Source: an uncultured beta proteobacterium (GTDB lineage Bacteria > Pseudomonadota > Gammaproteobacteria > Burkholderiales > Burkholderiaceae). Taken from it: DNA of 64,000 bases. Under the pieces are notes generated by a model. The model was not told the origin of the DNA and did no database searches. It was given only the letters and a program-made list of their open reading frames with translations. Shown piece by piece: positions 1 through 64,000 of this stretch. The stretch is from contig CAIQUZ010000114.1 of assembly GCA_903875135.1 (NCBI GenBank), positions 62,001 to 126,000 of the forward strand. Direction: 5' to 3'. A program made the position numbers and the translations under genes. How positions within the stretch are numbered: position 1 is the stretch's first letter; each line of letters starts with the position of its first letter.

Positions 1-921
1 TCCCATCATCGTCAGTTGGCTCAGTGGCCAATGCAGGCTCAAGAAGATATTTTAGCGAGTGATCCTGATGCGTTAATTGCATCGGGTATCGCTTATGTGC
101 AAGGGCAGGGCCAAAAAATAGATGGTGGATTACTGCTCTCTGGCCAATGGGGATTTTCTTCTGGAGTAGATATTTCATCCTGGAATATGCTTGCCTGCAC
201 GATAAAAGACGAGAACAACAAACCGATCGATTGGTGTATGTGTTTAGTTCCTAAAGAAGATTACGAAATCGTTGATGATTGGCAAACGATGGGGATGCGT
301 GGCACTGGAAGTCGCACTGTTAAATGTAAAGATATTTTTATTCCCGAGCATCGGGTGTTGTCGATGCATATTCATCGTCCTGGATTTCATTTCCCAGGAT
401 TAAAAATTCACACGAACCCTATGTTTAAAGTACCGAATAGTTCTGTTGGAGGTAATGGGATAGCTGGTGCAATGATTGCTAATGCGCAAACGATGCTCAA
501 TGAGACGACTGAATGGATCAAGTCCAAAAGTACAAGTTATACGGGGGCAAAAATGTCCGATATTCCCACATTGCAATTAAAAATTGCGAATGCTAGTGGT
601 AAGATAGATGCCGCTTATACATGGCTGATGAGTAATTGCATAGAGGCAGAAATGACCTATAAAAATGGTCAAACTTTTGATGTTGAAGCAAAGCTAAAGT
701 ATCGTCGCAATACTGCCATGGGTATGAAGATGGCAAATGAGGCAGTCGATATATTGCATGAGCTTCTTGGCGCAAATGGGATTTATGAAAAGCATTCATT
801 TGAAAGAATGTTTAGAGATGCACATGCTTCTGCGGGACACTTTGTCTTTAATCAAGACGCGCAATTAATTCCATACGGGCTTAAAGTTTTAGGTGGGGAG
901 TTTAAGAGTCCCACCATGTAA
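1..921 (+). CDS. Acyl-CoA dehydrogenase-fold flavin-dependent monooxygenase (HsaA/HpaH-like), 5' truncated by window
   Basis: Frame is open from base 1 (SHHRQLAQWPMQAQEDIL...); the TTG at 16 is not a convincing start. Motifs include GLLLSGQWGFSSGVD and GMRGTGSRTVKCKDIFIPEHRVL. Confidence 0.75.
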   Translation, partial: SHHRQLAQWPMQAQEDILASDPDALIASGIAYVQGQGQKIDGGLLLSGQWGFSSGVDISSWNMLACTIKDENNKPIDWCMCLVPKEDYEIVDDWQTMGMRGTGSRTVKCKDIFIPEHRVLSMHIHRPGFHFPGLKIHTNPMFKVPNSSVGGNGIAGAMIANAQTMLNETTEWIKSKSTSYTGAKMSDIPTLQLKIANASGKIDAAYTWLMSNCIEAEMTYKNGQTFDVEAKLKYRRNTAMGMKMANEAVDILHELLGANGIYEKHSFERMFRDAHASAGHFVFNQDAQLIPYGLKVLGGEFKSPTM

Positions 922-946
922 TACAACAAGAAATTAGTCGCGAATG

Positions 947-969
947 AGGCGCTTATAAAGCGCCTTTTT
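947..969 (+). terminator. Rho-independent terminator overlapping the end of the convergent gene
   Basis: AGGCGCTT-ATA-AAGCGCCT followed by TTTTC; 8 bp perfect stem. Confidence 0.7.
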
Positions 970-1621
970 CTTTCAGAGTTCGATCAACCCAAGAGTCATC
1001 ATAAGTGCCATCAAGAATCGACTGAATAGTAGAAACTTCTTGAGCTACTTTTGCTTTGCCAAGCTTGACCGCTTCTTGAGCTAAGCGTCTTGGAATAGCA
1101 ATGACGCCATCCAAGTCGCCTAGAATGATATCTCCAGGGTGAACGAGCATATCACCAATGATGACAGGTTCGTTAATCGTTCCGGGGCCATCTTTAAATG
1201 GGCCGCGTAAAGAAATCGACTTTGCCCAGCAGGGAAATTCTTCACGATCAAAAGCATCGATATCTCGTACTGCACCGTTCACAACACAGGCGACAGCGCC
1301 TCTTTTTTTTGCAATCATCATTAGAATTTCGCCAAATAAAGCACGATCCATATCGCCATTACCATCGATGACCAGTGCATCCCCCGGTTGTATTAATTGC
1401 AAAGCTTTGTGGATCATCAAGTTATCACCAGAGCGAACTTTGACCGTAAAGGCGTTCGCACATATCGAGATGGGAGATTTATTAATTGGCAGAATTTGCT
1501 TTGCCACTAAATCTCGGCCAAGGGCGTCGCTGATGATGGAGGTGGCTATTCCTCTAAGATTAGCTATTTCTGATTGAAGGGGCTCAACACGAGCGGAGAT
1601 GATATATCCGTAAGAAGCCAT
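953..1621 (-). CDS. RraA-like / 4-hydroxy-4-methyl-2-oxoglutarate aldolase family protein
   Basis: 222 aa; GDALVIDGNGDMDRALFGEI, VVNGAVRDIDAF and PGDIILGDLDGVIAIP are typical of the RraA/HMG aldolase family. Confidence 0.8.
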   Translation of the reverse strand: MASYGYIISARVEPLQSEIANLRGIATSIISDALGRDLVAKQILPINKSPISICANAFTVKVRSGDNLMIHKALQLIQPGDALVIDGNGDMDRALFGEILMMIAKKRGAVACVVNGAVRDIDAFDREEFPCWAKSISLRGPFKDGPGTINEPVIIGDMLVHPGDIILGDLDGVIAIPRRLAQEAVKLGKAKVAQEVSTIQSILDGTYDDSWVDRTLKEKGAL

Positions 1622-1743
1622 AAAGCCTTTCCAAAGTAGGGAGTTTTATTCTAATCAATTTTGTATGTAAACCAAAGCTTTGAAAGATTGATAAATAAAT
1701 ATCTATTTAAATCAATATTTTATGGATTTTAATAGGGGGGTGC

Positions 1744-1772
1744 TTGCAAACTTTACGAAGGTTCTCTATACT
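1744..1772 (+). promoter_or_regulatory. Sigma70-like promoter of groESL
   Basis: TTGCAA - 17 bp - TATACT immediately upstream of CIRCE. Confidence 0.65.
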
Positions 1773-1775
1773 TTG

Positions 1776-1802
1776 TTAGCAATCACTGAGGTAGAGTGCT
1801 AA
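1776..1802 (+). promoter_or_regulatory. CIRCE element (HrcA operator)
   Basis: TTAGCAATC-N9-GAGTGCTAA; one mismatch to consensus TTAGCACTC-N9-GAGTGCTAA; upstream of groES, with hrcA at 55.4 kb. Confidence 0.9.
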
Positions 1803-1861
1803 TTGCAACTTTAGTGAATAGCTTTATTAATTGTTTTAATTTTATTGAAAGAGGGGATTGC

Positions 1862-2152
1862 ATGAACTTACGTCCTTTGCATGATCGAGTGATCATCAAA
1901 CGTTTGGATAACGAAACAAAAACAGCTTCCGGAATTGTTATTCCTGAAAACGCAGCTGAAAAACCTGACCAAGGTGAAGTTTTAGCGGTTGGGCCTGGAA
2001 AAAGAGACGAACAAGGTAAACATATTGCTGTTGACGTTAAAGTCGGCGACAAAGTCTTATTTGGTAAATATGCTGGTCAAACAGTAAAAGTTGATGGTGA
2101 TGAGCTTCTCGTAATGCGTGAAGAAGACATCATGGCCGTTGTTCAAAAATAA
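1862..2152 (+). CDS. groES: Co-chaperonin GroES
   Basis: [40 protein letters not shown]; the ATG at 1862 is preferred over the extended ORF start at 1796, which overlaps CIRCE. Confidence 0.97.
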
Positions 2153-2168
2153 GCATCATTCTCAGTAG

Positions 2169-3830
<1,662 letters not shown>

Positions 3831-3850
3831 TTTGCTTCTTAAGCAAAACT

Positions 3851-3873
3851 AAGGCACCTACGGGTGCCTTTTT
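3851..3873 (+). terminator. Rho-independent terminator of groESL
   Basis: AAGGCACC-TACG-GGTGCCTT-TTT; 8 bp stem with a UNCG-type tetraloop. Confidence 0.85.
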
Positions 3874-3907
3874 AATGTTGCAATGAAAATATAGTATTAT
3901 TTCAAAA

Positions 3908-4402
3908 ATGAAAAATTTGAAATTACTCATCTTGGCAATATCGATTATTTTGCCGATTACATCTTTTGCAGAAGGTGCACACAAACATCTAGAACAAATT
4001 ATTGCAGACTATTTAGTCTGGGTGGTCATTCTACTCGTACCTGTTGCGGTAATTTATCTATTTTGGAAAATACATATTCTTCCGGAACTATATGCTGAAA
4101 AAGTACATCACCCACAAACAAAACTAATCCAAGTGATCTGTATCATGTCGATTATTTTTGGTGGAATACTTTGGCCACTAGCTTGGATATTGGCTTACTC
4201 TAAACCCGTCTTACATAAAATGGCTTATGGGACCGATAAATCAGATGATTACTACCTAGACCCTGATGGTAAACACGCCGAAAAACCGCTTAGTCTGGCT
4301 ATCGTTGAAGATGAGATTTCCAATCTCAAAGAAAAACTTGATGGACTAGAACAAAGAAGAAATAAAGCTATTCAATCTCAAAATAAAGCAATCGTCTCTT
4401 AG
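3908..4402 (+). CDS. DUF3302 / YiaW-like inner membrane protein
   Basis: Signal/TM segment, VVILLVPVAVIYLFWKIHILPELYAEKVHHPQT and a second TM; followed by an HlyD-family gene as in the yiaW/yiaV arrangement. Confidence 0.65.
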   Translation: MKNLKLLILAISIILPITSFAEGAHKHLEQIIADYLVWVVILLVPVAVIYLFWKIHILPELYAEKVHHPQTKLIQVICIMSIIFGGILWPLAWILAYSKPVLHKMAYGTDKSDDYYLDPDGKHAEKPLSLAIVEDEISNLKEKLDGLEQRRNKAIQSQNKAIVS

Positions 4403-4409
4403 GCAAACA

Positions 4410-5561
4410 ATGTTAGAACTTATACTCGGTGGATATGCTGCTTTAATTTGGTTCATTTTTATTAAGAAAAAATGGCTACCTTGGAATATTAAATCTCAGA
4501 TTGGTTCTGCCATTGGTGGCATTGTACTTTTAGCCACCATCATCTTTACAGTCAATATTATTACTCCGGGTTCTGAGGATGTTCGAGTCATTAATTTTGT
4601 TACTGAAGTAGTACCTAGGGTGCAAGGTACTATAACAAGGGTTGCGGTTGAGGGCAATACGATTGTCAAGAAGGGCGATATTCTGATCGAGATAGATGAG
4701 AAGCCCTACCAATTAAAAGTAAAACAACTGGAAGCGCAGCTTGCCGATACAGTCGCATCTGCGAAGACTTTGCAACAGACTTATAACGCGGCTCAAGCAA
4801 ATAGTTCAGCAGCTCAAGCAAATTTAGATCTCATGAAAAAACGTTTCACTGAATCATCTGATCTGGCTAAAACTGGAGCTGGTAATCGATACGATGTAGA
4901 GTACTTTCAAGCGGAGGTTCGTAAAGCACAAGGGGCATTTGATACAGCCAAATCATCTGAAAAAACAGCTCAGCTAAGACTAAATGCGGTGGTTGGTGAA
5001 GATAATGCGTCTGTTGCTCAAATCAAATCACAATTAGAGAGTGCTAAGTATGATTTGGAATCCTGTGTTGTCAGAGCTCCAGCTGATGGGTATCCCGTAG
5101 CAGTTACGGTCCGCCCTGGAAATTATGCTGTTTCCATGCCTCTGCGTCCATTAATGAGTTTTGTTTGGTATGACCAGCGTATTATTGCTTTTTTTGATCA
5201 AAATGAACTGCGTTATGTTCAACCAGGTAACGATGTAGAACTGACATTAAAAGCCTTGCCAGGAAAAGTGATTTACGGCAAAGTTGATTCTATTGTCTGG
5301 GCATCAAGTCAAGGTCAAATCGTACAATCTGGAACGATACCGACAGCTCCTGCCGAGATGTTGCATGCTCCATTACCCCTCAAGTATGCGGTAAAAATCA
5401 TTCCTATAGAAATGGATGGTGAGCCTATTCCTACAATGCCCATGGGGGCAAGAGGGATGGGGGGTATTTATACTGAACATCTAAAGCCACTCCATATTGT
5501 CAGAATGCTCGTGATCCGATTACACGCAATCCTCAACAATTTGGTATTTAAATTACCTTAA
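4410..5561 (+). CDS. HlyD/EmrA-type membrane fusion (periplasmic adaptor) protein, YiaV/YibH-like
   Basis: N-terminal TMs, VVPRVQGTITRVAVEGNTIVKKGDILIEID lipoyl motif, coiled-coil hairpin, CVVRAPADGYPVAVTVRPG. Confidence 0.85.
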   Translation: MLELILGGYAALIWFIFIKKKWLPWNIKSQIGSAIGGIVLLATIIFTVNIITPGSEDVRVINFVTEVVPRVQGTITRVAVEGNTIVKKGDILIEIDEKPYQLKVKQLEAQLADTVASAKTLQQTYNAAQANSSAAQANLDLMKKRFTESSDLAKTGAGNRYDVEYFQAEVRKAQGAFDTAKSSEKTAQLRLNAVVGEDNASVAQIKSQLESAKYDLESCVVRAPADGYPVAVTVRPGNYAVSMPLRPLMSFVWYDQRIIAFFDQNELRYVQPGNDVELTLKALPGKVIYGKVDSIVWASSQGQIVQSGTIPTAPAEMLHAPLPLKYAVKIIPIEMDGEPIPTMPMGARGMGGIYTEHLKPLHIVRMLVIRLHAILNNLVFKLP

Positions 5562-5563
5562 GG

Positions 5564-6961
5564 ATGAACATCATGAATCATCGGGGCTTCATCGTTTCGA
5601 TTGTGGCTAGTGGGTTATTGTTTGCTTGTGCAAGTCCTACCCCAAAACAAAGCGATGTCCTAAATCTTGCGCTTGGTAAAACTGACGTCATCCCTCAGTG
5701 GAGTAGTGAATTTTCTGCAGGTAAATTTGACGAGATGACTCTCGGATTTCCTCTAGAAGCACAACTGAAAAGTTTGATTCAAGAAGCGATTGTTAATAAT
5801 CCAGATATACGTATGGCACTGGCAAAAATTGATCAATCTCGAGGTGTATTGTCAATGACATCGGGATCTCGCTTACCCAATATTGGCATAGGGGCTCAAA
5901 CTGGTACTTCAACGATACCAACTTCTACGGCAGCGATCTCTGGAGCGGGCTTAATCGCTTCTTGGGAATTAGATATTTGGGGTAGGTATGCATCAGCAGC
6001 AGCAGGAAGTAAAGCACGGGTCAAAGCCTCAGAGCTCGACCGATTCTACGCACAACAAATGTTGGCAGCGAGTGTGATTAAGGCTTGGATTGCTATTACG
6101 GAAGGAAAACAGCAGGTGGCTTTAAGCCAACAGATGTTCGATGAAGCTAAGCAACAAAATCAGCTCTTGGTTCAAGGTGAACGAGTGGGTAGAAATACAG
6201 CTCAAGAAGTCACTCAAAATTTAGCTTCAGTCGATATCTACCAAAATCAATTGATTGCCTATCAATATCAACTGAATCAAGCGAAGCGATCAATGGAAAT
6301 TTTGCTTGGGCGTTACCCAGCTACGCAAATTGATTCAAGTAATATTTTTCCATCCCCAATCACAGAAATACCCGCAGGTATTCCCTCAGAAATCATCGCA
6401 AGAAGACCCGATGTTTTAGCCGCACAGGAAAGATATAACGCGGCCTTTTATGATGTTGAAGAAGCGAAGCGAGCTCGGTTACCATCGATTAAGATTACCG
6501 GGGGCGTTGGTTATATTCAAGACTCTGCAATTTTGCTCACCAATGGTATTAGTAATCCAATTAATAGCTTGACTGCCTCATTGTTCATGCCACTGTTCAT
6601 GGGTGGTCAGTTATTAGCTCAACAAGACATCAAGACCGCTAAGCAAAGCGAAATATTAGCGAACTATGGCAAAGTATCTCTGAATGCGTTCAACGAAGTT
6701 GAAAGTAGTTTAGATAACGATGTAAAGCTAAAGAGTCGTCAATCAGCTTTGGCATCACAAACGCAGAATATGAGTAAGTCAGTTGATTTTGAAAAACAAA
6801 AATTTCAAGTTGGTAAGTCTGATCAATTTCAAGTCTTGCAACAAGAGATTCAGTTAGGGAATGCAAAAAGTAATTTGATCAAAATTTCTGCAGATCGACT
6901 GAGAAATCGTGTGGATTTACATCAATCACTCGGCGGTCATTTCATTGCTGGTATTCGTTAA
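5564..6961 (+). CDS. NodT/OprM-family outer membrane efflux lipoprotein
   Basis: Lipobox-like LLFACAS; ASWELDIWGRYASAAAGSKARVKASE and IPSEIIARRPDVLAAQERYNAAFYDVEEAKRARLPSI are typical OMF motifs. Confidence 0.9.
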   Translation: MNIMNHRGFIVSIVASGLLFACASPTPKQSDVLNLALGKTDVIPQWSSEFSAGKFDEMTLGFPLEAQLKSLIQEAIVNNPDIRMALAKIDQSRGVLSMTSGSRLPNIGIGAQTGTSTIPTSTAAISGAGLIASWELDIWGRYASAAAGSKARVKASELDRFYAQQMLAASVIKAWIAITEGKQQVALSQQMFDEAKQQNQLLVQGERVGRNTAQEVTQNLASVDIYQNQLIAYQYQLNQAKRSMEILLGRYPATQIDSSNIFPSPITEIPAGIPSEIIARRPDVLAAQERYNAAFYDVEEAKRARLPSIKITGGVGYIQDSAILLTNGISNPINSLTASLFMPLFMGGQLLAQQDIKTAKQSEILANYGKVSLNAFNEVESSLDNDVKLKSRQSALASQTQNMSKSVDFEKQKFQVGKSDQFQVLQQEIQLGNAKSNLIKISADRLRNRVDLHQSLGGHFIAGIR

Positions 6962-8652
6962 TTTCCGCTAAGAATACTGGAACACTCGCCGCCTGGGAAT
7001 TGAATTTTTTTGAAAAAATTCAACCAATCATTGGTTAAAGGTGATACTTTAATTTTGTTGATTTTAGTTTTATCCTCGGGTAATAGTTGGATAAAGGCTA
7101 GCCAACGATTGTTATCTTCATCTTGGACGATTGTGTAGCTAGCAAGATTTTTGGGATTTAAATTTTGACTATCCTTATAGACAAAGCAGCCCATTCTAGA
7201 GATCTTTTTTTCGGACAACCATCGAATGCCACCGAGCGACTCTGTGGTCTCTAAACTTCTCTGCCAAGGGATGGCATCTGAAGAAAAACTTAAATCAATA
7301 TCTTTTCCACCATTAAATTCAGCAATTTCATTAAATCGATTTTCTTTCGCTAGCAAAGTACGTCGAAAATTATTTAATACTGGTCCAATCTGGTTTTTCC
7401 AACTTAAATATTGACTTCCAAAGCCGTCTTGTACGTCACCGATAATAAATTGCGGCTCACCATCACCATAAATTTTATATAGATAGTTATGAATATTGGG
7501 TGCTTGATCAAAACAAACGTTGACTAGCTGTGGTTTGGTATACCAATCAGTCCCTTTTTTTGCCTCGTCGATAAATGATTTCATCACAATCGCCGTGTCC
7601 ATATAATTAAGACCAGAGTTTTTTAACTTCTCAAATCCGATACTACAAGCATTCTTTAACGAGACACCTTCGGCATTACTCATCATCTGTAGAAGACTTG
7701 GCGATTTATCATTGAGTAATTGAAGAAAATTTTGATTTCCTTTTAAAGTGGGATGATTCAAAACATTGGTAGAGGAAATACCCTCACGATTGGGAATATC
7801 ATTGATGCCAAAGGCGGAGGGATCAAATAGAGTCTTGGTGTACGTAAAGGACAGCTTGACTGTGAGTATTTGAGATTTATTCGCGTTAGGGTCAAGTTGT
7901 AGGGCTTGTATCTTTTTATCAGGAGTGCTTCCAAGAGTTCCCTCAGCACGGTAAACAGGCACTTCAATCATGTCTATACCATTTCGGATTTCAGGCCAAC
8001 CAAATGTCATTGGGACCTTGCCATTGAGACTACCTTTAAGCATATCTTGAGTACGTTTTTGCGCATCGGATAACACTGGATTTGCAAAGATGGAAGTTGC
8101 CCCTGCAATGGTGGTGGCCGTTCCGCCTGTCGCCACTATTGCAGCAGCGCCCAAGAGGAATTGTGCGGAACCCACTAAATCATTGTTTGAATCAGTTGCG
8201 GTTTTGACATTAACGATTAATGAAAGGCTTCCCGGATTAAAAGTTGAAAAAGGTTTTAAAAGAGAGTTCGATACAATTCTGAGAGGGATCGTGCTCAGGG
8301 ATGCACACTGATTGGCATTATCTCTGCCATCAAATGTGGCTAGTGGAATTTCAATCTCTTCGTTTTGTCCAAAAAAGCCATTTTTGGTAATTGAGATTAA
8401 AAGCTGCGTCTTTTCACTACTTAAAAAGCTTTTATTGGATAGGGAGACACAGCTTGAAATTGGAATGACTTCAGACGTGATCGTAATGTATCCATCATTA
8501 CCATAACTATCGGCTAAATAGGCGGGCGTGTCTCTTGGATAAAACGTTGGGTTAATATCGGGGAAAAAGAACGAGCTTGCAAATCCCTCATTGGAGCAAA
8601 GGCTAGAAAGACAAGTGACGACGATCAACACACAACAACGGAACTTTTTCAT
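6958..8652 (-). CDS. Uncharacterised secreted protein, 564 aa
   Basis: Long ORF with N-terminal signal peptide (MKKFRCCVLIVVTCLSSLCSNEGFAS); no family recognised. Confidence 0.7.
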   Translation of the reverse strand: MKKFRCCVLIVVTCLSSLCSNEGFASSFFFPDINPTFYPRDTPAYLADSYGNDGYITITSEVIPISSCVSLSNKSFLSSEKTQLLISITKNGFFGQNEEIEIPLATFDGRDNANQCASLSTIPLRIVSNSLLKPFSTFNPGSLSLIVNVKTATDSNNDLVGSAQFLLGAAAIVATGGTATTIAGATSIFANPVLSDAQKRTQDMLKGSLNGKVPMTFGWPEIRNGIDMIEVPVYRAEGTLGSTPDKKIQALQLDPNANKSQILTVKLSFTYTKTLFDPSAFGINDIPNREGISSTNVLNHPTLKGNQNFLQLLNDKSPSLLQMMSNAEGVSLKNACSIGFEKLKNSGLNYMDTAIVMKSFIDEAKKGTDWYTKPQLVNVCFDQAPNIHNYLYKIYGDGEPQFIIGDVQDGFGSQYLSWKNQIGPVLNNFRRTLLAKENRFNEIAEFNGGKDIDLSFSSDAIPWQRSLETTESLGGIRWLSEKKISRMGCFVYKDSQNLNPKNLASYTIVQDEDNNRWLAFIQLLPEDKTKINKIKVSPLTNDWLNFFKKIQFPGGECSSILSGN

Positions 8653-8707
8653 GAGCTACTCTATAAAGATATAAATAGAGTTTAATGCTAAAAAGTACCA
8701 AGATGCT

Positions 8708-9103
8708 TTATTCAGGTATGACAGCTGTTACTTCGATTTCCACTTTTGCCCGGTCTTCAATTAGAGCAACCACTTGAACAGCGGTCATAGCGATATCATA
8801 ATAGCCAATAATTTCTTTGAAGGCTTTTCCGATTTCTCGACTGGCTGCGAGATATTCTTTTTTATCAACAACATACCAAGTCATTCGGGTAATATGTTCA
8901 GGCTTGCCATGGGCTGTTCTTAACACGGCAACAATATTTTCTAAGGCAAGTCGGGCCTGAGCAGCAAAATCGTCGGACTGAAATTGATAGTTAGAGTCCC
9001 AACCAATCATCCCAGCAATAAAAATCATACGACCTTGAGCAGAAACGCCATTAGCGTAACCTTTTGGTCTAGGCCATCCTTCAGGTAATAAAACTTGCAT
9101 CAA
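8708..9103 (-). CDS. RidA/YjgF family protein (enamine/imine deaminase-like)
   Basis: GYANGVSAQGRMIFIAGMIGWD...FAAQARLALENIVAVLRTAHGKPEHITRMTWYVVDKKEY. Confidence 0.85.
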   Translation of the reverse strand: MMQVLLPEGWPRPKGYANGVSAQGRMIFIAGMIGWDSNYQFQSDDFAAQARLALENIVAVLRTAHGKPEHITRMTWYVVDKKEYLAASREIGKAFKEIIGYYDIAMTAVQVVALIEDRAKVEIEVTAVIPE

Positions 9104-9110
9104 TCATCCT

Positions 9111-10274
9111 TTATTGAGTTGGGTTTTTTAATAATTCACGGGCAATAATTAATTGTTGAACTTCGGAGGCGCCTTCATAGATACGGAGCGCTCGGATATC
9201 TCGATACAGTTTTTCTACAACATGACCAGATACCACTCCAAGTCCGCCAAACATTTGAAGGGCTTGATCAATCACCAGTTGAGCTTCCTCAGTCGCAATT
9301 AACTTAGCCATCGCGGCCTCTTTGGTAATCACTTTTCCTTGATCACGTAACCATGCTGCTCGATAGATGAGTAATGCTGCACTATCGATACTCGTTGCCA
9401 TTTTTGCAAGCTTGGCTTGAGTTATTTGAAAATCCGCCAAATGTTGTCCAAACATTTGGCGTTGCTTTGCATGGGTAAGGGCTTCATCAAATGCGCGCTT
9501 AGCGAAACCTAAAGCAGCGGCTGCGACAGAAGTTCTAAATACATCAAGTGTGCGCATTGCAATTTTAAATCCCTCACCGCCTAGCCCAATTCGTTGGGAT
9601 AGTGGAACTTTGCATTGGTTAAACTTTAGCCTTGCCAAAGGGTGAGGGGCAATCACATGAATGCGTTCGGTAATTTCTAGGCCGGGGGTGTTCGAATCGA
9701 CTATCCAGGCACTGATCCCCTTTGTTCCAATACTCTTGGGCTCTCTCGCAAAAACGACATAAAAGTTCGCAATACCGCCATTAGAAATCCATGTTTTTTC
9801 ACCATCAATGACGGCGTAATCTGCTTGTTCGGTCGCTTGACATTGCATTGCAGCTACATCAGATCCGGCGTGTGGTTCTGAGAGAGCAAATGCAGCAATT
9901 TTTTTACCCGATACTACATCTGGTAAGTAGTTCGATTTTTGTGCTGAACTACCTGCGATACTGATTGCTCCAGAACCTAACCCTTGCATCGCAAATGAGA
10001 AATCAGCTAAGCCTTCATGATAGGCCAGAATTTCACGACTAAGACAGATTGTACGGGTATCAATCGTATCAAAATTACCACCGAACTGTTTTCCGCTAAC
10101 TGTCGATTTAAGCCATCCATCTTGACCTAATAGACGAACTAAATGTTGACAAGTAGCATCAACGTCCGCATGGGAAGATGATGCAATATTTTTACTAGAC
10201 CAAGCATCTAATTCATGAAATAGCTGACGATGATGTCCTTCAAAAAAAGGGAGGTTTAAAAACGAGTCATTCAT
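9111..10274 (-). CDS. Acyl-CoA dehydrogenase
   Basis: FALSEPHAGSDVAAM, DGEKTWISNGGIANFYVVFA, QMFGGLGVVSGHVVEKLYRDIRALRIYEGASEVQQLIIAREL. Confidence 0.93.
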   Translation of the reverse strand: MNDSFLNLPFFEGHHRQLFHELDAWSSKNIASSSHADVDATCQHLVRLLGQDGWLKSTVSGKQFGGNFDTIDTRTICLSREILAYHEGLADFSFAMQGLGSGAISIAGSSAQKSNYLPDVVSGKKIAAFALSEPHAGSDVAAMQCQATEQADYAVIDGEKTWISNGGIANFYVVFAREPKSIGTKGISAWIVDSNTPGLEITERIHVIAPHPLARLKFNQCKVPLSQRIGLGGEGFKIAMRTLDVFRTSVAAAALGFAKRAFDEALTHAKQRQMFGQHLADFQITQAKLAKMATSIDSAALLIYRAAWLRDQGKVITKEAAMAKLIATEEAQLVIDQALQMFGGLGVVSGHVVEKLYRDIRALRIYEGASEVQQLIIARELLKNPTQ

Positions 10275-10279
10275 TTTGT

Positions 10280-11137
10280 CTAGTTACCTTCAAAGATCGG
10301 CTTTTGTTTATCGACAAACGCATGGTATGCCCTGTGAAAGTCTTCCGTTAACATGCAAATGGCTTGAGCTTGCGCTTCGGATTCAATCGCTTGATCAATA
10401 GTCATTGACCATTCCTGATGTAGCATCGTTTTGGTGATGCCATTGGCAAAAGTGGGTCCATCAGCAATCAGTTTTGCTTGTTTCGTGGCATGAGCCAATA
10501 ACGCATCAGGACTGACAAGTTGATTAAAAAACCCCCAACGCTCACCCTCTTCAGCACTCATTGAGCGACCAAAAAAGAGTAACTCACTAGCTCGGCCTTG
10601 CCCAATAATGCGAGGTAGCATCGCGCACGCTCCCATATCGCAGCCAGCAAGACCTACCCGATTAAATAAAAAGGCTGTTTTACAGGTAGGTGTTCCGTAA
10701 CGTAAATCAGACGCCATTGCAATGATGGCGCCCGCCCCTGCGCAGATACCATCAACTGCTGCAATGATGGGTTGAGGGCATTTCCGCATCGCTTTGACAA
10801 GCTCCCCAGTCATTCGCGTAAACATCAGTAATTCTGGAGTTTTAAGTGCAATGAGTGGGCCGATAATTTCATGGACATCACCTCCGGAACAGAAATTGTT
10901 TCCGGCACCATGAATCACAACAGCTTTTACATCAGAGGCAAATTGCAACGCAAGAAATAGGTCTCTTAACTCAGCATAAGATTCGAAGGTTAAGGGATTT
11001 TTACGATCAGGACGATTGAGGGTGATCGTACCGACTTTCTCTTTAACAGCCCACAGGAAATGTTGCGCTTGATAGTTCGTCATCTCTTTACGATTATGAT
11101 CAAGTAGACCTGGATCCACGTTTTCTAAATAGTTCAT
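10280..11137 (-). CDS. Enoyl-CoA hydratase/isomerase family protein
   Basis: [63 protein letters not shown]; the ATG at 11137 (MNYLENVD) is preferred over the extended start. Confidence 0.9.
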
Positions 11138-11147
11138 AGGGGTTCTC

Positions 11148-11645
11148 TTAATAGACTGGTTGGGATAGATGGGTAACATGTTGACGAATGGTGCCAAGCA
11201 GTAGATACATTTGTTGGATTAATTGGGGTTCAAGTTCGGAAAAAAACTCTAAAATCCATTTCTCATGTTCATGAGCCATTTTACTGAATTGAGTATTTCC
11301 TTGAGGCGTTAGTTGGATGACCCAAGAACGGCGATCATCAGGGCTTGCTTGACGAACAACTAAGCCATCATTTTCTAATTCGTCCGTAAGACCGGTGATA
11401 TTTCCTTTGGTCACCATGAGGTTATTGGATAAATCACTCATACTCAAGCCATGAGGTTCACGGTATAACTGAGCCATATAGTCAAATCGCGCAAGAGATA
11501 TTTGAAATTGATCGCGTAGCCGTTGTTTAATTTGATCTTCGATTTGGGTAGAGCATGAAAAAAGTCTTAACCACAATTTCAATTCGATATGATCATTCTT
11601 CTTCACTCTGGCTTCATGACCAGTATCTTCGTTTTTAGTCGTCAT
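11148..11645 (-). CDS. MarR-family transcriptional regulator
   Basis: [51 protein letters not shown] winged-helix signature. Confidence 0.92.
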
Positions 11646-12424
11646 TGTAAAATTTCTCCACCACTAATAGGTATGGTTTGACCATGGATTGAACCGGAGT
11701 TTTTATCGCATAGCCAAAGGACCGTATTAGCAATTTCTATTGGTTGAATAATTCGTCCTTGAGGATTATTGGCTGCAAACTCTTTCCGAATATCAGCTTC
11801 ACTGCGCCCAGTTTTTTGCATCACATTGGCAATACTATTTTTTAAAATGTCTGACTCCGTAAAGCCTGGACAAATTGCATTGACTGTGACGCCTTTTTGC
11901 GATAACTCTAAAGCTAAAGCTCTCGTCATTCCAACCACAGCATGTTTTGCAGCGCAATATGCTGAGACATATGCATAGCCAGTAATACCTGCAGTACTGG
12001 CAATATTAACAATGCGTCCCCACTGCTGCTCAACCATTTCTGGAAGGGCTGCCTGTATGCAAAGCATGGTGCCAATCAAGTTGACATTAAGCATTCTTTG
12101 CATCATCGCCACATCGGTTTTCATGAAGGGGGCACTTTCTGCTTGGCCCGCGTTATTGACAAGAATCTGAATCGGACCAAAATGTTTTTTAGCTAACGCA
12201 AAAGCATTTTTTACACTGTGTTCATCGGTGATATCTGTACTAACAGCAAAACAAGACTTTGGATAAAGCTGAACGAGTTTTTCAAGACTTTCTTGATCAC
12301 GCCCAAGGATCGTTACTTTCGCACCTTGAAAAATCAATTGTTGAGTGATTTCAATACCAATACCGCGCCCCCCACCGGTGACAAGGGCATGTTGATCAGC
12401 AAGAGTTTGCATTGAGTTAGTCAA
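11642..12424 (-). CDS. Short-chain dehydrogenase/reductase (3-hydroxyacyl-CoA dehydrogenase-like)
   Basis: ALVTGGGRGIGIEI, NNAGQAESAPF, YVSAYCAAKHAVVGMTRALALEL. Confidence 0.92.
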   Translation of the reverse strand: MTNSMQTLADQHALVTGGGRGIGIEITQQLIFQGAKVTILGRDQESLEKLVQLYPKSCFAVSTDITDEHSVKNAFALAKKHFGPIQILVNNAGQAESAPFMKTDVAMMQRMLNVNLIGTMLCIQAALPEMVEQQWGRIVNIASTAGITGYAYVSAYCAAKHAVVGMTRALALELSQKGVTVNAICPGFTESDILKNSIANVMQKTGRSEADIRKEFAANNPQGRIIQPIEIANTVLWLCDKNSGSIHGQTIPISGGEILQ

Positions 12425-14762
12425 GTTTCACCATTGGTTTTGAGTTGAGATTTTGTTGTATTTTTTCACGTTCAAATAAAGCTTCCATTTGTGGTTTACC
12501 AGCGACATATTGTTTCGGCCAGGAAAGATCTTTAAAACCGATTTTTGCAGCCTCAGTTAAAGTCCATGCAGGATTGGCTAAATGGGGTCTTGCTACAGCG
12601 CATAAATCTGCTCGTCCTGCAGCAATAATACTATTGACATGGTCTGCTTCACTGATTGCGCCAACAGCGATTGTAGGTATACCAACTTCTTGACGTATTC
12701 TGTCAGAAAATGGAGTTTGGTACATTCGGCCATAGACCGGTCGTTGATCTTTACTAACTTGACCCGAGGAGCAGTCGATCATATCGGCGCCTGCTTCTTT
12801 AAAAGCTTTAGCAATCGCAACTGCGTCGATGGGCGTTATTCCTCCATCGACCCAATCATGTGCAGAAATACGCACTGAGATAGGGAGATTTTTTGGCCAA
12901 GCAGCCCGCATCGACCTAAATATTTCGAGAGGGTAGCGCAAGCGATTTTCGAGAGTGCCACCATATTCATCTGTTCGATGATTAGTTAGCGGTGAAATAA
13001 AGCTCGAAAGTAAGTAACCGTGCGCACAATGTAGTTCTAGCCAATCAAAACCAATTGCAGTAGCTTTGATTGTTGAAGCAACAAATTCATCGCGCACACG
13101 ATCCATATCTTTACGATTCATCGCACGTGGGATTTGATTATTTTCTGAGTAAGCCATTGCTGATGCAGCAATAACTTGCCAATTATCAGCAGGAAGAGGT
13201 AAGTCAATACCATCCCAGGCTAGATTTGTAGATCCCTTTGGACCAGAGTGACCAATTTGTAGTGCAATTTTGGCATCGGTGTGTTCATGGACCCACTTGA
13301 CGACACGAGTAAACGCAATGATATGTTCGTCTTTATACAGCCCAGGGCATCCAGGAGTAATTCTTCCATCGGCTGAGGGTGAAGTCATCTCAACCATCAC
13401 CATTGCGGCTCCCCCCATGGCACGAGCGCCGAGATGAACAAGGTGAAAATCACCAACGGAACCATCGATCGCTGAGTATTGCGCCATTGGCGACACGATC
13501 ACTCGGTTTTTCAAGGTGACGCCGCGGATGGTAAATGGAGTAAACATTGGCGGTGGTGTCGCTTGTTGATTGTTCAACACGACATGATGCTTTTGGGCTA
13601 ACCAAGCTTCATAATTTTGCAGCCACTTGGCATCTCGTAGGCGCAGGTTTTCATGGCTAATTCGCTGACTTCTTGTTAATAACGAATACATGAGCTGTGG
13701 AGGTTCAAGTTGGTCACAATAACGTTTGCCACAAACTTCAAACCATTCCATCGCATTCCAAGCAGCATTTTGTAGTCGTAATACATCGATTCTACGAACT
13801 GCTTGATATTCTTTTAGTACCTCTGTAATGGACTCTTTCTGATGCCCAAATTGGTTAAATAAATGGGTTAACTCAATGGAGTCTTCTATCGCTAATTTAG
13901 TGCCTGATCCAATCGCAAAATGCGCCGTATGAACTGCGTCACCCATCATCACTACATGGCTATTACCATTGAAGTGAGACCATTCTTGACAAGTAATATG
14001 TTGAAAATTTAGCCATGCAGAGCCGCGAAGATGGCGTGAGTTCGTCAAAAGTTTTGCGCCTATCAGATTATCTGCAAAGATATTTTCACAAAATGTAACA
14101 GACTCTTCCTGAGATGCCTTATCCAGATGGTGAGCAAGCCAAGTTTCCTCAGTACATTCAACGATAAATGTTGTAGTTGTTTCATCGAATTGATAAATAT
14201 GAGCCGCAAACCAACCATGCTGAGTTTTTTTGAATAAAAAGGTGAAAGCATCGTAGAGCTTATTTGTTCCTAACCAGATAAAACGGTTTGGCCGAGGGAC
14301 AATGGTTGGTTGGAATATATCAGCATATTTGGTTCGTATCTTAGAGTTGATACCATCGCTCGCAATGATCAGATCTGCATGGGGAAAATCATCATCAGAA
14401 TTTACTTCGGCTTCAAAAACTAGTTTTACACCAAGTTCTTCACAGCGTAATTGCAAAATATTCAACAGTTTTTTTCGACCAATTCCAACAAAGCCGTGGC
14501 CACCAGATCGGATAACTTCATTTTTAAAATGAAGTTCGATATCATCCCAATGATTAAATGACTTCTGAATCTCTGCCGCTGTTGACGGATCCCACTTTTG
14601 CATGTTTTCCATGGTTTGATCAGAAAAAACGACTCCCCAACCAAAAGTGTCGTATGGTTTATTACGTTCATAAACAGTAATATCGTGCTCAGGATGTTGT
14701 AACTTCATGAGAAGACCAAAATACAATCCTGAGGGACCACCACCAATGCAAACTATATTCAT
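12417..14762 (-). CDS. Bifunctional FAD monooxygenase / old-yellow-enzyme-type reductase (2-aminobenzoyl-CoA monooxygenase/reductase or salicylyl-CoA 5-hydroxylase type)
   Basis: N-terminal GGGPSGLYFGLLMKLQHPEHDITVYERN and GDAVHTAHFAIGSGTKLAIED; C-terminal OYE domain FTIRGVTLKNRVIVSPMAQYSA, LQIGHSGPKGST, HCAHGYLLSSFISPLTNHRTDEYGG. Confidence 0.9.
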   Translation of the reverse strand: MNIVCIGGGPSGLYFGLLMKLQHPEHDITVYERNKPYDTFGWGVVFSDQTMENMQKWDPSTAAEIQKSFNHWDDIELHFKNEVIRSGGHGFVGIGRKKLLNILQLRCEELGVKLVFEAEVNSDDDFPHADLIIASDGINSKIRTKYADIFQPTIVPRPNRFIWLGTNKLYDAFTFLFKKTQHGWFAAHIYQFDETTTTFIVECTEETWLAHHLDKASQEESVTFCENIFADNLIGAKLLTNSRHLRGSAWLNFQHITCQEWSHFNGNSHVVMMGDAVHTAHFAIGSGTKLAIEDSIELTHLFNQFGHQKESITEVLKEYQAVRRIDVLRLQNAAWNAMEWFEVCGKRYCDQLEPPQLMYSLLTRSQRISHENLRLRDAKWLQNYEAWLAQKHHVVLNNQQATPPPMFTPFTIRGVTLKNRVIVSPMAQYSAIDGSVGDFHLVHLGARAMGGAAMVMVEMTSPSADGRITPGCPGLYKDEHIIAFTRVVKWVHEHTDAKIALQIGHSGPKGSTNLAWDGIDLPLPADNWQVIAASAMAYSENNQIPRAMNRKDMDRVRDEFVASTIKATAIGFDWLELHCAHGYLLSSFISPLTNHRTDEYGGTLENRLRYPLEIFRSMRAAWPKNLPISVRISAHDWVDGGITPIDAVAIAKAFKEAGADMIDCSSGQVSKDQRPVYGRMYQTPFSDRIRQEVGIPTIAVGAISEADHVNSIIAAGRADLCAVARPHLANPAWTLTEAAKIGFKDLSWPKQYVAGKPQMEALFEREKIQQNLNSKPMVKLD

Positions 14763-16378
14763 GACACACCATTTATCTGTTTAAGTCGAAAGCGTTGTAA
14801 TTTTCCAGTCTCAGTACGAGGTAATGTATCGAGATAGTCAATTGCACGGGGATATTTATAAGGCGCAATTTTTTGCTTCACAAAATCTTGCAATTCTGAA
14901 GTCATTTGAGGGGTACCAATCAAGCCAGGCTTTAGAACTACAAAAGCTTTAATAATTTGGCCTCGTTGATCATCCGGAACACCAATCACAGCACATTCAG
15001 CGACAGCCGCATTCTCGAGTAAGGCCCATTCGACTTCTGGGCTTGAAACGTTGTAGCCCGAGGTGACGATCATGTCATCGATGCGAGCATGATAATAAAA
15101 GTACCCATCTTGATCTTGGTGAAACATATCGCCTGGCAAATTCCAAGCTTGTTGAACATAATTGGTTTGTCTTGAATCAGCCAGGTAGCGACAACCTGTA
15201 GGGCCTTTAATCGCAAGCTTACCTACTTCCCCGATAGGTACTTCTTGCATATCCTCATTGACAATTTTTGCAATGTAACCAGGTAAAGTTTTTCCGACAG
15301 ATCCATCACGATAATGACTAGGATCAGAAGCGATATAAATATGAATCATTTCAGTACCGCCGATACCGTCATAAATACCGAGCCCAGTAGCTACTTGCCA
15401 AGATTTTCGTGTATCGATGGGTAATGCTTCACCTGCCGAGACGCACTTTTTTAAAGTCAGTAGTTGTGGTTGACGAGCTAATGGTGTCATTGCCCGATAG
15501 CCAGTTGGGGAGGTAAAACAGATAGTTGCTTGATATTTTTCGATCGCCTGTAGTAAAAGTTCAGGGTTGAGTTTTTCGATGAGTACGGTAGTTGCTCTAG
15601 CCCATAGCGGAAAGCAGAGTAAGCCACCAAGACCAAAGGTAAACGCAAGTGGCGGAGTACCAATAAAAATATCAGATGAATTTGGTTTGAGACAGTGGCG
15701 CGGAAAGACTTCGCACATCGCCATGACATCACGATGGAAATGGATAGTGCCTTTAGGGGTGCCAGTAGTTCCTGAAGTAAATCCAATTAAAGCAGGGTCA
15801 ACGGACTGACTTGGATAGGCATTAAAAAGTGTTGGCTGATCCTTGATTTGACTCTCTAGTGATCCATGAGGACCATAAAAAGTTATCTGTTTTAAAAACG
15901 AAGAGTTCTGTTGAGTTAGTAATAATTCCTCTTTAAGGACTTCATCGCAAATGGCATGAGAAATTTGAGCAATTTGAACAATTTCGGATAATTCTTTTTG
16001 CCGCAGAAGAGGCATAGTACCAACAGCAACACCGCCAACTTTAAATACAGCCAGCCAACAGGCTGCCAGCCAGGGACTATTACTTCCTCTTAACAGTACG
16101 CGATTTCCTGGTTGAAAAGATTGCTCTTTTACCAGGAAATGGCAAATTTGATTCACTACTTGTTGAAGTTCAAGATATGTCCATTGGATGGATGAGCCGA
16201 TGATGGCCGTATGATGACCAAAACCTTCTTCGACAGCCTTATCGAGTAACTCAGTCGATGCGTTAAGATCTTTTGGGAAATTGAGCTCAGGAGAATCGAA
16301 TAGGAATTCAGGCCATTCAGCGATTGGGGGAAGGTGTTCCTTTACAAAACCGTCATACTCACGCTGCCCTGTGCTCAT
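14759..16378 (-). CDS. Benzoate/2-aminobenzoate-CoA ligase-like AMP-forming acyl-CoA synthetase
   Basis: FTSGTTGTPKGTIHFHRDVMAMCEVFPRHCL, GIGGTEMIHIYIAS, IDDMIVTSGYNVSSPEVEWALL, PRTETGKLQRFRL. Confidence 0.9.
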   Translation of the reverse strand: MSTGQREYDGFVKEHLPPIAEWPEFLFDSPELNFPKDLNASTELLDKAVEEGFGHHTAIIGSSIQWTYLELQQVVNQICHFLVKEQSFQPGNRVLLRGSNSPWLAACWLAVFKVGGVAVGTMPLLRQKELSEIVQIAQISHAICDEVLKEELLLTQQNSSFLKQITFYGPHGSLESQIKDQPTLFNAYPSQSVDPALIGFTSGTTGTPKGTIHFHRDVMAMCEVFPRHCLKPNSSDIFIGTPPLAFTFGLGGLLCFPLWARATTVLIEKLNPELLLQAIEKYQATICFTSPTGYRAMTPLARQPQLLTLKKCVSAGEALPIDTRKSWQVATGLGIYDGIGGTEMIHIYIASDPSHYRDGSVGKTLPGYIAKIVNEDMQEVPIGEVGKLAIKGPTGCRYLADSRQTNYVQQAWNLPGDMFHQDQDGYFYYHARIDDMIVTSGYNVSSPEVEWALLENAAVAECAVIGVPDDQRGQIIKAFVVLKPGLIGTPQMTSELQDFVKQKIAPYKYPRAIDYLDTLPRTETGKLQRFRLKQINGVS

Positions 16379-16425
16379 AGCGACCTCTTGCGAAGTGGTA
16401 GTTGTCAGAAATTTACTTTAGTTAC

Positions 16426-16449
16426 AAATAGTTTACTACTAAACTATTT
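16426..16449. promoter_or_regulatory. Perfect palindrome, candidate MarR-family operator upstream of the CoA ligase operon
   Basis: AAATAGTTTA-CTAC-TAAACTATTT (10+4+10), about 48 bp upstream of the first operon gene; overlaps a possible minus-strand TTGCTA-N16-TAAACT. Confidence 0.6.
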
Positions 16450-16534
16450 AATAGCAAATAGAATTTTGAATTTAATTTGTCTCCCTAGCGATATTCCTTC
16501 ATCGCTAGACTCGAAGACCAAGAGTTTACAAGGA

Positions 16535-16564
16535 TTGAGGGCTGATATCGCTATCAGCCCTCAA
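16535..16564. repeat. Perfect 13-bp stem inverted repeat
   Basis: TTGAGGGCTGATA-TCGC-TATCAGCCCTCAA; no U-tract in the expected position on either strand. Confidence 0.8.
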
Positions 16565-16595
16565 AAAACATTTAGAAATGAGTTATAGCGTTGAC

Positions 16596-16994
16596 TTAAC
16601 GACACTCTCTTTTATTCAGATCCACTTGACCGAGAAAGCGACCAGATGCGTCAGCGTAGGTGTAGCGAACGTTAACAGTATTGATTAACTGCCTTAATGT
16701 TGGATCAGTACACAAGGTATTTAACATTCCAGGTTTGAGTGTATTAATTTCATTCTGAGTTACGGAGCCTGCAGGAACATTTAATCTGTTTCTGTACACC
16801 AACGTGACTGGCCCACCGTCATTGGTGCAAATTGCGTTCAATAGAGTCGTTACTTTATCTAAGGTTTGTGGGGTCGACTTATTAATATCAGATGCTGTAG
16901 CATTGCAGTCCGACATTAAATTAGCCTTTGCATTTATAGAGCAAAGAAACAAAATACAAAATAAAGATTTTAAGAACAAACTGACTTTAGACAT
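16596..16994 (-). CDS. Small secreted protein of unknown function, 132 aa
   Basis: Signal peptide MSKVSLFLKSLFCILFLCSINAKA; four Cys in the mature part; LCTDPTLRQLINTVNVRYTYADASGRFLGQVDLNKREC. Confidence 0.65.
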   Translation of the reverse strand: MSKVSLFLKSLFCILFLCSINAKANLMSDCNATASDINKSTPQTLDKVTTLLNAICTNDGGPVTLVYRNRLNVPAGSVTQNEINTLKPGMLNTLCTDPTLRQLINTVNVRYTYADASGRFLGQVDLNKRECR

Positions 16995-17041
16995 GTCGAC
17001 TCCTTTAGTTATTTGTAATTGAACACAATGGCTTGCGTGAT

Positions 17042-18484
17042 TTACTCAACAGCTTTGACCATATCTTCGATGACCTTTTTCGCATCGCCAAAGACCATCA
17101 TCGTTTTATCCATATAGAAAAGATCGTTATCCAAACCAGCATAACCGGAAGCCATGGAACGTTTGTTCACAATGACAGTCTTCGCTTTATAAGCCTCAAG
17201 GATTGGCATGCCAAAAATCGGACTTCCAGGAGTTCTTGCTGCTGGGTTAACAACGTCATTCGCTCCTAAAATTAAAACTACATCAGCTTGTGCAAATTCA
17301 CCATTAATATCTTCCATTTCAAAAACCTGATCATAAGGAACTTCAGCTTCTGCTAGGAGAACGTTCATATGACCAGGCATACGACCTGCAACGGGATGGA
17401 TGGCGTATTTAACGTTGACACCTTTATGGATTAATTTTTCGGTGAGTTCTTTTAAGGAGTGCTGAGCTCGAGCGACAGCAAGGCCGTAACCTGGAACAAT
17501 GATTAATGTTTCTGCATTACCCATCAAGAATGCAGCGTCATCAGCAGAGCCGCTTTTTACAGGGCGTTGGGCTTGAGCACCTGCTGCGACGACTGTACCA
17601 GCATCACCACCGAAGCCACCTAAAATAACGTTAAAGAAGGATCTGTTCATCGCCTTACACATGATGTAAGAGAGAATCGCACCAGACGAACCAACCAGAG
17701 AGCCAGCAACAATGAGCATCGAATTATTAAGTGAGAAACCAATTCCTGCAGCGGCCCATCCTGAGTAAGAGTTCAGCATGGAAACAACCACGGGCATATC
17801 GGCGCCGCCGATAGGGATAATAATTAAAACACCTAACACAAAGGCAATTGCAAGCATTGCTAAAAAAGGTTCCCAAGCAGGTGTTAGTCCTGTATCCATC
17901 GCAAAATAAACACCGCATCCCAGCATCAGGATTGCTAACAATAAGTTCAGAGGGTGTTGACCTTTAAATGTTACAGGCGCACCTTGGAAAAATCTAAACT
18001 TATATTTACCAGAGAGTTTGCCGAAGGCAATCACAGAACCAGAGAAAGTAATTGCTCCGATAAATGTACCGATGAATAGTTCGATACGATTGCCGATAGG
18101 CAATGATTCTCCGGCGGGCACGATATTAAATGCCGCAGGTTCTGAAACCGCAGCGATCGCAATACACACTGCGGCAAGACCAATCATGCTGTGCATAAAG
18201 GCTACAAGCTCAGGCATTTTGGTCATCTCAACACGTTTTGCCATCACTGCGCCGATACCACCACCAACTAATAGACCGCCAAGAACATATAGCATGCCAT
18301 CGGCCATCGAAGCGCCAGCCAATTTACTAATAAGGCCAACCGTGGTACAGATAGCAATCGCCATCCCTATCATGCCAAAGAGATTGCCACGAATAGACGA
18401 GGTTGGGTGAGATAGGCCTTTGAGCGCTTGTATAAAACAGACAGAGGCAACTAAATATAAAAGAGTGATCAAATCCATACTCAT
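17042..18484 (-). CDS. pntB: NAD(P) transhydrogenase beta subunit
   Basis: Multi-TM N-terminus, [72 protein letters not shown]. Confidence 0.97.
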
Positions 18485-18795
18485 GCTGATTCTCCTGACT
18501 TCACTTTTTTATCTTTTTTCTTAAACATTTCTAGCATTCGTTTTGTCACTAAAAAACCACCAAAGATATTGACGGCAGCAAGAGCAACTGCCATCGTGCC
18601 CATAAACTTACCAAGAGGTCCCACAGTTAGAGCCGCAGCTAGCATAGCGCCGACAACAATAATGGCTGAAATAGCATTCGTAACGGCCATTAATGGGGTA
18701 TGTAATGCCGGCGTTACTGTCCAAACCACGTGATAGCCCACGTAGATCGCCAAGACAAAAATAATAAGGTTATATACTCCGTGACTAATTTCCAT
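18481..18795 (-). CDS. pntAB: NAD(P) transhydrogenase alpha subunit part 2 (membrane)
   Basis: [45 protein letters not shown]; the ATG at 18795 is preferred. Confidence 0.93.
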
Positions 18796-18806
18796 GATGT
18801 TCCTAA

Positions 18807-19940
18807 TTAATTGTTGGTCCGAATCACATTGCCGTTTTGACACATCAGGCATGCAGTGACAATATCGTCATCCGTTGGAATGGCAAGACTACCCTCTTTG
18901 GTAACGATGAGTTTCATAAAATCCAAAATATTACGAGCATACAACGCTGAAGAGTCAGCCGCGACCATTGCTGGAAGGTTGCTCAAGCCGATAATTGTGA
19001 CACCGTGTTTGACTACAGTTTTATCTGCTTCTGTGAGGGGGCAGTTACCAGATCCGTTCTCACCTTTACCGGCGGCTAGATCGACGATGACTGAGCCCGG
19101 CTTCATTTGAGCGACCGTCTCTGAGGCAAGTAGCATTGGAGCTTTTCTGCCGGGGATTAACGCCGTTGTAATGACGATATCGGCTTGTTTTGCTCGTTCG
19201 GCTACCAGGACGGATTGACGTTGCATCCAAGAAGCGGGCATGGGACGAGCATAGCCTCCAACTCCTTTTGCGATTTCCTTTTCTTCATCCGTTTCGAAGG
19301 GGACATCCACAAACTTAGCACCTAAAGACTCGATTTGTTCTTTTGCGGCAGGACGAACATCAGAAGCTTCGATCACCGCACCTAAGCGTTTTGCCGTTGC
19401 GATGGCTTGCAGTCCCGCCACGCCAGCACCAAGGATCAATACACGAGCAGCTTTGACTGTACCAGCAGCAGTCATCAGCATGGGCATAAATCGTTGATAA
19501 GAGTTTGCAGCCATCATCACCGCTTTATAGCCAGCAATATTAGCTTGCGAGGAAAGGACGTCCATACTTTGTGCACGCGTTGTCCTAGGCGCTGCCTCCA
19601 GCGCAAAAGCAGTAATTCCCTGAGAGGCCATCGCTGCAATTGTTTGGTTATCAAACGGATCGAGCATGCCAATCAGGACAGACCCTGCTTTCATTTGGGT
19701 TAATTCGTCCCCTGAGGGAGCTCTTACTTTGAGAATCATTTCTGACCCAAAGGCATCCGCAGCATTACCGATAGTGGCGCCTACCGCCTGGTATGCAGTA
19801 TCTGGGATACTTGCCGCGACACCTGCACCAGACTCTACAATCACGCTATGACCAGCAGTAATATATTTTTTGACTGTTTCAGGAGTTACCGCAACTCTAA
19901 ACTCTTCAGGTCTTGTCTCTAAAGGCACACCAATCCGCAT
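18807..19940 (-). CDS. pntAA: NAD(P) transhydrogenase alpha subunit part 1
   Basis: [72 protein letters not shown]. Confidence 0.95.
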
Positions 19941-20044
19941 GCTGATCCCCAATAATGTAAGTAAACTTCTATTAGTTTAATTCATCAGGACGAACACTAA
20001 TTTGTTCATCATAATAAAGCATACAATCATACAATATTGAGAAG

Positions 20045-21181
20045 ATGACAGCTAATTTCGAACAAGTTTTATCATTAATTCATCCGAAGATAAAACCTCC
20101 TGCAAAAGTAGTGGTAGGTATGTCGGGTGGGGTAGATTCGTCTGTAGCTGCTTGGATATTGAAACAGCAAGGTTATGAAGTCATTGGTCTTTTCATGAAA
20201 AATTGGGAGGATGATGACAATTCGGAGTATTGCTCAACGCGTCAGGATTGGATAGATGTTGTGTCAGTAGCCGATCTCCTAGGGATCGACGTTGAAGCGG
20301 TTAATTTTGCTAATGAGTATAAAGATCGAGTATTTGCAGACTTTTTAAGAGAGTACTCTGCTGGCAGGACACCTAACCCTGATGTTTTATGTAATGCAGA
20401 GATTAAATTTAAATCTTTTTTGGATCACGCGATGGTGCTGGGAGCAGATGTGATTGCCACGGGTCATTACGCAAGAACACGGCATACAGAAAATGGGGTT
20501 GAGTTACTTAAAGCGCTAGATTTAACAAAAGATCAGAGTTATTTTTTACATCGGCTTAATCAAGAGCAGGTTAGTCGTGTTCTATTTCCTTTAGGAGAAA
20601 TACCGAAAACGCTCGTCAGAGAAATCGCAGAGGCGATTGGATTGCCTAATGCCAAGAAAAAAGACTCTACAGGGATCTGTTTTATTGGTGAGAGACCATT
20701 TCGGGAGTTTTTAGGAAAATATTTACCAACGAAGCCTGGTCCGATGTTAACCCCTGAGGGAGTTTCTATTGGCGAGCATATTGGACTAGCTTTTTACACG
20801 ATTGGTCAAAGAAAAGGGATTGGTATTGGAGGCAGTCAAGATGGAAGTGGAGATGCCTGGTATGTCGCCGGTAAAGATATGGCGAATAATGTTTTGAATG
20901 TGGTTCAAGGCCATGACCATCCTTTGTTACAGTCGGCCAATTTAAAGGCGCAAAATGCTAGCTGGGTAGCTGGGCGAAGTCCTGAAGTTTGTGCTCACTA
21001 TGGCGCTAAGACAAGATATAGGCAGGCTGATGCTGGGTGTCTCATTGATACTCCGATTAGAGATATTGCCGCAGATGAGTTTCGATTAACTTTTGATCAG
21101 AGGCAGTGGGCTATCACTCCTGGACAATCTGCCGTCTTATATGACGGGGAGATATGTCTAGGAGGTGGCATCATTGTTTAA
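20045..21181 (+). CDS. mnmA: tRNA 2-thiouridylase
   Basis: [72 protein letters not shown]. Confidence 0.98.
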
Positions 21182-21184
21182 AAA

Positions 21185-21799
21185 TTAATTGGGGTGTGGT
21201 GTATCGACAAAAGAAGGTCGTTGACTAATTTTGTCATGAAACGTCGACAAATTAGGATATTCATCACGCCAGTTGATTTCTGGGAAACGAAATAACAAAT
21301 AGCTCAGTACGCAGCCAACAGCAATATCCGCTAAACAAAACTGATTGTTATAACACCAAGGATTACTGCCTAAACCTTCAGATATAGACTTCAGGCCAGC
21401 ATTAATTTTGCTCATTTGGCGATCAATCCAAGCTGGGCTACGATGCTGTTCTCTACCAACCCAAGTTTTTTCTAGTCGAATTAATATAGCGGCGTCTAAA
21501 ATCCCGTCGCATAAAGCTTCCCAAGTTTTGACTGCAGCTTTATCTTTACCATTTGTTGGAATGAGATGACCGACTGGACTTAATGCATCGGCATACTCAA
21601 CGATTACTCTTGAATCAAACATCACACCACCGTCGTCCATGACCAGCGCCGGAACCTTACCCAACGGGTTCATTTCCGCCATTTTAGTGGTGGGACTCCA
21701 AACGTCTTCAAGAACCAATTCAAGTTCAATTTTTTTCTCAGCAAAAGCAATCCGTGATTTACGGACATACGGACTAGCGAGTGATCCTATTAATTTCAT
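21185..21799 (-). CDS. Glutathione S-transferase family protein
   Basis: MKLIGSLASPYVRKSRIAFAEKKIELELVLEDVWSPTTKMAEMNPLGKVPALVMDDG. Confidence 0.92.
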   Translation of the reverse strand: MKLIGSLASPYVRKSRIAFAEKKIELELVLEDVWSPTTKMAEMNPLGKVPALVMDDGGVMFDSRVIVEYADALSPVGHLIPTNGKDKAAVKTWEALCDGILDAAILIRLEKTWVGREQHRSPAWIDRQMSKINAGLKSISEGLGSNPWCYNNQFCLADIAVGCVLSYLLFRFPEINWRDEYPNLSTFHDKISQRPSFVDTPHPN

Positions 21800-21860
21800 A
21801 ATGCTTTCCTAAATAAAAAGTTCTGTCGTCTATGATAAAGAATAAAATAGATATTGTTAA

Positions 21861-23255
<1,395 letters not shown>

Positions 23256-23286
23256 AACCCACGCTTTCATTGAGTTTACTTAAAAA

Positions 23287-24597
23287 ATGCTAAAGAAGCC
23301 TCAACCATTAACGGTTTCTTTTGTCATTGCCTTCGTCGTATATCAATGCTTATGGCATCTTATAGCTCCTTTAGCGGTTGTGCGCTTATGGTACAAAGGC
23401 AAAAAAGAGCCTGGCTACCGACTTCATCTTTTAGAGCGGTTTGGTTTTTATGAGGAGGATGATTTTCTTCATGCCGTTTGGGTACATGCTGTTTCTGTTG
23501 GAGAAACACGAGCAGCGGCACCTTTAATTGAAAAATTGATTGCCGCTGGTCAAAGAGTCTTATTAACGCATATGACTCCAACAGGCAGGCAAACAGGCGC
23601 GGAACTATTTTCTTCACAAATTACTCAGCACCAATTAATCCAACGCTATATCCCCTATGACTTTTTATGGCCGATATCCCGGTTTTACCGACACTACGCC
23701 CCAGTAAAAGGCATTTTGATGGAGACAGAGATATGGCCTGGAGTTTTATTTTTTGCCAGAAGTAGATTTCCGATCTATCTAATTAATGGTCGACTCTCGA
23801 TTAAAAGCAGTATGAAGTTTGCAAGGTATGGAAAGCTAAGCCAGTCACTTTTTAGCTTATTCCAAAGGGTTCTGGCTCAAACCAATATGGATCAAGAGAA
23901 TTATCAGCTATTTGGTGTGAATGATTGTGTTGTGACGGGTAATTTAAAGTTTGATGTCATTCTCCCCCAAGAAAAAATTCTGCAAGGCCAGCACTGGAAA
24001 ACTTTATGGCAATCGAGGCAAGTGGTTTGTGCGGCGAGTACGAGAGAGGGGGAGGAGAATCTGATCATCAATGCTTGGAAAAAAATGAATCCTGAGAATC
24101 GACCTTTACTTTTCATTGTGCCGCGGCATTTGCCCAGAGTTAAAGAAATTGAAGAGATATTGCATCGTCAACAAATGATCTATACCAAGCGCAGTCAAAT
24201 TCAAGATGCTAGCGAAGTGACTTCAGATGTTTTGATTGGAGATACGATGGGTGAAATGGCATTTTATTTATCTTGTGCCGATTATGTGTTGATGGGGGGT
24301 ACTTTGATGGGTACCGGTGGGCAAAACTTGATTGAACCTCTATCCCTAGGTAAGCCGGTTATTTTAGGTCCATCGACCTATAACTTTGCGCAAATTTGCC
24401 AGGACGCTATTGTTGCTGGCATTGCTATTCCAATTCGAGGGGACACAGAAGAGAGTCTCCAAATTGCACTTCAGGAATGTATGGAGAATTTGATAAAAAT
24501 ACCTCAGATAATACAAAATATGGCAACTTTAAGTCGCGGCTATGCACAATTACATCAAGGCGCCACAGAAAAAACTCTGGAAGGTTTAAACTATTAG
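23287..24597 (+). CDS. waaA: 3-deoxy-D-manno-octulosonic acid transferase
   Basis: VWVHAVSVGETRAAAPLIEKL; METEIWPGVLF; MGGTLMGTGGQNLIEPLSLGKPVILGPSTYNF. Confidence 0.95.
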   Translation: MLKKPQPLTVSFVIAFVVYQCLWHLIAPLAVVRLWYKGKKEPGYRLHLLERFGFYEEDDFLHAVWVHAVSVGETRAAAPLIEKLIAAGQRVLLTHMTPTGRQTGAELFSSQITQHQLIQRYIPYDFLWPISRFYRHYAPVKGILMETEIWPGVLFFARSRFPIYLINGRLSIKSSMKFARYGKLSQSLFSLFQRVLAQTNMDQENYQLFGVNDCVVTGNLKFDVILPQEKILQGQHWKTLWQSRQVVCAASTREGEENLIINAWKKMNPENRPLLFIVPRHLPRVKEIEEILHRQQMIYTKRSQIQDASEVTSDVLIGDTMGEMAFYLSCADYVLMGGTLMGTGGQNLIEPLSLGKPVILGPSTYNFAQICQDAIVAGIAIPIRGDTEESLQIALQECMENLIKIPQIIQNMATLSRGYAQLHQGATEKTLEGLNY

Positions 24598-24666
24598 TCA
24601 ATATAAGCCATCATTTTTACAATTGATGATGTTTCATAAATTTTTGATATTCAATTTGGAGTTGAC

Positions 24667-25902
24667 ATGCATTTAGTGATTATCGGCGCAGGGATTGGCG
24701 GTTTAACGATGGCTCTGGCAGCTCATCATGCAGGAATATCCTGCGATGTTTATGAGTCAGTGTCTGAGATAAAACCGGTAGGTGTAGGCATTAATATTTT
24801 GCCTCACGCAAGTCGTTTTCTCTGTGAAAGTCTTGGATTAGAGGAAGAGCTTTCGAAGAAGGGCGTATTGACTAAAGAGGCCATCTTCTTTAATCGTTTT
24901 GGTCAAAAAATTTATGCTGAGCCATCAGGTCGATCGGCCGGATACGCCTGGCCACAATATTCCATCCACCGTGGTGATTTGCAGATGGTTCTTTTAGATG
25001 CTTTCTTGACAAGAGTTGGTAAAGAGCATCTGCATTTGGGCAGGGATTGTATTCGAGTTGACGAGATCGGTGGGGTTGCTTATTTTAAACAATCAAGATC
25101 TGATGATCAAACGCAAACTGCTGTGAAAGGTGATGCGGTCATTGCTTGTGATGGCGTGCATTCTGTGGTTCGTAAACAGCTCCATCCTAATGAAGGTAAG
25201 CCTTTGTATTCTGGGGTGAATATGTGGCGTGGCACAACCAAATGGAAACCATTCTTATCAGAGGCCAGTATGGTTAGAGCTGGTTGGTTAACCCATGGGA
25301 AAATGGTTATTTACCCGATCAGAAATAATATCGACGGGCAAGGAAGTCAATTGATCAATTGGGTAGCTGAATTAGAAACCCCTAACCATTTAGAGCGTGA
25401 TTGGAACAAGCAAGGACGATTAGAAGATTTTATTGGCGCCTTTGAAGATTGGCATTTTGATTGGTTAGATGTTCCAGCATTAATTCGTGGCGCAGAATCG
25501 ATATTAGAGTTTCCCATGATTGATCAAGAGCCTCTTCCCTTTTGGACAAGGGGGCGTGCAACCTTGTTAGGTGATGCCGCTCACCCAATGTACCCTAGAG
25601 GATCAAATGGTGCTGGGCAGTCGATACTGGATGCGCAGTCTTTAGCGAAATTTTTAGTACAAGAAAATGAGGTTGAAAAAGCGTTACAACTCTATGAGGG
25701 AGTTCGTTTAGAGGCCACAGGTAATGTCGTTAGAATGAATCGGATTAATCCACCTGACGCTATTTTGCGCGAGGTTTGGGAGCGTACCGATGACAAACCT
25801 TTCAATCATATTGATGATGTCATCTCACACGAAGAAATGGAAGCGATTACTCAGCGATATAAAAATGTTGCTGGTTACGATAAAAAAACAGTAGCGGCAT
25901 AA
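24667..25902 (+). CDS. FAD-dependent monooxygenase (salicylate hydroxylase-like class A flavoprotein)
   Basis: MHLVIIGAGIGGLTMALAAHHAGISCDVYES; TLLGDAAHPMYPRGSNGAGQSILDAQ. Confidence 0.88.
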   Translation: MHLVIIGAGIGGLTMALAAHHAGISCDVYESVSEIKPVGVGINILPHASRFLCESLGLEEELSKKGVLTKEAIFFNRFGQKIYAEPSGRSAGYAWPQYSIHRGDLQMVLLDAFLTRVGKEHLHLGRDCIRVDEIGGVAYFKQSRSDDQTQTAVKGDAVIACDGVHSVVRKQLHPNEGKPLYSGVNMWRGTTKWKPFLSEASMVRAGWLTHGKMVIYPIRNNIDGQGSQLINWVAELETPNHLERDWNKQGRLEDFIGAFEDWHFDWLDVPALIRGAESILEFPMIDQEPLPFWTRGRATLLGDAAHPMYPRGSNGAGQSILDAQSLAKFLVQENEVEKALQLYEGVRLEATGNVVRMNRINPPDAILREVWERTDDKPFNHIDDVISHEEMEAITQRYKNVAGYDKKTVAA

Positions 25903-25908
25903 AAGATA

Positions 25909-26871
25909 ATGATGAAAAAATTACTTCACTTTGCTTTTTTATCAATAGCAGTCTTATTGAGTGTATCGACTTTCGCCCAGTCAGGCGTACCCATCAAATT
26001 GATTGTTCCTTTTACTCCTGGAACGGGCCCAGATACGATTGCGAGAGCTTTATCGCCTAAACTTTCAGAGAAACTAGGGCAACCGGTCATTGTTGATAAC
26101 CGTGCTGGCGCATCTGGAAATATAGGAACAGAAGGAGTTGTTCGAGCCAAACCCGATGGGACAACGCTGTTAGTGACGGTCAATACGATTGTGATGAACC
26201 GTGCGCTGTATCCCAAAGCCACGTTTGACCCTTTGACGGATTTGTCCCCAATGACGCTCGCCGCGTATGGAGACCTAGTCTTGGTGGTGCCATCAAATTC
26301 TCCTTATAAGACTGCTGCAGAATTTGTTGCGGCCGCTAAGGCAAGCCCCGGTAAATTAACGTATGCATCACCTGGAATAGGTACACCACATCATTTAGGT
26401 ATGGAAGAACTTAAGCATATTGCTGGAGTGAATATTTTGCATGTTCCTTATCGAGGGACTGCGCCTGCCGTAACTGACCTTTTAGGGAGTCAAGTGGATG
26501 CCATGTTTTTACCGGTTCATGTGTCGATGAATTATATGAAGGCGGGGAAATTAAGAGCGCTTGGAATTGGTTCTAAAAAACGTAATCCGATTGCCAGTCA
26601 AATACCTACATTTAATGAATTAAAAATTGGTGATATTGATGTCTCAATGTGGTTTGGAGTGATGTCTCCCAAAGGCGTTCCTGCTGAAGAATTTAATCGT
26701 TTAAGTCAGGCAATCCGAGATGTTTTATCGGATCCAGAAATCAAGACTATTTTTTCTGCTCAGGGTTTAGAGCCAGCAACGAGTTCATCAGCTGCATTTA
26801 AGGAGATTGTTGATAAGGATGCGGTGCGTTGGGCAAAGACAATTAAAGATCAGAATATAACTGCTGAATAA
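25909..26871 (+). CDS. Bug-family tripartite tricarboxylate transporter substrate-binding protein
   Basis: Signal peptide; IKLIVPFTPGTGPDTIARALSPKLSEKLGQPVIVDNRAGASGNIGTEGVVRAKPDGTTLL. Confidence 0.93.
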   Translation: MMKKLLHFAFLSIAVLLSVSTFAQSGVPIKLIVPFTPGTGPDTIARALSPKLSEKLGQPVIVDNRAGASGNIGTEGVVRAKPDGTTLLVTVNTIVMNRALYPKATFDPLTDLSPMTLAAYGDLVLVVPSNSPYKTAAEFVAAAKASPGKLTYASPGIGTPHHLGMEELKHIAGVNILHVPYRGTAPAVTDLLGSQVDAMFLPVHVSMNYMKAGKLRALGIGSKKRNPIASQIPTFNELKIGDIDVSMWFGVMSPKGVPAEEFNRLSQAIRDVLSDPEIKTIFSAQGLEPATSSSAAFKEIVDKDAVRWAKTIKDQNITAE

Positions 26872-26874
26872 TCG

Positions 26875-27852
26875 TTAAACTTTAGCACCATAATTAGGAT
26901 CATCTAAACGCGCTTGATCCTTTTCTACTTTTACTTCCGTCTTCACTAAGTCTTCACGCTTAACGCCTAGCCACATCGCGATGGCAGCGGCAACGAACAC
27001 TGAGGAGTAGATACCAAATAGGATGCCGATGGTCAGAGCTACCGCAAAATAATGTAAGGTAGCACCACCAAATAAAAGCATTGATAAAACCATCATTTGT
27101 GTACTACCGTGGGTAATGATGGTTCTACTCATCGTACTAGTAATTGCACTATCGATCGTGTCTGGCGTATCGAGTTTACGAAAACGTCGAAAATTTTCAC
27201 GGATTCGATCGAAAATAACGACAGATTCATTGACTGAATATCCAAGTACGGCGAGAACTGCTGCAAGAACGGATAGCGAAAACTCCCAATGGAAAAAAGC
27301 AAAAAAACCGAGAATGATAATAACGTCATGTAAGTTAGCGATGATACCGGCCAAGGCAAACTTCCATTCAAAACGAATAGACAAGTAAATCACAATGCCA
27401 ATAACAACAAAGAGTAAGGCCTTAATGCCGCCATATAAGAGTTCCTCTCCTACTTGAGGACCTACATATTCGACGCGTTGCAAATGAACAGAACTGTCGA
27501 TCTCCTGTAATTTGGATAGAACAGATTTGCTTTGATCACTAGAAGACATGACGGTTCCATCAGTATTTTTAATCAATGGCAAGCGAATCATGACATCTTT
27601 TGAGCTACCAAAGTTTTGAACATTCACTTCGCCATAACCTAAAGTTGTGACAGCGTTTCTAACAGCTTCGAGTTCTGCTGCTTTGTTATATTGAACTTCA
27701 ATTACTGTTCCACCAGTAAATTCAATAGACAGATTCAGGCCCTTTTGCCAAATAAAAAACACGGCGGCTAAAAACGTGATGAGTGATATGGCATTCAGAA
27801 TCAACGCATAACGCATAAAAGGAATATCTTTTTTAATTCGGAAAAATTCCAT
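26875..27852 (-). CDS. secF: Protein translocase subunit SecF
   Basis: LSIEFTGGTVIEVQY; GYSVNESVVIFDRIRENFR; immediately downstream of secD. Confidence 0.97.
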   Translation of the reverse strand: MEFFRIKKDIPFMRYALILNAISLITFLAAVFFIWQKGLNLSIEFTGGTVIEVQYNKAAELEAVRNAVTTLGYGEVNVQNFGSSKDVMIRLPLIKNTDGTVMSSSDQSKSVLSKLQEIDSSVHLQRVEYVGPQVGEELLYGGIKALLFVVIGIVIYLSIRFEWKFALAGIIANLHDVIIILGFFAFFHWEFSLSVLAAVLAVLGYSVNESVVIFDRIRENFRRFRKLDTPDTIDSAITSTMSRTIITHGSTQMMVLSMLLFGGATLHYFAVALTIGILFGIYSSVFVAAAIAMWLGVKREDLVKTEVKVEKDQARLDDPNYGAKV

Positions 27853-27856
27853 TTGC

Positions 27857-29689
27857 TTATCCTATTGAAACGGATTGTAGTTTTTTCTTGGAGCCATACC
27901 AAAGATTAACTAATCCACGTGAGAAAAATACTGCTGAGAACATTGACGTCAAAATGCCGAGGCAGTGGACTATCGCAAACCCTTTGATCGGACCGGAACC
28001 AAAAGCTAGGAGAGCTAAACCAGCAATTAAAGTTGTCACATTGGAGTCAAATATGGTTGCCCAGGCTTTTTCAAAGCCCGTGGATATCGCTAGTTGAGGA
28101 TTAGTGCCTTGTCGTAACTCTTCACGGATACGCTCATTAATCAGAACATTTGAGTCAATTGCCATACCTAGAGCTAGAGCCATCGCAGCAATACCTGGTA
28201 AACTCAGGGTCGCTTGCAACATCGATAAAACAGCAATCAGTAACAATAAATTGACAGCTAATGCGACGACTGAAAAAAGTCCAAACAGCATGTAGTAGAG
28301 GAGCATAAAGATGGCGATAGCAATAAAGCCATAGACTAATGATTTAAAACCCTTTTCAATATTTTCTGCTCCAAGACTTGGACCAATCGTTCTTTCCTCG
28401 ATAATTTCCATGGGAGCTGCGAGAGAGCCCGCCCTTAACAATAAAGCTAAATCATTGGCACTTTGTGTAGTTGGCTGACCTGTAATCTGGAACTTAGAAC
28501 CAAATTCACCTTGGATGGTAGCGATGGTGAGAACTTCTCCCTTTCCTTTTTCAAACAAAATCATACCCATCGGTTTTTGAAGATTCTCTCTAGTCATTTC
28601 TTGCATAGCGCGACCACCTGCGGCATCAAGGGTTAGATTGACGGAAGGGCGTTGGTTTTGATCGAATCCAGCGCTAGCATCAATAATGCGATCGCCGGTA
28701 ATAATGACACTCTTTTTAAATACACCTTGTCGGTCGCCAAATTTAAAAGCGTCCATCCCTATAGGAGGAGTATCGAGAGGACCAATGGATGACTGTATTG
28801 GATCTGCCAGCCGAGCTTCTAAAGTAGCCGTTCGACCAATAATATCTTTCGCGCGTGCGGTGTCTTGAACACCCGGCAACTGTACAACAATCCGATCAAC
28901 ACCTTGTTTTTGAATAACGGGCTCTTTAACAGCAAGTTCATTGACACGTTTGTTTAAGGTAATAATATTTTGTTTTAGAGCATTTTCTTGCGTTGCCTTA
29001 ATGGCCTCTGGTCTAAAAATACCCCTTAACAAAAAGGAATCAACCCCTTTTTCTGACTCAAACTTCATGTCAGGAATACCGTCTACTAAAACATCCCTTG
29101 CTTTATTAGCATCATCAGCAGAAGCGAACTTAATGAATAGTTGACTATTCTTTTTATCAATATTTTGGTAACGAATCGATTTATCACGCAGACGACTTCT
29201 CGCATCAGTGGCTAAGGCATTGAGTTTCTTTTCTAGAGCACCTTGCATATCAACTTTTAGCAAGAAATAAACACCACCTCGTAAATCAAGTCCCAATGGC
29301 ATAGGCAAGGCATTAATACTCATTAACCCATTGGGCGTATTTGAAACGAGTGCTAAAGCAACAATATAGTCAGTGCTAGTTTGATCTGGATTTAGTTCTT
29401 TTTCAATAATGTCTTTTGCTTTAAGTTGTGAATCTGTATCGTTAAAGCGGATTCGAATGACGCCTTCCTGGGAGAGCTCTTCGAAGCCTGTTTGAGACTT
29501 GAGTAAATCTGCTTTTTGAAGAGCGGCATCAATTTTTTCGTGAAGATGACTATCAATCTTTAAGCCAGCTCGCGCTGGAGCAATTTGAATCGCTGGCACC
29601 TCACCAAACAAATTGGGAACTGAATAAATCACTCCAATGATTAGAGCGACTACTATAACGGCATATTTCCAAAGAGGGTAGCGATTCAT
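27857..29689 (-). CDS. secD: Protein translocase subunit SecD
   Basis: MPLGLDLRGGVYFLLKVDM; RTIGPSLGAENIEKGFKSLVYGF; ALGMAIDSNVLINERIREEL. Confidence 0.98.
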   Translation of the reverse strand: MNRYPLWKYAVIVVALIIGVIYSVPNLFGEVPAIQIAPARAGLKIDSHLHEKIDAALQKADLLKSQTGFEELSQEGVIRIRFNDTDSQLKAKDIIEKELNPDQTSTDYIVALALVSNTPNGLMSINALPMPLGLDLRGGVYFLLKVDMQGALEKKLNALATDARSRLRDKSIRYQNIDKKNSQLFIKFASADDANKARDVLVDGIPDMKFESEKGVDSFLLRGIFRPEAIKATQENALKQNIITLNKRVNELAVKEPVIQKQGVDRIVVQLPGVQDTARAKDIIGRTATLEARLADPIQSSIGPLDTPPIGMDAFKFGDRQGVFKKSVIITGDRIIDASAGFDQNQRPSVNLTLDAAGGRAMQEMTRENLQKPMGMILFEKGKGEVLTIATIQGEFGSKFQITGQPTTQSANDLALLLRAGSLAAPMEIIEERTIGPSLGAENIEKGFKSLVYGFIAIAIFMLLYYMLFGLFSVVALAVNLLLLIAVLSMLQATLSLPGIAAMALALGMAIDSNVLINERIREELRQGTNPQLAISTGFEKAWATIFDSNVTTLIAGLALLAFGSGPIKGFAIVHCLGILTSMFSAVFFSRGLVNLWYGSKKKLQSVSIG

Positions 29690-29697
29690 GCGGGTAC

Positions 29698-30024
29698 TTA
29701 AATAGATTTAAGAGTATCTTTTGGCAGAACTGCACCAATCGCAGATCGTTGCATTTTAACAGTGAGGTTAGGCGCAAGCTCTACAGTAACGTATTGATCT
29801 TTGATTTCAGTGATCTTACCCATCAACCCACTAGCGGTGGATACTTCATCACCTTTAGCGAGCGACTCTAACATGGCCTTTAATTCTTTTTGGCGTTTCA
29901 TTTGTGGTCTGATCATAATGAAATAGAGTACGGCAAACATACCAATCATCATGATGATGGATGACATTCCACTATCCGCACCACCAGCTCCACCAAATTG
30001 AGCATAAGCATTGTTAATCCACAT
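29698..30024 (-). CDS. yajC: Preprotein translocase subunit YajC
   Basis: YFIMIRPQMKRQKELKAMLESLAKGDEVSTASGLMGKI. Confidence 0.96.
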   Translation of the reverse strand: MWINNAYAQFGGAGGADSGMSSIIMMIGMFAVLYFIMIRPQMKRQKELKAMLESLAKGDEVSTASGLMGKITEIKDQYVTVELAPNLTVKMQRSAIGAVLPKDTLKSI

Positions 30025-30112
30025 GGTAATTCCTTATAAAGTTAATAAAACAAGATGAATTCTAATTAGATTGATTTTAACGGACTTATGTTTTTGTTCC
30101 CGAAGATTTAAT

Positions 30113-32325
<2,213 letters not shown>

Positions 32326-32375
32326 ATAGTGATGTCATTCTAAATGGGATATTCTAAACGGATTAGTGAAACTTC

Positions 32376-34436
32376 ATGCCAGAAAATAAATCACCTTTAG
32401 AGCGTCTTGGCCTCGTCACTCCAGCGGCTTTAGCTCTACACCTTCCTATACGTTATGAGGATGAGACAGAATTAATTTCTGTTGAAGAGGCCATTTCTGG
32501 CTTTGGTCAAGCTACTGTTCAAACCCAAGGTAAAGTCATTCTTTGTGATGTCAAGTTTAGACCGCGTCGCCAATTAATTGTCGTCATTGCTGATCAAGAA
32601 GCTGAATTGGTCCTGCGTTTTTTGAATTTTTATCCTAGTCAACAAAAACAAATGGCAATTGGAAACTTTTTAAGGGTCAGGGGAGATGTGAAACAAGGGT
32701 TTATGGGGCCTGAAATGGTGCATCCAACCGTCAAACAAGTGCTACCAGAAACCCCTTTACCTCAACAATTAACCCCAGTTTATTCAACTATAGCGGGTAT
32801 TGGGCAAATCACAGTTCGAAAAGGAATAGAAAAAGGTTTAAAGGATCCTACAGTCAGAAAGTTTTTACGCGAGATTATTCCGTTGAGTAGCATTGTTGAC
32901 CCGAAGTATCGTTTTTTGAAAGATTTACCAAGTTTGGAGGAATCTATTTTTTCTTTGCACTATCCAACTGTCCAGACCGATAAAGATGCTTTATTAGAAC
33001 GAACCCACCCTGCTTGGCGCAGAATTCAGTTTGAGGAATTATTGGCGCAACAGATCTCCTTACAGCGCGCTCATATTGAAAGACAAAAAAGAAAAGCGCC
33101 GTTTATGAATCAATCCTCTGGGGGGTTTGTCCAACGACTTTTTGATTTACTACCATTCACTTTAACGGGCGCTCAAAAAAAGGTGTGGTCAGAAATTGCT
33201 AATGACTTAGCCAAACCTTATCCGATGAATCGTTTACTACAGGGCGACGTTGGTAGCGGCAAGACCGCCGTCGCGGCGCTTGCGGCAGCTCATGCAATTG
33301 ATCATGGTTATCAAGTGGCCTTAATGGCACCAACAGAAATTTTGGCAGAACAACATTTCAGAAAGTTTGAGCCTTGGTTTTTAAAACTAGGCGTTGAAAT
33401 GGTCTGGTTGACTGGTAGCTTGAAAGCCAAGGAAAAGAAATTAGCCCAAGAAAAAATAAAAACAGGTCAAGCACAGTTAGCGATTGGAACTCATGCCTTA
33501 ATCCAAGAGGGGGTTGAGTTTGCTCAACTAGGCCTAGCGATCATTGATGAACAGCATCGATTTGGGGTTAGACAGCGCCTACAGTTTCATGGGAAACAGG
33601 GCTCGGAAGATATTTTTGCTCACCAATTAATGATGTCTGCCACGCCCATTCCTAGAACGCTGGCAATGACCTATTATGCCGATTTAGAAGTTTCTGTGAT
33701 TGATGAATTACCACCTGGACGTAAGCCCATCTTGACGAAATTATTTAAAGATTCACGCCGAGATGAAGTTATTCTAGGCATCAGAAAAGAACTCACTCTT
33801 GGTCGGCAGGCTTATTGGGTTTGTCCGCTGATTGAAGAGTCTGAAGTTTTACAATTACAAACCGTGACAGACACCTTTGAGTCTTTAAAATCCAAACTCA
33901 CAGAGTACCGCATAGCAATGATGCACGGTCGGATGTCGAGTGAGGAAAAATCCAGCATCATGGCCGACTTCAAGAATGGCAGTATTCAGTTATTGGTGAG
34001 TACGACGGTAATCGAGGTTGGGGTAGATGTTCCTAACGCAAGCCTGATGATTATTGAGCACTCCGAGCGTTTTGGATACTCGCAGATACATCAATTACGC
34101 GGGCGAGTTGGAAGAGGCGAAGCCGACTCAGTATGTATTCTTTTGTATAGTGAGCAATTATCTTTTGCGGCAAAAGAACGATTAAAAGTTTTGCGTGAAA
34201 ATTCTGATGGTTTTATTATTGCGGAGCATGACTTATCTCTCAGAGGACCAGGAGAATTATTGGGATCAAGGCAGTCAGGAGAGTCAATGTTGCGCTTTGT
34301 TGATTTACAAAGGGATGCCTGGTTAGTCTCACTGGTAAAAGACTTCGCACATGATATATTAGCTACAGCTCCTGAATTAGCAGAGCTTCACCTGCAGCGC
34401 TGGCTTGGCTCAAGAGCTGATTACCTTAAAGCATAA
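32376..34436 (+). CDS. recG: ATP-dependent DNA helicase RecG
   Basis: LLQGDVGSGKTAVAALAAAHAI; DEQHRFGVRQR; MSATPIPRTLAMT; LRGRVGRGEADSVCILLY. Confidence 0.98.
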   Translation: MPENKSPLERLGLVTPAALALHLPIRYEDETELISVEEAISGFGQATVQTQGKVILCDVKFRPRRQLIVVIADQEAELVLRFLNFYPSQQKQMAIGNFLRVRGDVKQGFMGPEMVHPTVKQVLPETPLPQQLTPVYSTIAGIGQITVRKGIEKGLKDPTVRKFLREIIPLSSIVDPKYRFLKDLPSLEESIFSLHYPTVQTDKDALLERTHPAWRRIQFEELLAQQISLQRAHIERQKRKAPFMNQSSGGFVQRLFDLLPFTLTGAQKKVWSEIANDLAKPYPMNRLLQGDVGSGKTAVAALAAAHAIDHGYQVALMAPTEILAEQHFRKFEPWFLKLGVEMVWLTGSLKAKEKKLAQEKIKTGQAQLAIGTHALIQEGVEFAQLGLAIIDEQHRFGVRQRLQFHGKQGSEDIFAHQLMMSATPIPRTLAMTYYADLEVSVIDELPPGRKPILTKLFKDSRRDEVILGIRKELTLGRQAYWVCPLIEESEVLQLQTVTDTFESLKSKLTEYRIAMMHGRMSSEEKSSIMADFKNGSIQLLVSTTVIEVGVDVPNASLMIIEHSERFGYSQIHQLRGRVGRGEADSVCILLYSEQLSFAAKERLKVLRENSDGFIIAEHDLSLRGPGELLGSRQSGESMLRFVDLQRDAWLVSLVKDFAHDILATAPELAELHLQRWLGSRADYLKA

Positions 34437-34438
34437 AT

Positions 34439-35362
34439 ATGACCCTTACTGAACTTCGCTATATTGTTGCGGTTGCTAGAGAGAAACATTTTGGAAGAGC
34501 GGCACAGGCGTGTTTTGTTTCACAACCCACACTTTCAGTAGCGGTTAAAAAGCTTGAAGAAGAGTTAGACGTTCAAATCTTTCATCGGCATTCAGGGGAT
34601 ATTTCAGTGACACCCCTGGGGAAATTACTGATAGAACAAGCGCTTCGTATTCTGGAAGAAACAAAGCGTTTTTCTGATATGGCGAAGATTGGTGTAGACC
34701 CCATGAAAGGGCCTCTGCGCCTAGGGGCTATTTATACGATTGCACCCTATCTATTGCCAAGTTTGGTTAGTGAAGCAAAAGATCGATTACCGCATATCCC
34801 TTTATTTTTATATGAGACATTTACGGCATCCATTTTAGAAATGCTTAAGCAAGATGAATTAGATTGCGCCGTCTTAGCTGAACCTATTAACCGCAATGGT
34901 TTAGAAGTGATTGAGCTGTATGATGAGCCCTATATGGTGACTGTTCCAAAGTCGCATGAATGGGCAAAGCGAGAGTCGATTGAGCCGCATGAATTAAGCA
35001 CACAAAATATGTTACTACTTGGGGCTGGACATTGTTTTAGAGATCATGTTCTTCAAGTCTGTCCAGAATTAAACCGAGCAAAATTTTTATTTGATGAGGG
35101 CCCCAAAAATTTCGAAGGATCCTCATTAGAAACTATTCGACAGATGGTCGCTGGTGGTATTGGAATTTCGGTATTGCCAAAAACAGCCGTTTCAGAAACC
35201 AATCTGAAAGAGTCATTAATTCAATATATTCCCTTTGTTGATCCGCAACCTTGCCGACGAATTGTTCTTGTCTATCGTAAAGGAATTCAAAGAGCACCAG
35301 CGATTCAGGCTCTCGCAAAAACGATTCAGTTATGCGCACTGGCAGGAGTAAAGTGGCTTTGA
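34439..35362 (+). CDS. oxyR: LysR-family regulator, OxyR-like
   Basis: [64 protein letters not shown] Cys motif. Confidence 0.87.
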
Positions 35363-36225
35363 TGGAACAGTTCAAGTTTCGGCTGATTCAGTATGCCTAT
35401 TTAGTCAGATTACATAAACCTATTGGAACGGTATTACTTCTATGGCCGACCCTGTGGGCTTTATGGTTTGCAAGCCATGGCCGTCCTCCGCTGTTGCATG
35501 TAGGCATATTTTGTTTAGGTACTTTGCTAATGCGAAGTGCGGGTTGCGCCATTAATGATTATGCTGATCGTGATTTTGATCAATACGTCAAGCGTACTGA
35601 AAACCGCCCCCTAACGTCCGGAAAAATTAGTAAAAAAGAAGCCTTATTTGTCGCTGGGGTTTTAGCCTTCATTTCTTTTGTGATAGTTTTACCCTTAAAT
35701 CGATTGACCATTGAGTTGTCCTTTGCTGCTTTATTCATTGCGGTTTTGTACCCTTTTACAAAAAGGTTTTTTGCTATGCCACAGGCCATTCTTGGAATCG
35801 CCTTTGGCTTTGGGATACCAATGGCATATGCGGCGGAATTAAATGAGATACCATGGCAAGCTTGGTTAATGTTACTCGGCAATATATTTTGGGCGATTGC
35901 CTACGATACCGCGTATGCGATGGTGGACCGTGACGATGATATAAAAATTGGTATCAAGACATCAGCCATTACTTTTGGGAAGTTTGAGGTTGCCGCTATA
36001 GTGATCTGTTACCTATTATTTTTTAGTGTTATGGCTTATCTGGCCTTACTTGAAAGACTTAACCATTGGTTTTGGGCGGGTTGGCTTATTGCTTTCGGAT
36101 GTGCTGTTTATCATTACACACTGGTTAAAACTCGAGAACGTATGCAATGCTTTAAGGCTTTTAATCACAACAACTGGTTAGGGGCAGCCTTATTTGGCGG
36201 CGTTGCTTTAGCCTACCTCAATTGA
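35362..36225 (+). CDS. ubiA: 4-hydroxybenzoate octaprenyltransferase
   Basis: [48 protein letters not shown]; the ATG at 35362 overlaps the oxyR stop. Confidence 0.95.
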
Positions 36226-36227
36226 GT

Positions 36228-37079
36228 TTATGGTTGGCTAAATTCATCACCTAATTCTTTAGCTCTTTTTGCGGCCGCTTTAACTGCTTCTTGCAAAGAA
36301 TGACCCCATTGCTTTTCACGAAGTACCTCAAGTGCAGCAAAAGTAGTGCCGCCTTTAGAGGTCACTTTCTCACGCAGAGTACTTGGAGATTCCATCGATT
36401 GATAAGCTAACTCTCCAGCACCCATGATGGTGTGAGTAGCAAGTAATTTTGCTTGTTCATAAGTAAGGCCGAGAGAGCAACCACTTTTAATCAGGTTTTC
36501 AATGAAAGAAAACACATAGGCTGGACCACTACCTGATAGTGCGGTAACCACATCTAACAGTTCTTCCTGATCAACCCAGACAAAATGACCAATGGCACGG
36601 TTGACGACTTCTATTAACTCAACATCAGCTTCCTTCACTGAATTACCACGATATAGCCCTGTCACACCTTTTTGGATAAGGGCTGGAGTATTCGGCATGG
36701 CACGCACAAGACGCGCGTTGTTTAGATATTGTTCAATATCAATTAATCGAACTCCAGCAACAATACTGAGAATTAAGTGTTGAGAATCAGCAAACTCTTG
36801 TAAAACTGTATTGAGTGCTTTGAGTGCTTCTTTCATTTGTTGAGGCTTAATACTCAGCACAATCAATGAGGCGGTGTTGAGGAAGCTTTTACTAGATTGA
36901 ATGTCTGCTTGGGTGGTGATGTGATATTTTTGAATCAGTAGTTCACGCGCAGACTCTGCAGGATCGATAGCTAGAAGATTTTTTGGGTCCAATCCATTCT
37001 GAATCAACCCGCTGAGCATTGCACTTGCCATATTGCCGCCACCAATAAATGCAATTTTGAGTTGTGTTAGATTGATCAT
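36228..37079 (-). CDS. proC: Pyrroline-5-carboxylate reductase
   Basis: KIAFIGGGNMASAMLSGLI; VRAMPNTPALIQKGVTGLY; SGSGPAYVFSFIENL; LREKVTSKGGTTFAALEVL. Confidence 0.97.
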   Translation of the reverse strand: MINLTQLKIAFIGGGNMASAMLSGLIQNGLDPKNLLAIDPAESARELLIQKYHITTQADIQSSKSFLNTASLIVLSIKPQQMKEALKALNTVLQEFADSQHLILSIVAGVRLIDIEQYLNNARLVRAMPNTPALIQKGVTGLYRGNSVKEADVELIEVVNRAIGHFVWVDQEELLDVVTALSGSGPAYVFSFIENLIKSGCSLGLTYEQAKLLATHTIMGAGELAYQSMESPSTLREKVTSKGGTTFAALEVLREKQWGHSLQEAVKAAAKRAKELGDEFSQP

Positions 37080-37081
37080 AT

Positions 37082-37807
37082 TTATTCTTCGGAATCTTCC
37101 TCGATAACATCTGGTTCACGTGGGCCAAAAATAGCCGTTCCAACACGGACCATCGTACTTCCAGCTTCGATGGCGCGCTCTAAATCATCCGACATCCCAA
37201 GTGATAAAGTGTCGAAACGATTTTTAAATTGATGTCTTTTGAGATGCAGTTGTATGTCGAGAAATAGCTTTTGAAATTTTTTCATTGACTGTAATGAAGC
37301 ACCTGGCTCAGGTATTGCCATTAGACCCCTTAACGAGATATTCGGTAATTCCGCAATATCAAGGCACGTCAATAAAGCATCCTCTGGGGGCACACCACTT
37401 TTTGAAGCTTCACCAGAAATATTAACTTGGAGACAAATATTTAAATCTTCCATATCTTTGGGGCGTTGGTCGGATAAGCGTTGCGCTATTTTAAAACGGT
37501 CAACGCTTTGTACCCAGTCAAATGATTCAGCAATAAAACGTGTCTTATTGCTTTGTACAGGACCGATAAAGTGCCATATGATTTTTTTCCGAAGATCATC
37601 CAGCTCAACTATTTTGTCCGTACCTTCTTGAACATAGTTTTCAGCAAAATCTTTCTGACCAGCGACAAATGCTTCCCTGACTGTTGATGCTGGGTGCGTT
37701 TTTGAAACGGCAATCAGTTGGACACTATTGTTCGGTCTACCAACGCGTGCAGATGCTTGGGAGATTTGGCTTTTAACGAAAATCAGCTGATCAGAAATAG
37801 AACTCAT
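37082..37807 (-). CDS. YggS/PLPBP family pyridoxal-phosphate homeostasis protein
   Basis: VQLIAVSKTHPASTVREAFVAGQKDFAENYVQEGTDKI; WHFIGPVQSNKTR; LSLGMSDDLERAIEAGSTMVRVGTAIFG. Confidence 0.95.
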   Translation of the reverse strand: MSSISDQLIFVKSQISQASARVGRPNNSVQLIAVSKTHPASTVREAFVAGQKDFAENYVQEGTDKIVELDDLRKKIIWHFIGPVQSNKTRFIAESFDWVQSVDRFKIAQRLSDQRPKDMEDLNICLQVNISGEASKSGVPPEDALLTCLDIAELPNISLRGLMAIPEPGASLQSMKKFQKLFLDIQLHLKRHQFKNRFDTLSLGMSDDLERAIEAGSTMVRVGTAIFGPREPDVIEEDSEE

Positions 37808-39066
37808 TTGAAGTCTTTATGTTGTAGAAGTTGATCAATAATCTCAATCCAGTGGGTTACGGGTACATTGTCATTTTGAAGATGCGTGATACAACCTACG
37901 TTACCAGATACGATATATTTTGATTGATTTTCATGACAAGCATCCAATAGCTTAACCAATTTACCTTCTCTGAGTTGATTTGATAAAGATTCTTGAAGGA
38001 TGGAATATGTTCCAGCGGATCCACAGCACAAGTGGCTATCTTCGCAAAGATTCACTTTTACGCCTATTTGTGTCAGCAGATCTTCAACCTTACCTTTAAC
38101 TTGTTGTCCATGTTGCAAGGTGCAGGGTGGATGATAGGTTAGCCTGAGTTGACTATCTGTTCCAACTGCATTGATTAAATCCGGCAAATACTGCGGAAGG
38201 ATTTCACTAATATCTTTCGTTAGAGCGCTGATTATTTTTGCGAGAGCCGCATATATCGGATCATCTTTTAGATAATAAGCATAATCTTTTACCATCACAC
38301 CACATCCTGAGGCATTCATCACGATTGCGCTTATTTTTTCCTGCGCAATGATCGGCATCCAAGCATCAATGTTTTTGCGAATATCATTTTTAGCAGCGTC
38401 ATGATCATTGAGATGATGACGTATAGCCCCACAACAGCCTGCTTTAGGAGGTGTAATCAATTCAATATTGAGCACTTCAAAGACGCGTCGAGTAGCCTGA
38501 TTAATATTCGGCAGCATCCCTGGCTGAACACAACCTTCTAAAAAAAGCATTTTTGTATTAAACCCTGGTATTTTTTGTGGCGTGGGAGTAGGATCAAAAT
38601 AGCTGGTTGGTATTTTCTTTTGTAACGAAGCCGGCAGTATCGGTTTAACAACACGACCAATTTTCATCGCAGGATTAAATATTTCTGATCGCGTGAGGGT
38701 TTCTTTTAAAAGCCAGCGGATGACTCGGTCTTTAATCGGTCTTGGGGGTGTTTGTTCCTCAGCCCATTTTCTACCTATATCTAATAAATGACCATATTGC
38801 ACACCGCTTGGACAGGTACTTTCGCAATTGCGGCAAGTAAGACAACGATCTAAATGCAATCGCGTTTTTTCTGTAGCCTGCTTACCTTCCGCCATTTGTT
38901 TGATCAGATAAATACGTCCGCGAGGTCCATCTAGTTCATCCCCAAGAATCTGATAGGTTGGACAGGTTGCAGTACAAAAACCGCAATGCACGCAGTTGGC
39001 GAGAAGCTTTTGTGCTTCTATTCCCTCTGGGTGATTGATCAATTGTGGCGCTAAGTCTGTTTGCAT
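37804..39066 (-). CDS. glcF: Glycolate oxidase iron-sulfur subunit
   Basis: LLANCVHCGFCTATCPTYQILGDELDGPRGRIYLIKQM; CLTCRNCESTCPSGVQYG. Confidence 0.95.
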   Translation of the reverse strand: MQTDLAPQLINHPEGIEAQKLLANCVHCGFCTATCPTYQILGDELDGPRGRIYLIKQMAEGKQATEKTRLHLDRCLTCRNCESTCPSGVQYGHLLDIGRKWAEEQTPPRPIKDRVIRWLLKETLTRSEIFNPAMKIGRVVKPILPASLQKKIPTSYFDPTPTPQKIPGFNTKMLFLEGCVQPGMLPNINQATRRVFEVLNIELITPPKAGCCGAIRHHLNDHDAAKNDIRKNIDAWMPIIAQEKISAIVMNASGCGVMVKDYAYYLKDDPIYAALAKIISALTKDISEILPQYLPDLINAVGTDSQLRLTYHPPCTLQHGQQVKGKVEDLLTQIGVKVNLCEDSHLCCGSAGTYSILQESLSNQLREGKLVKLLDACHENQSKYIVSGNVGCITHLQNDNVPVTHWIEIIDQLLQHKDFK

Positions 39067-39069
39067 AAA

Positions 39070-40173
39070 TTAGTAGGGCATTCGGCCTGTATTAAAGATG
39101 CCATGAGGATCAAAAGTTTGCCGAATGCGTTCTTGGACAATGGTTAAGGGAGCCGTTAATGGATTGAATGAGAGGGGCGTAAAAACACTTGTATTGTCAG
39201 GTTTTTTGCCTCGGAAGAGGGTTGCATGACCGCCGTTCTGTTGGGCTATTTGTTGGGCCTGTGTTGCGGACAGTTGGCCTTTGATCCAACGCTGACCAGC
39301 GTACCATTCAATGAGGGTGGTTTGCTCGAAGGGAAGAGGAGCGCTGAGGGGGGCAATAGCAAAGCGCCATAAAAGATCGTCTGAATCCGTAAAAAAAGAG
39401 TGCTGTTGTTCTTTAATGCTTTCCCAAAAGATCATCGCCTCATCTTCTGGAACTAATTGAGCCGGTAGCTTTAGGTTCATTTTGATGATGCCCGCTTCTA
39501 CGGCTGCATTTGCGCCAGCTAATCGCATCCATAGTTGTCCATCCTTAGAGTCCCCAATCCAAGCACTCGCTGATAAAGGGAGTGGCTGACTTGCCCAGGT
39601 ATTCATTTGGATGATGGCTTGAGCTTGAGGGATTTGAAATCGTAAAGTTTGTGTTCTTGGGGGTCGTGGTAAAACTTTAATGGATACTTCTAGCAAAAGG
39701 GCGATGGTGCCCAGCGAGCCCGGAAGCAGGCGTGAGACATCATAGCCCGCAACATTTTTCATGACTTTGCCGCCAAAGGATAGGATTTCACCACGACCAT
39801 CCATGATCTTTGTGCCAAGAACATAATCCCGAAGACTGCCGTATTGACCGCGTCCAGGACCTGCCAAACCCGAGGCAATCATGCCACCGATGGTAGCTTC
39901 TTCACCAAAATGTGGCGGATCGAAGGCAAAGTACTGATTTTTTTCAGCTAAAGCGGCTTCGACATCTTTGAGTGGGGTTCCACCACAAACCGTAATGACG
40001 AGTTCTTCCGCTTGATAGTCAAGAATTCCTTGATATGACTTTGTATCAAGCGTTATTCCATGAGCTACATCACCATACCAATGTTTTGTGTTACCACCCA
40101 CAATGTTGATATTTTTTTGATTCGTAATCGCTGATTGAATCTGTTCCTTGAATTGTGAAATAGCGGCGTGCAT
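39070..40173 (-). CDS. glcE: Glycolate oxidase FAD-binding subunit
   Basis: FDPPHFGEEATIGGMIASGLAGPGRGQYGSLRDYVLGTKIMDGRGE; located between glcD and glcF. Confidence 0.93.
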   Translation of the reverse strand: MHAAISQFKEQIQSAITNQKNINIVGGNTKHWYGDVAHGITLDTKSYQGILDYQAEELVITVCGGTPLKDVEAALAEKNQYFAFDPPHFGEEATIGGMIASGLAGPGRGQYGSLRDYVLGTKIMDGRGEILSFGGKVMKNVAGYDVSRLLPGSLGTIALLLEVSIKVLPRPPRTQTLRFQIPQAQAIIQMNTWASQPLPLSASAWIGDSKDGQLWMRLAGANAAVEAGIIKMNLKLPAQLVPEDEAMIFWESIKEQQHSFFTDSDDLLWRFAIAPLSAPLPFEQTTLIEWYAGQRWIKGQLSATQAQQIAQQNGGHATLFRGKKPDNTSVFTPLSFNPLTAPLTIVQERIRQTFDPHGIFNTGRMPY

Positions 40174-40182
40174 AGGGCAGGA

Positions 40183-41667
40183 TTAAAAACGCTCCAATTC
40201 TGGGTGCGGCAGTATTCCTTTGCTAATGCGCATACGGCCATATTCAGCACAACGATGAAGGGTTGGTATTGCTTTATCAGGATTGAGCAGTTTTTGTGGG
40301 TCAAAAGAGGCCTTGATACCCCAAAAGAAATTTCTTTCTAATTCAGAAAACTGAATACACATAGAGTTAATTTTCTCGACCCCAACGCCGTGTTCTCCAG
40401 TAATCGTTCCACCAAGCTCCACACAAGCTTCTAAAATTTCTGCGCCAAAGTCTTCTGCGCGAAGCCATTGCGCATGATCTGCGCCATTAAACATAATCAA
40501 TGGGTGCATATTGCCATCCCCGGCATGAAATACATTCATACAGCCTAATTGGTATTTTTCCTCCATCCCTTTGATCCGCTTGAGAAGTTCGGAGATTTGA
40601 CGACGAGGAATGGTACCATCCATGCAATAGTAATCTGGTGAGACTCGACCAGCTGCTGGAAACGCATTTTTACGACCACTCCAAAACTTGAGTCTTTCGG
40701 CTTCAGACTTTGAGACTTGAAGACGCGTTGCGCCACTGGCATTTAAAACCGCGCTCATCTTTGCGATTTCTTCTTCGACTTCTTCAGGAGTTCCGTCGGA
40801 TTCACATAAAAGGATGGTTTGAGCGTCGATATCGTAGCCAGCATGAACAAATTCTTCAACGGCTCTTGTTGCGGGTTGATCCATCATCTCTAGACCTGCC
40901 GGTATGATTCCAGCACCAATTACGGCAGCAACAGCATGACCACCTTTTTCGATATCATCAAAACTAGCCATAATCACTTTGGCGATTTGAGGTTTTGGGA
41001 TTAACTTCACCGTCACTTCTGTAACGATTGCCAACATGCCTTCACTACCTATAAACACTGAAAAAAGATCTAAACCAGGGCTATCAGGAGCAATACCACC
41101 AAACTCGATAACTTCCCCAGTGATTAAAATTGCTCTTATTCTCAGAACATTATGGATGGTAAGGCCATATTTTAAGCAGTGAACGCCACCAGAATTTTCG
41201 CTGACATTACCGCCGATGGTACAAGCAATTTGCGATGACGGATCTGGCGCATAATAAAGTTGATGCTTAGCGACAGCTTCAGAAATTGCCAAGTTTCGGA
41301 CCCCTGGTTGAACATTGGCAGTCCTCGCAATGGGGTCAATGGCTAAGATCTTTTTGAATTTTGCCAATGACAGAACAAGCCCTTGTGCAATCGGCATTGC
41401 TCCGCCCGATAAACCGGTTCCTGCTCCGCGCGGGACGATCGGAATTTGATAATCATGGCAAATCTTTAAAATAGCGATCACCTGTTGCTCTGTGGTCGGG
41501 AGCGCTACTGCAAGCGGCATTTGACGATAAGCAGCCAGCCCATCGCATTCATAGGGGATAGTGTCTTCCGGCTCCCATAGCAAACAGTCCTCATCGAGGA
41601 TTGGTTTCAAAAGGCCAACTAAAAAGTTTTGGCGGCTTCTTAAGGACGGTTCAGTAATTGCATTCAT
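40183..41667 (-). CDS. glcD: Glycolate oxidase subunit (FAD-linked)
   Basis: VPRGAGTGLSGGAMPIAQGLVLSLAKFKKIL; ENSGGVHCLKYGLTIHNVL; ITGEHGVGVEKI; the ATG at 41667 is preferred. Confidence 0.95.
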   Translation of the reverse strand: MNAITEPSLRSRQNFLVGLLKPILDEDCLLWEPEDTIPYECDGLAAYRQMPLAVALPTTEQQVIAILKICHDYQIPIVPRGAGTGLSGGAMPIAQGLVLSLAKFKKILAIDPIARTANVQPGVRNLAISEAVAKHQLYYAPDPSSQIACTIGGNVSENSGGVHCLKYGLTIHNVLRIRAILITGEVIEFGGIAPDSPGLDLFSVFIGSEGMLAIVTEVTVKLIPKPQIAKVIMASFDDIEKGGHAVAAVIGAGIIPAGLEMMDQPATRAVEEFVHAGYDIDAQTILLCESDGTPEEVEEEIAKMSAVLNASGATRLQVSKSEAERLKFWSGRKNAFPAAGRVSPDYYCMDGTIPRRQISELLKRIKGMEEKYQLGCMNVFHAGDGNMHPLIMFNGADHAQWLRAEDFGAEILEACVELGGTITGEHGVGVEKINSMCIQFSELERNFFWGIKASFDPQKLLNPDKAIPTLHRCAEYGRMRISKGILPHPELERF

Positions 41668-41697
41668 AGGTTTAATTATCCCTCTATAATACATTTT

Positions 41698-42270
41698 ATG
41701 GGAAATCGGTTGACACAAATTGCAACCCGTACGGGTGACTCGGGAACAACGGGTTTAGGAGATGGGACAAGGGTTGATAAAACCCATGACCGGATCTGTG
41801 CCATGGGAGATGTTGACGAGCTGAACTCACAAATTGGCGTTTTATTAACAGAAGAATTCCCTGAGCTGATTAATCAAGCCATGCGATCCTTATTAAATCA
41901 AGTACAACATGATTTATTTGATTTGGGAGGAGAGTTGTGTATTCCTGGATATACATTATTAAAAGAAGAACAAGTCTTTTATTTGGATGAGCAGTTGGCT
42001 TTATACAATGCACAGCTTCCCAAATTGGCGGAATTCATTTTACCAGGTGGGACTAAAGCGGCAGCACAGGCACATATTTGTCGTACTGTTTGCCGCAGAG
42101 CAGAGCGGTCGATTGTGCAGCTTGGCCACTCAGACTCCATCAATGACTCCCCAAGACTGTATACGAACCGTCTGTCTGACCTCTTTTTTGTCTTGGCGCG
42201 CTTTTTAAACCTCAGTGCTGGGGGAAAAGATGTTTTGTGGAACCATCATAAATCCCCCAAGGCTACCTAG
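41698..42270 (+). CDS. PduO-type ATP:cob(I)alamin adenosyltransferase
   Basis: TQIATRTGDSGTTGLGDGTRVDKTHDRICAMGDVDELNSQIG; CRRAERSIVQLG. Confidence 0.94.
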   Translation: MGNRLTQIATRTGDSGTTGLGDGTRVDKTHDRICAMGDVDELNSQIGVLLTEEFPELINQAMRSLLNQVQHDLFDLGGELCIPGYTLLKEEQVFYLDEQLALYNAQLPKLAEFILPGGTKAAAQAHICRTVCRRAERSIVQLGHSDSINDSPRLYTNRLSDLFFVLARFLNLSAGGKDVLWNHHKSPKAT

Positions 42271-43385
42271 TTCCGGCGTTCTTTAACACCTTTCGCAAGT
42301 ATTTCAAGCACCTTCACTGAATCATCCCAATCAATGCAAGGATCAGTAATACTTTGTCCAAAGGTTAATTGAGAAGGATCATCTTTACCTGGAGTAAATT
42401 TTTGTGCACCCCCGACAAAATGACTTTCAATCATGACACCGAAGATGGACTTAGACTTTTTACTCATTTGATCTGCGACATCTTGCGCAACGTTGACTTG
42501 TCTTTCATGTTGTTTGCTCGAGTTGGCATGTGATAAATCGACCATGAGAGATGGGTGTAGTTTTGAGTTAACGAGACTATCACAGGCTTGTGCAACGCTT
42601 GCAGCATCATAGTTAGGCGTTTTTCCACCACGCAGAATCACATGGCAATCCTTATTGCCCGTGGTTTCCACAATCGCTACTTGCCCATTTTTATGCACGG
42701 ATAAGAAGTGGTGACCTCTTGAGGCCGCCAAAATGGCATCAGTTGCAATTTTGATATTCCCGTCAGTACCATTTTTAAAACCGATGGGGGCGGATAAACC
42801 AGAGGCTAACTCTCGATGTATTTGGCTTTCTGTTGTTCTAGCGCCGATTGCGCCCCAAGAGATCAGATCACCAATATATTGAGGGGAGATAACATCTAAA
42901 AACTCACTACCGGCAGGCATTCCGAGACGATTAATTTCGATTAATAGTTGTCTAGCGATTCGTAGACCCTCGTCAATTTTATAGCTTTCATCGAGATAAG
43001 GGTCATTAATTAGACCCTTCCACCCGACGGTGGTTCTTGGTTTTTCAAAATAGACTCGCATGACGATTTCAAGATCTTTTTTGAATTGTTCGCGCAGTGG
43101 CAATAGTTTTTTTGCGTAGGCTACGGCAGCAGCTGGATCATGAATAGAGCAAGGTCCAATAATCACTAGAAGTCGATCATCTTGACCATGAATAATTTCT
43201 CGGATTTTTTTCCGTGAATTGGAGATTAATTTTTCAATCGGCGTTCCCGAGATGGGAAAAAATCGAATGAGATGCTCTGGAGGGGGCAGTATATTGATAT
43301 TTTTGATCCGTGCATCATCGGTAGATGATGTTTTATCAATACTGGCATACCAATTTTCTTGGGTGCTCATAGATTTATCGCTCAT
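42267..43385 (-). CDS. aroG: 3-deoxy-7-phosphoheptulonate (DAHP) synthase, AroG/F/H type
   Basis: LLVIIGPCSIHDPAAAVAYAKKL; RVYFEKPRTTVGWKGLINDPYLDESYKIDEGLRIAR; GAIGARTTESQIHRELASGLSAPIGFKNGTDG. Confidence 0.97.
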   Translation of the reverse strand: MSDKSMSTQENWYASIDKTSSTDDARIKNINILPPPEHLIRFFPISGTPIEKLISNSRKKIREIIHGQDDRLLVIIGPCSIHDPAAAVAYAKKLLPLREQFKKDLEIVMRVYFEKPRTTVGWKGLINDPYLDESYKIDEGLRIARQLLIEINRLGMPAGSEFLDVISPQYIGDLISWGAIGARTTESQIHRELASGLSAPIGFKNGTDGNIKIATDAILAASRGHHFLSVHKNGQVAIVETTGNKDCHVILRGGKTPNYDAASVAQACDSLVNSKLHPSLMVDLSHANSSKQHERQVNVAQDVADQMSKKSKSIFGVMIESHFVGGAQKFTPGKDDPSQLTFGQSITDPCIDWDDSVKVLEILAKGVKERRN

Positions 43386-43412
43386 TTCAATCCTTCACTA
43401 GGTTCATACACA

Positions 43413-43443
43413 ATCAAAAAAAAACCGCCTTTGATGGCGGTTT
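43413..43443 (-). terminator. Rho-independent terminator/attenuator in the aroG leader
   Basis: Minus strand AAACCGCC-ATCAAA-GGCGGTTT running into a nine-T tract (A9 on + at 43416-43424); lies between tldD and aroG. Confidence 0.85.
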
Positions 43444-43485
43444 ATTGGAGGAATATTTTTATAAACTATTACCTCTCGACCGCCA
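43435..43485 (-). promoter_or_regulatory. Candidate antiterminator stem
   Basis: Minus strand TGGCGGT (43485-43479) is complementary to ACCGCCA (43441-43435), the 5' arm of the terminator; additional GAGG (43475-43472)/CCTC (43451-43448) pairing. Confidence 0.65.
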
Positions 43486-43531
43486 AGTCTGAGATGGAAA
43501 AGTAAAAGTAGTAGAAGATTCCTGTAAACAT
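43469..43531 (-). CDS. Phe/Tyr-rich leader peptide of aroG (20 aa)
   Basis: Minus strand ATG TTT ACA GGA ATC TTC TAC TAC TTT TAC TTT TCC ATC TCA GAC TTG GCG GTC GAG AGG TAA = MFTGIFYYFYFSISDLAVER*; 7/20 aromatic, six consecutive Phe/Tyr codons. Confidence 0.75.
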   Translation of the reverse strand: MFTGIFYYFYFSISDLAVER

Positions 43532-43565
43532 AAGTATCAATTTAACACAAAAATATGATGTTGCA

Positions 43566-45020
43566 TTAAACACTGCCCCCTACTACCATATTTTCGATTC
43601 TCAGGGTAGGTTGTCCAACGCCTACAGGGACACTTTGACCTTCCTTGCCACAAACGCCAACGCCATCATCTAATTGAAGATCGTTACCGATCATGCTGAC
43701 CTGTTTTAAGGATTCTGGACCATTACCGATGATGGTGGCACCTTTGACGGGATATTGAATTTTGCCATTTTCTACCCAGTAAGCTTCCGTCGCTGCAAAG
43801 ACAAACTTACCATTGGTGATGTCCACTTGTCCGCCACCAAAATTGACTGCGTATAGACCTTTTTTTATACTGGCAATAATTTCTCCAGGGTCTTTATCCC
43901 CGCCTAACATATAGGTATTTGTCATACGAGGCAAGGGGAGTGAGGCGTAGCTTTCCCGACGACCATTACCGGTTAACGGCATTTTCATGAGTCGTGAGTT
44001 CATCGCATCTTGCATAAATCCTTTTAAAATACCATTTTCTATTAGGGTAGTACATTGTGTCGGATTACCTTCATCATCGACATTTAGAGAGCCACGTCGA
44101 CCCTCTAAAGTACCATCATCGACGACAGTAACTCCCTTAGCAGCCACCTTCTGGCCTAACTTTCCTGAAAAAGCTGATGAGCCTTTACGGTTAAAGTCAC
44201 CTTCGAGGCCATGACCAATTGCTTCGTGTAAAAGCACACCTGGCCATCCGGGTCCCATCACCACCGTCATTGGACCTGCCGGAGCAGGTTTGGACTCTAA
44301 GTTGGTAAGTGCTGATTCAACAGCCCGGTCTACCCAGTTATTAATACGCTCTTCTGTAAACAGGCTGTAATCATGACGCCCTCCGCCCCCGGCATTGGAG
44401 GATTCTCGACGACCATTTTGTTCAACAATGACGCTGATGGAGACGCGCACTAAAGGACGAATATCGGCAACTAATTTACCATTGCCTCGAGCGACAAGAA
44501 CGACATCAAATTCACCGGTAAGGCTTGCCATTACCTGAACAACCCGCGGATCCTTCGCGCGCGCCTTTTTGTCAATCCGCTCTAAGAGTTTGATTTTATC
44601 TTCCGTTTTTAGACTGAACATTGGATCTTGGGGATGGTACAGTGCTGGACCACTAAATACGGTAATGGGTTGTAAAGAGATCTTCTTTTTTCCACCAGCA
44701 GCACCAATGACTCTTGTTGATTTAGCTGCTTGCATCAGGGTATCCATATTGACAACGTCGGCATAGGCAAAAGCGGTTTTGTCGCCAGCGATGGCACGAA
44801 CCCCCACGCCTTGGTCAATACTAAAATTACCGGACTTCACAATTCCCTCTTCCATGCTCCAGGATTCATAACGAGTATGTTGAAAGTAGAGATCTGCATC
44901 ATCGAGCCGATGAAGGTACATTTCACCTAAAGCTTTTTCGATGACTCTTTCATCAATACCTCCTGGGGTAAGAAGGATACTTTTTGCAGTTTGAATTGAG
45001 TCTAGGGTGGTATTCGACAT
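43566..45020 (-). CDS. tldD: Metalloprotease TldD
   Basis: VVMGPGWPGVLLHEAIGHGLEGDFNRKGSSAFSGKLGQKVAAKGVTVVDDGTL HExxxH region; NSRLMKMPLTGNGRRESYASLPLPRMTNT. Confidence 0.97.
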   Translation of the reverse strand: MSNTTLDSIQTAKSILLTPGGIDERVIEKALGEMYLHRLDDADLYFQHTRYESWSMEEGIVKSGNFSIDQGVGVRAIAGDKTAFAYADVVNMDTLMQAAKSTRVIGAAGGKKKISLQPITVFSGPALYHPQDPMFSLKTEDKIKLLERIDKKARAKDPRVVQVMASLTGEFDVVLVARGNGKLVADIRPLVRVSISVIVEQNGRRESSNAGGGGRHDYSLFTEERINNWVDRAVESALTNLESKPAPAGPMTVVMGPGWPGVLLHEAIGHGLEGDFNRKGSSAFSGKLGQKVAAKGVTVVDDGTLEGRRGSLNVDDEGNPTQCTTLIENGILKGFMQDAMNSRLMKMPLTGNGRRESYASLPLPRMTNTYMLGGDKDPGEIIASIKKGLYAVNFGGGQVDITNGKFVFAATEAYWVENGKIQYPVKGATIIGNGPESLKQVSMIGNDLQLDDGVGVCGKEGQSVPVGVGQPTLRIENMVVGGSV

Positions 45021-45022
45021 AT

Positions 45023-45844
45023 TTATGAAATTTTATTAAGGGTTCTATGCTGCAAAGCAGGTAGTTTATTACGAATTTCAAGAAGTTCACTTTTATGAAG
45101 TTCACCAATAATAAGGCCTTGGTTTTTTTCAAGAACTGCTGTTATTGTGCCCCACGGATTAATCACCATGGTATGCCCCCAAGTTTGGCGGCCATTATCA
45201 TGCAGACCCCCTTGAGCTGATGCCACTACATAACATTGGTTTTCAATAGCTCTTGCACGTAGTAAAACTTCCCAATGTACTTTTCCAGTTGTGTAAGTGA
45301 ACGCCGCTGGCAACAAATGGCAATCTACTTCACCCATCGCGCGGTACATTTCAGGAAAGCGCAGGTCGTAACAAATACTCAGTCCAAAACGCCAACTCTC
45401 ATCTGCATGAATCAATTCAAATTGGGTTAGGTCATGACCAGGGATTAACGTTCTAGACTCGTCATAACTTTCCCCACCGGAAGAGAATGAGAACAAGTGA
45501 ATCTTATCGTAACGTGCGATGACCACTCCATGGGGATCAAAAACTAGGGTCGAGTTTAAAACACGATCGGGGATATCTGTGGAGAGAGGAATTGTGCCAG
45601 CCACGATAGAGATTTGTAAATCTTTAGCCCATTGACTCAGAGTATCTTGTATCCTGCCACCACCAAATTTTTCTTGAATTTCGAGCTTGTCACGATCTTT
45701 TTTCCCTAACAGACAAAAGTATTCAGGTAAAACAACGACTTGGCAGTGTTGATTAGCCGCTTGTTGAATGAATTCTTTGGCTTTGGCAAGATTTTTTGTC
45801 AGATCAGAACCTGACACCATTTGGATACTAGCAACTTTAATCAT
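45023..45844 (-). CDS. Carbon-nitrogen hydrolase (nitrilase superfamily)
   Basis: VVVLPEYFCLLG; YDKIHLFSFS; LSICYDLRFPEMYRAMGEV. Confidence 0.92.
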   Translation of the reverse strand: MIKVASIQMVSGSDLTKNLAKAKEFIQQAANQHCQVVVLPEYFCLLGKKDRDKLEIQEKFGGGRIQDTLSQWAKDLQISIVAGTIPLSTDIPDRVLNSTLVFDPHGVVIARYDKIHLFSFSSGGESYDESRTLIPGHDLTQFELIHADESWRFGLSICYDLRFPEMYRAMGEVDCHLLPAAFTYTTGKVHWEVLLRARAIENQCYVVASAQGGLHDNGRQTWGHTMVINPWGTITAVLEKNQGLIIGELHKSELLEIRNKLPALQHRTLNKIS

Positions 45845-45863
45845 TGAGATAGATTAGCACTTT

Positions 45864-48800
45864 TTAGGGGCCCGTGTTGGGCAGGGGCAATGCTGGAGAA
45901 ATAGGGGTACTTTTACTTGTATTATTTTTACCGGGCTCATTGAGAAGAGCTTTACGTCGAATATTTTGCAACACCTCAGGATCTATCGGTTTGCCAGACT
46001 GGTCCAGTGGAATTACTTCCGGATTTTGCCAACTCCCTTGGATTAGTAAGTCAGTTTGTAAGGCTTTATTAACACCAGTAGAAAATAGGTATTGCCCAAT
46101 CATGGTTGTAACTCCAATAATGGGCGTTACAAAATATAAAGCGGCTAGCGATGCTGAACCAAAATTAATTCTAGGGTAAATCGTGACACGAAGATCCTGA
46201 GTTTCACGATTTAAATTAATGATACCCCTTGAGGTAATTCGAGCGAGAGTACTTTGTAATTCAAAGTCCTTATTATTAATGACGCCGCGTCGAATATTCG
46301 CAGTGGCTTGAATTTTATCGAAAGGCGTTCCAGAACTGATAGCTTCTCCTAGACTGCCTTTAAAGTTTAATGTCACAAACTTAAACAAGCTTTGTAGACT
46401 CAAAATTCCTAATAATTTTGCAGCCCCAGGATCTACTTGCAAAATCGTGCCATTTTTAATTTCTAGACTCATCTCACCATTGAGGGTTAGGGTATTAAAG
46501 TCAATAGGGGAGCCTTGCCAATTCACCTCACTATGAATCGTACCTGCACCACCTGAAAGTACTTTAGATTTAGGACTGATTGAAGAAATGAGCTCTCCGG
46601 TGTTTTTCGTTTCAAGATCGATCATTAAAAATGTTTTACCAGCTTCATTGGATGAGGGCATTTCCCAACGACCGTTACCAGATAGGATGCCATTTTTATT
46701 TTTGATCAACATCTGGTCGATATTCCAATGCTTGTTCACTTGATGAGCTTGAAAGTTGACCTCACTATATTCTGCAGTTCCGAATATCAGGTTTTTAATG
46801 GAGATGTCCATATTCGGCAGATCTTGAGTAGTTGATTTTGATTTAGTGTTTGCGTGAACCTCCTTGTTCGGCTCAGGAATCTGAAGTTTAGTTAAGATAG
46901 CTTTGACTGCACCATTTGGAATCTGAGAGTTAGGAGTCTGCCATTGAAGCTCTCCCTCAAGTTCAGGTGAGTTGAGCTTAGCTACCCAGTCTTTATTCGT
47001 TTGCAAACCCTCTAGATTGATTTTATGGAACGTTCTATTGAGAACAATCATTTGATTAGTTTTTCCGGACAAGGTCGCGGTTAAAGGGGCTTGTCCGGAC
47101 ATTTCTTGATTTTCGCTTTTGGATTGATCGAACATGGCGGGGTTTAAAGATTGAACTTCACTCACTCGTTCAATCCATTGGTCTAATTGCAGAGTATCCA
47201 TATCAAATGCAATGTTCACAGGGGTAGAGACATTGTTTAAAGTAGCATTTCCAACGATCACGGCCGCTTTTTCGATGTGCTTATTGCGTAATTGTCCCGT
47301 TATTTGAAGCAGATTACCCAACTTCATATGCCAATCAGTTGTGTGATTGGCTGTTGAGTTGGTGGTCAATTTAACGACTCCTTCCATGGATTCACCCGCT
47401 AATTTGACCATCGGTTGAGGTAAATCAATGCGCGTTCGCTTTAAATCAAGATTTAATAGAACGGATGACTCATTCGGATTTCTGAGGATAGTCCCTTGAA
47501 TTGCCAAATTCCCTGTAAGAGCATTTTTTAGTGTATCTTGATGTAACCCTTGACTCACTAAAAGCAGTTCTTGTAATTGAGCGCTATCGATATCGCCACG
47601 CAGATCAATTTGTTCAGGATGCCCAGGGTTACTTTTAATAACGACTGGACCACCTAAAAAGCTCCCAACGATATCAGCTTTTTTTAGGCCTTTTTCATCG
47701 AAACTAAGGCTCCCTTTTTGAATCATTCCAGGAGGATGGTTGCCCCAGCGAATTTGGTTTTTATCAAGATCAACTTGAGCATCTAGCAGTGTTTTCTCAA
47801 CTTGACTAAAGTAGTGGTCTATTTTTAAATTGAGTTGAGCATTCCCATTGAAAGATAGTTGCTTCATCTGCGATTGCCATGGATAACCGATTGGCGAAGC
47901 ACTCAAATATTGAATAAAGTCTCCAAGAGCGCCATTAGCAACCCCTGTAACGGCTAAATGATTAGGGCTTTCAGATAAGTCCATTCTGGCAACAACATTT
48001 TTAACTTGAACATTTTTATAGATACCTAGCGGTGTACTGACATTTAATAAACTATTGTCCATCGTGATATCGGCATTAATTTTTTCAAAAGCTAGCCACT
48101 CACCTTTTGTCGTAGAGTCTGGCAGTATTGGTCTAAAAGATGCGTCCTTTAGATGAGCATCTAATTTAAATTCGCCAGGAAACTTATTGGAGTAGGGGAT
48201 GTTGTGGGTGTCCCCATGAATATGAAGACTACTATTTTCTAAGCGCCCCTTTAGTACGGCGCCTTTTAAATAGGTCATTGCAGATTTTGCAATATAACTA
48301 GGGACCAAACTTAAGAGTTTTTTAGCATCAATTTTGACCAAGTCGATATCTAAGTCAAGATGATCTTTAATGCCTTTATTGGGAGTTGTATAGGCAAACT
48401 TAGCAGAGAGGTCATTTTGTGAGTCTTTGATTTGAAGATGACGCGAGCCAAATTCCCATTCAGACTTTTTTTTCTGCCAGTAAAGTTCACCTGAAATTGG
48501 GGGAACAGTCACTTTGGTCTCTGTGAAGTAGGACTCTGATTGAAGTAGTAATTCTTGAGAATCAAGCGCCAATGAACCTGCATCTAAGGAGCCCTTGAGT
48601 ATTCCAGAAACACCTTTTATGCCCGGAATCTCATCCTTCCATGGTTGCCATCCAACACGATTAAGATTCCCTGAGAAAGTGAGTTCTTCATGTGCTTTGG
48701 AAAGGGGCTTTAATAAAGCATTTTCCTGAGGAATTTTCCACAGTATGTGCAGCTGATCAATCGTCCCCTCTGGTTGAAGTGCTTTCATTGGGCTGATCCA

Positions 48801-49928
48801 CTTTTCCGGCAGAGGTAACCCCTGAATGAATAACGAGGATTCAGAAAGCGGCAGTTGTGGCACCACGACCTCCAGCAATTGAATACCTTGATTGTTAGAA
48901 GTTGGAGTAACTTTAATTCCTAGATCATCCAAAGAGTAGGTTTGATTTTTCGTATCATCTAACATTTGCCACTGAAAAGTTTTCGTATTTATCAGATAGG
49001 TTTTATCTTTTGAGGTTTGGTCAATGGCTAAGTTGATCCGTTGTAGTTTTAATGGTGAACGATTGCCCAGCCATTGAATATTGATTTGAGAGCCATTGAG
49101 CTGAGCCTCGCTATGTTTCAACATACCCTCACTAAATTGCGTATGCCCAGTGAATTTTATCTCTCCAGACCCTGACTTAATTGGAGACTTTGTAATTTTT
49201 AATAGATTTGCAATATTGACCTTTTGAATATCCCATTGAAATTCACCATTCCAATTTCTCCAATCTGCCCGATCTGAAAAGGACTGGTGTTGAAACTCGC
49301 CAGAAATAGTTAAAAGACCTTGAGTTGGCCTAACAAAAGCATTTAAGTGGATATGGTGGTTATTCTTTTTGTTTTCCACAGAAAAAGATTCAATAGTAAA
49401 GTCGGTATCTGAGTTGTTAACAAGATCATCGGCAAGGTCCACCTGAATATTTTTCAGATCTAGTTTCGTAACCCGCAAAAGCCATTGCAACGAACTAGAG
49501 TTATCTCCTGATGGTTGACTCTTGATTCCCGCAAAGCTCCAAACCCCATCCTGATTTCTTTGTGCTTTGACAGAAATATTTTCGGCGACAAGATCCTCAA
49601 AGAGGGGCTGTCTGTCCCAAAGCGATTCCCAGCTAATAACGCCGGTAATCTTAGGAATATCTAAGAGTTTTTCAGGAGAGTCTTTTTTTTCAAAATGAAT
49701 ATTTTGGATTTCGAATGCTGGATGGAAGTTTTCCCAGTGTGTTTTGATAGATCCAATATGAGCATTGATTTCAAACTGCTCACTGATGAGGCTAGTTATT
49801 TGATCTTTTTTAGACTCAACTAGGGGCCAAAGAAGATATCGAACGACAATTTGCGAGAGAAACAAAGAGACGAAAACAATACCAAAAATTGAATATAGGG
49901 ACACTCTCAGGAGTCGAGATTGCATCAT
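45864..49928 (-). CDS. YhdP/AsmA-like (TamB-related) large envelope protein, 1354 aa
   Basis: N-terminal TM anchor, AsmA-like repeats, C-terminal GAAKLLGILSLQSLFKFVTLNFK and ITSRGIINLNRETQDLRVTIYPRIN. Confidence 0.88.
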   Translation of the reverse strand: MMQSRLLRVSLYSIFGIVFVSLFLSQIVVRYLLWPLVESKKDQITSLISEQFEINAHIGSIKTHWENFHPAFEIQNIHFEKKDSPEKLLDIPKITGVISWESLWDRQPLFEDLVAENISVKAQRNQDGVWSFAGIKSQPSGDNSSSLQWLLRVTKLDLKNIQVDLADDLVNNSDTDFTIESFSVENKKNNHHIHLNAFVRPTQGLLTISGEFQHQSFSDRADWRNWNGEFQWDIQKVNIANLLKITKSPIKSGSGEIKFTGHTQFSEGMLKHSEAQLNGSQINIQWLGNRSPLKLQRINLAIDQTSKDKTYLINTKTFQWQMLDDTKNQTYSLDDLGIKVTPTSNNQGIQLLEVVVPQLPLSESSLFIQGLPLPEKWISPMKALQPEGTIDQLHILWKIPQENALLKPLSKAHEELTFSGNLNRVGWQPWKDEIPGIKGVSGILKGSLDAGSLALDSQELLLQSESYFTETKVTVPPISGELYWQKKKSEWEFGSRHLQIKDSQNDLSAKFAYTTPNKGIKDHLDLDIDLVKIDAKKLLSLVPSYIAKSAMTYLKGAVLKGRLENSSLHIHGDTHNIPYSNKFPGEFKLDAHLKDASFRPILPDSTTKGEWLAFEKINADITMDNSLLNVSTPLGIYKNVQVKNVVARMDLSESPNHLAVTGVANGALGDFIQYLSASPIGYPWQSQMKQLSFNGNAQLNLKIDHYFSQVEKTLLDAQVDLDKNQIRWGNHPPGMIQKGSLSFDEKGLKKADIVGSFLGGPVVIKSNPGHPEQIDLRGDIDSAQLQELLLVSQGLHQDTLKNALTGNLAIQGTILRNPNESSVLLNLDLKRTRIDLPQPMVKLAGESMEGVVKLTTNSTANHTTDWHMKLGNLLQITGQLRNKHIEKAAVIVGNATLNNVSTPVNIAFDMDTLQLDQWIERVSEVQSLNPAMFDQSKSENQEMSGQAPLTATLSGKTNQMIVLNRTFHKINLEGLQTNKDWVAKLNSPELEGELQWQTPNSQIPNGAVKAILTKLQIPEPNKEVHANTKSKSTTQDLPNMDISIKNLIFGTAEYSEVNFQAHQVNKHWNIDQMLIKNKNGILSGNGRWEMPSSNEAGKTFLMIDLETKNTGELISSISPKSKVLSGGAGTIHSEVNWQGSPIDFNTLTLNGEMSLEIKNGTILQVDPGAAKLLGILSLQSLFKFVTLNFKGSLGEAISSGTPFDKIQATANIRRGVINNKDFELQSTLARITSRGIINLNRETQDLRVTIYPRINFGSASLAALYFVTPIIGVTTMIGQYLFSTGVNKALQTDLLIQGSWQNPEVIPLDQSGKPIDPEVLQNIRRKALLNEPGKNNTSKSTPISPALPLPNTGP

Positions 49929-50044
49929 TTAGCCGGAATTGTCTTAACAATGCGAATAGGCATGTGATTTAAAAAGATCGATAACATATCTCTTATTATC
50001 CGATAAGGTGATGAAGGCGATGGGTTTTTTGATACTATTTTGAG

Positions 50045-52816
50045 ATGTCCGAAGATCTTGATATCGCTAAGCAATATTCACAATTCCTCCAAACAAGGCT
50101 AAACGCTCATCCTGATTGGGAAAAATCGATCTTAGACCGCTGTCATCTGGAGGTCAATCCGGCAATCTTAGAGACTTTTTTTGAAGAAACTGTGGGGAAT
50201 TCCTTTCTGGATCTCGACGAGCCCGACTTTTTAGCAAAAATTCGTATCACTAGACAAAAATTGATGTTGTTAATGGCGCTGAGGGATTTATCAGGAAAAG
50301 CGACGCTAGAAGAAGTCATGCAAGCGGTGACTCTTTTAGCCGAAAAAGCGCTGTTCATGATGACTGAGTACTACGCACAGCAGCTGCGAGCCACCTTTGG
50401 GAGTCCTCTTGACCAGACTCATCAGGAAATGAAGTTGTGGATTATTGGGATGGGTAAGTTAGGAGGAAAAGAGCTGAATGTGAGTTCAGATATCGACCTC
50501 ATTTTTTTATATGACTTTGATGGACAGACTCAGGGAGGGGGTAAATCACTATCGCATCATGAATGGTTCACTCTTTTAGGTAAAAAAGTGATAAAAGGGC
50601 TCAGTGATCTCACAGCCGAAGGTTTTGTATTTCGAGTAGACATGCGCTTAAGGCCAAATGGTGATTCAGGGCCCTTGGTTTGTTCTTTAAAGATGCTTGA
50701 GGAATATTTTTTAGTTCAGGGTAGGGAGTGGGAGCGATATGCGTGGATTAAGGCGCGTTTAGTTTACCCCCTCTCACAAGATGATGGTTCAGGACTTTGT
50801 CCTGCCTTAATGAAATTAGTGAAGCCGTTTGTTTATCGTAAATATCTTGACTATGGGATTGTTGATGCCGTTCGAAACCTACATCAACAGATTCGTTATG
50901 AAGCTAATTTAAGAGCTACGCAATTCCCTGACCGCGCAGCAGATATTAAATTGGGTAGTGGCGGAATTCGAGAAATAGAGTTTTTGGCACAAATGTATCA
51001 ATTAATTCGGGGAGGGCAAGAACAAGCCTTACGAATTCGTTCAACGGTACAAACATTAAAAGTCATTCAATCTTTGAGATTTTTATCTGAAAAAGATATT
51101 CAACGATTACTAGGCGCTTATTATTTCTTGCGACAACTAGAGCATCGCTTGCAATGGTGGAATGATGCACAGATTCATTATTTACCAATTGATGAGACAG
51201 CGCTTCTTCGTCTTGCGCATAGCATGAACTTTGATACGACGGAGCCATTTTTAAAAAATTTAAAGGATCATCAGACAGTTGTTGCCCAATTATTTTCTGA
51301 GGCATTTACCTTAGATAATCAGCCTAACCAATTGGCTATTGCTGATGAGCATTTCTTTGGTTTTTTTGAGTTATACCCAGAATTTAAAAGACGGTATGAG
51401 CGATTATTAAAAAGTCCTAGATATCTGTTAGCGAATGATTTAGCGAAACAAAATCTCAACATTATTCTACTGAGAGTTGCTGAATATCAGCCTTGTGTAT
51501 CTGAGCATGTATTACTTCAATTTTTAGATTTTATTGAGGTGATTCTGCGGCGAACTGCTTATTTATCGCTATTAAGAGAATATCCAAAAGTTTTAGAACG
51601 AGTTTTCATTCTCCTGAATGAATCTAGGTGGGGTACGGGTTATTTAATTCAGCATCCACATGTTTTAGATGAATTAATTTATCCAGAACAGGAGCTTTCT
51701 CCAGAAAAAGACGGTCCATCCTATTGGCGTGAATGGCAGTTACAACTGAAAAGAAAGTTGGCGGCTATTCAAAAAGAGGACTCTAGCCAAGAGCAATTAT
51801 GGAATGCCTTAAGAGATACACATCATGCCGAAATCTTTCAAACTCTACTGGCTGACTTAGGGATTGGTAGGGAAAGAGCATTAAAGGTTGAAGAGGTGAG
51901 TGATCGCCTTTCTTCTATGGCAGATATTGTTATTGATCAAACATTACATCAAATTTGGACGCCTATTGCGAAGAAATTTGGTTTTCCGGCGGATATTCAA
52001 GATTCAGGATTTGGTGTCATTGCATATGGCAAATTAGGTGGTAAAGAGTTAGGTTATGGGTCCGACCTAGACTTGGTTTTTGTCTACGATGATTTACATC
52101 CTGCTTTTCGAGAAGAATTTGTAGAACAATTTCTCGTATTGGTTCGTCGGCTTATTATGTGGTTTACCACGGCGACGAGTTCAGGAACCTTATTTGATAT
52201 TGATACACGTCTACGCCCTAATGGCGTTTCTGGATTAATGGTGACTAGTCTCACATCATTTTCACAATACCAAATGCTGCAAGGTAGTAATGCTGCGTGG
52301 TTATGGGAGCATCAGGCACTGACACGTGCTAGATTTTGTGCCGGTAGTGAGTCGGCAAAGACGCGTTTTAATGAAATACGTTCTCGTGTTTTAACCATGT
52401 TGAGAGATCCGACCTATTTACGAACGCAAATTCAGGATATGCGGGAAAAAATTCATGAGGGGCATCCCAATCGGACTGACTTATTTGATTTAAAGCATGA
52501 CGCTGGTGGAATGGTTGATATTGAATTTATGGTGCAGTTCATTGTTTTACAACATGCTTGGGAATACCCTGAGCTCATTCTAAATTTAGGTAACATTGCT
52601 TTACTGAAAACAGCCGCCCAATTTTTGATTATTCAACAACAAGATGCCGATGATATATCAGCAGCCTATCGCCTATTTAGAAAAAAACAGCATCAATTGC
52701 GTCTTGACGGTCAAACGGTTGCGCGTGTTTCCAGCTTGGATAGTAACGAACCATTTTTAGACGCTAGAGAACGGGTGCAACAACTTTGGCGACGACTGAT
52801 GCTAGCGAATCATTGA
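50045..52816 (+). CDS. glnE: Bifunctional glutamine synthetase adenylyltransferase/deadenylase
   Basis: WIIGMGKLGGKELNVSSDIDLIFLYDFDG; VIAYGKLGGKELGYGSDLDLVFVYD; VDMRLRPNGDSGPLVCSL. Confidence 0.97.
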   Translation: MSEDLDIAKQYSQFLQTRLNAHPDWEKSILDRCHLEVNPAILETFFEETVGNSFLDLDEPDFLAKIRITRQKLMLLMALRDLSGKATLEEVMQAVTLLAEKALFMMTEYYAQQLRATFGSPLDQTHQEMKLWIIGMGKLGGKELNVSSDIDLIFLYDFDGQTQGGGKSLSHHEWFTLLGKKVIKGLSDLTAEGFVFRVDMRLRPNGDSGPLVCSLKMLEEYFLVQGREWERYAWIKARLVYPLSQDDGSGLCPALMKLVKPFVYRKYLDYGIVDAVRNLHQQIRYEANLRATQFPDRAADIKLGSGGIREIEFLAQMYQLIRGGQEQALRIRSTVQTLKVIQSLRFLSEKDIQRLLGAYYFLRQLEHRLQWWNDAQIHYLPIDETALLRLAHSMNFDTTEPFLKNLKDHQTVVAQLFSEAFTLDNQPNQLAIADEHFFGFFELYPEFKRRYERLLKSPRYLLANDLAKQNLNIILLRVAEYQPCVSEHVLLQFLDFIEVILRRTAYLSLLREYPKVLERVFILLNESRWGTGYLIQHPHVLDELIYPEQELSPEKDGPSYWREWQLQLKRKLAAIQKEDSSQEQLWNALRDTHHAEIFQTLLADLGIGRERALKVEEVSDRLSSMADIVIDQTLHQIWTPIAKKFGFPADIQDSGFGVIAYGKLGGKELGYGSDLDLVFVYDDLHPAFREEFVEQFLVLVRRLIMWFTTATSSGTLFDIDTRLRPNGVSGLMVTSLTSFSQYQMLQGSNAAWLWEHQALTRARFCAGSESAKTRFNEIRSRVLTMLRDPTYLRTQIQDMREKIHEGHPNRTDLFDLKHDAGGMVDIEFMVQFIVLQHAWEYPELILNLGNIALLKTAAQFLIIQQQDADDISAAYRLFRKKQHQLRLDGQTVARVSSLDSNEPFLDARERVQQLWRRLMLANH

Positions 52817-54477
52817 CCCAGTAGTTCACGTGCATGTCTTAGGGTGGTGTCTGTAATTGTTGCCCCGCCCAGCATACGGGCAATTTCTTGGACGCGATCT
52901 TGTCGGGTCAGTACTTTGATTTCGCTCAATGTTTGTTGATTTTCGATGATTTTTTGCACGCGCCATTGCTGATCACCTTGAGCAGCAACTTGCGGTAGAT
53001 GAGTGACACACATCACTTGATGTGATTGTCCCAATTTCTTGAGCAAGCCCCCCACCGTTTGCGCAACCGCACCTCCGATACCGGCATCTACTTCGTCAAA
53101 GATTAACGTTGGAATGGCACTCGCACGGCTAGCGATTACAGCGATGGCTAAGCTAATCCGTGCCAGTTCACCACCAGAAGCTACTTTAGCAATTGATCTT
53201 GGCTTTACACCTGGGTGTCCGGCCACTAAAAAATCAATACTTTCTAGCCCAAATTGATTACCTTGTTCGAGGGGGATTAATTCAATGCTAAAAGTTCCAC
53301 CCGTCATTGCCAGATGTTGCATGGCTTCAGTGACCTCTTTAGATAAATCTGCAGCGGCTGATTTTCTCGCTTGTGATAGCTGCTTGGCAATTTTTAAGTA
53401 ATCTTGAGAAGCCTTAGCCAGATCTTTTTCAAGAGCTGCAATATTTTGAGCGGCCTCTAATGATGACAATTCTTCTTGCAAATCTTCCCAAACCTGAGGC
53501 AGGTCATTTGGTTGACAATGAATTTTTTTAGACAATCGGTAATATTCTTGAAGTCGTGTATCGAGCAGAGTTAAACGATCAGGGTCTAGGTCGAGTTTTT
53601 GTAAATAGCGATTAATGGTGTGGGCTGCTTCATCAATCTGGATTGCGGCGGGTTCTAAAGCTTCTTTGGCGCTCAGTAATGCATTATCCATTCGCAATAA
53701 ACTCTCCAGAAGGGTTTGTGCTTTAGATATTTGGTCCATTAAAGCATTTTCTCCGTCACTCAGGAGGTTAACCAACTCTTGAGAGCCATCAATGAGTTCT
53801 GCTGCATGCGACAAGCGGCTGTGTTCAATTTGAATCTCTGACCACTCGCCAGACTTTGGGGCTAAAAGATTTAACTCTTCTAGTTGCCATTCCAAACGTT
53901 CTTTTTCTTTCGCTAAATTTTGGCCCGCAGCATTTGCTAGATTTAGTTTTTTTTCAATAGCCATCCAATGTTGATGAGTTTGGAGGACTTCGTCCCGAAG
54001 ACCTGTGAGGTTTGCATGACGATCGAGTAAGTCTCGTTGAGCGCCAGGTTTTAACAATAATTGATGTTCATGTTGACCATGTATATCGACGAGTTGCTCA
54101 CCTAATTCTTTCATTTGATGCAGAGTGGCATTCGTGCCATTGATAAAAGCGCGAGCTCGCCCGGAGCCCTCGATGATTCGTTTCAATTGAATGGTATGAC
54201 CATCATCTTCTAATGGAAAACCAAACTCCTCCAACCAGTGGTTGAGTAACACTTGCATTTCAGTGGAGATAGAAAAATTGGCACAGATATGAGCGCGCGA
54301 ACACCCCTCACGAATCAGACTGCTATCGGCACGGCCACCCATCGCAATGGCTAAAGCATCGAGCAGGATAGACTTTCCCGCACCGGTTTCCCCGGTCAGA
54401 ACTGTAAAGCCATTCATCAAATCTAATTCAAGATGATTGACGATGACAAAATCGCGAATATCTAAACTTTGTAGCAT
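52810..54477 (-). CDS. recN: DNA repair protein RecN
   Basis: MLQSLDIRDFVIVNHLELDLMNGFTVLTGETGAGKSILLDALAIAMGGRAD; FDEVDAGIGGAVAQTVG; the ATG at 54477 is preferred. Confidence 0.97.
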   Translation of the reverse strand: MLQSLDIRDFVIVNHLELDLMNGFTVLTGETGAGKSILLDALAIAMGGRADSSLIREGCSRAHICANFSISTEMQVLLNHWLEEFGFPLEDDGHTIQLKRIIEGSGRARAFINGTNATLHQMKELGEQLVDIHGQHEHQLLLKPGAQRDLLDRHANLTGLRDEVLQTHQHWMAIEKKLNLANAAGQNLAKEKERLEWQLEELNLLAPKSGEWSEIQIEHSRLSHAAELIDGSQELVNLLSDGENALMDQISKAQTLLESLLRMDNALLSAKEALEPAAIQIDEAAHTINRYLQKLDLDPDRLTLLDTRLQEYYRLSKKIHCQPNDLPQVWEDLQEELSSLEAAQNIAALEKDLAKASQDYLKIAKQLSQARKSAAADLSKEVTEAMQHLAMTGGTFSIELIPLEQGNQFGLESIDFLVAGHPGVKPRSIAKVASGGELARISLAIAVIASRASAIPTLIFDEVDAGIGGAVAQTVGGLLKKLGQSHQVMCVTHLPQVAAQGDQQWRVQKIIENQQTLSEIKVLTRQDRVQEIARMLGGATITDTTLRHARELLGQ

Positions 54478-54481
54478 ATTT

Positions 54482-55381
54482 TTACAACGACGAAGGGTAC
54501 TCGTTCCAGTGTAACTTTTCTCGGAGTGTCCGATAGTCACTATGACCTTTCGGATGCAGAAGTGTTACGAGTTTATCGGATTTCCTCACTCGAATTTGGT
54601 CGCCAATTTGCAAAGTTGATAGAGATTGCATGTCAAAGTGGGCACTAACATCTTTTCCACCAGCAACCTCAATCGTTATTTCCACATTAGCAGGAAGAAC
54701 GATGGGGCGATTCGATAAGGCATGGGGGGAAATAGGGGTTAAAACGATACCATCAACACGAGGATGCAAGATTGGTCCCCCTGAAGACAGGCTATAAGCT
54801 GTTGAGCCTGTTGGGGTGGCAACAATTAAGCCATCTGATCTTTGGTTATACATAAAGCTACCATTCACACTGACGGCAAGTTCAACCATGCCGGTTAGGC
54901 GTGAGCGATTCACAACTACATCATTTAGAGCAAGTCCAAAATGCGTAATGGCATTTTCACGAACCACCTCTGCTTCTAACAGTGATCGGGAATCAAGTTC
55001 ATAACTACCTTGAAGCATTTGTGGAAGAATTTGCGCTACTTCTTGTAATGGAATATCGGTCATATAGCCTAATCGGCCCATATTAATGCCGATTACGGGG
55101 ATATTGGCACCAGCAAGATGGCGACCAACGCCGAGTAAAGTTCCATCGCCACCAATCACAATCACAGCATCTATTTGACCTTCAAGTTCACTAATCTTAA
55201 TGGAAGGTTGTTTTGTGAATTGAGTAAAGCGAGCCGTTTCTTCTTCGATAAAAACTTGACTACCTTGTTTCGTGACTAGGGTTGTCAGTTGTTCGATCAC
55301 TTGATCGATACCTTCAGCCTGAAATTTACCAATTAAAGCTACTCGTGCAAAGATTGAGGGTGAGGTTTTTTGATTTGCCAT
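54482..55381 (-). CDS. nadK: NAD kinase
   Basis: VIVIGGDGTLLGVGRHLAGANIPVIGINMGRLGYMTDI; RSDGLIVATPTGSTAYSLSSGGPILHP; the ATG at 55381 is preferred. Confidence 0.97.
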   Translation of the reverse strand: MANQKTSPSIFARVALIGKFQAEGIDQVIEQLTTLVTKQGSQVFIEEETARFTQFTKQPSIKISELEGQIDAVIVIGGDGTLLGVGRHLAGANIPVIGINMGRLGYMTDIPLQEVAQILPQMLQGSYELDSRSLLEAEVVRENAITHFGLALNDVVVNRSRLTGMVELAVSVNGSFMYNQRSDGLIVATPTGSTAYSLSSGGPILHPRVDGIVLTPISPHALSNRPIVLPANVEITIEVAGGKDVSAHFDMQSLSTLQIGDQIRVRKSDKLVTLLHPKGHSDYRTLREKLHWNEYPSSL

Positions 55382-55456
55382 TCCTTGATTAAACCATAGC
55401 AAAAGCACACTTTCAATTTAATCCTATCACCAAATCGATCAGGATTGGTTAGAATC

Positions 55457-56479
55457 ATGACTTATATGGATAAAAGATCCCGAGAACTACTTAAAACCCT
55501 GATCGAAAGATATATATCTGAAGGGCAGCCCGTTGGCTCTAGAACCCTTTCAAGGCACTCCGGCCTTGATTTATCTGCAGCGACTATCCGTAATGTGATG
55601 GCAGATCTAGAGGATATGGGCTTTGTTACCAGCCCTCACACATCAGCAGGTCGTATTCCGACGCCAAGAGGGTATCGGTTATTTGTCGACACCATGTTAA
55701 CGATTCAGCCGCTAGAAGAGATTGCTACGAGAGAAGCGACGGATGGTATTCAGCCGGACTCTCCGCAAAGGGTCATTGCCGCCGCGGCTCAAGTCCTATC
55801 CAATTTATCCAGTTTTGCTGGTGTGGTAATGTCACCAAAACGGACACAAGTTTTCCGTCAAATTGAGTTTTTACGATTATCCGAAAAAAGGATTTTACTG
55901 ATCTTGGTATCTCCCCAGGGCGACGTCCAAAATCGAATTTTAATGACAACTACCGATTACTCGCCGTCACAACTTGTGGAAGCGAGTAATTACATTAATT
56001 CAAACTATGCTGGGCTTGACTTTGAATCAGTTCGTGCCCGTTTAAGGTCAGAGCTTGACGGATTAAGAGCAGACATTACGGCACTCATGAATCAGGCTGT
56101 AGAAGCCAGTTCCGATTCCTTAAAAGAAAATCAAGATAGCGTAATTATTGCTGGTGAAAAAAAGTTATTAGAAGTTGGCGAATTAGTTTCAGACATGGAT
56201 AAGATTAAGCGATTGTTTAAAGTATTTGAACATCAGGCAAGCTTGATTCAGTTATTGGATGAATCGAGCAAAGCGAGTGGCGTTCAAATTTTTATCGGCG
56301 GAGAAAGCAGCCTGGTTCCCCTTGACGACATGGCTGTCATCACAGCACCTTATCATGTAAACGGTATCATTGTAGGTACACTTGGTGTGATTGGCCCCAC
56401 CAGAATGGCTTATGAGAGAGTAATTCCGATTGTCGACATTACTGCTAAGCTCTTAAGTAGTGCGTTAAGCCAGCAGTAA
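55457..56479 (+). CDS. hrcA: Heat-inducible transcription repressor HrcA
   Basis: [74 protein letters not shown]. Confidence 0.97.
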
Positions 56480-56494
56480 ATTCGAAAGTACATT

Positions 56495-57616
56495 GTGAAT
56501 AAACAAAAATTAGACCCTATAAAAGCGCATGCAACTAGCTCAAAGTTAGGCATATTGCTGGTTAACCTTGGTACACCTGACGCACCAACCGCGCAAAAGG
56601 TTCGTCCTTACCTTAAGCAATTTTTATCAGATCCACGAGTCATAGAAATCCCTAAGATCATCTGGTGGTTTATTTTAAATTTGATCATTTTGCCAATACG
56701 ATCCAGTGCGTCAGCGAAAAAATACGCTTCTGTATGGATGGACGGCCTAGAAGGTGGGGCGCCATTATTTGTTTATTCTAATCAACAAGCAGTTCTACTT
56801 CGACAAGAGTTGAATACGGATCCCTCTCATCCAGTCGTGGTTGAATTGGGGATGAGATATGGCAACCCATCTTTGGCAAGTGCTTTGGACAAATTCGATC
56901 AACAAGGAGTAGATCGTTTGCTGGTCTTGCCACTATATCCGCAGTATTCAGCTGCAACAACAGCTTCTACGTATGATGAAATATTCCGAGTTTATAAAGA
57001 AAGTAGAAATCCACCTGAAATTAGGACGATTAAGCATTTTCATGATCACCCACTTTATATTGCAGCCCTAAAAGCCCAAGTAGAGGAGTTTTGGGAGCAA
57101 CATGGCAAACCTAATTTTGAGCGAGGTGAAAAACTCATTATGTCTTTTCATGGGGTTCCGAAACGAACATTAGATTTTGGGGACCCGTATCACTGCGAGT
57201 GTCATAAAACTGGACGCTTGTTGCGTGAAGCACTCGGCTTAACGTCTGATGAGGCTTTAGTGAGTTTTCAATCGCGTTTTGGCAAAGCTGAGTGGCTAAA
57301 GCCATACACAGCACCTTTGTTGGAGAGCCTAGGAAAGTTAGGTACAACGAGGGTGGATATTTTTTGTCCAGGATTTCCAGCGGATTGTTTAGAGACCCTC
57401 GAGGAAATTGCCATGGAAGGTAAAGAAATATTTCGGCATGCTGGGGGGCAGAGCTATAACGCGATTCCCTGTCTGAATTCTCAAACTCAATGGATCATGG
57501 CATTAAGAGCCATGGTTGAGGAGCATACGCGAGGTTGGGGCAAAATTTCTTCAGTTGAAGAGCTGGAGTTGCGAAAAACCCGATACCAAGTCATAGAAAA
57601 GTCCCTCACTGAGTAA
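56495..57616 (+). CDS. hemH: Ferrochelatase (GTG start)
   Basis: GILLVNLGTPDAPTAQKVRPYLKQFLSDPRVIEIPK; LIMSFHGVPKRTLDFGDPYHCECHKT; FCPGFPADCLETLEEI. Confidence 0.97.
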   Translation: MNKQKLDPIKAHATSSKLGILLVNLGTPDAPTAQKVRPYLKQFLSDPRVIEIPKIIWWFILNLIILPIRSSASAKKYASVWMDGLEGGAPLFVYSNQQAVLLRQELNTDPSHPVVVELGMRYGNPSLASALDKFDQQGVDRLLVLPLYPQYSAATTASTYDEIFRVYKESRNPPEIRTIKHFHDHPLYIAALKAQVEEFWEQHGKPNFERGEKLIMSFHGVPKRTLDFGDPYHCECHKTGRLLREALGLTSDEALVSFQSRFGKAEWLKPYTAPLLESLGKLGTTRVDIFCPGFPADCLETLEEIAMEGKEIFRHAGGQSYNAIPCLNSQTQWIMALRAMVEEHTRGWGKISSVEELELRKTRYQVIEKSLTE

Positions 57617-57718
57617 TTCTTAATTTTTTTAAGAATAGGGCTTGAAATCAACCCCATTGCCTATATCTTAGGACTGTAATGTGGTATTTAATTAACCTTA
57701 ATCTCCTAAAGTATTGAA

Positions 57719-58249
57719 ATGACTGAAGAAAAAAAACCGATGCTTGAGCAAGCACCTGAAGTTGAAATAACACATCCAGCGTCCCCAGAGGTTTCAGTGG
57801 AACAGCAAATTTCACAATTGACGCAATTATTAAATGATAGTAAGGATGCATTTTTAAGAGCCAAGGCAGAGGCAGAAAACACGCGCCGCAGAGGTGTTGA
57901 GGATGTTGCAAAAGCGCATAAGTTTGCTATTGAAAGTTTTGCTGAGTATTTGTTGCCAGTGATGGATAGTATGCATGCGGCAATGGAGCATCATAACGAG
58001 GACATTAACAAGTTAAAAGAGGGCGTCGAGTTAACCTTAAAGCAAATGAAAGCTGCTCTTGAAAAGGGAAAAATTGTAGAAATTCATCCAGAAATTGGAA
58101 GCAAATTTGACCCTCATCATCATCAAGCCATTGCTACGGTAGCCTCTGATCAGGAGTCAAATACCATAGTTACTGTCTTACAAAAAGGATATTTAATTGC
58201 TGATCGGGTGTTACGCCCAGCTTTAGTTACTGTCAGCCAGCCTAAATAA
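57719..58249 (+). CDS. grpE: Nucleotide exchange factor GrpE
   Basis: [73 protein letters not shown]. Confidence 0.95.
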
Positions 58250-58271
58250 CGTAAAGAATTTTAAGTGGGCT

Positions 58272-58299
58272 CTTGAAAAGCCCAACAATCCCCTTATTT
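58272..58299 (+). promoter_or_regulatory. Sigma32-like heat-shock promoter of dnaK
   Basis: CTTGAAA-N11-CCCCTTATTT, close to the CTTGAAA/CCCCATNT consensus; about 35 bp upstream of the dnaK ATG. Confidence 0.7.
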
Positions 58300-58333
58300 A
58301 TAGAATATACAGATCATTTAAAAAGGAAACAAA

Positions 58334-60256
58334 ATGGCCAAGATTATTGGAATTGACTTAGGAACTACCAACTCATGTGTAGCAATTCTTGAGGGAAACA
58401 CGCCCAAGGTCGTCGAAAATGCAGAGGGTGCAAGAACAACACCTTCGATTATTGCGTATATGGAAGATGGAGAAATCTTAGTTGGAGCTCCTGCCAAGCG
58501 TCAATCTGTGACAAATCCTAGAAACACGTTGTATGCCGTCAAGCGTTTGATTGGTAGAAAGTTTGCAGAAAAAGAAGTTCAAAAAGACATCGATTTAATG
58601 CCTTACACGATTTCTAAAGCAGATAATGGCGATGCGTGGGTTGAGGTAAGGGGCAATAAATTAGCTCCCCCACAGATTTCGGCTGAAGTTTTACGCAAAA
58701 TGAAAAAAACTGCCGAAGATTACCTCGGTGAAGAAGTTACTGAAGCAGTGATTACTGTGCCAGCCTACTTTAATGACAGTCAAAGACAAGCAACGAAAGA
58801 TGCTGGTCGTATTGCTGGACTTGATGTGAAACGCATCATTAATGAGCCTACTGCTGCAGCTTTAGCATTTGGTTTAGATAAAGTCTCGGGTGGCGATCGT
58901 AAGATTGCTGTTTATGACTTAGGTGGTGGAACTTTTGACGTATCCATTATTGAAATTGCTGATGTTGATGGTGAAAAACAGTTTGAAGTGTTATCAACGA
59001 ATGGTGATACCTTCCTGGGCGGAGAGGATTTTGACCAACGTATTATTGACTTTATTATTACTGAGTTCAAAAAAGATCAAGGTGTCGATTTATCAAAAGA
59101 TGTGTTGGCTTTACAGCGCCTCAAAGAGGCTGCTGAAAAAGCAAAAATTGAGCTATCTTCTAGCCAGCAAACGGAGATTAATCTTCCCTACATCACTGCG
59201 GATGCATCAGGGCCTAAGCATTTGAATATTAAAATGACGCGATCTAAATTAGAGTCTTTAGTTGAAGATTTAATTGCTCGCACGATTGAACCATGCCGCG
59301 TTGCTATGAAGGACGCTGGAATTGCTTTAACGGATATTCAAGATGTTATTTTGGTCGGTGGTATGACGCGCATGCCAAAAGTGCAAGAGAAAGTTAAAGA
59401 GTATTTTGGACAAGAGCCTCGTAAAGACGTGAATCCTGATGAAGCTGTAGCAGTAGGCGCAGCGATTCAAGGAGCTGTGTTGGCAGGTGATCGTACCGAT
59501 GTGCTTTTATTGGATGTCACACCACTTTCACTCGGTATTGAGACCTTGGGTGGTGTCATGACGAAGATGATTAAAAAGAATACAACGATTCCAACAAAGT
59601 ATGCTCAGGTCTTTTCAACAGCTGAAGATAACCAACCTGCCGTTACTATCAAGGTCTTTCAAGGTGAGCGTGAAATGGCATCCGCGAATAAAGGTCTTGG
59701 TGAATTTAACTTAGAGGGAATTCCTCCATCTAGCCGTGGTACTCCGCAAATTGAAGTGAGCTTTGATATTGACGCTAACGGTATTTTGCATGTTGGCGCG
59801 AAGGATAAAGCGACTGGCAAGGAAAACAAAATTACCATTAAAGCCAATTCTGGATTATCGGAAGATGAGATCAATAAGATGGTCAAGGATGCCGAAGAGA
59901 ATGCTGAAGAGGACCGTAAATTAAGAGAAGTTGTCGATGCTAGAAATACAGCGGAAGCTCTAGTTCACTCAACCAAAAAATCCCTTGAAGAACATGGCGC
60001 GTCTTTAGATGCTGGCGAAAAAGAGCAAATTGAGGCGGCATTAAAAGCCTTGGAAGAATCTGCTAAAGGATCTGATAAAGCGGATATTGAAGCCAAAACT
60101 GAAGAGTTAGGGAAAGTGAGTCAAAAGCTTGGTGAAAAGGTTTATGCAGCCATGGCTGAGAAGGCAAAAGCTGAGGGAGATCACTCCGCTCAAGCCAGCC
60201 AGCCTAAAGATGATAATGTGGTCGACGCTGAATTTAAGGAAGTTGATAAGAAGTAA
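58334..60256 (+). CDS. dnaK: Chaperone DnaK
   Basis: [60 protein letters not shown]. Confidence 0.99.
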
Positions 60257-60285
60257 TTAGTTGGTAGTTCATTAAAGGAATAGCT

Positions 60286-61425
60286 TTGGCGACAAAAAAA
60301 GATTTTTACGAGGTCTTGGGGGTACCGAAAAGCGCCAGTGACGATGAGATTAAAAAAGCTTATCGAAAAATGGCGATGAAGTACCATCCTGACCGCAACC
60401 CTGATAACAAAGAGTCAGAGGATAAATTTAAAGAAGCCAAAGAGGCTTATGAGATGCTTTCTGATCCACAGAAGAAAGCGGCTTATGACCAATATGGTCA
60501 CGCTGGCGTTGACCCAAGTATGGGTGGATTTGGTGCGGCTGGAGCCCAAGGATTTGGTGGGTTTGCGGATGCTTTCGGAGACATATTTGGCGATATGTTT
60601 GGCGCCGGAGGCGCTCGAGGAGGGCGTGGTGGGCCACAGGTTTATCGTGGTGGAGATTTACGCTACAGCATGGAAATATCTCTAGAAGAGGCGGCTAAAG
60701 GCCATGAAACTCAAATTAGAGTACCTGGTTGGAGTGCTTGTGACATTTGCGATTCTTCTGGGGCTGAGCCAGGCTCCAAGGTAGAAACCTGTTCGACCTG
60801 TAATGGTCAGGGTCAAGTTCGGATGTCTCAAGGCTTTTTCTCCATGCAGCAGACCTGTCCTAAGTGCCGAGGTAATGGACAATTCATACCGAAGCCATGT
60901 AAGAAATGCCATGGTGAAGGGAAAATCAAGCAACAAAAAACCTTAGAAGTAAAGATACCGGCCGGCATCGAAGATGGCATGCGCATTCGTTTGACAGGTC
61001 ATGGAGAGCCCGGCATTAATCAAGGCCCTGCTGGAGATTTATACGTTGAGGTACATATCAAGGCGCATACGGTATTCGAGCGGGATGGAGATGACCTGCA
61101 TTTCCAGATGCCGATTTCTTTTGCGACAGCATGTTTAGGTGGCGAGGTTCAGGTACCAACTCTTGCAGGTCAGGCCAGCTTTCAGGTGGTCGAGGGCACT
61201 CAAACTGGCCGCACTTACCGTTTGCGAGGTAAAGGGATTAAAGGAATCCGGGCATCGATACCTGGAGACCTATACATTCATATACAAGTGGAAGTGCCTG
61301 TGAAGTTAAATGATCAACAACGCAAGTTAATACAAGAGCTAGACCAAAGTTTGCAATCAGATAGTCGAAAGCACAATCCTCAAGAAAGAGGATGGATTGA
61401 TCGCGTAAAAGGTTTTTTTAACTAG
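60286..61425 (+). CDS. dnaJ: Chaperone DnaJ (TTG start)
   Basis: [38 protein letters not shown]; four CxxCxGxG-type zinc motifs. Confidence 0.98.
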
Positions 61426-62242
61426 AAAAACAATGTTCGGGAGCTGGAAATGCTCCCGACTTTACTTCCGTAATATAAAGTTCAATGGCTTTATCAATCG
61501 TACCGGTAGTTGCCAAAAAGTTTTTAACAAACTTTGGTTGCCTTCCTGGGAAGGCGCCTAAAGCATCATGCATGACTAAAACTTGACCAGAGCACTCGGC
61601 TCCTGCGCCAATACCAATCGTCGGTATCGAAATATTTTCCGTAATTGCTTTGCCTAGTGAAGATGGTATAGCTTCTAAAACCAGCATTTGTGCACCTGCG
61701 CTCTCTAATATTTTTGCTTCTTTTAACATTTGTTCAGCTTGAGAAGATGACTTTCCTTGCACCTTAAAGCCGCCAAGTGTGTTGACAGATTGGGGTAATA
61801 AACCTAAGTGGGCGCAGACTGGAATACCCTGACGAACCAAATTCTCAACAGTCGGTGCTAACCAAGCGCCTCCCTCTAACTTAATCATTTTTGCCCCAGC
61901 TTGCATCAACAAGGCGGCATTTTTAAGTGCTTGCGATGGTTCTGCATAGCTAGCAAAAGGCATATCAGAGATCAGGTAAGAGCGCCGGAGATTTTTACTG
62001 ACGCAATGCGTATGGTAAATCATATCCTCAATGAGAACGGGGAGGGTGGTTGTATGGCCTTGAATCACATTGCCAAGAGAGTCACCCACCAAAATAATAT
62101 CAATGCCAATTTGATCAAATAAAGTAGCAAAACTTGCATCATATGCTGTCAGGCTCGTTATTTTTTCGCGAGCTTGGTACATCTTATTTAATGAACTGAT
62201 GGTAAGTGCTGGGATTGATTCATTGGTATCGATGTATGCCAT
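61418..62242 (-). CDS. panB: 3-methyl-2-oxobutanoate hydroxymethyltransferase
   Basis: [61 protein letters not shown]. Confidence 0.97.
61437..61459. terminator. Candidate terminator hairpin for the convergent dnaJ/panB pair, inside the panB 3' end
   Basis: TCGGGAGC-TGGAAAT-GCTCCCGA, 8 bp stem; weak T-rich flank on + (CTTTACTT). Confidence 0.4.
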
Positions 62243-62287
62243 ATAACTACCTTTATGCTAAAACATCAATATAACGAATTTTTTTGA

Positions 62288-62806
62288 TTAATGGGTATTA
62301 TTTGATTCGCCACCCTTTGGGCATTGTTGCATTTGCAATTTTTCAATTTTTTGCCAAGATAAGTCAGGGAGACGATTTTTCAGCTTTCCGAAAAGCGGTA
62401 ACTCGATTTCAGGCTCAATTTCCAAAAGTGGCAAGAGAACAAACATACGCTCAGTGATTCTGGGATGAGGAATCGTTAGTTCGGGATCGGTATATGAGAG
62501 ATTTTCATAGGTGAGTAAATCGATGTCTAATGTCCGAGGAGCTCTTGCAAAAGGACGTTCTCTACCAAAATGAAGCTCAACAGATTGACAGGCATGCAGC
62601 AATGGAATTGGCTCTAAGGAAGTGGTAATGGCGATAACATTATTGATATAGTCATTTCCAGGGGCATCGACGGGACTACTGATGTAAAAGCAGCTTCTTG
62701 CATTAATTTGAATGGATGGTATCTGTGCAAGACAAATAACTGCATCTGTCAAAATTTGTCGTGAATCTCCAACGTTGCCGCCTAAACCAATATATGCTTT
62801 TGCCAT
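62288..62806 (-). CDS. folK: 2-amino-4-hydroxy-6-hydroxymethyldihydropteridine pyrophosphokinase
   Basis: AYIGLGGNVGDSRQILTDAVICL; FGRERPFARAPRTLDIDLLTYENL; IPHPRITERMFVLLPLLEI. Confidence 0.97.
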   Translation of the reverse strand: MAKAYIGLGGNVGDSRQILTDAVICLAQIPSIQINARSCFYISSPVDAPGNDYINNVIAITTSLEPIPLLHACQSVELHFGRERPFARAPRTLDIDLLTYENLSYTDPELTIPHPRITERMFVLLPLLEIEPEIELPLFGKLKNRLPDLSWQKIEKLQMQQCPKGGESNNTH

Positions 62807-62854
62807 AAAAAATACCCTTTAAGTTGGCATGGATATAGATACTTTAATCAAATT

Positions 62855-64000
62855 TCACAAACCTTGCTGAGAGTCATCTGGAAAATTGGTCAGTGCTTGT
62901 TGTTTAGGGCTTCTGCGTCTTCTTCGTCTCGACTTGCCAGGGGTACTTGATGGATTTAGTAGGGATTCTTCCTTGGCATCGAGTATTAATTGCTCTCTTT
63001 CTTGCGCACTAGCTGTTTGAAATTTATCCCACCACTCTGTCAATGATGAGGGTAACTCATCCGCCATGCTTCTCAAACATAAAAAATCATAACCAGCTCT
63101 AAAGCGCGGGGACTCTAGTAAGCGATAGGGCATCTTACCAATGCGTTTTTCAAAACGCGGTTGCAAGCTCCAAATCTCTCGCATATCTGTTTCAAATCTT
63201 CTTTGAATAGCAAAAACCTCACGTTGATTGGCAAGAACTTGATCAATAGCATCGTGCAGAGAAGGTATCTGAGGTTTACCTGTGCTCATTTCATTTTGCC
63301 ACCCTAGATATACTTCATGCCACAACAAGGTGGCAAATAAAAATCCAGGTGAAATAGGTTTACCCAATTGGACACGTTCATCGGTTCGATCAAGGGCTAT
63401 TTTTGCAAAACTATCCTCATTGGCTTGTTGCATAATCGCATCGATCATTGGTAGAAGACCTTGACCTAGACCGACGTGACGTAATGCTTCTAGCGAGGCC
63501 CAAGCATGTCCGGACATGAGTAATTTTAAAATTTCATCGAACAACCGCGCACTGGGCACATCATGAATTAATGGAGCCAACTCTGCAATCGGCGTCAGAG
63601 TCAGCGTTTCAATACTGAAGCCTGTTTTAGCGGCAAACCTAACTGCCCGTAACATTCGAATCGGATCCTCACGATAACGCTGTGTTGGCTGACCAATCAT
63701 ACGAATTAAATGCTCTTTAATGTCTTTCATCCCGCCATGGTAGTCAAGGACGAATTGAGTAGCCGGATTGTAGTACATTGCATTGATGGTGAAGTCCCGT
63801 CGCGCGGCATCCTCTGATTGGCTGCCCCAAATATTATCACTAAGAATACGACCGCTTTCATTGATGTGCTCACTCTCGTTATTGAGCATCGCTCGAAAAG
63901 TTGAGACTTCAATAATTTCTGGCTTATTTCCACCATAGAAGGTGACGTGAACAATTTGAAAACGCCGACCAATGAGACGGGATTTTTTAAACAAGGATTG
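62855..64000 (-). CDS. pcnB: Poly(A) polymerase I, N-terminus truncated by window
   Basis: Open frame continues to the window edge (QSLFKKSRLIGRRFQIVHVTF); EDAARRDFTINAMYYNPATQFVLDYHGGMKDI; REDPIRMLRAVRFAAKTGF; Arg-rich C-terminus. Confidence 0.94.
   Translation of the reverse strand, partial: QSLFKKSRLIGRRFQIVHVTFYGGNKPEIIEVSTFRAMLNNESEHINESGRILSDNIWGSQSEDAARRDFTINAMYYNPATQFVLDYHGGMKDIKEHLIRMIGQPTQRYREDPIRMLRAVRFAAKTGFSIETLTLTPIAELAPLIHDVPSARLFDEILKLLMSGHAWASLEALRHVGLGQGLLPMIDAIMQQANEDSFAKIALDRTDERVQLGKPISPGFLFATLLWHEVYLGWQNEMSTGKPQIPSLHDAIDQVLANQREVFAIQRRFETDMREIWSLQPRFEKRIGKMPYRLLESPRFRAGYDFLCLRSMADELPSSLTEWWDKFQTASAQEREQLILDAKEESLLNPSSTPGKSRRRRRRSPKQQALTNFPDDSQQGL

Follow-up and report, generated by a model that had tools for sequence, protein, structure and literature searches.

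The window analysed here, a 64,000-nucleotide stretch of DNA from a freshwater bacterium, carries ahead of its DAHP synthase gene aroG an element that, judged from its sequence, very probably acts as a ribosome-mediated transcription attenuator coupling aroG expression to the charging of Phe and Tyr tRNAs (we put this at roughly 90%). The anatomy, conservation and covariation of this attenuator are documented here. The element lies on the minus strand between aroG (42267–43385), a type I DAHP synthase gene identified by TIGR00034 (E = 3.6e-158), and its upstream neighbour on the same strand, tldD (43566–45020, NF008006), with synteny in relatives. The ATG of aroG at 43385 is preceded by a Shine–Dalgarno sequence, AAGGA (43391–43395, minus strand), and Shine–Dalgarno matches of 4–6 nt were found before aroG in 29 of the 31 loci with a leader. 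The committed step towards Phe, Tyr and Trp is catalysed by DAHP synthase. In the 2.7-Mb source assembly (93% complete), the aroG of the window is the single DAHP synthase match and no type II enzyme was found; given this single DAHP synthase, an attenuator on aroG would be a sensible control point.

The leader ORF (43469–43531, minus strand) comprises 20 codons, encoding MFTGIFYYFYFSISDLAVER, of which codons 6–11 (43499–43516, minus strand) read TTC TAC TAC TTT TAC TTT, i.e. Phe-Tyr-Tyr-Phe-Tyr-Phe. It corresponds exactly to the ORF with six consecutive aromatic codons reported in the first-pass annotation, and corresponding mini-ORFs precede aroG in relatives. Such a short ORF together with a terminator is not expected by chance: the window contains a single short ORF in which six Phe/Tyr codons follow one another, and a terminator comes after it. 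In first-order Markov versions of the window, such ORFs arose at 0.007 per 64 kb, never together with a terminator. Runs of six Phe/Tyr codons (TWY) occur five times in the whole genome, the leader's included. The other four were considered as further leaders and rejected, two for want of a start codon before the run in an open frame, and two because no same-strand gene of at least 100 aa starts downstream in their loci. In the closest relative (L247, 96% AroG identity), the leader differs by two synonymous changes only.

The 5′ strand of the antiterminator, TGGCGGT (43479–43485, minus strand), is located within the last codons of the leader ORF, and its GGCGG core is nearly invariant in relatives. 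It is perfectly complementary to ACCGCCA (43435–43441, minus strand), the pairing of which was followed over 62 sequences. As ACCGCCA provides both the 3′ strand of the antiterminator and the 5′ arm of the terminator, the two structures are mutually exclusive. A second pairing, between GAGG (43475–43472, contained in GAGAGG, 43472–43477, minus strand) and CCTC (43448–43451, minus strand), appears in folds of the focal segment, where it gives the antiterminator an upper helix; both complementarities had been proposed earlier and are borne out. The Rho-independent terminator, AAACCGCC-ATCAAA-GGCGGTTT plus T run (43416–43443, minus strand), has its stem at 43443–43422 and Ts to 43416, an assignment backed by covariation. 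Its position, with the T run ending 30 nt before the aroG ATG, stands as first described, but the T count had to be mended: nine is the total, with three of the Ts inside the 8-bp stem. In the window, the antiterminator folds with −16.4 kcal/mol versus −12.5 kcal/mol for the terminator, and in 65 of 69 leaders its folding energy is over one SD lower than in shuffled sequences. Alternatively, GAGG may pair with the stretch of aromatic codons to give a 1:2 hairpin, visible in the window fold, which would restore termination when the leader is not translated. Across relatives, this protector hairpin is not stronger than shuffles (median z −0.5), and as a general feature it is unsupported.

In the mechanism that we propose, a promoter lying between tldD and the leader would start transcription practically at the ATG of the latter. 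If Phe- or Tyr-tRNA is in short supply, the ribosome would stall in the FYYFYF run, leaving the downstream GGCGG free to pair with CCGCC; the terminator would then be blocked and the polymerase would read into aroG. With both tRNAs plentiful, the ribosome would reach the stop codon and cover GGCGG, upon which CCGCC would pair with the downstream GGCGG and transcription would end about 30 nt before aroG. Translation of the leader, termination and the response to Phe and Tyr are what we infer from these features. The pheL/trpL-type interpretation, put forward in the first-pass annotation, gains support from conservation, from compensatory changes in both helices and from the stall spacing. Counted against it are a leader that lacks a Shine–Dalgarno sequence and a main clade of the genus that lives without the element.

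The downstream edge of a stalled ribosome lies about 12–13 nt past the start of the A-site codon. In the leaders compared, the median distance from the first nucleotide of the last aromatic codon to the start of GGCGG is 14 nt (IQR 12–17), which places the core near where a ribosome stalled at that codon would end, and in the window the distance is 15 nt (43499–43501 to 43484–43480). On the other side, 13 nt separate the start of the core in the window from the stop codon, a distance within the footprint of a ribosome terminating there. In about 60% of the relatives, however, this distance is larger than 18 nt, so that a parked ribosome would cover the core only partly and a kinetic or steric effect would be needed. 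The geometry described earlier as fitting classical attenuation thus does so on both sides in the window; relatives fit on the stall side, and their variable stop-side distance is the weakest point of the textbook reading.

The predicted start of transcription follows from an extended −10 element, TG-T-TAAATT (43539–43547, minus strand), which was recognized by clade comparison and ends 7 nt before the leader ATG. All 15 clade members with a leader have an extended −10 (TGnTAAATT or TGCTACATT) that ends 6–7 nt upstream of the leader ATG, compared to a rate of 0.8% in shuffles. From this spacing, transcription would begin 0–1 nt before the ATG, and the leader mRNA of the source clade is predicted to be leaderless. 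Shine–Dalgarno sequences before the leader ATG show no excess over shuffles in leader-bearing loci. Similar promoters were observed in other families (L098–L103); in many Burkholderiaceae, a TATAAA box is found tens of nucleotides upstream instead.

With regard to the amino acids sensed, Phe codons are present in all 69 distinct leaders, Tyr codons in 68 and Trp codons in 45, and Trp, where it occurs, is often the last codon of the cluster. The leader of the window and those of some nearest relatives have Phe and Tyr codons without Trp. A pan-aromatic signal would fit an enzyme at the common entry step. A possible, although less probable, alternative is that attenuation is real and senses mainly Phe, with the Tyr codons as passengers. 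This is what has been reported for aroR of Corynebacterium glutamicum, an FYF leader ahead of aroF for which a review describes a response to Phe limitation but none to Tyr (PMC11802643). The invariable presence of Phe codons is consistent with such a sensor as well, whereas the occurrence of Tyr codons in 68 leaders, alternating with Phe, and the three Tyr codons among the window's six argue for a response to both amino acids. Leaders with Phe, Tyr and Trp codons allow one to ask whether one leader reads several tRNAs by position. More speculatively, and with little probability, the ancestral leader may integrate Phe, Tyr and Trp tRNA charging at the entry of the shikimate pathway, while in the source clade a constitutive, leaderless, terminated RNA of ~116 nt and the aromatic peptide also act in trans, in the manner of rnTrpL and peTrpL.

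Upstream regions of aroG were gathered from genus, family and order, and 130 aroG-type regions from Burkholderiales were scored. An aromatic mini-ORF, a GGCGG-type core and a terminator are combined in 86 of them, the terminator taking the form CCGCC-loop-GGCGG plus T run. Typical leaders are MSAKFYFYFFWHLKPLADREG in many Burkholderiaceae, MSANKFYFFYFWFSAHGGREAEIQA in a clade of the source genus and MKFTHFFFFFYFSYSKPQAVGRR in another family (f8). Genera with the arrangement include Burkholderia, Paraburkholderia, Caballeronia, Cupriavidus, Pandoraea, Trinickia, Mycetohabitans, Herbaspirillum, Collimonas, Undibacterium, Oxalobacter, Comamonas, Polaromonas and Thiobacillus, as well as Polynucleobacter MAGs. 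The alignment of related tldD–aroG regions, to which the first-pass annotation had tied its proposal, shows that mini-ORF, terminator and alternative pairing recur across many Burkholderiales families. Leader and terminator are also kept in symbiont genomes, namely Candidatus Pandoraea novymonadis (L222 / L075) and Candidatus Burkholderia humilis (L217), one of which is reduced to 1.2 Mb.

Moreover, 85,488 species genomes were searched blind to the downstream gene for a terminator, a complementary strand and five F/Y codons. This search retrieved 80 loci, and aroG is found directly downstream in 72 of them. Recognisable leaders with no aroG in the retrieved stretch were seen in Burkholderia (L237) and Undibacterium (L242), and the last six loci are mostly contigs from outside Burkholderiales. 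Aromatic-rich frames with a similar terminator and no aroG nearby occur in MAGs of Patescibacteria (L234), Roizmanbacteria (L250) and Nitrosospira (L200), and may reflect chance, mis-binning or other attenuators. With a covariance model, matches were obtained in 81 of 300 genomes of the order (in a few, to the terminator only) and in 8 of 387 genomes in a class-wide draw that included three order members. Four non-order matches also precede an aroG-type gene. Outside the order, genomes from families f63 and f68, which belong to the same class, have comparable Phe/Tyr/Trp leaders and terminators ahead of an aroG-type gene (L193–L196), which suggests either a greater age or a transfer of the element.

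The aligned sequences differ in what is conserved along the leader. Within 65 distinct aromatic clusters, A is found at codon position 2 in 141 places and at position 3 in 4. Aromatic codons account for 593 of 774 in the leader frame versus 233 and 134 in the other frames; as the leaders were chosen for aromatic codons, the position-3 pattern says more than this count. The upstream codons are conserved as aromatic codons, with the leader under coding constraint. Conversely, the nearly invariant GGCGG core occurs in all three reading frames among relatives, being translated to L-A-(V/D) in some species and to G-G in others, with the third frame used in yet others; at this site, therefore, the RNA is conserved and the peptide changes. 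In 62 aligned leaders, the antiterminator pairs are formed in 91.4% of cells, compared to 17–58% when slid by 1–3 columns, with 15 compensatory cells and with U-A replaced by C-G on both sides. For the terminator, pairs are formed in 95.1% of cells and 28 cells are compensatory. As the core is too invariant to covary, the covariation evidence rests on the flanking pairs. In two Caballeronia loci (L244 and L270), the frame is shifted after FYFYFF, so that the aromatic codons are kept and the C-terminus differs (FYFYFFGISSRWRIERG...); in L270, the frame is open through the terminator towards aroG-like sequence. Such frameshifts are natural tests of the view that the C-terminal end of the peptide is unimportant.

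The element is missing from part of the source genus. In 23 members, the distance between the tldD stop and the aroG ATG is 24–37 bp (70 bp in one), as compared to 183–223 bp in leader-bearing members. The 23 leader-less members form one clade with full support in the AroG tree, on which presence of the leader needs only two changes. One of these falls on a group of second gene copies (L039–L041), and a single deletion within the genus therefore explains the rest; from this pattern, the main clade of the genus has lost the whole element by one deletion. Sister clades with and without the switch constitute a natural experiment. In part of the leader-less clade (L020, L034 and neighbours), the aroG ATG is directly preceded by a palindrome, TACGGCT-TAAAAT-AGCCGTA, which includes a −10-like box and extends into the ATG. 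The palindrome is not strict in L016, L019 or L026; it may be a coincidence, or a promoter/operator that has taken the place of the attenuator. None of the eight second DAHP synthase copies examined (L039–L041, L087–L091) carries a leader. The L039–L041 copy, carried by a few members of one genus within the family and having neither a leader nor tldD as neighbour, is 72–73% identical to the DAHP synthase of the window versus 61–62% for the resident copy, and may be a gene transferred without its switch.

These data also bear on two readings that dispense with a codon-sensing switch. The hairpin could simply terminate tldD transcription, the aromatic ORF being a chance reading of a T-rich spacer and aroG not being attenuated. 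The terminator does sit between two same-strand genes, and T-rich spacers readily give Phe codons. However, the chance rate is near zero, the leader codons are under coding constraint, and the GGCGG upstream of the terminator is conserved and complementary to the terminator 5′ arm. Furthermore, tldD does not need the terminator, since the relatives without a leader have lost it too, and we regard this interpretation as highly improbable. Equally improbable is a TnaC-like arrest peptide, in which free aromatic amino acids would be sensed by the nascent chain rather than through a codon-reading stall: aromatic residues in the exit tunnel can affect stalling, but arrest peptides need specific residues near the stall site, and here the residue order varies (FYYFYF, FYFFYF, FFFFFYF, FYFYFFW) and the C-terminal half is wholly different and read in different frames (LADREG, GGREAE).

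Attenuation by a stalled ribosome, as preferred here, is by analogy a mechanism of known kind, with pheL and trpL as models and C. glutamicum aroR–aroF as the nearest functional precedent. The widely conserved Burkholderiales family appears new, while its working principle is classical. It is absent from Rfam: at the gathering threshold, the window gave no match, and a permissive search returned weak matches only, among them RF01859 (Phe_leader), for which the window scores 21.5 bits and one relative (L112) 25.9 bits, both below the gathering score of 55. We found no description of the Burkholderiales aroG leader in the openly accessible literature searched, and Burkholderiales aroG is absent from the Merino table, which is restricted to tyrA (PMC1173090). 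A list of 82 short 5′ UTRs from B. cenocepacia (PMC5688073, Table S3) could include the aroG leader. The regulation of DAHP synthase in Burkholderiales, an order of pathogens, symbionts and producers, is little described in the literature searched. A conserved leader missed by annotation pipelines and Rfam predicts how these bacteria set aromatic flux, and would offer a removable control point for metabolic engineering.

Among the known systems, enterobacterial pheL–pheA (RF01859) likewise combines a leader peptide, Phe-rich in that case, with a strand common to antiterminator and terminator. Its leader is not known to have aromatic codons other than Phe, and it controls pheA in the Phe branch, not the common entry step. 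The attenuators predicted by Merino for Vibrio aroA(I-alpha,Y)-tyrA and Bordetella parapertussis gyrA-serC-pheA-tyrA were likewise computed on aromatic amino acid operons, one of them a DAHP synthase operon, but concern other operons and are listed without leader peptides (PMC1173090). In S. meliloti trpL–trpE, the attenuated RNA begins at the leader ATG, as predicted here, and may act as a leaderless mRNA (PMC7298713); this system differs in being Trp-specific and acting on trpE, and its RNA (rnTrpL) and peptide (peTrpL) have reported functions in trans. C. glutamicum aroR of the aroF operon (Neshat et al. 2014, as described in PMC11802643 and PMC4046766) comes closest. In that system, a Phe-Tyr-Phe leader likewise precedes a DAHP synthase gene and mediates ribosome-dependent transcription attenuation, responsive to Phe and reportedly without a Tyr response, in an actinobacterium and with one FYF only. 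In comparison, the leader of the window has six such codons, and Trp is added in most relatives. Both systems place a Phe/Tyr leader directly before a DAHP synthase gene, a likeness in working that does not imply kinship.
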